Source: Dethiobacter sp.
GTDB lineage: Bacteria > Bacillota > Dethiobacteria > Dethiobacterales > Dethiobacteraceae
Length of the DNA: 35,046 bases
Assembly: GCA_020725465.1 (NCBI GenBank)
Contig: DYEY01000008.1
Coordinates: forward strand, 1 to 35,046
Direction of reading: 5' to 3'
The notes below the pieces were generated by a model that made no database searches, was not told the DNA's origin, and worked only from the letters and a program-made list of their open reading frames with translations. Shown in pieces: positions 1 to 35,046 of this stretch (its first letter is position 1; each line of letters begins with the position of its first letter). Made by a program: the position numbers and the translations under genes.

Positions 1-39
1 GGCGCCTGAGTTCAAAGACCCCATAAACACTGACTTGTA

Positions 40-64
40 CTGGGGTAAAATAATTTTACCCCAG
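40..64. other. Stem-loop just downstream of thrS
   Basis: A perfect 11-bp inverted repeat (CTGGGGTAAAA / TTTTACCCCAG, loop TAA) begins 2 bases after the thrS stop codon. On the thrS strand no U-run follows the stem, so this is not a canonical intrinsic terminator. It may instead protect the transcript 3' end or form part of a leader for the next gene. In Firmicutes infC often follows thrS, but that gene would lie outside the window. Confidence 0.5.
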
Positions 65-66
65 TC

Positions 67-2007
67 TTATAATGCCCTGTCTATCGTTGTTTCCGGACAT
101 CGCAATTGGCTCGCGGCGATTTCACCAAGCAAAGCATTAATAAATTCGGAAACTTCGACCGAACCCCTGTCGCCACCGGCCCGCTCCCGAACTGCCACCG
201 AACCCGCTTCCGCCTCCTTGTCTCCCACCACCAGCATATAAGGTATTTTTTGCAGCTGGGCCTCGCGAATCTTATAGCCTACTTTTTCGCTCCTGGTGTC
301 ACTCTCGGCCCTGATACCAGCCTCGCGCAGCCGTTTTAAAACCGAGGCGGCGTAGGCATGATGCCGGTCGGTAATGGGGATAACCACCGCCTGGACCGGT
401 GCGAGCCAGGCCGGGAAGGCTCCGGCGAAGTGCTCAATCAGCACGGCCATGAAACGTTCGATAGAACCATAAACCACGCGGTGAATCACCGCCGGGCGGT
501 GTTTCTGACCGTCCTCGCCGATGTAATGCAGGTCGAACTTTTCCGGCATCTGAAAGTCCAACTGGATGGTGCCGCACTGCCAAGTCCGGCCAATGGAGTC
601 ACGCAGGTGAAAATCTATCTTGGGACCGTAAAAAGCGCCGTCCCCTTCGTTGATGATAAAGGCCATGCCCCGCTCCTCCAGTACCTCGCGCAGCGCTGTG
701 GTAGCCAGTTCCCACATCTCTTCCGAGCCCATGGCTTTTTCCGGGCGGGTGGAAAGCTCCACGTGGTAATCGAATCCAAACACGCTGTAGATGCGGTCGG
801 TAAGCTCGATAACCGCCGCTACTTCTTCTTTAATCTGGGAAGGAAGCATGAAAATGTGGGCGTCATCCTGGGTAAAGGCGCGGACCCGCATCATGCCGTG
901 CAGCGTTCCGGACATTTCGTGGCGGTGAACCAACCCCAGTTCCGCCAGGCGGATGGGCAAGTCACGGTAAGAATGCAGGTCCAGCCGGTACAGCAGCATG
1001 GAGCCCGGGCAGTTCATCGGCTTTACCGCAAAGTCCTGCTCGTCAATCCTGGTGAAATACATGTTTTCCTTATAATGGTCCCAGTGTCCCGAGCGCTCCC
1101 AGAGCACCCGGTTTAAAATAATGGGTGTTTTTATTTCCTGATAGCCGGCCAGTGCGTGCTGCTCACGCCAGAATTTTTCCAGCTCGTTGCGGATAATCAT
1201 CCCGCGCGGGTGCAGGAAGGGAAACCCTGGCGCCTCATCATGCACGCTGAAAAGGTCCAGTTCCCGTCCCAGTTTGCGGTGATCCCGTTTTTTCGCCTCT
1301 TCCAGGCGGTGCAGGTACTGGTCCAACAGAGATTTTTTGGGAAAAGAAGTGCCGTAAATGCGCTGCAGCATGGGGTTTTCCCCGCTGCCCCGCCAGTAGG
1401 CGCCGGCCAAGCTGAGCAGCTTGCAGGCTTTAACGCTGCCTGTGGAGGGCAGGTGCGGCCCGGCGCACAAATCCACAAATTCGCCGGTACGGTAACAACT
1501 GATTATCGTATCCTCCGGCAGGTCACGGATCAGTTCCACTTTGTAGTCTTCGCCCAGCGCAGAAAAAAAGGCGATAGCTTCCTCCCGGCCCAGCTCAAAC
1601 CGTTCCATGGGCAAATCCTCTTCCACAATCCTGGCCATTTCAGCCTCAATCTTTTCCAGGTCCTCGGGGGTAAAGGATTCCTCCCGGTCAAAATCGTAGT
1701 AAAACCCATCCTTAATAGCCGGGCCGATACCCAGCCTGACACCGGGGTAAAGCCTCTTTACCGCCTGGGCCAGGATATGGCTGGAAGTATGGTGGAAAAC
1801 CCCGGCGCCGTCCGCATCCTCAAACGTGAGAAACTTCAGTGCAGCGTCATTTTTAAGGCAAAACGACAGGTCCTTTATCACGCCGTCCACTTGGGCAGCC
1901 AGCGCCTCTTTTTTCAGCCTGCCTCCCAGACCGTCCACTATATCCCGGATAGGAGTGGCATCCGGGTAAGACCGTTCCGTGCCATCGGGAAACCTGATTT
2001 TAACCAA
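67..2007 (-). CDS. thrS: Threonyl-tRNA synthetase
   Basis: This cytoplasmic class II aminoacyl-tRNA synthetase charges tRNA-Thr with threonine using ATP. The 646-residue length is typical of the bacterial enzyme. An N-terminal TGS domain (about 1-62) is followed by the editing domain, with H73-x3-H77 and the C181/H185 pair of the DLCAGPH motif. The catalytic core has motif 2 (near RHE, about 362-364), motif 3 (GSIERF, about 514-519) and predicted zinc ligands C333 (NCPGS), H384 and H509. The anticodon-binding domain is C-terminal. The start is TTG, preceded by AAAGGAT at an 11-base spacing; no ATG in frame would preserve the TGS domain. I see no T-box leader in the 60-base gap to the upstream DUF445 gene, so a T-box, if present, must lie further upstream. 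The C-terminus has a short tail of about 15 residues beyond the usual end. Confidence 0.98.
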   Translation of the reverse strand: MVKIRFPDGTERSYPDATPIRDIVDGLGGRLKKEALAAQVDGVIKDLSFCLKNDAALKFLTFEDADGAGVFHHTSSHILAQAVKRLYPGVRLGIGPAIKDGFYYDFDREESFTPEDLEKIEAEMARIVEEDLPMERFELGREEAIAFFSALGEDYKVELIRDLPEDTIISCYRTGEFVDLCAGPHLPSTGSVKACKLLSLAGAYWRGSGENPMLQRIYGTSFPKKSLLDQYLHRLEEAKKRDHRKLGRELDLFSVHDEAPGFPFLHPRGMIIRNELEKFWREQHALAGYQEIKTPIILNRVLWERSGHWDHYKENMYFTRIDEQDFAVKPMNCPGSMLLYRLDLHSYRDLPIRLAELGLVHRHEMSGTLHGMMRVRAFTQDDAHIFMLPSQIKEEVAAVIELTDRIYSVFGFDYHVELSTRPEKAMGSEEMWELATTALREVLEERGMAFIINEGDGAFYGPKIDFHLRDSIGRTWQCGTIQLDFQMPEKFDLHYIGEDGQKHRPAVIHRVVYGSIERFMAVLIEHFAGAFPAWLAPVQAVVIPITDRHHAYAASVLKRLREAGIRAESDTRSEKVGYKIREAQLQKIPYMLVVGDKEAEAGSVAVRERAGGDRGSVEVSEFINALLGEIAASQLRCPETTIDRAL

Positions 2008-2067
2008 GGGCGATTCATCCTTTCCTGAAAATACCTTATCTCATCATAAAACTTAGGCCGTTTACTG

Positions 2068-2661
2068 TCAAGTGCGCGCCAGAAAGTGAAAAACAGCCGC
2101 CTGCAGCAAACCGATGATAAACCCAAGTACCGCTCCCAGCCGTTCTATCTGTTTAAGCTCCCTGGCGGCCACATCAAGCACCAGCTTCTCCACGTCTTCC
2201 AGGGCCAGCAAGTTTATTTTTTCCGCCACCACCTTTTTTACATCCACCTGTTCCCTCATCCGGCGCAGCAGGGTTTTGGCCATACGCGGGAAATTGGCGG
2301 CCATCTCCGCGGCCACCATGTCACGCAGGTAGCTGCTACAAACCTGGCGCAGGGCACCCGGCAGCATGCCCATTTTTTGTTGGCACCAGCGCTCCACCAC
2401 CTGGCGGGTGAGGCGATCCGCTTCCTTTTGCATGGAGGCCATATCGATACGGTCCGACAGCTCGTCCATGGAAAAGAGCTGGTCAGCCACCACCTGGCCC
2501 ACTTTCTGCGCTATCTGTTCCCTCCTTTTTGGAATAAGACCCTGAAAAACCACCAGTCCCAGCCGCCAGGGTGTTATGGGCCGAAACAGCAGGCGTATGG
2601 CTATGTAGTTGGTAACCCAGCCGATAATAGCCCCTACCAGGGGCAAAAAGACAAAAGCCAT
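2068..2661 (-). CDS. DUF445 family membrane protein
   Basis: This small membrane protein of about 197 residues belongs to the DUF445 (YheB-like) family and has no established function. The N-terminus FVFLPLVGAIIGWVTNY is a hydrophobic segment with the glycine-rich, WVTNYIAI-type signature typical of the family. A charged helical middle follows, and a second hydrophobic segment (about residues 170-195) closes the protein, giving a hairpin-like topology. I prefer the ATG at 2661 because GGGGGGAAT sits 7 bases upstream. An ATG at 2682, adding seven residues, is also possible with a weaker AGGTG site. It lies between ytxC and thrS on the same strand. The terminator after ytxC suggests it is transcribed with thrS rather than with ytxC. 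Confidence 0.8.
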   Translation of the reverse strand: MAFVFLPLVGAIIGWVTNYIAIRLLFRPITPWRLGLVVFQGLIPKRREQIAQKVGQVVADQLFSMDELSDRIDMASMQKEADRLTRQVVERWCQQKMGMLPGALRQVCSSYLRDMVAAEMAANFPRMAKTLLRRMREQVDVKKVVAEKINLLALEDVEKLVLDVAARELKQIERLGAVLGFIIGLLQAAVFHFLART

Positions 2662-2698
2662 CGGTGATTCCCCCCAGACCATTGTAACACCTGAGAAA

Positions 2699-2724
2699 AG
2701 AAAAAAAAACGTCTTAAGACGTTT
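2699..2724 (-). terminator. Intrinsic terminator of ytxC
   Basis: The stem AAACGTC / GACGTTT with loop TTAA overlaps the ytxC stop codon. On the minus strand it is followed by an uninterrupted U-run of about nine bases, the classic form of a rho-independent terminator. Confidence 0.85.
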
Positions 2725-3601
2725 AATGTTTCCCCTTCAGGTTTATGATACCGGTTGCTTCCTGGCAGATCTTACAGCGCCGGCACAGGCTGACCCTCTT
2801 TTCAAAGATATGTTTCAGCGTATCGGCAGCTTTGGGATATTGGCTCTGAACCTGCCGGTGCAGCACTATTTTCCGGGGGGCCACGGCAATAAGCGTATTG
2901 ATCAGAAAATCATCCCTGTCGCCGGTCAAATCGTCCCAGTCCGCGCTCTCTCCCTGCTCTTCAATATAATTATAGTCTTGGTCAAGCAAAACAAGGTTGC
3001 CCTGCCGGTCCAAAGCCACGTGCACCTGGTATACTTTCGGCTCCTGGAGCTGCACGAAGTATTTCAGCAGCCTGATGAATTCCTGGTACTCCTTTTCCAT
3101 CAAAAACTCATCCACTGCCTGGTCCAGGCACCGCCGCAGCGCAGCCTGCCATTTTTCCAGACGAAATACCAGCAAGCCGTGTATGTTCAGGTAATCCTGC
3201 CGGCCAAGATATTCTTCCAGCTGGGAAAGGACTTGGGTACGCAGGAACCCCTCCTTCCCCCGCTCCCTGTGCCAGATTTTTTCCGACAAATCAATGATTT
3301 CACAGCGCTCATGACGGGGGAAATAAAAATAATGCTGCTCCAGGATCTCACTCAGATACGGAAGTACAGAGCCCTCCATAATATAGTCAGCCAACACCTC
3401 AGCCAGGCGCCGCCGCAGGAGCGGGGCCGCCGGCGCTCCGTTTTTTCCCTGTATATCAACAGAAAGGTGCGGCCAGCCGTCCACTGTCTTTTCGGCAATG
3501 CTGACACCATAGCCTTCTTTATTAAAAAAAAACACGTTTTCTTCCAACCTTCTGCGCAACTCGGGAAAGGCATGCTTAACCGCGAAGACAAGCTGAGTCA
3601 A
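2723..3601 (-). CDS. ytxC: Sporulation protein YtxC family
   Basis: This roughly 292-residue protein resembles the YtxC family, found in endospore-forming Firmicutes and commonly located next to thrS, as it is here. Its biochemical role is unknown. The sequence is soluble and rich in aromatic and charged residues. Near the centre lies a helical stretch (SQLEEYLGRQDYLNIHGLLV) that resembles a family core. Near the C-terminus is a cluster of three cysteines (CRRCKIC). I place the start at TTG 3601 because AAGGGAG is 8 bases upstream. A GTG at 3610 would add three residues but would sit directly against the Shine-Dalgarno sequence. A CATATAAT box about 25 bases upstream is a possible -10 element. 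The gene ends inside its own terminator, so it is probably monocistronic. Confidence 0.8.
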   Translation of the reverse strand: MTQLVFAVKHAFPELRRRLEENVFFFNKEGYGVSIAEKTVDGWPHLSVDIQGKNGAPAAPLLRRRLAEVLADYIMEGSVLPYLSEILEQHYFYFPRHERCEIIDLSEKIWHRERGKEGFLRTQVLSQLEEYLGRQDYLNIHGLLVFRLEKWQAALRRCLDQAVDEFLMEKEYQEFIRLLKYFVQLQEPKVYQVHVALDRQGNLVLLDQDYNYIEEQGESADWDDLTGDRDDFLINTLIAVAPRKIVLHRQVQSQYPKAADTLKHIFEKRVSLCRRCKICQEATGIINLKGKH

Positions 3602-3690
3602 GTCTGTCACTCCCTTCTCTAGTATTATATGTCCTCCGGAAAAATTGTATACTTTTATCCATTATGTGGAGGACGTAATTGCCGGCACAA

Positions 3691-3714
3691 CAAAAAGAGG
3701 TACCGTCCGGTACC
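3691..3714 (-). terminator. Terminator downstream of tRNA-Val
   Basis: On the minus strand GGTACC, loop GGAC and GGTACC form a short GC-containing hairpin followed by TCTTTTTG. It lies about 13 bases past the tRNA CCA end. The stem is only 6 bp, so confidence is moderate. Confidence 0.55.
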
Positions 3715-3726
3715 GTCTGTTTTTTA

Positions 3727-3801
3727 TGGTGGGTCGTACTGGATTTGAACCAGTGGCCCCTACCGTGTCAAGGTAGTGCTCTCCCCCTGAGCTAACGACC
3801 C
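3727..3801 (-). tRNA. tRNA-Val(GAC)
   Basis: The minus strand folds as a complete tRNA. The acceptor GGGTCGT pairs with ACGACCC, the D-arm GCTC pairs with GAGC, and the anticodon stem CTACC pairs with GGTAG around loop TTGACAC. The T-arm ACTGG pairs with CCAGT around TTCAAAT. The anticodon is GAC, decoding valine GUC (and GUU). The CCA end is encoded (3727-3729), and the discriminator is A. Confidence 0.97.
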
Positions 3802-3944
3802 GCTTTTTAGGTGCAATAGTAATTTTAACAGATTCAACAATAAAAAGCAACATGAGCAAAGCAGAAAATCTTTGGCAGGTATAAAGACACAGGAGGGTAC
3901 AAAACATAAATTCAGATACCAATTCTCTATAAGGAGGTCACTCT

Positions 3945-4118
3945 ATGGAACGTGCAAGCCGTCAGGGCGAACCGATCACGCGTGTAAAATGTGTTGTGGA
4001 TTCGTGCGAGTTCTATCAATCCGGAGACCGTTGCGTCGCTTCTTCCATTGAAATCCAGCCTCCCAACGCATCAGACACGGAAGAGACTGATTGCGCAACC
4101 TTCCGCCCCAGGCACTAA
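3945..4118 (+). CDS. DUF1540 small cysteine protein
   Basis: This 57-residue plus-strand protein begins at an ATG with an ideal AAGGAGG site 8 bases upstream. It matches the DUF1540 pattern, with four cysteines (C16, C21, C30, C50) in the order CVVDSC, GDRC and a terminal TDCATF block. The arrangement suggests a small metal-binding fold, but the function is not established. DUF1540 proteins are common in spore-forming Clostridia and Bacilli. The gene stands alone and has its own terminator. It is too short for many gene callers, yet its ribosome site, family motif and terminator together make it convincing. Confidence 0.88.
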   Translation: MERASRQGEPITRVKCVVDSCEFYQSGDRCVASSIEIQPPNASDTEETDCATFRPRH

Positions 4119-4126
4119 CCCCATCA

Positions 4127-4150
4127 AGACGTGCAGACGCACGTCTTTTT
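4127..4150 (+). terminator. Intrinsic terminator of the DUF1540 gene
   Basis: A perfect 8-bp stem AGACGTGC / GCACGTCT with loop AGAC is followed by a run of Ts. It starts 9 bases after the stop codon. Confidence 0.9.
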
Positions 4151-4154
4151 CCAT

Positions 4155-5396
4155 TTACGGGTACCTTTTATTTTTTTGCAGGGAACCGCAGGCGTCAAAC
4201 AGCATCTCCTCCGGGCCGGCCACCACTTCCACCCTGTCACCCGCCACCTCCAGCAGAGCGGGAGATATATACAGGTACTCAAGAGACAATGTATTTTTTA
4301 TCCTAGCCACTTTCAGCCGGTCAGGTTTTTTTTCTCTGACCGCCCGCAGCCCGAACATGAAAGCCTCCCGGTCCGTTTCCGCTATTACCGGTATTTTGGC
4401 CCGGTCCAGGCCGGTAGACAGGGCGTTTTCGTACATTGCCGGGTAATTTATCTTCTCAACCAGGCGGCGGGTGGTGACGTCGGCGATGCCGATGCCCAGC
4501 GCATTGCCCTCCGATTCAGCCGTCAGGTCAAGCACCACTATTTTATCGATGCAGGTGTATTCCTCCGTCACACCGGCCCGGTTGACCCTGCCCACAACCT
4601 TGGTATCCATGCCGGTGCCGCTAATGTTTTTGCCCATCTCCTCCACCACAAGCAGGTCCAGTTCCCCAAAAGGCAGCCTGGGTGTCAGTTTTTTGGCAAG
4701 ACTCAGGAGACCTTTTTCTTCTTCCTCCATATTGTCCGCAGCCAGCAGACGGAGAAAGCAGGTCTCCCCCCTCTGGTTCTCCACCACTGCCAGGCCGAAA
4801 ACCCGGGGAAGCTTACCAAGCATCACCCTGGCCACCGGCACCACCGCCTGTGCCAGGCCGGCGGCATGGACAGCGCGGCAGCCCACATCATTGCCAAGCC
4901 CAACGGCGGCCATTTTCAAAAGCCCGCTCTCGATCTCCCCGCTGAAACTGGTATGGGGCTTTACCCGGTTCACCAGTATTACACAGTCAGCTTTGGCCGC
5001 CAGGGCATCGCAGTACACCGGCAAACCCCCCTCCGTCTCCCCCAGCTGCACCACTGCCATCGCTGAGCGGACAGCTGCACCCACAGATTGGGCTGTTATA
5101 CCAAGCCTGGCCAGGACCGCCTCCTGCCCCGCCGCCGTAGCGCCGCCGTGGCTGCCCATGGCCGGGACAATAAAAGGTTCGCCTCCCCCGGCCCTGATCG
5201 CACCGACCAGCCCGGCCACCAGGTCTGCAATGCCGGCGATACCGCGGCTTCCCACGGCCACAGCCACCGACTCACCCGGCTTTATCCGCCCGGGAAGGTC
5301 AAAGGACATAACCTCCCTGTCCAGTTCGGCCCTGACATCCGCTATACTGTGCGCACTTGTCTTCTGCCTCACCAGGTACATGGGTGGAATCCGCAC
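4155..5396 (-). CDS. Lactate racemase-domain (LarA-like, DUF2088) protein
   Basis: This 413-residue protein belongs to the DUF2088 / LarA-like superfamily, whose founding member LarA is a nickel-pincer lactate racemase. The N-terminal half carries a glycine-rich nucleotide-binding-like segment (VAVAVGSRG, about 45-52), MGSHGGAT with H83, and KPHTSFSGEIESG with K146 and H148. K161 and H177 are 16 residues apart, the spacing of Lys184 and His200 in LarA. No larB, larC or larE (pincer cofactor synthesis) is in the window, and the MGSHGGAT motif differs from true LarA, so the substrate is unknown and need not be lactate. I chose GTG 5396 as start because AAGGGGG lies 9 bases upstream; a TTG at 5417 would add seven residues with no ribosome site. 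The gene is isolated and convergent with the DUF1540 gene. Confidence 0.75.
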   Translation of the reverse strand: MRIPPMYLVRQKTSAHSIADVRAELDREVMSFDLPGRIKPGESVAVAVGSRGIAGIADLVAGLVGAIRAGGGEPFIVPAMGSHGGATAAGQEAVLARLGITAQSVGAAVRSAMAVVQLGETEGGLPVYCDALAAKADCVILVNRVKPHTSFSGEIESGLLKMAAVGLGNDVGCRAVHAAGLAQAVVPVARVMLGKLPRVFGLAVVENQRGETCFLRLLAADNMEEEEKGLLSLAKKLTPRLPFGELDLLVVEEMGKNISGTGMDTKVVGRVNRAGVTEEYTCIDKIVVLDLTAESEGNALGIGIADVTTRRLVEKINYPAMYENALSTGLDRAKIPVIAETDREAFMFGLRAVREKKPDRLKVARIKNTLSLEYLYISPALLEVAGDRVEVVAGPEEMLFDACGSLQKNKRYP

Positions 5397-5521
5397 CTGA
5401 AGGCACCCCCTTGTCAAACGGCTCTGTATTTATTGTTTCGCCGGCTGGGCCGTCATTCCTGCACCGGGTGCCAGGGGTCTGCCCCCATTGTTCGGGCAGC
5501 TTCTCAGTGGTTACCAGACTT

Positions 5522-5562
5522 CGCCGCCAGCCGCAAAAAAACTCAACTCCGGCGGCGTTTTT
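5522..5562 (+). terminator. Orphan terminator-like hairpin
   Basis: CGCCGCC and GGCGGCG form a perfect 7-bp GC-only stem with a 22-base loop, followed by TTTTTA on the plus strand. No plus-strand gene precedes it, because the DUF1540 gene has its own terminator 1.4 kb upstream. It could end an unrecognised small RNA or antisense transcript, or be non-functional. Confidence 0.45.
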
Positions 5563-5640
5563 ATCCTTCCGATGGTACCACAGGCAGCATGATTGTCGGT
5601 TAAGGGAGCGGGATTGTTACTGCACCAGGCAAAGCATTAA

Positions 5641-5669
5641 TTGCAATTATCGCCTGTTTTCGTTATCAT
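5641..5669 (+). promoter_or_regulatory. Candidate sigma-A promoter of the lipoprotein gene
   Basis: TTGCAA and TATCAT are separated by 17 bases, close to the housekeeping consensus. The pair lies about 130 bases upstream of the lipoprotein start codon. Confidence 0.45.
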
Positions 5670-5799
5670 TAAGATAGCTCCTGCGGCATCTTTAATCCCG
5701 GCCACAGTACGGCAATAATCTGAAGACTTTTAAAAAAACACTCCGGCGACGAGGATGAAATGCCAAATTAAACTGGAGACAGTACAAGGAGGAAACGGG

Positions 5800-6438
5800 A
5801 TGAAAAAAACAGGGATGTGGAACTTAACAGGATTCGGTAAAAAATGGCGGTTAATGCTGGTTACCCTGTTTGCTGCGGGACTGCTGTTGGCCGGCTGCGG
5901 CAGCAGCGGCAGTTCTGACCCTGGTAGCCTGAAAGACCCATACGAAGCATACGGGGTGAAACGAGGGGGAGGAGAGCTGGGCTTTACCTTGATGAAAAAC
6001 CCGCCTAAGGTCATTGCCATTCAGCCGGTGCTGCTGCAGAAGCCCTATCATGACGATGCCAGCCTGGCCCTGGAGACTATGGTGTTTGAGAAAGGAAAAA
6101 GCCAGAGCTTCAGCTTTGATCTAGAGTTGCGGGGCCAGGACGGAAAGGCCTATCCCCTCAGAGGTACAGTAACAATGAAGTACGAGGGGAAAGATTCGGG
6201 AGACCTGTTTACCATTGACACCGATGCCTACGGCTATGCCACCTTGGTGCGGAAAGGACTCTACTCCTTCGAAGCCGGACAGCACACGGTGAAGGGAAGA
6301 AGCTCTTCTTTCACCAGCTTCGGCAATGGTTCAGAGGAGTATCTGAGCTTCACTCTGGGTGTGGATAAGAAGGATGCAGACAAAGCCGATGGCAGTCTGG
6401 GCATTATCTTCTGCAAGATTGTGGGAGTAAAACGATAG
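5800..6438 (+). CDS. Lipoprotein of unknown function
   Basis: This 212-residue protein begins at an ATG with AAGGAGG 8 bases upstream. The N-terminus has positive charges, a hydrophobic stretch (about 17-30) and the lipobox LLAGC, so it should be exported by Sec and lipid-anchored at the outer face of the membrane. A serine/glycine linker (GSSGSSDPGS) follows the cysteine. The mature part looks like a beta-rich domain, with alternating hydrophobic strands and a repeated pattern around SFSFDLELRG and SFTSFGNG. I do not recognise a family. It is one of very few plus-strand genes here, has its own promoter and terminator, and no neighbour suggests a role. An in-frame ATG at 5755 lacks a ribosome site. 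Confidence 0.85.
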   Translation: MKKTGMWNLTGFGKKWRLMLVTLFAAGLLLAGCGSSGSSDPGSLKDPYEAYGVKRGGGELGFTLMKNPPKVIAIQPVLLQKPYHDDASLALETMVFEKGKSQSFSFDLELRGQDGKAYPLRGTVTMKYEGKDSGDLFTIDTDAYGYATLVRKGLYSFEAGQHTVKGRSSSFTSFGNGSEEYLSFTLGVDKKDADKADGSLGIIFCKIVGVKR

Positions 6439-6454
6439 ACTTATCTTTCGCCTA

Positions 6455-6492
6455 AAAAGCAAAACCCTCTCAGTCCAGAGGGTTTTGCTTTT
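6455..6492. terminator. Bidirectional terminator
   Basis: A 16-bp inverted repeat (AAAAGCAAAACCCTCT / AGAGGGTTTTGCTTTT, loop CAGTCC) lies between two convergent genes. It has T-runs on both strands, so it can end both the plus-strand lipoprotein transcript and the minus-strand molybdenum-enzyme operon that finishes with moeA. Confidence 0.92.
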
Positions 6493-6510
6493 GAATAAAC
6501 AATCATTTCC

Positions 6511-7785
6511 TTAAATAATCCTGGCTAAAGGCTGAAAATAATTACACGTCTGAAAAAGGGGGTTATTGCCAAAAATTTCAGGGAAAAGTTGGACACGTAT
6601 GGTCTGGCCGGCAGAAAAAGGTCCCCCTCCCGCCGGCAGAAAAATAAGCGAATTTGCTGTGCAAAGCGTGGATAGCACCCCAGGCTTTTGTTTAAGTGCC
6701 AGCTCAGCCACAAACCGGCCTTCCCGCCAGACGGTTCTGGCGGACAAAAAACGGTTTTGATTGCCGCACTTCTCCAGCGGCTTACCGGTAACAGCCTCAA
6801 CCCACTGATGCTGCCAGTTAACCAGACCGCTCATTATTTTTAGCGCCGGCAGTACAAACTGTAAAAAAGCTACCAGGCAGGCTGCTGGGTTACCGGAAAG
6901 GCCAAAGAACAGCTTTTCCCCGTAAAGGGCAGCCAGGAGTGGTGTTCCCGGTTTCATAGCCACACGGTGAAACAGGAGTTTTGTACCTGCCATGGCGGCG
7001 GCGGCAGGAATCAGGTCATGGTCGCCCACCGAGACGCCTCCCGTGGTCAACACTATGTCGGCTGATGCAAAAGCGCGAGTAATACCTGTAGCAAGCCGGT
7101 CCAGTTCGTCAGGCAGTCTTCCCTGATAAACAGGGGTGCCTCCCGCCAACCTGACCAGAGCCTCCAGTGTGTGCCGGTTGCTGTTATATATTTGTCCCGG
7201 GCCCAGCTTATTACCAACTTCTGCCAGTTCACTGCCTGAACTTAAAATCGCCACTACCGGTTTCCGGTAAACCGGCAGGGAAGTGAATCCCTGTGAAGCT
7301 GCTACTCCAAGTTCAGAAGGCCCAAGCAAACACCCCCGCCTGAGAAACATACGGCCTGCTTTTATATCCTCTCCTGCTTTTACTATGTTCTCACCCGGCC
7401 TGTATTCTCTTAAAACGTTTAATTTGTTTTTTCTTACACTGACATTTTCCTGGGCGGCAACCGCATCCGCACCGGCCGGAACCATGGCGCCGGTAAAAAT
7501 TCTTACGGCCTGCCCTCTTTGCAAAGCAGTCACAGAAGTTTCACCGGCTGGAATGGTGCCCACTATTTCAAGCTCCACCCCTTCCCCAACGCCGGCTGGC
7601 TTGGTATCACCCGCGTAAAAGGCATACCCGTCAAAAGGGGAGCGGTCAAAGGGAGGTTGTGCAAATTTTGAAACCAGGTCCCGGCTTAATACATAACCCA
7701 GTGCGCAATCCAGCGCTATTTCCCGGGAATCCAGGGGTTTTGCTGCTTCTCTTACCTTCCGTATCGCCTCATGATAATCAATCAT
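6511..7785 (-). CDS. moeA: Molybdopterin molybdenumtransferase MoeA
   Basis: This cytoplasmic enzyme inserts molybdate (or tungstate) into adenylylated molybdopterin in the last common step of cofactor synthesis. The 424-residue protein has the normal MoeA layout. Domain I/II contains the PPFDRSPFDGYAF motif (about 43-56), followed by the MoCF-type domain with SSGSEL, TTGGVSVGDHDL and GLSGNPAACLV. A domain IV-like C-terminal part follows, with a tail of about 20 extra residues rich in aromatics. The gene is the last of the operon headed by the arsenate-reductase-like gene, 12 bases after the MoeA-like gene, and ends at a strong bidirectional terminator. Its placement suggests cofactor supply for the adjacent Mo enzyme. 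Confidence 0.95.
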   Translation of the reverse strand: MIDYHEAIRKVREAAKPLDSREIALDCALGYVLSRDLVSKFAQPPFDRSPFDGYAFYAGDTKPAGVGEGVELEIVGTIPAGETSVTALQRGQAVRIFTGAMVPAGADAVAAQENVSVRKNKLNVLREYRPGENIVKAGEDIKAGRMFLRRGCLLGPSELGVAASQGFTSLPVYRKPVVAILSSGSELAEVGNKLGPGQIYNSNRHTLEALVRLAGGTPVYQGRLPDELDRLATGITRAFASADIVLTTGGVSVGDHDLIPAAAAMAGTKLLFHRVAMKPGTPLLAALYGEKLFFGLSGNPAACLVAFLQFVLPALKIMSGLVNWQHQWVEAVTGKPLEKCGNQNRFLSARTVWREGRFVAELALKQKPGVLSTLCTANSLIFLPAGGGPFSAGQTIRVQLFPEIFGNNPLFQTCNYFQPLARII

Positions 7786-7797
7786 AAGCAGTCACCG

Positions 7798-8820
7798 TCA
7801 GTTCTTGCCAAAACTGCAGTGGGGATAACGGCAGGGGTCACAGTTGTTGCAGAGCCCGCCTACTGCCATTTCGGTAAAATGATGCCTGGCGAGTTTTTCC
7901 GCTGTAAACAGCCGGGGCAGGATAAGGTCAAAAACAGTTATTTTGTTAAACATAACACAGCCGGGCAGGCCGATGACCGGAACATCCCCCAGGTATGCCA
8001 GCATCAGCATAGAGCCCGGCAGTACAGGTGTCCCGTAAGTAATAATTTCCGCACCGGTGGAACGTATAGCCGCGGGAGTACGGTCATCCGGGTCAACCGA
8101 CATTCCTCCCGTGATAAAAATCATCTGGGCGCCCAGGCGATAGAGGTCAAGTATGTTTCTGCAAATAGCCTCTTTGTCGTCCTGAACTATAACGTGCTTC
8201 ATTATACAGGACGGAAAGCCGCCAAGTTTCTGTAAAACAACGGGGCCGAATCGGTCCTCGATTCTGCGGTGAAACACCTCATTGCCCGTGGTTATAATCC
8301 CCACCCTGTGATGCATATAGGGCACTACCTGCAAAGACGGGGCAGCCGCGGCAGCGATGTTTTCAGCGGCAATAATCTTTGCCTTGTCTATAACCAGGGG
8401 GATGACGCGGGCGCCCGCCACTTTTTCGCCTTTCCGTACCGGAGTATTGCCGTGAATCGTGGCCACCGACACCTCTCCAAGGTAGTTCACTGCGTAGACT
8501 GTTTCTTTTTTTACTTTGAACAATCCGTCGACGGCGGCGTAAATATTTACTTTTCCCTCCGACGGTTCGACAAACGATAAATTGCTTCCACACAAAGCCG
8601 ATGCCAGACGGACTGCCGCCTCATCCTCATGGAGCTCACCGGCATTTACCTCCATAATGAAAACGTGCTCTTTACCTATATTTAACATCTCAGGCAAATC
8701 GTCACTGCTGATGATATGGCCTCTTTTAAAAGCCCTGCCTTTATACTGTCCCGGTACAATTTTGGTCAGGTCATGGCCCAGGACCATACCCACAGCCTCT
8801 TCGACTCTCACTGCCTTCAT
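7798..8820 (-). CDS. MoeA-like molybdopterin-binding protein with Cys-rich tail
   Basis: This 340-residue protein has a MoCF_biosynth-type molybdopterin-binding domain in its C-terminal half (about 165-320). It shows ITTGNEVF, FITGGMSVDPDDRTP and GLPGCVMFNK, corresponding to the SGD/E, GGxS and GLPGNP motifs of MoeA; in the last one the usual asparagine is a cysteine. The N-terminal half is not a canonical MoeA domain I/II. The C-terminus ends in C324-x2-C327-x2-C330-x4-C335, a possible Fe-S or zinc site. Such proteins often accompany molybdenum oxidoreductase genes and may bind or transfer the cofactor; the exact role is unproven. The start has AGGGGTGAT 7-8 bases upstream. It is the penultimate gene of the arr-like operon. 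Confidence 0.85.
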   Translation of the reverse strand: MKAVRVEEAVGMVLGHDLTKIVPGQYKGRAFKRGHIISSDDLPEMLNIGKEHVFIMEVNAGELHEDEAAVRLASALCGSNLSFVEPSEGKVNIYAAVDGLFKVKKETVYAVNYLGEVSVATIHGNTPVRKGEKVAGARVIPLVIDKAKIIAAENIAAAAAPSLQVVPYMHHRVGIITTGNEVFHRRIEDRFGPVVLQKLGGFPSCIMKHVIVQDDKEAICRNILDLYRLGAQMIFITGGMSVDPDDRTPAAIRSTGAEIITYGTPVLPGSMLMLAYLGDVPVIGLPGCVMFNKITVFDLILPRLFTAEKLARHHFTEMAVGGLCNNCDPCRYPHCSFGKN

Positions 8821-8892
8821 CAGGAATCACCCCTTCCTGGTATGCCCGGGCTCACTGTCCTAATTGCCCTCAGGCAAATGTATATCAAGCAT

Positions 8893-9957
8893 TTATATTT
8901 TAAGCAGAGACTTTTTCAGTTCTTCTCTTTTTGCGCACTGCGTGCAGAGTTCATTGCCTGCCATGACGTTTCGGCTGTGACATTTTCTGCAGTCAGACAG
9001 CACGAAAACCTTCGCAACCAAAGTAGTCCCGGTGCCGCAGCCCGCTGTCCTGTCTCCTTTTTCTTTTGCCCCCACAGCACATAGCCGGGCACAGAGGCCG
9101 CATTCTGTACAGCGCCAGGGACGGAAAAGCAGCAGGGCTTTTCCGTCCTGGCCGGCTGTCATCTCCCAGGCTGCCTGCGGGCAGACTGCCTGACAAAAAC
9201 CACACCCTCTGCATTGCTCCCCCACTTCCCATGCCGGCAGCCGGTAATGTGCCGCGGAGCCGGCCACCCCCCGCCCGGATATGACTCTTTCCAGCAACCG
9301 GCGGTAGGGGTTAACTTTATCATCATTTTTCAGGCGCAGCAGACTTCTGCTCATCTCCCGCGCCAAAACTGTTGTCTCCCGGCGCAAAAAGCCAAATATT
9401 TCCCGCCGTGATATTGAATGCTGAAAATGTTGTTTCTCCAAACGCAGGTGTACACTTTCCCGGTATTGTTTTTCTCCCAGGAACAGCCTTAGCTTTTCCA
9501 GCGAGCAAAGAAGACGCCAAACTCCCTTTTTTCTTGTGCATTCCGGACAGGAAGAAAGATCCAGTTCCACCGGTTGGTATTTTCTTAAAATCACTATTGC
9601 CGCAAAAAACTCCCACGGCTGCCCCGCCAGGCAGAAGACCCTGACGTTAACCGCGCCGGCTCCGTATTCGCAGCCGACCACGCAGGCTTTTCCCGGCATT
9701 ACTGTTTCAGGTATGTGCCCGGGAAATGACGACGGAATAAGGCATCTCGCCGGACAAGCGGCCGCACAGATGCCGCACCCGTCACACCTGGTGCCGTCGA
9801 CGCGTACTGCTTCCAGCCCGGAAATGGCCCTGTTAGGGCAGACAAACCGGCAGACCTGGCACTGTACCTGCTGCTGCCTCTGGTTAATGCACCGGCCGGA
9901 CAGTAACTCCGGTGACCGGTCTGCAGTCAGCTTATTTAAAATATATTTTGCTAGCAA
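8893..9957 (-). CDS. Polyferredoxin-like 4Fe-4S protein of the arr operon
   Basis: This 354-residue protein has no signal peptide or membrane segment, so it is probably cytoplasmic. Near the N-terminus are CQVCRFVCP and CDGCGICAAACP, a ferredoxin-like pair. The middle has CVVGC and CPEC. Further on are CRGCGFCQAVCP and CTECGLCARLC, a second pair. The C-terminus has CRKCH and CTQC, 13 residues apart, resembling a zinc ribbon. It therefore could carry up to four [4Fe-4S] clusters. The start is TTG, overlapping the chaperone stop codon (TTGCTAG), which implies translational coupling. Similar proteins occur with TorD chaperones in molybdenum-enzyme operons. It may help load cofactor or clusters, or pass electrons, but no function is established. 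Confidence 0.82.
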   Translation of the reverse strand: MLAKYILNKLTADRSPELLSGRCINQRQQQVQCQVCRFVCPNRAISGLEAVRVDGTRCDGCGICAAACPARCLIPSSFPGHIPETVMPGKACVVGCEYGAGAVNVRVFCLAGQPWEFFAAIVILRKYQPVELDLSSCPECTRKKGVWRLLCSLEKLRLFLGEKQYRESVHLRLEKQHFQHSISRREIFGFLRRETTVLAREMSRSLLRLKNDDKVNPYRRLLERVISGRGVAGSAAHYRLPAWEVGEQCRGCGFCQAVCPQAAWEMTAGQDGKALLLFRPWRCTECGLCARLCAVGAKEKGDRTAGCGTGTTLVAKVFVLSDCRKCHSRNVMAGNELCTQCAKREELKKSLLKI

Positions 9958-10589
9958 GCGACCGCCCCGCGCTGCCGGCTCATTGTATCCGCTACAGAGG
10001 CCAGGATGGCGGACAGAAGGGCGTAATACGGGAGAGAGGCGCTGTTTTTAACCGCCAAAGCAAATGATGACAACCACAGCCCGGCATGCTCCCTGATAAA
10101 GCCGTCCCGCAGCCCGCGTAACCTTTCCGCCTCAACTAAATCTTCCCGTTCAAGTGCATCGTTTTCCGCTTCATACAGCTTGGACAGAAAGTCTGTTTCC
10201 AGCACCACATGATCGGGGGCGTCTTTGAATTCGGCACTGACTTCCAGGCCCGCCAGCCGGTAATATCTCTTAACATCCATGGTACAGTCGCCCATAACGC
10301 GGTTTTCCCGGTAACAAGACTCGTACGGCGGCGCAGGTAACGAAAAAGGCCCGACAAACAACCTGCTGTGCTCCAGGCGCAAAGCGTGCAGCCGGTCGTT
10401 TTCTGTTAGCCATTGTTCCAGCTCCCTGATTTGCCCTTCAAAGCCAAGAGCGAACCGATCGTTTATTTCCCGCAGGCAACAGGTTATCCATGGGCCCGCC
10501 ACATCTTTTTCCGGGCGATAGAAAGCTTTGGAAAAAAGGGCAAACATATCCCTGTACCAGGTAACATCGTTCGTTTGGTTTTTGTCCAT
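9951..10589 (-). CDS. arrD: TorD/DmsD-family chaperone (ArrD-like)
   Basis: This 212-residue, all-helical, cytoplasmic protein is of the TorD/DmsD/NarJ type. Such chaperones bind the Tat signal and apo-form of a molybdopterin enzyme until the cofactor is inserted. The family hallmark is visible in the centre: LEHSRLFVGP followed by APPYESCY. The ATG at 10589 has AGAGGT 7-8 bases upstream; an upstream in-frame ATG (10661) would add 24 unlike residues and is rejected. The gene directly follows the ArrB-like subunit and overlaps the next gene by 7 bases. Since the catalytic subunit is the only Tat substrate in the operon, it is the obvious client. The symbol follows the name arrD used for chaperones in some arr operons. 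Confidence 0.85.
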   Translation of the reverse strand: MDKNQTNDVTWYRDMFALFSKAFYRPEKDVAGPWITCCLREINDRFALGFEGQIRELEQWLTENDRLHALRLEHSRLFVGPFSLPAPPYESCYRENRVMGDCTMDVKRYYRLAGLEVSAEFKDAPDHVVLETDFLSKLYEAENDALEREDLVEAERLRGLRDGFIREHAGLWLSSFALAVKNSASLPYYALLSAILASVADTMSRQRGAVAC

Positions 10590-10665
10590 GGCAATTACCT
10601 CTTTTTTATTAATCGCAAAGAAGGATGATGTTGGGGGATGCCGGGACATGGGCATCCCCACCTCT

Positions 10666-11370
10666 TTAGCTCGGGTTATATTTTCGGATGTAGTAAACCC
10701 TTGGTTCTGTCCCGGTTTCTTCTTTCAGGCGGAAACTGCTGTGACTGCGCAAAAGCTTTGAAACTTCGCTGTCTGAATCGTCGAGGTCACCAAAAAACCG
10801 TGCTTTGGAGGGACAGACCGTATTGCAGTAGGTATCAACCCCTCTGGCAATACGGTGGTCGCACATGGTGCACTTTTCAACCACGTTTTTCGGGCGGATA
10901 CCTTTGTAGGTGGCTTCCCTGTCCCTGTTGTAATACGGCAATACCGTACCGCCAACTCTCTCGGCCACTTCTTTGGGAGTCGCAGTTCCACCACTGATCA
11001 GTGCGGTATCATCCCTCCAGAACCGGTGCGGTTCTTCCTCATTGTAGCTGATTACGCCATAAGGACAGGCCTTTTCACAGAGACGGCAGCCTATGCAGCG
11101 CTCTGTACTGTGAAGGGTCAGGCCGTTATCCGCTTTATACATGGCCTTGGGGTTCACAGGGCATACTTCCACGCAGGGAGCATTGACACAGTGATTGCAG
11201 AGCGTCGGCACATATGTGTACCTGACATCCGGAAAATGCCCCACAGTTTCATGGACGAAATGGGCCCAAAATATACCTTCCGGCGTATTGTTCTCTATTT
11301 TGCAACCGATGACACAGGCACCGCAGCCGGTGCATCTGTGCAGGTCGATTACCATCGCGTAATTTGGCAA
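10666..11370 (-). CDS. arrB: Arsenate reductase iron-sulfur subunit ArrB-like
   Basis: This 234-residue protein is a DmsB/PhsB/NrfC-type electron-transfer subunit with four [4Fe-4S] cluster motifs: C13-x2-C-x2-C-x3-C, CNHCVNAPCVEVC, CIGCRLCEKAC and CTMC with CNTVC. It would pass electrons to the Mo-containing partner encoded 25 bases upstream, and it lacks its own signal peptide, as expected if it is exported in complex with ArrA. I place the start at TTG 11370, 6 bases after GGGGGTG; a GTG at 11379 is possible but has poorer spacing. The family is shared by many Mo enzymes, so the name ArrB rests on the ArrA identification. No NrfD/DmsC-like membrane subunit follows, which is the usual third partner in many related enzymes. 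Confidence 0.88.
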   Translation of the reverse strand: MPNYAMVIDLHRCTGCGACVIGCKIENNTPEGIFWAHFVHETVGHFPDVRYTYVPTLCNHCVNAPCVEVCPVNPKAMYKADNGLTLHSTERCIGCRLCEKACPYGVISYNEEEPHRFWRDDTALISGGTATPKEVAERVGGTVLPYYNRDREATYKGIRPKNVVEKCTMCDHRIARGVDTYCNTVCPSKARFFGDLDDSDSEVSKLLRSHSSFRLKEETGTEPRVYYIRKYNPS

Positions 11371-11395
11371 CGAAAACACCCCCAGTTAAATAGTT

Positions 11396-13954
11396 TTAGG
11401 CTTTTTCCACCCGGACCCGGGTCACAGCGTAGAAAGCGGTACTTCCGCTCAGGCGCTCGTAGTCGGCCGGCAATACATCATTGTTATTGCCGCCGCGGGC
11501 TTCACGCTTTTTAAAATCTTTGGCGGCTACCCGACCGTATGCCCAGTGTCCCTGTCCGAATGTTTTCCCCACAGTGCCCGGAGGCGTACCCTCCCACAGC
11601 TTGGCGGTACAAACCAGGGAACCGACAGGTGATACCAGCCTGATCCTGTCACCGTTACGGACACCAAGCAGTGCCGCATCCCGGGGGTTGATTCTGGCTA
11701 CATCGTCCCATTTTTCATCGCCGGGGTCCGCGTCTTTCAGGTCGTAATACCAGGGGGCGTTGGCGGAACGGCCTTCCCGGTTGAACCTGGATTTGTGGTC
11801 AACCATAACCAGTGGATATTCACTTTCATTGCCCCAGATGTAAGGCTCCTCATAGTGAGGGATAAACGCTTTTTCTCCCCGGGCCTGGTATTTACAGGTT
11901 GCCAGGATATCGTCAACGGTGGTTTTATGTTTCTCCGCATGGGCTGTCAGGGCGTTTTTCAGTGTCTCGCTGTAAAACTCAAACTGCTTGGTGGCGGTGC
12001 CGAAGTTGCCCCACAGTTTTTTGAAGGGATACTCTCCGGAATTCCAGACGCCTTTGGTTTTAAAATCTTCCCAGCCGCTGAATTTGTCGCCGGCTTTGTA
12101 TTCGGCCGGATCCCACATGGGCCGTGTGCGCACCTTGGTGCAGAAAAGGGCAAATTCTTTCTCATTGGCGGCTGATGCTCCGCTCTCCGGATCCTTCACC
12201 GCGTCGCAGAAATCCTTGAGATTGGTAAAACCCCGCTCGGCCAGTTTTTGTGCCAAAAGCCACACCATTTCCGTCTCCGGATCTTTGCAGTCCCAAACCG
12301 GGTCAATAACCGGCTGATTTAGCCAGGCGTGGGTGTAAGTGTTGCCCTTTTGGGACATATAGCCCCATTGCTCGAACATGTGGTGCGTGGAAGGCAGCAC
12401 TATGTCTGCAAATATGCTCATCTCCGAAGCGTGTGTAACAGCGTGGACAAAGAAAGGGATTTTGGCCATCGCTTCATCCCAGCGGGAAGCCTCCGGGCAG
12501 GAGAAATTAAAATTGTTCCAATAGCCAAAAGCCACTTTTATGTCATAAGGGTCTTCGGCCAGGATGGCATCGGCAACACGGTTGGTCACCACACCTCCCC
12601 CGGAGCGGCCGGCATTGAGCGCAGGAAATTCTTTATAGCCGCGCTGGTCAATTTTTTGCTTCCTGACACCGTCTTTGGCCAGCTCATTCATAAAATCGTC
12701 AGGAGCCGGCACATTGCCGGACGGGACACTGGCGCCGCGTATGGAGCCACCCACGTTATCCACCGAGCCGACCAACCCGTTTAAGGCCTGGATAGCCATA
12801 CTGGAGTAACCGCCCCGAACCTGCATATTGGGGCCGCCCCCCTGCCAGACAATGGCGTGAGTGCCAAGCTCGCCCAGTCGTTTGGCTACGTTTATGATTT
12901 TTTCCGCGCTGATTCCAGTCTTTTCGGCAGCCCACTGGGGCGTCCGGTCTTTAACTTCCAGGTTCCACCATTTTACCAGGCCAAAAGTGTATGTTTCCTC
13001 AAAATCTTCTTCCTTCACTGTTTTACCGGCCACAAAGCGGTTTTTACCGTCTTTGAAATCACCTGCAAATTCACGGGACCAGAGGCCTTCAGTCAGAATC
13101 ACGTGAGCCATGGCCAGAGCCAGCGCGCCATCTTCGCCCGGTTTCACAGGCAACCAGGCATGTGACTTAGAGGCCGAAGCCGACAGGCGAGGATCGATTG
13201 TAACCACATACGCCCTTTCCAGGAGGTCTCCCCACGCTTTCAGGTAGTAGGATACCTGGCGGTTGGAGGAAATGGGATCAACGCCCCACAGCACAACCAT
13301 TTTGGTATTGTCCAGGTCATAGTCACGGTAATTCCAGTACCCCTCCGTATAATACGGTCCGAACTTTTCCGCCTCGGCACAAATTGAACTGTGCGAGATA
13401 TTGTTCGGAGAGCCCATAATTTTGGGAAAGCGGTCATAAAGGACCTGGTTATTCTGAGTATAACGACCGCGCATCACCATAAACTTATGTGGCTCTGCAT
13501 TTTTCTGCAGCTCTATCAGTTTGTCGGCAAATATTCCCATTGCCTCATCCCAGGAAATAGGTACAAAGCCCGGATCTTCATAGCGTCCCTTTTTGGGGTT
13601 CGTGCGTTTCATAGGCACTTTGATCCGGTCTGGGTCGTAAACCTGCTGCAATCCAAGATGTTCACGTGGGCAACCGCTGTCCCCGTGCACTTTGGAAAGT
13701 GCATTAGGTCTGATTTTAACCGCCCTTCCGTCTTTAACCAAAACTTCCTTGGCACACCATGAAGTACACCCCTCGCAACCCGTAGGCAGCCAGGTTCCCT
13801 CTTCCAGACTGTACTGCGGCGCGGGTGGCGGCTCCTCTTCCGCTCTTTTTTGGCCGCAACCGGCGCTTACCATAGCCAGTGCTCCGGTGGCACCGGCTAT
13901 TTTTAGAAAAGTCCTGCGTTTGATTTTACTGCCCAGAATCTCCTGTAAACTCAT
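11396..13954 (-). CDS. arrA: Respiratory arsenate reductase catalytic subunit ArrA-like
   Basis: This is an 852-residue molybdopterin oxidoreductase of the DMSO-reductase superfamily. The N-terminus has a twin-arginine signal (KRRTFLK, 12-18), a hydrophobic stretch and VSAGC ending at C33, a lipobox. A [4Fe-4S] motif C60-x2-C63-x3-C67-x27-C95 follows. GRYT (R164, Y165), SSICAEAEKFGPYYTEG (C192 as Mo ligand, K197) and Y209 correspond with a one-residue offset to residues R165, Y166, C193, K198 and Y210 that I recall from Shewanella ArrA. The blocks YYTEGYWNYRD and KWWNLEVKDRT match regions used for arrA degenerate primers. This argues for ArrA over PsrA/PhsA or TtrA. Expected role: reduction of arsenate to arsenite outside the membrane in respiration. 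The start ATG has GGAGGT 7 bases upstream. The gene leads the operon arrA-arrB-arrD-polyferredoxin-moeA-like-moeA. An ArxA-type (arsenite-oxidising) direction is not excluded. Confidence 0.87.
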   Translation of the reverse strand: MSLQEILGSKIKRRTFLKIAGATGALAMVSAGCGQKRAEEEPPPAPQYSLEEGTWLPTGCEGCTSWCAKEVLVKDGRAVKIRPNALSKVHGDSGCPREHLGLQQVYDPDRIKVPMKRTNPKKGRYEDPGFVPISWDEAMGIFADKLIELQKNAEPHKFMVMRGRYTQNNQVLYDRFPKIMGSPNNISHSSICAEAEKFGPYYTEGYWNYRDYDLDNTKMVVLWGVDPISSNRQVSYYLKAWGDLLERAYVVTIDPRLSASASKSHAWLPVKPGEDGALALAMAHVILTEGLWSREFAGDFKDGKNRFVAGKTVKEEDFEETYTFGLVKWWNLEVKDRTPQWAAEKTGISAEKIINVAKRLGELGTHAIVWQGGGPNMQVRGGYSSMAIQALNGLVGSVDNVGGSIRGASVPSGNVPAPDDFMNELAKDGVRKQKIDQRGYKEFPALNAGRSGGGVVTNRVADAILAEDPYDIKVAFGYWNNFNFSCPEASRWDEAMAKIPFFVHAVTHASEMSIFADIVLPSTHHMFEQWGYMSQKGNTYTHAWLNQPVIDPVWDCKDPETEMVWLLAQKLAERGFTNLKDFCDAVKDPESGASAANEKEFALFCTKVRTRPMWDPAEYKAGDKFSGWEDFKTKGVWNSGEYPFKKLWGNFGTATKQFEFYSETLKNALTAHAEKHKTTVDDILATCKYQARGEKAFIPHYEEPYIWGNESEYPLVMVDHKSRFNREGRSANAPWYYDLKDADPGDEKWDDVARINPRDAALLGVRNGDRIRLVSPVGSLVCTAKLWEGTPPGTVGKTFGQGHWAYGRVAAKDFKKREARGGNNNDVLPADYERLSGSTAFYAVTRVRVEKA

Positions 13955-14260
13955 TACCGCACCTCCGGTTAAAAATTATAAACGACAAAGCTGCATTAAT
14001 AAGTACCGACTCTCCCCCCTCTGTCTAAGAAAAGCTTGTGCGCATGTTCACAAAAAGTGAGAACATTCTGCCAAAATAATTATTTCATAGCCATGCAACT
14101 TGCAACACAGCAATTCTCCCTTAAACATATAGGGGTAATATACCTATTTAATATTGATTTCGGTTTAGGGTAAAGCCCTGATACAAGCAAGATAAAAAGC
14201 TTCACGCTTCATGGAGTAATATAATTTTCCTGTGCAACAAAAAAAAAGGCCTGACGGCCT
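13955..14260. promoter_or_regulatory. Upstream control region of the arr-like operon
   Basis: This region between the response-regulator terminator and arrA has no gene. On the minus strand a TATAAT (13975-13980) lies about 20 bases before the arrA start, with no good -35 box, as expected of an activator-dependent promoter. Further upstream are three inverted repeats: ATGTTC / GAACAT (14044-14066), GGTAATATACC with TACYYMT-like NarL heptamer halves (14129-14147), and AGGG / CCCT (14167-14179). These are candidate sites for the adjacent NarL-type regulator, but this is inference. Confidence 0.5.
14239..14260 (-). terminator. Intrinsic terminator of the regulator operon
   Basis: The stem GGCC / GGCC, extended by flanking A-T pairing (AGGCC / GGCCT), has a 4-base loop. 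On the minus strand it is followed by a U-run of about nine bases, directly after the response-regulator stop codon. Confidence 0.85.
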
Positions 14261-14920
14261 CTATTCTTCAAGCAAACCTTCTTTCATGGCAAAGCGGACA
14301 AGTTCGGAGCGTTTATGAATGTTAAGTTTGTCTTTAATATTGCCTCTGTGGGCTTCCACTGTTTTGACACTTATAACCAGGGTATCGGCAACCTGCCTGT
14401 TGGTATATCCCAGTGCAACCAAACGCAGCACCTCACGCTCACGCGCCGTCAAGTCAACAGCAGGAGATTTTTCGGTTTTACCTCTGGCACCGTACAGCTT
14501 ATCCAGCACTTTCCGGGTCAGTGCCGGGTCAACCACTATTTCCCCCCGGCTGACATTGCGAATTGCCGAAAGCAGCTCCACATCCGCCACTTTTTTTAAA
14601 ACATACCCGCTGCCGCCAAGGCGCATCACTTCGGAAAAATATGCTTCATTGTCGTGCATCGTCAAAACCAGCACTTTGACATCGGGACAGCAGGATTTCA
14701 ACTCTGACAGCACCTGTAAACCTGTTTCACCCGGCAGCGTAATATCCAGGAGGACAACATCCGGCCGGTGCTGTTTGCACAAGTCAACAGCCTCCCTGCC
14801 TTCACCGGTGTCCCCCAGTACTTTCATATCATCCTGCGAGTCGATAATCAGCCGCAGGCCGTCCCGTAAAACCGCATGGTCGTCAACAAGCAACACTCCA
14901 ATTTTTTTAGTTTTTGTCAT
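14261..14920 (-). CDS. NarL/FixJ-family response regulator (ArrR-like)
   Basis: This 219-residue transcription factor has an N-terminal receiver domain with the acidic pair D13-D14, phospho-acceptor D59 (VVLLDITLPGE), a conserved TMHD threonine region and the lysine of YVLKK. A C-terminal LuxR-type helix-turn-helix (about 150-215) follows, with LTAREREVLRLVALGYTNRQ and the recognition helix around VKTVEAHRGNI. It overlaps the sensor-kinase gene by 14 bases and has AGGAGG upstream of its ATG, so the two are translationally coupled. The position between the sensor genes and the arr-like operon makes that operon the most likely target. The closest functional analogy is to the regulators of arsenic-sensing three-component systems, although AioR and ArxR are usually of the NtrC type, which is a real difference. 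Confidence 0.93.
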   Translation of the reverse strand: MTKTKKIGVLLVDDHAVLRDGLRLIIDSQDDMKVLGDTGEGREAVDLCKQHRPDVVLLDITLPGETGLQVLSELKSCCPDVKVLVLTMHDNEAYFSEVMRLGGSGYVLKKVADVELLSAIRNVSRGEIVVDPALTRKVLDKLYGARGKTEKSPAVDLTAREREVLRLVALGYTNRQVADTLVISVKTVEAHRGNIKDKLNIHKRSELVRFAMKEGLLEE

Positions 14921-16352
14921 TTTGGGAGCCTCCTGTCACAGGAATGTGCAGATAAACAGTGGTCCCTGCACCGTGTTCGGATTCTATCTCCAGTGTGCCT
15001 CCCACCAGCATCGCTCTCTCCTTCATACCGAAAAGGCCAAGCCCTCTGCCGCCACTCCCGGCGACTGCTTCAGGGTCGAACCCGATACCGTCGTCTTCCA
15101 CTATGGCTGTGAGAATTCCGTCTCCGTAGCGGACCACCACGCTGATATTCTCGGCCTGGGTGTGCCTCATGACGTTTGTCAGCGCCTCCTGCACTATCCG
15201 GTAAACCGTGGTCTCCACGTACGAAGGAAACCGGTGATTTTGCAGGCCATGCAGGTGAAAGTCAATGTTCTTGTTCAGTATGGCTGAACATCTTTCAATA
15301 TGGTTGGCCAGGCTGACTTCCAGACCCATGTCATCCAGCACGCTGGGTCGCAGGTCACGGGCAAGGGCCGACACGTCTTCCATTGCCTTGCTGACCATTT
15401 GCCTAAGCAGCCCGGCCATCTTTTTTGCCTGGCCCAGGTCTTGGGTATCCTCTATAACTTTAAGTAACAGCTTTATTGAGGTCAGTGACTGCGCCGTTTC
15501 ATCATGTAATTCTCTTGCTATGCGCTTGCGTTCATCTTCCTGTGCGGTAATAAGTTTATTAACAAGCCGGATACGCAATTCCTCTTTGGCGAGGCTCTCG
15601 TTCCTGTATTCCTGCAGCTTGTCTGCCATAAAGTTAAATGCTTCCGCCAGCTGCCCCAGTTCATCTTTGCCCCACAGCACCGCTCGGATGCTTAAATCAC
15701 CGGCGGCCACAGCCCTGGTACCGCGAATCAGCTCTTGTACAGGCGCAAGCACAAGGTTGGCGAAAAAAAATGAAGCAGGAATGCCCAACATTAAAATTAT
15801 CACCATGTAAAAAATCAGTGATCTTACCATATCATTTACAATCCGGTTCAGGCTCTCTTCGCCCAGACCCAGGCGTACCGTACCCGCCCTGCCGTCAAAA
15901 ACGGGAACTGCGATGTCGTGAATAAGCCCTGATTCTGTGTAAAAGGTTGACAGGCAGTAACGTTCTTCTCCTGAAACGGCATTTAAATCCCTCAGCCCGG
16001 GCGGCACGCCGCCTGCTCCAAAAGAATCCACAAGCACATTGCCCTGGGTATCCTGAATAAAAAGATATACCACGTCTTCGTTATTTGTTATCGTATCCTG
16101 TATCAGTCGGTGCAGCTCATATAAATTGTTGATAAAAATGGGGTCAATACTCCTCGCTGCCACATCACGGGCAATGGCGATACCCCTTGCCTCTAACTGC
16201 TCCTGGAGTACCCTCGTCTGGGTGGTATATATATGCCAAACATTCCAGCTTCCCAGCAATATAACCATCAACACAAAAGTACCTGTTATCTTTCTGCGCA
16301 AGCCGATACCACTTTTTAACCAACATAAAAACATAAGCGCCGCCTGCTTCAT
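14907..16352 (-). CDS. HisKA_3-type membrane sensor histidine kinase (ArrS-like)
   Basis: This 481-residue kinase of the NarX/DegS type has a first membrane segment (about 21-42), an extracytoplasmic sensor domain (about 43-175), a second membrane segment (about 176-200) and a HAMP domain (about 197-250). The HisKA_3 dimerisation domain carries phospho-acceptor H283 (RIARELHDETAQS), and the HATPase domain has DDGIGFD and GRGLGLFGMKERA. The sensor part contains one cysteine (C133), with no obvious known fold. AGGTGA precedes the ATG. The gene lies 12 bases after the PhnD-like binding protein gene and overlaps the regulator gene, so all three form one operon. I infer that the kinase reads the ligand state of the binding protein, as in AioX-AioS systems. 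Confidence 0.92.
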   Translation of the reverse strand: MKQAALMFLCWLKSGIGLRRKITGTFVLMVILLGSWNVWHIYTTQTRVLQEQLEARGIAIARDVAARSIDPIFINNLYELHRLIQDTITNNEDVVYLFIQDTQGNVLVDSFGAGGVPPGLRDLNAVSGEERYCLSTFYTESGLIHDIAVPVFDGRAGTVRLGLGEESLNRIVNDMVRSLIFYMVIILMLGIPASFFFANLVLAPVQELIRGTRAVAAGDLSIRAVLWGKDELGQLAEAFNFMADKLQEYRNESLAKEELRIRLVNKLITAQEDERKRIARELHDETAQSLTSIKLLLKVIEDTQDLGQAKKMAGLLRQMVSKAMEDVSALARDLRPSVLDDMGLEVSLANHIERCSAILNKNIDFHLHGLQNHRFPSYVETTVYRIVQEALTNVMRHTQAENISVVVRYGDGILTAIVEDDGIGFDPEAVAGSGGRGLGLFGMKERAMLVGGTLEIESEHGAGTTVYLHIPVTGGSQNDKN

Positions 16353-16364
16353 TTTTATGACAGA

Positions 16365-17276
16365 TCACCTTAACAGGGATTGGGCAATTTCACGTATACT
16401 GTCATAAGCGGATTTGTCCTGCGGCATGAAGCGGTCAAATTTAAGGTGAGCCAATATTTGGCTACCATACTCATCCTCATGCAGAGTCAGAAAAAAGTCA
16501 CGTAAAAATTCTTTAAGGGACGGGTCAAGTCCGGGCCGCACCACAACCGGCTGAATACCAAAGGGTGGCGACTTGTGAATGATTAGCAAATCCTCGAACA
16601 GTTCAGGCTCACGGTCAGCCATATAATAAAAAACCAGGCTGTCGACCGCAGCGCCGTCCACCAACCGCTCTATCACTGACCGGACGGAGTTATCGTGGCC
16701 GTAGGTAAAGATATGGCGGCTAAAGAAAGATTCCGGCGTTAGGCCAGACTCATGTAAAAGATAGAGCGGGTAAAGCCTTCCCGAGTTGGAAATGGGGTCA
16801 GTAAAAGCAAATCTCTTGCCGCGCAATTCCAAAAAATTGGTAATGCCGCTGTCACTGCGGACAATAATGTAAGAGTGATACGTCATTTCACCGTTGATCA
16901 CCGGTGCCACCAGCAGTTCCATCCCGAACTCCTGCTCACCCAAAACATACGAATAAGTGCAGATAAAAGCCAGGTCGACAGCGCCGGCACGGACCAGGTC
17001 GTTCACTTCCGCGTATGTTTTGCGCTGTACCAGCTGGATCGGCCTTTGTAAGCGCTGCCCCAGAAATTTCAGCAGTTCATCATAATAAATAATGTTTTCA
17101 CGTGCCGACGTAATAGAAGCAACAGCCACGCGCAGCGGTTCTTCTTCCTGCACCGGTGCCTGAATCTGGTTTCCATCATGTTTAAGAGAAATAAAAGGTG
17201 CTTTTCGCCCTGTCCTGCAACCGGGTACTGCCAGCAAAATCAGCATACAAAGCACAAAAAACCATTTTTTTTTCAT
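16365..17276 (-). CDS. PhnD-like substrate-binding lipoprotein (ArrX/AioX-like sensor)
   Basis: This 303-residue exported protein is of the PhnD / phosphate-phosphonate-type solute-binding family (PF12974-like). A signal peptide ends in AVPGC, so C20 is probably lipidated. The mature domain begins at PLRVAVASI (about 47) and has the family block AGAVDLAFICTYSYVLG (about 97-113), with cysteine C106 where many relatives have a non-cysteine residue. AioX, the arsenite sensor of arsenite oxidisers, belongs to this family and uses a conserved cysteine for arsenite. No ABC permease or ATPase genes adjoin it. Instead it heads an operon with a sensor kinase and response regulator, so a sensory role is much more likely than transport. 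A good promoter lies upstream. The alternative ligand would be phosphate or another oxyanion. Confidence 0.85.
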   Translation of the reverse strand: MKKKWFFVLCMLILLAVPGCRTGRKAPFISLKHDGNQIQAPVQEEEPLRVAVASITSARENIIYYDELLKFLGQRLQRPIQLVQRKTYAEVNDLVRAGAVDLAFICTYSYVLGEQEFGMELLVAPVINGEMTYHSYIIVRSDSGITNFLELRGKRFAFTDPISNSGRLYPLYLLHESGLTPESFFSRHIFTYGHDNSVRSVIERLVDGAAVDSLVFYYMADREPELFEDLLIIHKSPPFGIQPVVVRPGLDPSLKEFLRDFFLTLHEDEYGSQILAHLKFDRFMPQDKSAYDSIREIAQSLLR

Positions 17277-17304
17277 TTCCGCCTCTTACCTGTCAGCATA
17301 ATTC

Positions 17305-17321
17305 TTGTATCAGAGATACAA
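17305..17321. promoter_or_regulatory. Perfect inverted repeat at the transcription start of the sensor operon
   Basis: TTGTATC-AGA-GATACAA, a 7-bp inverted repeat with a 3-base centre, lies just downstream of the -10 box (17326-17331). The predicted start of transcription falls inside it, a typical place for a repressor operator. The protein that binds it is unknown. Confidence 0.6.
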
Positions 17322-17325
17322 TTTT

Positions 17326-17355
17326 ATTATACCAGCCAGAATGGAAAGCAGGCAA
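17326..17355 (-). promoter_or_regulatory. Sigma-A-type promoter of the sensor operon
   Basis: On the minus strand TTGCCT is followed after 18 bases by a perfect TATAAT, about 50 bases before the PhnD-like gene start. The promoter reads into the binding protein-kinase-regulator operon. Confidence 0.65.
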
Positions 17356-17425
17356 TACGGAACAATTTATATTACCCAGCATTTTCCTTTTATAAGATAA
17401 AAATCAATTTACACTCCAATTATTA

Positions 17426-18946
17426 TTAATTCAGTAATGAGCGGAACGAAGGCTGCAACACCTGAATCACCTCTTCGTAGATGCGTGTGAATTTAGAGTA
17501 TTGACAGTGCTTTTGTATTTCAGGTAATATCTCGTCCGCAATGGACCCGAAAAGACTGGCTGCAGACTCCAGGCTGTTAAACACTTCTACCCCATATCCT
17601 GCCACTATGGCAGCACCCAGGGTAGCTGTATCACTAACTGTTTTTGTTCTATACTTTATTCCCAATACATCAGCCTTTATCTGGTTAAATTGCCTGCTTT
17701 TAGCACCACCTCCAATGGTTATCACTTCAGTAAATGCCAAATCGCCCATCAAATTCCTGGCGGTTTTCAAATAGAAATTATATTCATAAGCAATGCTCTC
17801 TAAAATTGCTTTGTACATATGCCCCCGAGTGTGAGTCCAACTCAGGCCCAGCCAGCCGCCCCTTATATTTGGATTATTGGGGCACACCCTGCCACTGAAA
17901 TGGGGAAGAAAAATCAGTTCGTCGCTCCCAGGGGCTATTCCTTCTGTAGCCTTGTCCAGTTCGCTGTAAGTCAGACTGTCCCTCTCACCAGTGAGGTTGT
18001 CCTTAAACCATTTTAGACAGAGCCCACCTCCGTTAATATATGCCAGCGGATTCCATAAACCTGGTATGACCGAGCGGGAAAATATCAGCGTCTTTGTTGC
18101 CACATCAGGCCTGTATGAGTCAACACAACAAGATAACACCGATGCTGTCCCCGCAACATCAAAGACCATCCCTGGCCTGGTAATGCCGGCCCCCAGTGAG
18201 GTGGCGGCTGCATCACCACATCCAGCCACAACAGGAATACCGGATATCAAACCACACGACTCCGCCGCTTCTTTGGACAGCCCACCTATCACTTTCCAGG
18301 GCTCCACAATTTCAGGCATCTTGTCCCTGTTAACCGCAAACGAATCAAGTAATTCCTGTGACCAGCTACAGGAAGCGATATCACCAAACCCTGAGAAATG
18401 CAGGTGTGTATAATCGATAAAAGCATCCCTGGCGCTTAAGCCTACCAGCTTGCCAACAACATAGGCGCTGGGCATAAGGAACTTTTCAATCCTTTTATAA
18501 TCCAGGTAGCGTTCATTCTTCCACCACAAAATTTTGGGGCCGTGCGCATAGGTTACAGGACAGCCTGTAACACTTATTATCCTGTCCTCAGCCATCTCTT
18601 TCATTGCAGCCATGTATTTTTCACAGCGGGTATCAAGCCAGGAATCATAAGGGGTTACCGCATTCCAGTATTTGTCAATTCCCAGGATTCCGGCCATTTG
18701 CCCGTCAATTCCTATGGCCAAAACTTCCGCTGGCTTGGCACCGGAAACCACCATTACTTCTTTTATGGTATTAATAACAGAGCGATAGATATCACCGGGA
18801 TCCTGCTCGACCATGCCTTTGCCCGGCCGGATCAGGTTGGAAGGTAAGAAAGCGTCTGCCAGTATTTTGCCTGTAACGGAAACCAGTGACGTTTTCGTCC
18901 CCTGTGTTCCAATGTCTATACCAAGTAAATACTGATTTCCCATCAC
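17426..18946 (-). CDS. FGGY-family sugar kinase A (xylulokinase-like)
   Basis: This 506-residue cytoplasmic kinase has the FGGY two-domain actin-like fold: GIDIGTQGTK at the N-terminus (phosphate-1 loop), GIDGQMAG (sugar-binding region with catalytic-type aspartate nearby), GCGDAAATSLGAG (phosphate-2 loop) and IGGGAKSRQFNQ (adenosine motif). It would phosphorylate a ketose or polyol with ATP. Members of the XylB group span xylulose, ribulose, erythritol and others, so the substrate is open. The start is GTG at 18946 (ATG one codon later is equally possible), with AAAGGG upstream. The gene is last of the downstream group Gfo/Idh A-MDR A-kinase A, 11 bases after the dehydrogenase. No terminator was seen after it. 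Confidence 0.9.
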   Translation of the reverse strand: MMGNQYLLGIDIGTQGTKTSLVSVTGKILADAFLPSNLIRPGKGMVEQDPGDIYRSVINTIKEVMVVSGAKPAEVLAIGIDGQMAGILGIDKYWNAVTPYDSWLDTRCEKYMAAMKEMAEDRIISVTGCPVTYAHGPKILWWKNERYLDYKRIEKFLMPSAYVVGKLVGLSARDAFIDYTHLHFSGFGDIASCSWSQELLDSFAVNRDKMPEIVEPWKVIGGLSKEAAESCGLISGIPVVAGCGDAAATSLGAGITRPGMVFDVAGTASVLSCCVDSYRPDVATKTLIFSRSVIPGLWNPLAYINGGGLCLKWFKDNLTGERDSLTYSELDKATEGIAPGSDELIFLPHFSGRVCPNNPNIRGGWLGLSWTHTRGHMYKAILESIAYEYNFYLKTARNLMGDLAFTEVITIGGGAKSRQFNQIKADVLGIKYRTKTVSDTATLGAAIVAGYGVEVFNSLESAASLFGSIADEILPEIQKHCQYSKFTRIYEEVIQVLQPSFRSLLN

Positions 18947-18956
18947 AATCGCCCTT

Positions 18957-20003
18957 TCAGTCGAAATAAATAATATTTTTCAGTCCACTGGCCTCACCTG
19001 CCAAAGCTACGACTTCTGCTATTTCTTGTAACGGGGTTCTTTTTGAAATTAAATCAGTAACTTCAATCAAACCGTTTTCAACAAAATCTAATGTTTTTCT
19101 GAAATGAGAAAGACTGGCCCTGGCTGATCCCGTTATCATTAACTGCTTGTAATGAATCAGGTTTGAATTTAAAGTGACCATTTCCCTGCCAGCAGGAAGA
19201 CCGCCAAAAAAGTTAATTCTACCGTTTACAGCCGTCAGTTCCAACGCATTAGCCTGGGCCTCAGGTGAGGAGCAGGCGACGATGCATACATCCGCCCCCT
19301 CCCCATCAGTCAACTCGCCGACACAGCGTTTTAAATCCGAGCTGCTGACAGTAAGTAATGAGCTGACAACTTTCTGGCATATGTCCAGCCTTTCCGCTGA
19401 GATGTCGGTTATTATTACCCTAGCAGCCCCCCACATCAATGCCAGCTTGGCATACATCATCCCGATCGGGCCTGCCCCTATGATTAAAGCGGTATCCCCT
19501 GGGCTTAGATCACATTTGACCAAACCGGTATATACACAAGACAACGGTTCGTTTAACGCCGCCCCGTCAAAGGAGACGGATTCCCCCACCGGCATAACAT
19601 TACCCTGCCTGACTGCGGCTTCCGGGATTTTGACGTATTCGGCAAATCCTCCGTCCAGATGAATCCCCAAAGCCCGATATTCCCGACACAGGTGAGTATT
19701 ACCGCTGATACAGTGATTGCACAGTCCACACCCAAAGTTAGGGGCCAAGGATACCTTCATTCCTTCTTTGAAAAACCCTGGCGTGTTTTTACCGACCTGC
19801 ACTATGAGACCGCTAATCTCATGGCCCAATATCCTAGGGTTATCTTTGTTTATGCAGGGATAGCCGTTTTTAATCATCCTGATATCGCTGCCGCACAGGG
19901 CGGCACTCTTTGTTTTCAGAAGAATCTCATTATCATTAATTTCCGGTGTCTTTACTTCCGTCAACCGAAGATCATCAGCACCATATAGGACAGCTGCCAG
20001 CAT
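18957..20003 (-). CDS. Zinc-dependent MDR dehydrogenase A (sorbitol/threonine dehydrogenase-like)
   Basis: This 348-residue NAD(P)-dependent alcohol dehydrogenase of the medium-chain family has a catalytic zinc site with CGSDIR and GHE, the structural zinc loop C-x2-C-x2-C-x7-C (CGLCNHCISGNTHLC), and a Rossmann motif GAGPIGMMYAK (about 170-180). It likely interconverts a secondary alcohol of a polyol or sugar and the ketone. The start ATG at 20003 follows GAGAGGTGG; a longer frame from 20081 would add 26 residues that overlap the upstream gene, and is rejected. The gene sits between Gfo/Idh A and kinase A, so the ketose it makes could feed the kinase. Confidence 0.9.
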   Translation of the reverse strand: MLAAVLYGADDLRLTEVKTPEINDNEILLKTKSAALCGSDIRMIKNGYPCINKDNPRILGHEISGLIVQVGKNTPGFFKEGMKVSLAPNFGCGLCNHCISGNTHLCREYRALGIHLDGGFAEYVKIPEAAVRQGNVMPVGESVSFDGAALNEPLSCVYTGLVKCDLSPGDTALIIGAGPIGMMYAKLALMWGAARVIITDISAERLDICQKVVSSLLTVSSSDLKRCVGELTDGEGADVCIVACSSPEAQANALELTAVNGRINFFGGLPAGREMVTLNSNLIHYKQLMITGSARASLSHFRKTLDFVENGLIEVTDLISKRTPLQEIAEVVALAGEASGLKNIIYFD

Positions 20004-20022
20004 ATGGGCCACCTCTCTTTTT

Positions 20023-21045
20023 TCAATACTGCAGTTGTACAATTCTTTTTTCACGTATGGACAGGTTCCCTGCCCTGACAACTTTTACGGCCATTTTGCC
20101 ATCATAACCAGTTACCTTCGGTTCCCTATCTCTTTGGATACATTCAACAAAGTGTATATCCTCTGCGAGGTAAGCGCTCTTAAAAAGATTTCTCCAACTG
20201 TTCATCACCGGTCTTACCACACCGTTTTTCCCGCTGCATACCGTAATGGCCTTATCATGAACCCGACCAAGGAAAATCACACCCTTTGTTCCCAGTATCT
20301 CCACCCTGGCATCATAGCCATAGTTAACCGCTACCGCACCGTCAACAGAACCCTGCATACCGTTTAGGAAAGTTGCATTCATAACCACGTTGTCATAAAA
20401 ATCCGGGAACTCATCCAATGCTTCAGGGCAGCGGTAATTGCCTCCAACCGCATGTACTGACGCGAACTCGCTTCCTGTAAACCACCTGAGAGTGTCAATA
20501 TCGTGGCTGTTTACCTCCGCCAGCGGTCCGTTGCTCTTATTGATGTCGTACATCCAGCGGTGAGGAACGCTTGGTCCCCTGGTAAGAGATTTTACCAGGA
20601 CCACATCGCCGATTTCTCCACTGTCAATAACTTCCTTGGCCTGCATGAAGCTTTCATCAAACCTTCTCATAAAAGCAACCTGCAGCTTCACCTTATTAAC
20701 TGCCGCAGCCTCTATTATGTCGTCACACTCTTGCTCATCCATCGCCATCGGCTTTTCGCAAAGTATATGTTTTCCGGCTTCAGCCGCCGCAACGGCAATT
20801 TCCTTATGATATGCCGTAGGTGTTACCACCACGATGGCATCAACCTCACTGTCTCCAAGAGCATCTGCATAATTAAGGTAATATTTTTTCAGTCCCAGTT
20901 CCCGGGCCGCTGCCGCAGCCGTACCATCACCAGGGTCGGCAATGGCAACCAGTTTTGCCCCGGGGACATTTGTTCTAAAGTTCTGTGCATGTATCATTCC
21001 CGCTCTTCCAACCCCAATTATACAAATGCCTATGCTGCTTTTCAC
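20023..21045 (-). CDS. Gfo/Idh/MocA-family dehydrogenase A
   Basis: This 340-residue NAD(P)-dependent oxidoreductase of the inositol-dehydrogenase-like family has the dinucleotide motif IGVGRAGMIH near the N-terminus, the CEKPMAMD motif (catalytic-type lysine), AFMRRFD, and HDIDTLRWFTG (histidine/aspartate of the active site). YGYDARVEILG is shared with the second family member encoded at 31548. The start is GTG, with AAGGAA upstream. It is the first gene of the downstream group, 147 bases past gntR, where AT-rich DNA could hold a promoter. The substrate is likely a cyclitol, polyol or sugar. It is about as long as myo-inositol dehydrogenases, but family members are too diverse to call. Confidence 0.9.
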   Translation of the reverse strand: MKSSIGICIIGVGRAGMIHAQNFRTNVPGAKLVAIADPGDGTAAAAARELGLKKYYLNYADALGDSEVDAIVVVTPTAYHKEIAVAAAEAGKHILCEKPMAMDEQECDDIIEAAAVNKVKLQVAFMRRFDESFMQAKEVIDSGEIGDVVLVKSLTRGPSVPHRWMYDINKSNGPLAEVNSHDIDTLRWFTGSEFASVHAVGGNYRCPEALDEFPDFYDNVVMNATFLNGMQGSVDGAVAVNYGYDARVEILGTKGVIFLGRVHDKAITVCSGKNGVVRPVMNSWRNLFKSAYLAEDIHFVECIQRDREPKVTGYDGKMAVKVVRAGNLSIREKRIVQLQY

Positions 21046-21192
21046 CAGGCATCATTCCTTTTTATCGACTATAATAAAATAAAAAAATAACAGTAGCTAC
21101 CATTAATGTTAAAAGCAATTGGTCTTACCCTGAGGGAAGAATTTGAACTAAAAGGTTCTGATCTCATAATTACCAAAATTTATACGTAACAA

Positions 21193-21933
21193 CTACCTGT
21201 ATAAGTCAATGGTAAACTGGCTTCTGTCCCCTCGGTATCTGGCCACCGACAGCTCCACAGGAACCCCCCGTTGATCCCAGGCTATGGTGCGGGAGAGTTG
21301 CAGGGGAGCGCCTTCTTCCACATTCAGCAGTTCTGCATTTTCTCCGGTGGCAACCAGCACTTCCAGTGTACGTCGTGCCCGTTTTACCCGGACCCCGTAT
21401 TCAGTTTCCAGAGTTGTATACAAAGACCGGTTATTCAGGTCGTGGCTGTCAAGGCCAGGAAACAGTTTCGCCGGCAAATAAGTGACAACGATTACAATCG
21501 GCTCTCCGTTAATGGACCGTCTCCTTTTGAGATGCCAGACGGAGTCTCCCAGACACAGTTCAAGCTGTGCCGCTATAAATTTGGAGGCAGGAATAATGGA
21601 AAGGTCAAGCACTTCTGTAGAGCCGCGCAAGCCCTTTTGCTCCATTTCTTCCGTGAAACTCATCAACTTCTGAATAAAATCCTGTTGAATTTTCGGCTCC
21701 GACACAAACGTTCCTTTCCCCTTCAGCCGGTAAAGCAAACCCTCTCTCACCAATTCATTTAAGGCTTGCCTCACAGTGGGGCGGCTTACACCATACATTT
21801 CACACAACTCATTTTCTGTGGGGAAGGGGTCACCCGGCTTGAATTCTTCTTCCTCAATCTGCTGCCGGAAATGCTGAATCAACTGGTAATAGAGAGGTAT
21901 ACGGGAATCCATATTCAACTTTTGTGTGGACAC
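21193..21933 (-). CDS. GntR/HutC-family transcriptional regulator (UTRA)
   Basis: This 246-residue regulator has an N-terminal winged helix-turn-helix (about 10-78), with LYYQLIQHFRQQIEEEEF, FPTENELCEMYGVSRPTVRQALNELV and YRLKGKGTFV. The C-terminal UTRA effector-binding domain (about 90-240) has the family-type VWHLKRRRSINGEPIVI. UTRA domains bind small sugars or carboxylates. The start is GTG, with AGAGGA upstream. It lies in the middle of the sugar-type cluster, separated from both flanks by 87 and 147 bases, and is the only regulator in the cluster, so it is the likely repressor. Its operators are unproven; palindromic sites upstream of the binding-protein gene are candidates. Confidence 0.93.
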   Translation of the reverse strand: MSTQKLNMDSRIPLYYQLIQHFRQQIEEEEFKPGDPFPTENELCEMYGVSRPTVRQALNELVREGLLYRLKGKGTFVSEPKIQQDFIQKLMSFTEEMEQKGLRGSTEVLDLSIIPASKFIAAQLELCLGDSVWHLKRRRSINGEPIVIVVTYLPAKLFPGLDSHDLNNRSLYTTLETEYGVRVKRARRTLEVLVATGENAELLNVEEGAPLQLSRTIAWDQRGVPVELSVARYRGDRSQFTIDLYR

Positions 21934-22020
21934 AACGAATCATCCTCTTTTTTTAGTTGTGGTTCGTCCTGTTCTTTTTACCATATATTAGCACATTTCT
22001 TCACTGTTGGGTATCCGGAT

Positions 22021-22668
22021 TTATTTTTGGCAGTTGCGAGCTTTTATTACGCCGGCAATCAGCATTTGGGCTGTTTCGGTTATAAGGTGATAGTCGCCGC
22101 TCCTGGCCCCAGCCGTCAGCTCACCACCCACTCCTACCGCAGCACTACCGGCACGGATCCATTCTTCCACGTTACCGGGATTGATGCCTCCCGTGGGCAG
22201 AAGAGGTGCATACGGAAGCGGTCCTTTAATTGATTTAATAATACCCGGACCAAAAGCGCTGCCCGGAAAAATTTTTATAAAGTCGCCTCCTGCTTCCATG
22301 CCCTTTATCACATCTGCGATTGTCATGGCACCAGGCATAGTGACAATCTGATAACGGTTGCACATACGAATCAGGTCGGAATTAAGGTAAGGGCTAACCA
22401 CAAACTGTGCTCCTGCCAGAATAGTCAGCCGTGCTGTTTCAGCATCCAGAACAGTACCTGCCCCCACAATGACTTCACCGTCATAAAGGGTTCTCATACT
22501 TCGGATAATATCGATGGCTCCAGGGACCGTCATTGTAATTTCTATGGTTTTAATGCCACCGGCAAGGGCGGCATCAGTTATTCTTTGTGCCTGATCCGCA
22601 CTGTCGGCCCGAATTACAGCTATAACTCCATTATTGTAAATTCTTTGCATTACTGATAGTTTTTGCAC
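22021..22668 (-). CDS. KDPG/KHG-family aldolase
   Basis: This 215-residue class I aldolase has VIAVIRADSADQA at the N-terminus, GIKTIEITMTVPGA (glutamate of the active site), VGAGTVLD, FVVSPYLNSDLIRMCN and the Schiff-base-type lysine in GGDFIKIFPGS. The GG of LLPTGGI binds phosphate in relatives. It cleaves a 2-keto-3-deoxy (phospho) sugar acid to pyruvate and an aldehyde. Whether the substrate is phosphorylated cannot be told. The GTG start at 22668 has GGGAGGTGG 7 bases upstream; the ATG at 22686 reads through that site and is rejected. It follows the cupin isomerase with about 19 bases between, so the two are co-transcribed. Confidence 0.93.
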   Translation of the reverse strand: MQKLSVMQRIYNNGVIAVIRADSADQAQRITDAALAGGIKTIEITMTVPGAIDIIRSMRTLYDGEVIVGAGTVLDAETARLTILAGAQFVVSPYLNSDLIRMCNRYQIVTMPGAMTIADVIKGMEAGGDFIKIFPGSAFGPGIIKSIKGPLPYAPLLPTGGINPGNVEEWIRAGSAAVGVGGELTAGARSGDYHLITETAQMLIAGVIKARNCQK

Positions 22669-22685
22669 GCAACCACCTCCCCCCA

Positions 22686-23258
22686 TTACTTCTGTTTGTA
22701 TTTGGGATTATCTACCACAGTGGGTATTCCGTTTATTTCAACCACAATTTTGGCAAAACCGTTTTCCTCAATAATGCCATAGTCATGTCCTGCATCTCCC
22801 CGGTAAACGCCAAAGAAAACCAGGGGATTACTACCCGTGTTTACTGTCCGGTGAGCCCAGTAGGGTGGAATATAAGACATACTGCCGGGATACATATGAA
22901 GGTATTCGCAATGCCCTTCCGGAGTCTGAAGCAAAAGTATCCCGTTGCCACGGTAAGTAACATAAATTTCAGCAGTATCAGTTTTCTTGTGAAAATGCCC
23001 CTTGCTCATAAAATACTCATCACCGACCCGTCCCGGCATCAAAATGCTTGTACAGTGCTGCAGGTGCCCCGGCTCCTCGGGAATTATCACATTGTAATAT
23101 TCGTAAATTTTGGGATTTTGCCCCAGCAGTGTCGTAAAAGCTTCCGCATCCTGATAAAATCCCTTCATATCAGAAAGATGTCTTACCACGAGGTTACCCG
23201 GTGGTGTCAGCACGCCGCTGTCAAAATCGCAGTTGATGTTGAACGGCTTCCAGTACAT
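22686..23258 (-). CDS. Cupin-type (archaeal-type) glucose-6-phosphate isomerase
   Basis: This 190-residue single-domain cupin is of the GPI (PF06560) family, which interconverts glucose 6-phosphate and fructose 6-phosphate or related aldose/ketose phosphates in archaea and some bacteria. The metal-binding cupin motifs are clear: GHFHKKTDTAEIYVTYRGNG (two histidines and a glutamate) and a second motif with PPYWAHRTVN. The size is typical. It has GAAGGAG before the ATG and sits between the hydroxyacid dehydrogenase and the aldolase. Because most Firmicutes use the unrelated classical Pgi, a dedicated cupin isomerase inside a catabolic cluster suggests a pathway-specific sugar phosphate, possibly not glucose 6-phosphate. 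Confidence 0.85.
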   Translation of the reverse strand: MYWKPFNINCDFDSGVLTPPGNLVVRHLSDMKGFYQDAEAFTTLLGQNPKIYEYYNVIIPEEPGHLQHCTSILMPGRVGDEYFMSKGHFHKKTDTAEIYVTYRGNGILLLQTPEGHCEYLHMYPGSMSYIPPYWAHRTVNTGSNPLVFFGVYRGDAGHDYGIIEENGFAKIVVEINGIPTVVDNPKYKQK

Positions 23259-23278
23259 TCCTTCAACTCCTTCACTAT

Positions 23279-24229
23279 TTATACTACTGTAGCAGGAAGG
23301 CGTCCCTCCAAAACATCAATTACATTCTGGGACGCCGTCACTCCCATTATTAACAACGCTTCTTCCGTATAAGCACCTATATGCGGTGTAAGGACAAGAT
23401 TAGGCAAATAGAAGAGCTCTGACCTGGCCAGAGGCTCCTCTGCAAAAACATCAAGGGCAGCCCCGCGGATTGTTTTTGAGCGGAGAGCATTTACAAGTGC
23501 GTTTTCATCTACGATTCCTCCCCGTGATGTATTGACCAAGATGGCATCGGCACGCATTCGCCTGAATGCCTCTGCATCGATCAAGGCCGCAGTTTCAGCT
23601 ACAAGTGGCAGGTTAACCGAGATAAAGTGACACCTGCTAAAGATTTCGTCCAGTGAAACATAGGCAGCATCTAAGCTTCGGGCAAAATTATGATCAGGGT
23701 ATCTATCATATAAAAGTATTTCGCTGTTAAAACCTTTCCTGAGGCGCCGGGCAACCGCACGGCCAATCTGGCCTGTACCCAGGATACCAGCTGTTTTACC
23801 GTACAGTGAAACACCCAGTATTTTTTTCCATTCCCCTTTTTTAACCGACCGATCTGCTTCTGTAATCCGGCGCGCCACGCAGAGCATAAGGCCTACTGTC
23901 AGGTCTGCCACCGCCTCGGTGTTGGCACCGGGGGTGGTGGTAACCACAATCCCTTTTTCCCGGGCTGCGGCCAAGTCAATGTTATCTGTACCCACCCCAT
24001 ACTTCGATATAACCCTAAGCTTGGGTGAGTTACCAATAACTGTAGCGCTGACTTCATCCAACCCGGTTATTAAAGCATCTGCATCCTTAGTTAGTTCCAA
24101 CAGTTCGTATTGTTTAAGCGGGCGGGCCAAAGGGTTGTGGATAATAGTGAAGCCTTTTTCCTGTAATAGTTCCAGCGGCCGAGCAGAAACGGCCCCGAAT
24201 GAACGTGGTGTCACAACAATTGTATACAC
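23279..24229 (-). CDS. D-2-hydroxyacid dehydrogenase (SerA-like)
   Basis: This 316-residue NAD-dependent dehydrogenase is of the 3-phosphoglycerate/hydroxypyruvate/glyoxylate reductase group. Visible features are the N-terminal KYGVGTDNIDL block, the Rossmann motif GKTAGILGTGQIGRAVA (about 140-156), the catalytic arginine in VNTSRGGIVDE, the glutamate in DVFAEEPL and the histidine in LTPHIGAYT. It has no ACT or extra regulatory domain, unlike biosynthetic SerA of many bacteria, which fits a catabolic or 2-keto-acid reductase role. The start is GTG, and the MoaD-like stop codon lies in its ribosome site (GGAGGGTAG), so it is translationally coupled. The likely substrate is a 2-keto acid of the pathway, such as hydroxypyruvate or tartronate semialdehyde isomers. 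Confidence 0.9.
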   Translation of the reverse strand: MYTIVVTPRSFGAVSARPLELLQEKGFTIIHNPLARPLKQYELLELTKDADALITGLDEVSATVIGNSPKLRVISKYGVGTDNIDLAAAREKGIVVTTTPGANTEAVADLTVGLMLCVARRITEADRSVKKGEWKKILGVSLYGKTAGILGTGQIGRAVARRLRKGFNSEILLYDRYPDHNFARSLDAAYVSLDEIFSRCHFISVNLPLVAETAALIDAEAFRRMRADAILVNTSRGGIVDENALVNALRSKTIRGAALDVFAEEPLARSELFYLPNLVLTPHIGAYTEEALLIMGVTASQNVIDVLEGRLPATVV

Positions 24230-24232
24230 AGC

Positions 24233-24496
24233 CTACCCTCCTGACAGCATGGGTAAAATACTCAGCTCCACATCTATATTCGTCCTGTATTCCGGCCACT
24301 GTGATGCCGGAACACCGTTTCCGTTAACCAATACCAGCCACGAGCCTTCTGAAAAAATCAGCCCACGTTTACCGGAAATTACATTTAGGATATCACGGAC
24401 GGTTACGCGTCCTTCCAACTCCAACTGTTCTTCTCGGACACCACTGTAAACTGAGGACATCCCCACATATCGAACTGTTACCGTGGTTTTAATCAA
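24233..24496 (-). CDS. MoaD/ThiS-family sulfur-carrier protein linked to AOR
   Basis: This protein of about 87 residues has a beta-grasp fold pattern: KTTVTVRYVG, RVTVRDILNVISGKRG, WLVLVNG and a terminal IDVELSILPMLSGG. The C-terminal diglycine is the hallmark of ubiquitin-like sulfur carriers. MoaD supplies sulfur for the dithiolene of molybdopterin. I place the start at TTG 24496, overlapping the aldehyde oxidoreductase stop, because it restores the first beta strand; the longer frame to 24610 lies inside the upstream gene. Fusion or adjacency of MoaD-like proteins to tungsten aldehyde oxidoreductases is recurrent, so this is likely a dedicated carrier. No moaE partner is in the window. Confidence 0.82.
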   Translation of the reverse strand: MIKTTVTVRYVGMSSVYSGVREEQLELEGRVTVRDILNVISGKRGLIFSEGSWLVLVNGNGVPASQWPEYRTNIDVELSILPMLSGG

Positions 24497-26306
24497 TGGT
24501 TTCCCCAAGTAAATCTGACAGGTTTTTTTGCGGTTTTCCATCCATATCCCAGCCGCGGGCCCTGTAGTACTCATCCAGCATACGATCGTATAACTCACGG
24601 GTAAGAACACGGCCCTGGGCCGGCCCTTCCGGCAGGGGCTCAGTCATTATTCTCTGAGGCAGGTAATCATTTTTCCTGGTAATACCCTCACGCTCCAGAA
24701 TCAACCGTTCCAGGTTGTAAACACGTTCACCGATTTCCATTAGATGGGGGGTAAAGTCTACTCCCGTTACCATTTCCAGCACATTTCCGGTGGGCACATC
24801 GGTGAATCCCATTGAAGAACGCACAACTGTGCATATACCCAGACAATCTATATATCCCCTGGTATCCTGGATGTTTTTTACCAGGATGCCTTTGCCCTCG
24901 ACAGCAAAACGGTCATACTTGCCAGATAGCAGTTCATCGCGAATTGTCCATCCCCCCACATTATGACAGGCACCACGACTGGATGTGCCGTAAGAAAGAC
25001 CGATTCCAAAAAAACCCCGTGGCTCATACGCCGCAAACGGCATTCCTTTGGCATGCATCATAAAGTATTCGGTATCAGGGTATTTTTGCTGCAGGTAAAG
25101 GAATCCTTTTGCCAGCTCCGCCCCAAAGCCTTCCATTTCACCCATCTTTCTTACCATAGCCACCATTGCCTCCCCGTTACCGAAGGGAAGCTTCATACCA
25201 AGAAGATCTTCTGTAAACAGGCCTCTTTCATAACACTCCATGGCGTAAGCGATAATTGTACCGCAAGACATGGTATCAAGTCCGTATTCATCGCACAGCT
25301 GGTTTGCCCTAATTATGGCGCCAAAATCAGAAACTCCGCACTGGCCTCCGAAAGCACCAATGGTCTCATACTCAGGGTCACTCTTGGCTCCTCTAAACAA
25401 ACCTTCCGGAACTTCGCAAAGTTGGGCACAGGCAACGGGACAGCGGTAACAGGCCGCATTTTTGATCTTATAGTGCTGCACCATGTGAGAGGCGGAAATA
25501 GTTTCAACTTCGTCAAAAACACCGGTCTGGAAGTTATAACTGGGGTAGCACCCCAGTTCACTCATTACATCGGTGTACTGCGCCGTTCCAAACCTGGTAT
25601 GGCTTTTCTTGCTCTCCCTGGCGGATTTGATAGCCAGGGAAGCAAAATCTGCCAGTTGCTCCGGTTGAGCTACAGGAATGCTGCCCGTACCGTAGGCTGC
25701 CACAGCCTTAATATTTTTCGAAGCCATAACCAAGCCGCCTCCGCCGCGGCCGAAACTACGGTCACCTACCATAATGCAACTGATATTTGCACCTTTAACT
25801 GCGGCGGGGCCCGCTGTCATAACTGCCGCCTTTTTCTCACCAAATTGAGAGCGTACTTTTTCCCCAGCAACAAAATTTGTATCCAGCCAGTATTCCGAGG
25901 CCGAAACAAGTTCAACCTGGCCATCACGTATAAAAATGCTTGTGGGGCGTTTTGCCCTGCCTTCCAGTATCAAACCGTCAAAACCGCAAAATTTCAGATG
26001 AGGGCCCAGATTACCTCCGGAATTGGAACAGAGATACCTGCCCGTTTCAGGCGATTTCGTTGCCATCTGAAACTTAGTTGTTGAAGGAAGCTTTAACCCG
26101 GTTAACGGGCCGGTAAAAAAGAACAACTTGTTATCAGCGGAAGTGGGGTTTACATCAGCTCCGATTTCCCGATAATAGTAGTACGCCGCAACTCCCCGAC
26201 CACCTAAAAGCTTTCGGTAAACCACTGGCGGAACCTGTTCCCGGGTGACTTTTGAGTTGGTAAGGTCAATTCTCAATAAAATCCCTGTGTAACCGCCCTG
26301 GTACAT
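24489..26306 (-). CDS. aor: Aldehyde:ferredoxin oxidoreductase (tungsten-type AOR)
   Basis: This 605-residue enzyme of the AOR family (domains N, 2 and 3) oxidises aldehydes to carboxylates with ferredoxin as acceptor, using tungsten-bispterin and one [4Fe-4S] cluster. It has the N-terminal GGRGVAAYYY block, GDRSFGRGGGGLVMASKN, and the cluster ligands C286-x2-C289-x3-C293, with the distal C492 in DCLGIC, at spacings matching the Pyrococcus enzyme. The start ATG at 26306 follows AGGAGG at 9 bases; the longer frame to 26357 is rejected. It overlaps the MoaD-like gene. It is cytoplasmic. The aldehyde is not known; the aldolase in the operon would give an aldehyde as one product. Confidence 0.92.
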   Translation of the reverse strand: MYQGGYTGILLRIDLTNSKVTREQVPPVVYRKLLGGRGVAAYYYYREIGADVNPTSADNKLFFFTGPLTGLKLPSTTKFQMATKSPETGRYLCSNSGGNLGPHLKFCGFDGLILEGRAKRPTSIFIRDGQVELVSASEYWLDTNFVAGEKVRSQFGEKKAAVMTAGPAAVKGANISCIMVGDRSFGRGGGGLVMASKNIKAVAAYGTGSIPVAQPEQLADFASLAIKSARESKKSHTRFGTAQYTDVMSELGCYPSYNFQTGVFDEVETISASHMVQHYKIKNAACYRCPVACAQLCEVPEGLFRGAKSDPEYETIGAFGGQCGVSDFGAIIRANQLCDEYGLDTMSCGTIIAYAMECYERGLFTEDLLGMKLPFGNGEAMVAMVRKMGEMEGFGAELAKGFLYLQQKYPDTEYFMMHAKGMPFAAYEPRGFFGIGLSYGTSSRGACHNVGGWTIRDELLSGKYDRFAVEGKGILVKNIQDTRGYIDCLGICTVVRSSMGFTDVPTGNVLEMVTGVDFTPHLMEIGERVYNLERLILEREGITRKNDYLPQRIMTEPLPEGPAQGRVLTRELYDRMLDEYYRARGWDMDGKPQKNLSDLLGETID

Positions 26307-26372
26307 AAGTGGCATCCTCCTATGGTCTTTGATTTTCCACACAAAATCATTACACAATCCTTTTCCTGGCTG

Positions 26373-27911
26373 CTAAAGGGTTGCTCTGTCAATCTCAGAT
26401 AAAGCTTTGTACACAGGCACGAGCCTTTCGTATGTCTGATTAAAAATTTGGTAAAGTTTCTGATAAATTTCGCTGTATTCTTTTCTCGGTTTAACTTCTG
26501 CCACGATTTTATTGAACTGTTTGGCCACTTTGAAATCGGTGAATTCTCCTATTCCCACTCCTCCGCAGACAGCAGCCCCCAATGAAGTAGCTTCTTCCAG
26601 AAATTCCGGCACCTGCACCGGCTTTTGCCATATATCAGCCAATATCTGTAGCCAGACTTTGCTCCTGGCTCCACCTCCTATAACAATTACATCTTTAATA
26701 GATACAACCTTATCAAATATATCTAAAATCACCTTTAGATTATAGGTAATGCCCTCCAACACCGAGCGGTATATATCGGCGTTGGTATGGACTATTTTAA
26801 GGCCAACAAAAGCACCTTTAGCATCAGGATTCCAGCGGGGACTCCTTTCTCCCAGTAAATAAGGCAGGAATATCAGGTTTCCAGCACCGGGCTGTGACAA
26901 AAGTATTTTGTCATTGATCAGTTCGTATGGATCAATATTTTTTTCTTTACTCAGAAAAACTTCCAGCCCGCACAAATTGTTTTTTAACCAGCTGTAGGAA
27001 TAACCAGCACTTTGCATTGTTCCGCAGGGCGAAAGAAGGTCTTTGTCCAGGTGAACCCAGTTAAAAGTTCTCATCTGCGGGTCATAAATCGGGTTTTTTG
27101 TTGCCAGGGCAATCCAGGAAGAAGACCCAATCACATTATAAGCGGAGCCAGTTTCCACCACTCCCGCTCCAACTGCCGCACAGCTTCCGTCACCACCGCC
27201 GATAACTACCGGAGTGCCTGCCAGCAAACCTACTTCTGTGGCAACATCCCTTCTCACCGTTCCAGCAACAGCGGTAGATGGATGTAGATCAGGGAGCATT
27301 TCTTTTCTGATCTGAAGAGCATCAATTATTTCATCAGACCAGGCCCTTTTTTCCAAATCCAGCAGGTTCATGCCGGAGGCATCAGAATAGTCGGTGACAA
27401 AGTTTTTGGTTAATCTGTAAATAATATAGTCTTTGGCATGTAATATTTTATAAGTATTTTTATAAATTTCCGGCTGATTTTCCCTTACCCATAACAATTT
27501 GGCAGCGGAATAAGAAGGGCTTATTCTGTGACCGGTAATTGTATAGCCCTTCTTTGCACCCAGAACCTGTTCCATGTAATCAGCCTGCTTTACGCTTCTC
27601 ATATCGGCCCAGATAATCATTTTGCGCAGAGGGTTTCCCTGCTGGTCAACTGGAAGCATACCCATCATTTGTCCGCTGAAACTGACACATAATATATCTT
27701 TGTGGCTGATGCCCGTCCGGTTGATTAAATCTTGGGTTGAAACACATACTGCTTTCCACCAATCATGAGGATCCTGTTCCACCCAGTTTGTTTTCGGGTA
27801 ATATGTTTCATAACCATAAAAGGAGCTGGAACACAGTTTACCATTAACATCGTATAGAGTTGCTTTGTTTCCACTGGTCCCCAGATCATGGGCCAGGATG
27901 TACCGCCCCAT
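26373..27911 (-). CDS. FGGY-family sugar kinase B
   Basis: This 512-residue kinase has the FGGY layout: AHDLGTSGNKATLYD, SFSGQMMGMLPVD, GGGDGSCAAVGAG and IGGGARSKVW. It is clearly of the same superfamily as kinase A encoded at 17426, but differs in many positions, so the two may phosphorylate different sugars. The start ATG has AAGGGGGA upstream. It lies between the permease and the AOR genes on the same strand, about 50 bases after the permease. An XylB-like fold does not decide between xylulose, ribulose, erythritol or gluconate. Confidence 0.9.
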   Translation of the reverse strand: MGRYILAHDLGTSGNKATLYDVNGKLCSSSFYGYETYYPKTNWVEQDPHDWWKAVCVSTQDLINRTGISHKDILCVSFSGQMMGMLPVDQQGNPLRKMIIWADMRSVKQADYMEQVLGAKKGYTITGHRISPSYSAAKLLWVRENQPEIYKNTYKILHAKDYIIYRLTKNFVTDYSDASGMNLLDLEKRAWSDEIIDALQIRKEMLPDLHPSTAVAGTVRRDVATEVGLLAGTPVVIGGGDGSCAAVGAGVVETGSAYNVIGSSSWIALATKNPIYDPQMRTFNWVHLDKDLLSPCGTMQSAGYSYSWLKNNLCGLEVFLSKEKNIDPYELINDKILLSQPGAGNLIFLPYLLGERSPRWNPDAKGAFVGLKIVHTNADIYRSVLEGITYNLKVILDIFDKVVSIKDVIVIGGGARSKVWLQILADIWQKPVQVPEFLEEATSLGAAVCGGVGIGEFTDFKVAKQFNKIVAEVKPRKEYSEIYQKLYQIFNQTYERLVPVYKALSEIDRATL

Positions 27912-27962
27912 CGGTATTCCCCCTTTTAACAGCAGTCTTTAAGCGGAAAAATGAACATTAGG

Positions 27963-28940
27963 TCAGTTACCTTCTTTTCTACCGGAGCCCTGTAATAAAA
28001 CCGCCACAATAATTATTAAACCTTTAATCACCTGTTGAGGATAACCGGGGACATTCATCAGGTTCATTATATTACCAATTACACCCAGCGTAAAAACACC
28101 GAGCAAGGCGTTGGTAGCGGTACCCCTGCCTCCACTGAGGCTGGCTCCGCCGATAACAACCGCTGCGATAGCGTCCAGTTCAATACCAGTGGCAACAATG
28201 GGAGATCCAACTCCTGTCCTGGAGGTACTGATAATTCCGGCTATTGCGCAAAAGGCTCCACTTATACAGTAAACCATGAACTTATAATAACCTACCCGAA
28301 TACCGGACAACCTTACGGCTGCCTCGTTGCTGCCGATAGCAGTTACCAGGCGGCCGAAAACAGTAAACTTTAAAATAAACCATACTATCAAAAACACCAG
28401 TAACATCAGGAACACCGGAAGAGGCACGCGCAACCAGTAACCACTGCCGAAAGCATTCAGTCCCTGGTTATGGGCAATAATGGGTGAACCCTTGGACATT
28501 ATAAAAGCCAAGCCCCTGGCAATTGTCATAATGGACAGAGTGGCAACAAAAGGAGCCATATTCCTGTTGGCCACCAGATAACCCGATATGGCTCCCATAC
28601 AGATTCCTATTAAAACTGTGAGTATAATGCTCGGGAACAACGGCATCGACACCAGAAAATAGGCACACATTACACTGGCCAAAGCTGTTATTGAACCAAC
28701 AGACAAGTCAATTCCGCCGGTTAATACTACCAGCAGCATTCCCATTGAGATAATACCAAGCCCCGCAACCTGTCTTAGGAGATTAAAAATGTTTCTCTCT
28801 GTAAAAAAAGCGTCTGATATCAGGCTCGCAATGGCAATCATGACAAAAAAGACAACAACAGTATTGTTTTTTATAAGAAAATCCAGTCCTTTTTTTAAAG
28901 TTACTTTTCTTATTACCGCCACGCCGCCAACTTTACTCAA
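27963..28940 (-). CDS. Sugar ABC transporter permease (RbsC/BPD_transp_2 family)
   Basis: This 325-residue membrane protein has about eight to ten hydrophobic segments and the BPD_transp_2 signature: SLISDAFFTERNIFNLLRQVAGLGI, a second segment with LVVLTGGIDLSVGSI, and VIGGASLSGGRGT. It is the channel subunit of a ribose/galactose-type importer with the ATPase and binding protein in the same cluster. The start is TTG, with AAGGAGG 8 bases upstream. The subunit genes are interleaved with dehydrogenases, which is less common than a compact rbsACB order. Confidence 0.95.
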   Translation of the reverse strand: MSKVGGVAVIRKVTLKKGLDFLIKNNTVVVFFVMIAIASLISDAFFTERNIFNLLRQVAGLGIISMGMLLVVLTGGIDLSVGSITALASVMCAYFLVSMPLFPSIILTVLIGICMGAISGYLVANRNMAPFVATLSIMTIARGLAFIMSKGSPIIAHNQGLNAFGSGYWLRVPLPVFLMLLVFLIVWFILKFTVFGRLVTAIGSNEAAVRLSGIRVGYYKFMVYCISGAFCAIAGIISTSRTGVGSPIVATGIELDAIAAVVIGGASLSGGRGTATNALLGVFTLGVIGNIMNLMNVPGYPQQVIKGLIIIVAVLLQGSGRKEGN

Positions 28941-28978
28941 TGCCCTGCCTCCTTGCGATTGAGATGTTTACCCGGCAT

Positions 28979-30004
28979 CTATTCTGAGACAACAATCATT
29001 ACTTTCATTACCTCATCTTTTTTAGCGCTTATATATTTGTAAGCATTGATATAGTCAGAAAAACCAAACCAGTTGGTGATCAAAGGAGCTAAGTTCACTT
29101 TTTTCTCCTTTATCAGGGCAATGGCTTCCCTGTAATCCTGCTCTTTATACATGAGGGTTCCGGTCAGTCTTAGCTCACGGTCCTGGAGCAGACCTAAATC
29201 AACATCCACTTTTTCGCCAAAAACGCCGACAACAATAATGTCCGTCCCTTTCCTGGCATTTCTGACCGCCTGTTCTATTGTTGTCTGGGCACCCACACAC
29301 TCCAGAATCAGGTCGCTCCTTTCAGGTCCAAACACTGCCAACACAGAGCTGTCGGGCTCCTGTGCCATCGTGTTTATACAGTAATCAATATTGCACCGGC
29401 GGGCAAGTTCCAGCCGGTAGTTGCTGATATCTGTTATCATTACCCTGGCAGCGCCTTTCCCCTTCGCAGCTTGCGCCACCAGATTGCCCACTGGACCTGC
29501 TCCCAAAACCAAAATGTTTTTATTGTTCAGGTCGCCGGCTTTGTTTAAGGAGTGCACTGCAACCGCCAGCGGCTCTACCATAGCTCCTTCATCATAACCG
29601 ATATCGGGTGGCAGCAAATGGACCTTATCAGCATCGACGGCAAAATATTCTGCTGCCGCTCCCGGTGCCTGAAAGCCCATCACTTTAAGTTCATCACAAA
29701 TATGATAGTTGCCGTTGTTACACATGTAGCACTTTCCGCAGACAACCTGTGGCTGTATTGTAACTTTGTCACCTGTCTTATATCCACTAACCTTACCACC
29801 CACTTTAGCAACCACGCCTGATACCTCATGTCCCTGAACAACAGGATAAGAGGTAAACGGATGTTTACCATAATAAACATGTATATCAGACCCGCAAATC
29901 CCTACTCTCTTGATCTTTATCAGCAATTGATTCTCTTCAATCTGTGGCATTTCTATATCTTTAAACTTAATTTTTCCGGGAGCAATCATAACAGCCTGTA
30001 GCAT
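28979..30004 (-). CDS. Zinc-dependent MDR dehydrogenase B
   Basis: This 341-residue medium-chain dehydrogenase has CGSDIHVYYGKHPF, GHEVSG, structural zinc loop C-x2-C-x2-C-x7-C (CGKCYMCNNGNYHIC) and the cofactor motif GAGPVGNLVAQ. It resembles sorbitol/iditol-type dehydrogenases and is a superfamily relative of dehydrogenase A at 18957, though only moderately similar. It likely oxidises a polyol or a sugar alcohol. It lies between the ATPase and permease genes, 33 bases after the ATPase stop, with an ATG start and GGGGAC upstream. Confidence 0.9.
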   Translation of the reverse strand: MLQAVMIAPGKIKFKDIEMPQIEENQLLIKIKRVGICGSDIHVYYGKHPFTSYPVVQGHEVSGVVAKVGGKVSGYKTGDKVTIQPQVVCGKCYMCNNGNYHICDELKVMGFQAPGAAAEYFAVDADKVHLLPPDIGYDEGAMVEPLAVAVHSLNKAGDLNNKNILVLGAGPVGNLVAQAAKGKGAARVMITDISNYRLELARRCNIDYCINTMAQEPDSSVLAVFGPERSDLILECVGAQTTIEQAVRNARKGTDIIVVGVFGEKVDVDLGLLQDRELRLTGTLMYKEQDYREAIALIKEKKVNLAPLITNWFGFSDYINAYKYISAKKDEVMKVMIVVSE

Positions 30005-30036
30005 AATTATCTGTCCCCATTCAGGTTTTTCATCGC

Positions 30037-31536
30037 CTAACCGGTTCTCTTCCCGATTGCCAGTCTCAAAATGTTTTCCTCTGTGATGTCTTCTCTTTCC
30101 AAAATGCCGGCAATTCTGCCGTTATTGATAACAAGCACTCTGTCGCAGATTCCGATAATTTCAATCATTTCAGAAGAGATTACAATTATGCCAAGACCTT
30201 GTTTCGCCAGTTCATTAATCAGGTGGTATATTTCGACTTTGGCTCCTACGTCAACACCACGGGTGGGTTCATCCAAAATGATAACCCGGCAGTCAGCGCT
30301 GAACCATTTTGCTAACGCCACTTTTTGCTGGTTGCCGCCGCTCAGATCACCGACATTGGCAAAAATACATTTTGTTTTAACCGCCAATTTTTCTACTAAG
30401 CGTTTCACAATATCTTTTTCTTTTTTTAGCTGTATAACGCCCAAGATACTTGATACCTTTCTGATACTGGGCATGGTTACATTATTACAGATGCTGAGAT
30501 TGAGAATTACACCTTGCTCTTTACGGTTTTCCGGTACTAATCCTATACCGTGCCTAACTGCTTCCCTTGGATCCCTTATTCTCAGGCTGTTACCGTGCAG
30601 AACCACTTCTCCTGTTTCTTTTTTGTCCGCCCCGAATATTGCCCTGGCAATCTCAGTACGTCCGCTTCCCACCAAACCTGCAATCCCCAGCACCTCACCG
30701 GACCTGACGGAAAAGGAGATGTTTTTAACTTTGTTACCTATATTAAGGTTTTCGACCCTGAACACTTCATCACCAATGATGGCTTCTTTCCTGGGAAACA
30801 TGGTGGTAATCGTTCTGCCGATCATCATACTCATAATCTGCTCTACATTAACTTCTGACGGCAATACAGTGTCAACCACAGCTCCGTCCTTAAGTACGGT
30901 AATTGTATCAGCAATTTTAAATATCTCATCCAGACGATGAGATATATAGATAATACTGACGCCTTGTCCTTTTAACCTTAAAAGCACTTCAAACAGTTTT
31001 TCTGCTTCTTGCGGCGCCAACACAGCTGTTGGTTCATCAAGGATAAGGATAGTCACGTTTTGGGAAAGCGCTTTGGCTATTTCCACGACTTGCTGATAGG
31101 CGACACTTAGATTTCTGACCAGGGTTCGTGAGTCAATTTCAAATCCCAATCTTTTTATCAGCTCATCTGCTTCGTTGTAAAGCTTCGTCCACTTTATCAC
31201 ACCTTTTGAATTGCTCAGCTTGTTCATGAAAATGTTCTCCGCTGCAGTTAAGTCCGGCGCTAAAGCAAATTCCTGATAGTTAATTCCTATACCCAGTTTT
31301 TGAGAGATATACGGATTAAGGGCATCTATTACCTTGCCGTCGATTTTTATGATCCCGCTGTCCTTTTGATAGGCACCGGACAATATCTTTATTAACGTCG
31401 ATTTACCGGCCCCATTTTCTCCTACAAGGGCATGAATCTCTCCCGGCTTTAATCTGAAGGAAACATCCTTCAGTGCATGAATCCCTCCAAAAGATTTATA
31501 AATACCGGTCATTTCAACCCTGTAGGTAGTTGCCAT
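30037..31536 (-). CDS. Sugar ABC transporter ATP-binding protein (RbsA/MglA-like)
   Basis: This 499-residue protein carries two ABC ATPase domains in tandem, as usual for ribose/galactose importers. The first has Walker A GENGAGKST, a signature near LSVAYQQVVEIAKAL, and Walker B LILDEPT. The second has a degenerate Walker A GLVGSGRTE, signature LSGGNQQKVALAKWF and VIILDEPTRGVD. This domain asymmetry is typical of RbsA. The start has AGGGGGAATCAGT and ATG. It is encoded 11 bases after the Gfo/Idh B gene. Confidence 0.96.
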   Translation of the reverse strand: MATTYRVEMTGIYKSFGGIHALKDVSFRLKPGEIHALVGENGAGKSTLIKILSGAYQKDSGIIKIDGKVIDALNPYISQKLGIGINYQEFALAPDLTAAENIFMNKLSNSKGVIKWTKLYNEADELIKRLGFEIDSRTLVRNLSVAYQQVVEIAKALSQNVTILILDEPTAVLAPQEAEKLFEVLLRLKGQGVSIIYISHRLDEIFKIADTITVLKDGAVVDTVLPSEVNVEQIMSMMIGRTITTMFPRKEAIIGDEVFRVENLNIGNKVKNISFSVRSGEVLGIAGLVGSGRTEIARAIFGADKKETGEVVLHGNSLRIRDPREAVRHGIGLVPENRKEQGVILNLSICNNVTMPSIRKVSSILGVIQLKKEKDIVKRLVEKLAVKTKCIFANVGDLSGGNQQKVALAKWFSADCRVIILDEPTRGVDVGAKVEIYHLINELAKQGLGIIVISSEMIEIIGICDRVLVINNGRIAGILEREDITEENILRLAIGKRTG

Positions 31537-31547
31537 ACTGATTCCCC

Positions 31548-32561
31548 CTAAACAGATACAGGTTTTCCGCTCTGAACAGACCGATTAACCGCCGCTGCAA
31601 TTTTAACCGCGGCCAAGCCGTCGGCAACACCAACCTTAGGTGTTCCACCGGTTAAAACACACTCTATAAAATGCTGCGCCTGTTTTATGTAGGCATAATG
31701 AAACCGGTCAAGGAAAGAGGGTGCACTGGAATAAGAAATTACCTTTTTTCCTCCACCCCAGCTGATGTCCAAATGCCTTATTTCTCCCACAGCAAGAATT
31801 CCTTCGTCTCCTACTATTTCCACCCTGGCATCGTATCCGTATTTGATATTAAGCAGTCCATCCAGGGAACCAAGTGCCCCCCTGCCAAATTCCATAGTAA
31901 CCACCAGTGTGTCGTTAATCATTTTTCCGTATTTTGCAGCGATGTCTTTTGACGACAGGATCCCAGCGCGCCCGTACACTTTAACCACTTCATCAGCCAT
32001 TAGCCATCTCATGCTGTCATAATCATGAGAACAAAGCTCAAAGGAAATATCGCCACAAGCTTCAGGATTAGAGCCCCAACCCGGGACAGGCGGCAACCCG
32101 GGGTCCCTGCCAGAGGAACGGATAAACACAGGAACACCGATAATACCTTCAGCCAACTTTTCTTTTGCTCTTACAAATGCATCGTCAAATCTGCGCATAA
32201 AAGCCAGTTGAAAAACACACCCGCTCTTTTCAGCAGCAGTCATGATTTCAATCGCATCAATCTCTGTCAGGGTTAGCGGTTTTTCACAAAAAACATGCTT
32301 TTTTGCCGCCAGTGCTTTAAGAATAAATTCCTTATGTGTGGCAACTGGTGTTGCTATACAAACAGCATCAACAGAAGGCAACGCCAGCATTTTATCAATA
32401 TCGGCAAATGGCTGCGCCCCAATTTCCCTGGACAAAGACTCACAAAGATTCATATCAGAATCACAAACGGCTTCCACCCTGCAATTACTGATCTGGCTAG
32501 CAAAAATCCTGCCGTGATGACTGCCCATTCTGCCCGCTCCGATAACCGCAACATTTACCAT
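31548..32561 (-). CDS. Gfo/Idh/MocA-family dehydrogenase B
   Basis: This 337-residue NAD(P)-dependent oxidoreductase has VIGAGRMGSHHG at the N-terminus, FCEKPLTLTE, AFMRRFDDAF and HDYDSMRWLM, and shares YGYDARVEIVG with dehydrogenase A at 20023. The conserved lysine of EKP and the HD pair indicate an active enzyme. Substrate candidates are cyclitols, pyranoses or polyols. It follows the binding-protein gene after a 76-base gap that contains a strong stem-loop. Confidence 0.9.
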   Translation of the reverse strand: MVNVAVIGAGRMGSHHGRIFASQISNCRVEAVCDSDMNLCESLSREIGAQPFADIDKMLALPSVDAVCIATPVATHKEFILKALAAKKHVFCEKPLTLTEIDAIEIMTAAEKSGCVFQLAFMRRFDDAFVRAKEKLAEGIIGVPVFIRSSGRDPGLPPVPGWGSNPEACGDISFELCSHDYDSMRWLMADEVVKVYGRAGILSSKDIAAKYGKMINDTLVVTMEFGRGALGSLDGLLNIKYGYDARVEIVGDEGILAVGEIRHLDISWGGGKKVISYSSAPSFLDRFHYAYIKQAQHFIECVLTGGTPKVGVADGLAAVKIAAAVNRSVQSGKPVSV

Positions 32562-32586
32562 TTCTAATCCTGCCTTTTTGTATAAT

Positions 32587-32620
32587 TGCTGATTAGGCAG
32601 TTATAGCTGCCTAATCAGCA
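32587..32620. repeat. Strong stem-loop between binding-protein and Gfo/Idh B genes
   Basis: A perfect 14-bp inverted repeat, TGCTGATTAGGCAG / CTGCCTAATCAGCA, with a 6-base loop, lies about 17 bases after the binding-protein stop. No U-run follows, so it is not a strong terminator. A hairpin at this position often protects the upstream mRNA, giving much more binding protein than the later gene products. Confidence 0.85.
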
Positions 32621-32637
32621 TCAATTAACAAAGAACT

Positions 32638-33660
32638 CTAGAAATCTGCGTTAGGATCATAATATTGGTGGACATTCTCCTTGGTAATTGCTACCGGAGG
32701 TGTGTAATAAACCTTCGGGAAATCTCTTTCACCCCGCAGATACCTAAGGCCGATATCCAGGGCTGTTGTCGCCACAAGAGCTGGATTGTTCATACCGGTC
32801 ACTCCATATTCTCCGGTCATAATCAGCTCCAGAGCTTCTTTTTGTCCGTCTGCCGCCGCAACGATCAGAATTTGTCCCTTTTTCCCAGCTTCTTCAATTG
32901 CTCTCATTGCTCCCAGCGCCATGCTGTCATTTTCAGTCAGAAGAACATTAATATCCGGGAATGCGACTAAAATATCCTCCATCGCCTTTAAGCCGCCCTC
33001 ATGCGCCCAGTTACCCCAACCTTGGGCAACAATCTGAAAACCAGCACGGTTTCTGTCACGCAGTTGCTGTTCGATGATTCCCCTGAACACACCCTGCCGT
33101 CTTTCCTTGCCGACCGGGTTACCCTGTGAACCGCTGATTAGAGCCATTCTTATCGGTGTCGTTCCCATCTGCTTGGCAAGCCATTCTCCAACCAGTTCAC
33201 CGTTTTCCAGGTTGTTTGACTGTACTATGGAGATAAAATCAGCCGAGGGATCAATGGAGCTGTCAATTATAACCACGGGGACACCTGCCCTGGTCGCTGC
33301 CTTAGTAGCCGGAATCAACCCTATAGGATCTTTCGGGTTAAGCAAAAGTAAATCAATCCCCTTGGCCAGCAAATCTTCAACATCAGCCAGCTGCTTGTTC
33401 ATGTCATCGCCCGCTTCGGTATCAATTATCCTGATTCCCAGTTCAGCGGCTTTTTTCTTAACCGCATTGGCCTGAGCTGCAAAATAAGGTGCTCCCAGCG
33501 TATACATGGACAATCCGATTGTAATATCCTTCAGATCTTTAGGTTCTGCTTGCTCCCCCTGAGGCGCCTGGGGCTGAGTGGGGGCAGAGGAACATCCTGT
33601 CAACATACCTGCTACCAAAACCAATACCAGGAACAACGAACCAAACCTTTTCATTTTCAC
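32638..33660 (-). CDS. Sugar-binding lipoprotein of the ABC importer (RbsB-like)
   Basis: This 340-residue exported protein has a signal peptide with lipobox LTGC (C near 23), so it is tethered on the outer face of the membrane, followed by a short proline/glutamine-rich linker. The mature domain is of the Peripla_BP_4 / RbsB type: KDITIGLSMYTLGAPYFAAQ, DLLLLNPKDPIGLIPA, VPVVIIDSSIDP, LISGSQGNPVGKERRQG and LLTENDSMALGAMRAIEEAG. It captures a sugar or polyol for the permease and ATPase in this cluster. The start is GTG with AAGGGGG 8 bases upstream. It is the first gene of the operon, after a long leader region. Confidence 0.95.
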   Translation of the reverse strand: MKMKRFGSLFLVLVLVAGMLTGCSSAPTQPQAPQGEQAEPKDLKDITIGLSMYTLGAPYFAAQANAVKKKAAELGIRIIDTEAGDDMNKQLADVEDLLAKGIDLLLLNPKDPIGLIPATKAATRAGVPVVIIDSSIDPSADFISIVQSNNLENGELVGEWLAKQMGTTPIRMALISGSQGNPVGKERRQGVFRGIIEQQLRDRNRAGFQIVAQGWGNWAHEGGLKAMEDILVAFPDINVLLTENDSMALGAMRAIEEAGKKGQILIVAAADGQKEALELIMTGEYGVTGMNNPALVATTALDIGLRYLRGERDFPKVYYTPPVAITKENVHQYYDPNADF

Positions 33661-33960
33661 TTTGTTTCCCCCTTAGACTTAATTTGTTGAGATGGCTCTA
33701 CCGGAATTACCGTAAACTTTACCTCCTTTCAGCTTACGTACTTTTCTTGGAAACTCGTAAGCGAGTCACCATCCACTTTTTAGCCTGGAGCTTTTTCATT
33801 TTTCTCCGGAACACATGGCAATAATAATAATAGGGAAGCCTTACCCCCGTGATGGCTGCCTTTTTGATTACATTTGTAACATATATGTCATTAATTTATG
33901 TCATAAGGATGATAAGTTGTCATTACATGTATATTTTAATATATTCCCTGTAATTTTGTC
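33661..33960. promoter_or_regulatory. Leader and control region of the sugar-importer operon
   Basis: No gene is seen in these 300 bases. They hold three TGTCAT repeats (33886, 33899 and 33918), on the minus strand ATGACA, which could serve as -35 boxes or operators, and a perfect palindrome ACATATATGT (33879-33888). Nearer the gene are ACTCG-TAAG-CGAGT (33753-33766) and GTAAA-C-TTTAC (33712-33722) hairpins. An additional GC-rich inverted repeat with mismatches lies near 33831-33867, with a T-run on the plus strand. The GntR/UTRA protein is the obvious regulator, but its operator is not proven. No known riboswitch was recognised. Confidence 0.5.
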
Positions 33961-33994
33961 AATTACATTCAAACCGAATGTTATCGTTCTATGA

Positions 33995-34101
33995 TATTGT
34001 CACCTTGAAAGAAGTCTGAGAAAATGTCACCTATGAGCAAGGTGATGGTAACATTGTCGCAGTCTGAATTGAAAAGAGTGTTTGTTTTGCAGCGGGAATG
34101 A
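33995..34101 (+). mobile_element. Relic of an insertion-sequence transposase N-terminus (ISNCY-like)
   Basis: A 25-codon plus-strand frame (34024-34101) ends in MVTLSQSELKRVFVLQRE and then a stop. This looks like the N-terminus of ISNCY-type transposases (helix-turn-helix start). The preceding bases contain a repeated TGTCACCT and an inverted CAAGGTG, suggesting the left end of such an element. The rest of the transposase is missing. A HepT-like pseudogene begins 15 bases downstream. Confidence 0.5.
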
Positions 34102-34115
34102 AGGGGTATTGCTCT

Positions 34116-34488
34116 ATGACCGGCAAGGATAGGATTATCCTGCAATAAATTGCCGGTTATGCCATAGAAACCATCGAATATATTCAGGGTATGGACTTTG
34201 ATGCTTTTATGCAAGACAACCGTCGTGGCGTCTGCGTTTTGCGTCAGTCAGATCGGAGAGCTTGCCAAAGATGTCAGCGAGAGCATCCAGTCCGCCTATC
34301 CGCAAATTCCGTGACGCAACATAAAAGGAATGCGCAACAGGATTGTTCACGATTACGAAAATGTCAACCTTGCGGTTCTATGGGGAACCATTACCAAAAG
34401 CCTGCCGACATTAATAGAGAGCATTGACGCTTTGCTGGCCTCGAAAGCAGATTCGGACTCCACCCTTATACCTGAAAACGAACCATAA
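34116..34488 (+). pseudogene. Broken HepT-like (HEPN, DUF86) toxin gene
   Basis: The plus strand encodes, across two frames and two stop codons, a protein like the HepT/DUF86 ribonuclease toxins. It starts MTGKDRIILQ, followed by TAA (34146-34148). It continues AGYAIETIEYIQGMDFDAF to DNR, then a frameshift near 34230. It then reads ASAFCVSQIGELAKDVSES and AYPQIP with TGA (34312-34314), where relatives have tryptophan, and goes on to GMRNRIVHDYENV. The R-x4-H-x-Y motif of HEPN nucleases is intact (34333-34356). Thus three lesions remove function. HepT is usually paired with the nucleotidyltransferase antitoxin MntA, for which I see no remains. An ATG with AAGGGG upstream and a terminator downstream frame the relic. 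Confidence 0.8.
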
Positions 34489-34509
34489 TAGCATTATATA
34501 GCTTCTCGC

Positions 34510-34532
34510 CCGCCTGTTTGGGCGGTTTTTTT
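34510..34532 (+). terminator. Intrinsic terminator after the HepT pseudogene
   Basis: CCGCC / GGCGG with loop TGTTTG is followed by seven Ts on the plus strand, about 20 bases after the pseudogene stop codon. Confidence 0.82.
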
Positions 34533-34541
34533 CTTACCCAA

Positions 34542-34676
34542 CTAAGTGCAGTCATTTAAGCTGCCGCTGATGTCTCTCAGCCTACGATGTTGCTCAAGTT
34601 GCACCAGGGCTATCAGCATGAACCTGGCAGTGGTAAGCTTCTTAACATACTTGTCTATGTTTAGCCTTTCATTTAG
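34542..34676 (-). mobile_element. Relic of an IS4-like transposase N-terminus
   Basis: A minus-strand frame of about 44 codons reads LNERLNIDKYVKKLTTARF and then MLIALVQLEQHRRLRDIS, ending at a TAG. This pattern (KKLTT..FMLIA..QL..LR.IS) is that of the N-terminal region of IS4-type transposases. Neither a start codon nor the DDE catalytic part is present. It directly abuts the integrase relic. Confidence 0.55.
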
Positions 34677-34783
34677 CTATTTAACTCTTCCACACCCTGT
34701 GCCCGTTTCCAGTTGAGGAAATCCTAAAGCGCATCTTCCCAGGTGTCAGGCAAATTTTCCCCAAGACGTACTACTTTTGCCAT
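34673..34783 (-). pseudogene. Relic of a phage-type integrase N-terminus
   Basis: The minus strand starts MAKVVRLGENLPDTWEDAL, then TAG, then continues in frame DFLNWKRAQGVEELNS before a TAA. It resembles the start of tyrosine-recombinase N-terminal (core-binding) domains (W-x4-FL-W/K pattern). The rest, including the catalytic domain, is missing. An AAGGGGG ribosome site precedes the ATG. It lies 140 bases downstream of the 3' end of tRNA-Leu and in the same direction, the standard position of an integrase gene in an element inserted into a tRNA gene. Confidence 0.65.
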
Positions 34784-34784
34784 A

Positions 34785-34819
34785 AATAAAACCCCCTTCG
34801 TTTTGTTGACGAAGAGGGT
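34785..34819 (-). terminator. Terminator-like hairpin downstream of tRNA-Leu
   Basis: The arms ACCCCCTTCG and CGAAGAGGGT pair over 10 positions with one mismatch and a 9-base loop. On the minus strand the stem is followed by TTTTATTT. It could end the tRNA transcript, and its last bases also supply the ribosome site of the integrase relic. Confidence 0.5.
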
Positions 34820-34923
34820 AAGTCCATTGTGCTTGCAGGGGCATTTTCTGCCACAAGGGACTAACTTAATAATCCGATGGGCCGAAAAGTCCTGAAAACC
34901 CGCAAACGCCCATAAATACTGAT

Positions 34924-35012
34924 TGGTGCCGGAGACCGGAATCGAACCGGTACGGGCCACAAAGCCCGAGGGATTTTAAGTCCCTTGCGTCTGCCTGTTC
35001 CGCCACTCCGGC
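34924..35012 (-). tRNA. tRNA-Leu(UAA)
   Basis: The minus strand folds as a class II tRNA. The acceptor GCCGGAG pairs with CTCCGGC, and the anticodon stem GGGA pairs with TCCC around loop CTTAAAA, giving anticodon TAA (leucine UUA). A long variable arm (CGGGCTTTGTGGCCCG) precedes the T-arm CCGG-TTCGATT-CCGG. CCA is encoded (34924-34926), and the discriminator is A. Confidence 0.97.
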
Positions 35013-35035
35013 AACAGTGTCATAAAATAAAAAAC

Positions 35036-35046
35036 TGGAGGCGACA
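35036..35046 (-). tRNA. 3' end of a tRNA, probably tRNA-Cys (cut by window edge)
   Basis: The minus strand ends in TGTCGCC-T-CCA: a possible seven-base acceptor strand, a U discriminator and encoded CCA. U73 is characteristic of tRNA-Cys, and a Cys tRNA before Leu(UAA) is a common gene order. Only 11 bases are visible, so this is tentative. Confidence 0.5.

Follow-up and report, generated by a model that had tools for sequence, protein, structure and literature searches.

The genes of an arr locus on a 35,046-nucleotide stretch of DNA from Dethiobacter sp. (contig DYEY01000008.1; the whole stretch is called the window here) very probably encode an ArrAB respiratory arsenate reductase that is controlled by ArrX, ArrS and ArrR, exported by the Tat system, probably anchored through a lipid on Cys33, and active in the reduction of arsenate. 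The enzyme family, the motifs, the operon, the relationship of the sensor and the absence of PF03916 NrfD from the genome come directly from computation. The catalytic subunit gene starts with an ATG preceded by GGAGG and carries the following features:

11396..13954, minus strand: arrA, molybdopterin catalytic subunit of respiratory arsenate reductase, 852 aa (homology, tree, motifs, model)
13856..13924, minus strand: Tat signal K12-R13-R14-T-F-L-K, then lipobox V29-S-A-G-C33 in ArrA (sequence inspection, PF10518)
13670..13777, minus strand: [4Fe-4S] cysteines C60, C63, C67 and C95 (alignment)
13460..13471, minus strand: RGRY motif R162-Y165, diagnostic of ArrA versus ArxA (alignment; criterion from PMC6549141)
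13328..13381, minus strand: Mo-site segment with Cys192, Glu194, Lys197 and Tyr209 (alignment)

Among all solved structures, the best match of the 852-aa protein is ArrA of Shewanella ANA-3 (6CZ7; 1046 bits, E = 0, 55% identity over about the full length), and the next family, the Thermus polysulphide/thiosulphate reductase, follows far lower (136 bits, E = 1e-38). An earlier note on this DNA had proposed ArrA and named a phylogenetic tree as a test that could refute it; in our careful tree the protein falls inside a 14-row ArrA clade with Shewanella, Marinobacter and Bacillaceae ArrA (support 100/100). Two ArxA encoded on plasmids stand outside this clade, as do the PhsA/PsrA-like proteins, and a 67-row tree agrees with this placement (SH-aLRT = 100). 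The NCBIfam ArrA model NF041714 gives 1183 bits, which is below its curated cut-off of 1600. We set this aside because, in the calibration, ArrA of Salisediminibacterium (the genus of B. selenitireducens) also stays below the cut-off at 1065 bits, with Shewanella ArrA at 1746 and two ArxA at 431-438 bits; none of the Bacillota genomes searched with the model reaches 1600. The cut-off marks a Shewanella-like subgroup and is not treated here as defining ArrA. Judged from its sequence, the protein is a genuine member of the ArrA clade and belongs to a well-known enzyme family.

A polysulphide, thiosulphate or tetrathionate reductase would have the fold and the Fe-S/Mo architecture in common with ArrA, but is hardly credible as the identity of this protein: the PhsA and TtrA models score 234 and 61 bits against 1183 for ArrA, identity to the PhsA-like paralogues in its own genome is 27-28%, and both trees contradict it. 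The PsrA/PhsA/TtrA assignment was accordingly rejected on tree, scores and motif, which bears out the distinction from these three reductases drawn in the earlier note. That the protein is an anaerobic arsenite oxidase of the ArxA type, or an ArrA working in reverse, is very improbable too. ArxA is the sister enzyme of ArrA, and their operons resemble each other, with an XSR module in both; however, tree position and scores are against ArxA, and so is the motif, since (R/K)GRY in ArrA and XGRGWG in ArxA are described as telling the families apart (PMC6549141) and both ArxA compared have YGRGWG where our protein has RGRY. Neither arxB2 nor arxC occurs at the locus, and its ArrR is of the LuxR/FixJ type rather than an AAA+ ArxR. 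The ArxA assignment was also rejected.

The active-site description given before our analysis proved accurate. The motif C-x2-C-x3-C-x27-C is present as C60-x2-C63-x3-C67-x27-C95, the Mo-ligand cysteine is Cys192 inside SSICAEAEKF, and the one-residue offset is exact, R164, Y165, C192, K197 and Y209 corresponding to R165, Y166, C193, K198 and Y210 of a full-length 854-aa Shewanella ArrA. Both the YYTEGYW and the KWWNLEVKDRT blocks occur in the sequence, and the five residues are invariant in an alignment of 25 diverse ArrA sequences. A predicted model of ArrA (mean pLDDT 82) matches 6CZ7 with a TM of 0.92, against 0.68 for the next family; it adds nothing on the fine geometry of the Mo site because the loops there (residues 190-192 and 204-209) have low confidence.

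Related molybdoenzymes were also seen at other loci. A MopB protein with 41% identity to the query, RGRY and a lipobox is encoded in L138 (1565-3976; genome G132) and in L117; it has CDEG in place of CAEA at the Mo site, branches near the ArrA/ArxA split, adjoins arrB, arrD, arrR and arrS genes, and may be an early-branching arsenic enzyme. A second molybdoenzyme, PhsA-like, with a Tat signal and lipobox and with its own Fe-S subunit and TatC, is found on contig 3 of genome G000 (L124, 16306-18642), about 5 kb from an ACR3 arsenite pump; the genome holds no NrfD for this enzyme either. On the Raoultella planticola plasmid p6_SCLZS62 (L151, 5001-6189), a C-terminal arrA fragment (57% identity) lies beside a 4Fe-4S subunit gene, with insertion elements and an arsR/permease pair as neighbours, and a similar match occurs on a Citrobacter freundii plasmid; apparently an arr operon has decayed on these enterobacterial plasmids.

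An arrX-arrS-arrR module precedes arrA in the same direction:

16365..17276, minus strand: arrX, predicted arsenate-sensing periplasmic-binding protein (best solved match ArrX 6x6b, pocket residues)
14907..16352, minus strand: arrS, sensor histidine kinase with sCache, HAMP and HisKA_3 (domain profiles)
14261..14920, minus strand: arrR, LuxR/FixJ-type response regulator (profiles, synteny)
14245..14262, minus strand: intrinsic-terminator-like hairpin and T run after arrR, parting arrXSR from arrA (sequence); such sites are no commoner in the region than chance
14165..14181, minus strand: candidate ArrR-binding palindrome TCAGGGCTTTACCCTAA, 211 bp before the arrA start (motif scan)

The best solved match of ArrX is Chrysiogenes ArrX (6x6b, E = 4e-61), with AioX next (E = 3e-38). 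All seven oxyanion-pocket residues of the AioX subfamily are kept (Y88, C106, Y133, S163, S165, H194 and D212), including the pocket cysteine that is missing in PhnD (PMC5908839). Moreover, no site in the window other than TCAGGGCTTTACCCTAA fits TCAGGG-N5-CCCTGA with at most one mismatch (0.07 expected), and a very similar palindrome has been published before Chrysiogenes arrA. A box scoring at least 10/12 is found at seven of ten loci with a linked arrR and at none of nine without (p = 0.003; moving one borderline locus gives 0.013); these 19 loci are nearly all from Bacillota, and the counts are support, not proof, because the consensus was fixed after some loci had been seen. A second palindrome before arrA, GTTCTCACTTTTTGTGAAC, is common to no relative and was dropped. 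The linked ArrX-type sensor and the candidate ArrR site independently point to arsenate.

It is improbable that the main substrate is a sulphur compound or a different oxyanion (antimonate, selenate or selenite). A role in antimonate reduction has been connected with enzymes of the ArrA type (PMC13284237), and specificity is not fixed by sequence alone; however, the protein groups within the ArrA clade, its Mo-site residues are conserved, and it is linked to a sensor whose Chrysiogenes counterpart has an affinity of about 1 uM for arsenate and a 150-fold lower one for phosphate, with no binding of selenate or antimonite (PMC5908839). A review, moreover, knows no other physiological function for ArxA/ArrA (PMC10100899).

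Downstream of arrA, the following genes are read in the same direction:

10666..11379, minus strand: arrB, iron-sulphur electron-transfer subunit, 237 aa (NF041715 and synteny)
9951..10661, minus strand: arrD, TorD/NarJ-type chaperone, 236 aa as called (PF02613, E = 6e-28)
8893..9957, minus strand: cysteine-rich polyferredoxin, no signal peptide seen (profiles, synteny beside arrABD in Bacillota)
7798..8820, minus strand: MoeA-like protein with the MoCF_biosynth domain only, recurrent in arr loci (profiles, synteny)
6511..7785, minus strand: moeA, molybdopterin molybdotransferase (profiles)

For the adjacent four-cluster ArrB the best match is NF041715 (339 bits, E = 1e-101, below the 450-bit cut-off), and the order arrA-arrB-arrD-polyferredoxin is kept in related Bacillota. 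The polyferredoxin has two ferredoxin-like modules and a C-terminal CxxC pair, and is linked to arrABD across Bacillota (here and in L127-L137, L085 and L066). The MoeA-like protein occurs beside arr genes in distant phyla (here and in L042, L100, L128, L130 and L135), including arr loci of the Desulfobacterota type, and its recurrence suggests a cofactor step specific to Arr.

No NrfD-type ArrC (PF03916) is found in the operon or anywhere in the genome, which is 98% complete. Nor was NrfD found in six further genomes whose ArrA falls in the subclade of the query; one of these six is a single contig, and some of the genomes compared are fragmented. Six other arrA-bearing Bacillota have NrfD in the genome, adjacent to arrA in five. 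ArrC is known to be optional, as many Arr lack it (PMC2500031). The ArrA N-terminus scores 22.5 bits with PF10518, just under the cut-off of 22.7, and the lipobox follows the Tat signal. Among 64 classified ArrA loci, a lipobox is present in 12 of the 32 without adjacent NrfD and in none of the 32 with it (Fisher p = 1.4e-4); the Bacillota subset gives 8/11 and 0/8, respectively (p = 0.003). On the tree the lipobox was gained or lost at least five times, and a test of independent pairs agrees in direction only (0 versus 1-3 pairs, p = 0.25-1), so that kinship may account for the association, given that only one to three independent pairs are informative. Three genomes of the NrfD-free group (G185, G110 and G511) have neither NrfD nor lipobox. 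A lipobox after the Tat signal was also seen in several Shewanella ArrA (L078, L080, L082 and L089), unlike the ANA-3-like ArrA. The missing ArrC, together with an apparent lipid-anchor signal on ArrA, is the one feature that makes this locus unusual, and an ArrC-less ArrA held by a lipid is a plausible anchoring variant. It could explain how a membrane-derived Arr has A and B subunits only, as in B. selenitireducens, from whose membranes a two-subunit enzyme was purified (PMC2500031). No report of a lipoprotein ArrA was found in the literature searched, subscription journals lying largely outside that search.

As to electron supply, the NapC/NrfH-like matches of this genome lie in multihaem cytochromes that carry 12 or 17 haem motifs, which makes a CymA-like electron donor possible. 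NapC-type cytochromes were not found in six other subclade genomes, and we rejected the Shewanella-type CymA route as a clade-wide answer for this reason. No dedicated quinol-oxidising subunit is linked to the arr locus. Menaquinone synthesis is partly supported: two MenA-like prenyltransferases score below their cut-offs, and PF02621 of the futalosine pathway was not found in the genome. A multihaem cytochrome cluster on contig 70 of G000 (L150, 5945-14135; 12, 17, 12 and 6 CxxCH motifs) may serve extracellular electron transfer.

A rival reading is that the enzyme is an ArrA-clade arsenate reductase that acts as an electron sink or in detoxification and, for want of a link to the quinone pool, does not serve energy-conserving respiration. 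The lack of an NrfD anchor in seven related genomes, the lack of a NapC/NrfH-type cytochrome in six of the seven, and a menaquinone pathway that is only partly supported speak for it. We nevertheless consider it unlikely, since Arr typically comes with Tat export and an arsenate-sensing XSR module, many ArrC-less Arr support respiration (for instance in Shewanella via CymA; PMC2500031), and NapC/NrfH-like multihaem cytochromes do exist in this genome. A wider proposal can be offered tentatively, as something we would not yet call probable: that a Bacillota lineage, and separately several other lineages, dropped NrfD/ArrC from Arr and made it a Tat-exported lipoprotein, with at least six genomes that also lack a NapC/CymA-type cytochrome and would use an electron route not yet described for Arr.

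For respiratory arsenate reduction we infer substrate, promoter control, lipid anchor and electron donor as follows. Extracellular arsenate would bind ArrX, and the signal would pass via ArrS and ArrR, which may turn on arrABD and the accessory genes from the palindromic site. In the cytoplasm, the TorD-type chaperone and the MoeA-like proteins would assist the maturation of ArrA and ArrB, and the folded pair would be exported by Tat and retained at the outer face of the membrane, probably via the lipid on Cys33 of ArrA instead of ArrC. A NapC/NrfH-like multihaem cytochrome could donate electrons, which ArrB would pass to the Mo-bisPGD site for the reduction of arsenate to arsenite, and arsenite entering the cell would be exported by the ACR3 pump. 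The genome encodes TatC, this pump and an ArsE-like thioredoxin elsewhere.

Within the class, arrA is found in 4 of the 98 genomes searched, the window genome included, and within its own GTDB family in 1 of 20, the window genome alone; this sparse distribution suggests horizontal gain or frequent loss. The claim of a spore-forming host draws weak support within the window from a YtxC-like sporulation protein (2723-3610, E = 8e-48), which is below its curated cut-off. A probable spore-former lineage is thereby added to the organisms that turn arsenate into the more mobile arsenite, and its arrA would escape surveys that depend on the Shewanella-tuned cut-off. Elsewhere in the window are an aldehyde ferredoxin oxidoreductase (24489-26357), whose neighbours are genes for a sugar kinase, KDPG aldolase and sugar transport, and a nickel-pincer-cofactor-dependent (LarA-like) isomerase of group 22 (4155-5417).

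Compared with known systems, the locus resembles ArrAB of Shewanella sp. ANA-3 in its two-subunit catalytic unit, motifs and Mo-site residues. It differs in having arrXSR, the polyferredoxin and the MoeA-like genes, as well as a lipobox that is missing in L073, the closest ANA-3 relative; Shewanella, for its part, relies on CymA (PMC2500031), and at the locus of Shewanella hafniensis no linked arrXSR is seen. The Bacillaceae Arr of Salisediminibacterium and Salipaludibacillus, relatives of B. selenitireducens MLS10, have the same Bacillota ArrA-ArrB-ArrD, and the Salipaludibacillus locus also has the polyferredoxin; their identity is 52-54%, their loci include an NrfD-type ArrC, and a lipobox is missing. 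The ArxA of Cereibacter azotoformans and Sulfuricella denitrificans belong to the sister family and share the Tat signal and the XSR module, but they carry XGRGWG, are about 32-38% identical over the matched parts, and have linked NrfD, a second 4Fe-4S protein and an ArxR of the AAA+ AtoC type. ArrA of the Syntrophomonadaceae MAG CSSed10_9 (L038) and of G049 are alike in sequence (68-69% identity), lipobox, lack of NrfD and arrABD-polyferredoxin order, whereas no linked arrXSR was seen in the DNA available for them. The likeness to arrXSR-arrAB of Chrysiogenes arsenatis, whose enzyme is reported to be soluble (PMC2500031), rests on the regulators and the palindrome: its ArrX is the best solved match of ours, with the pocket complete, ArrR is FixJ-like, and a matching palindrome lies before arrA.
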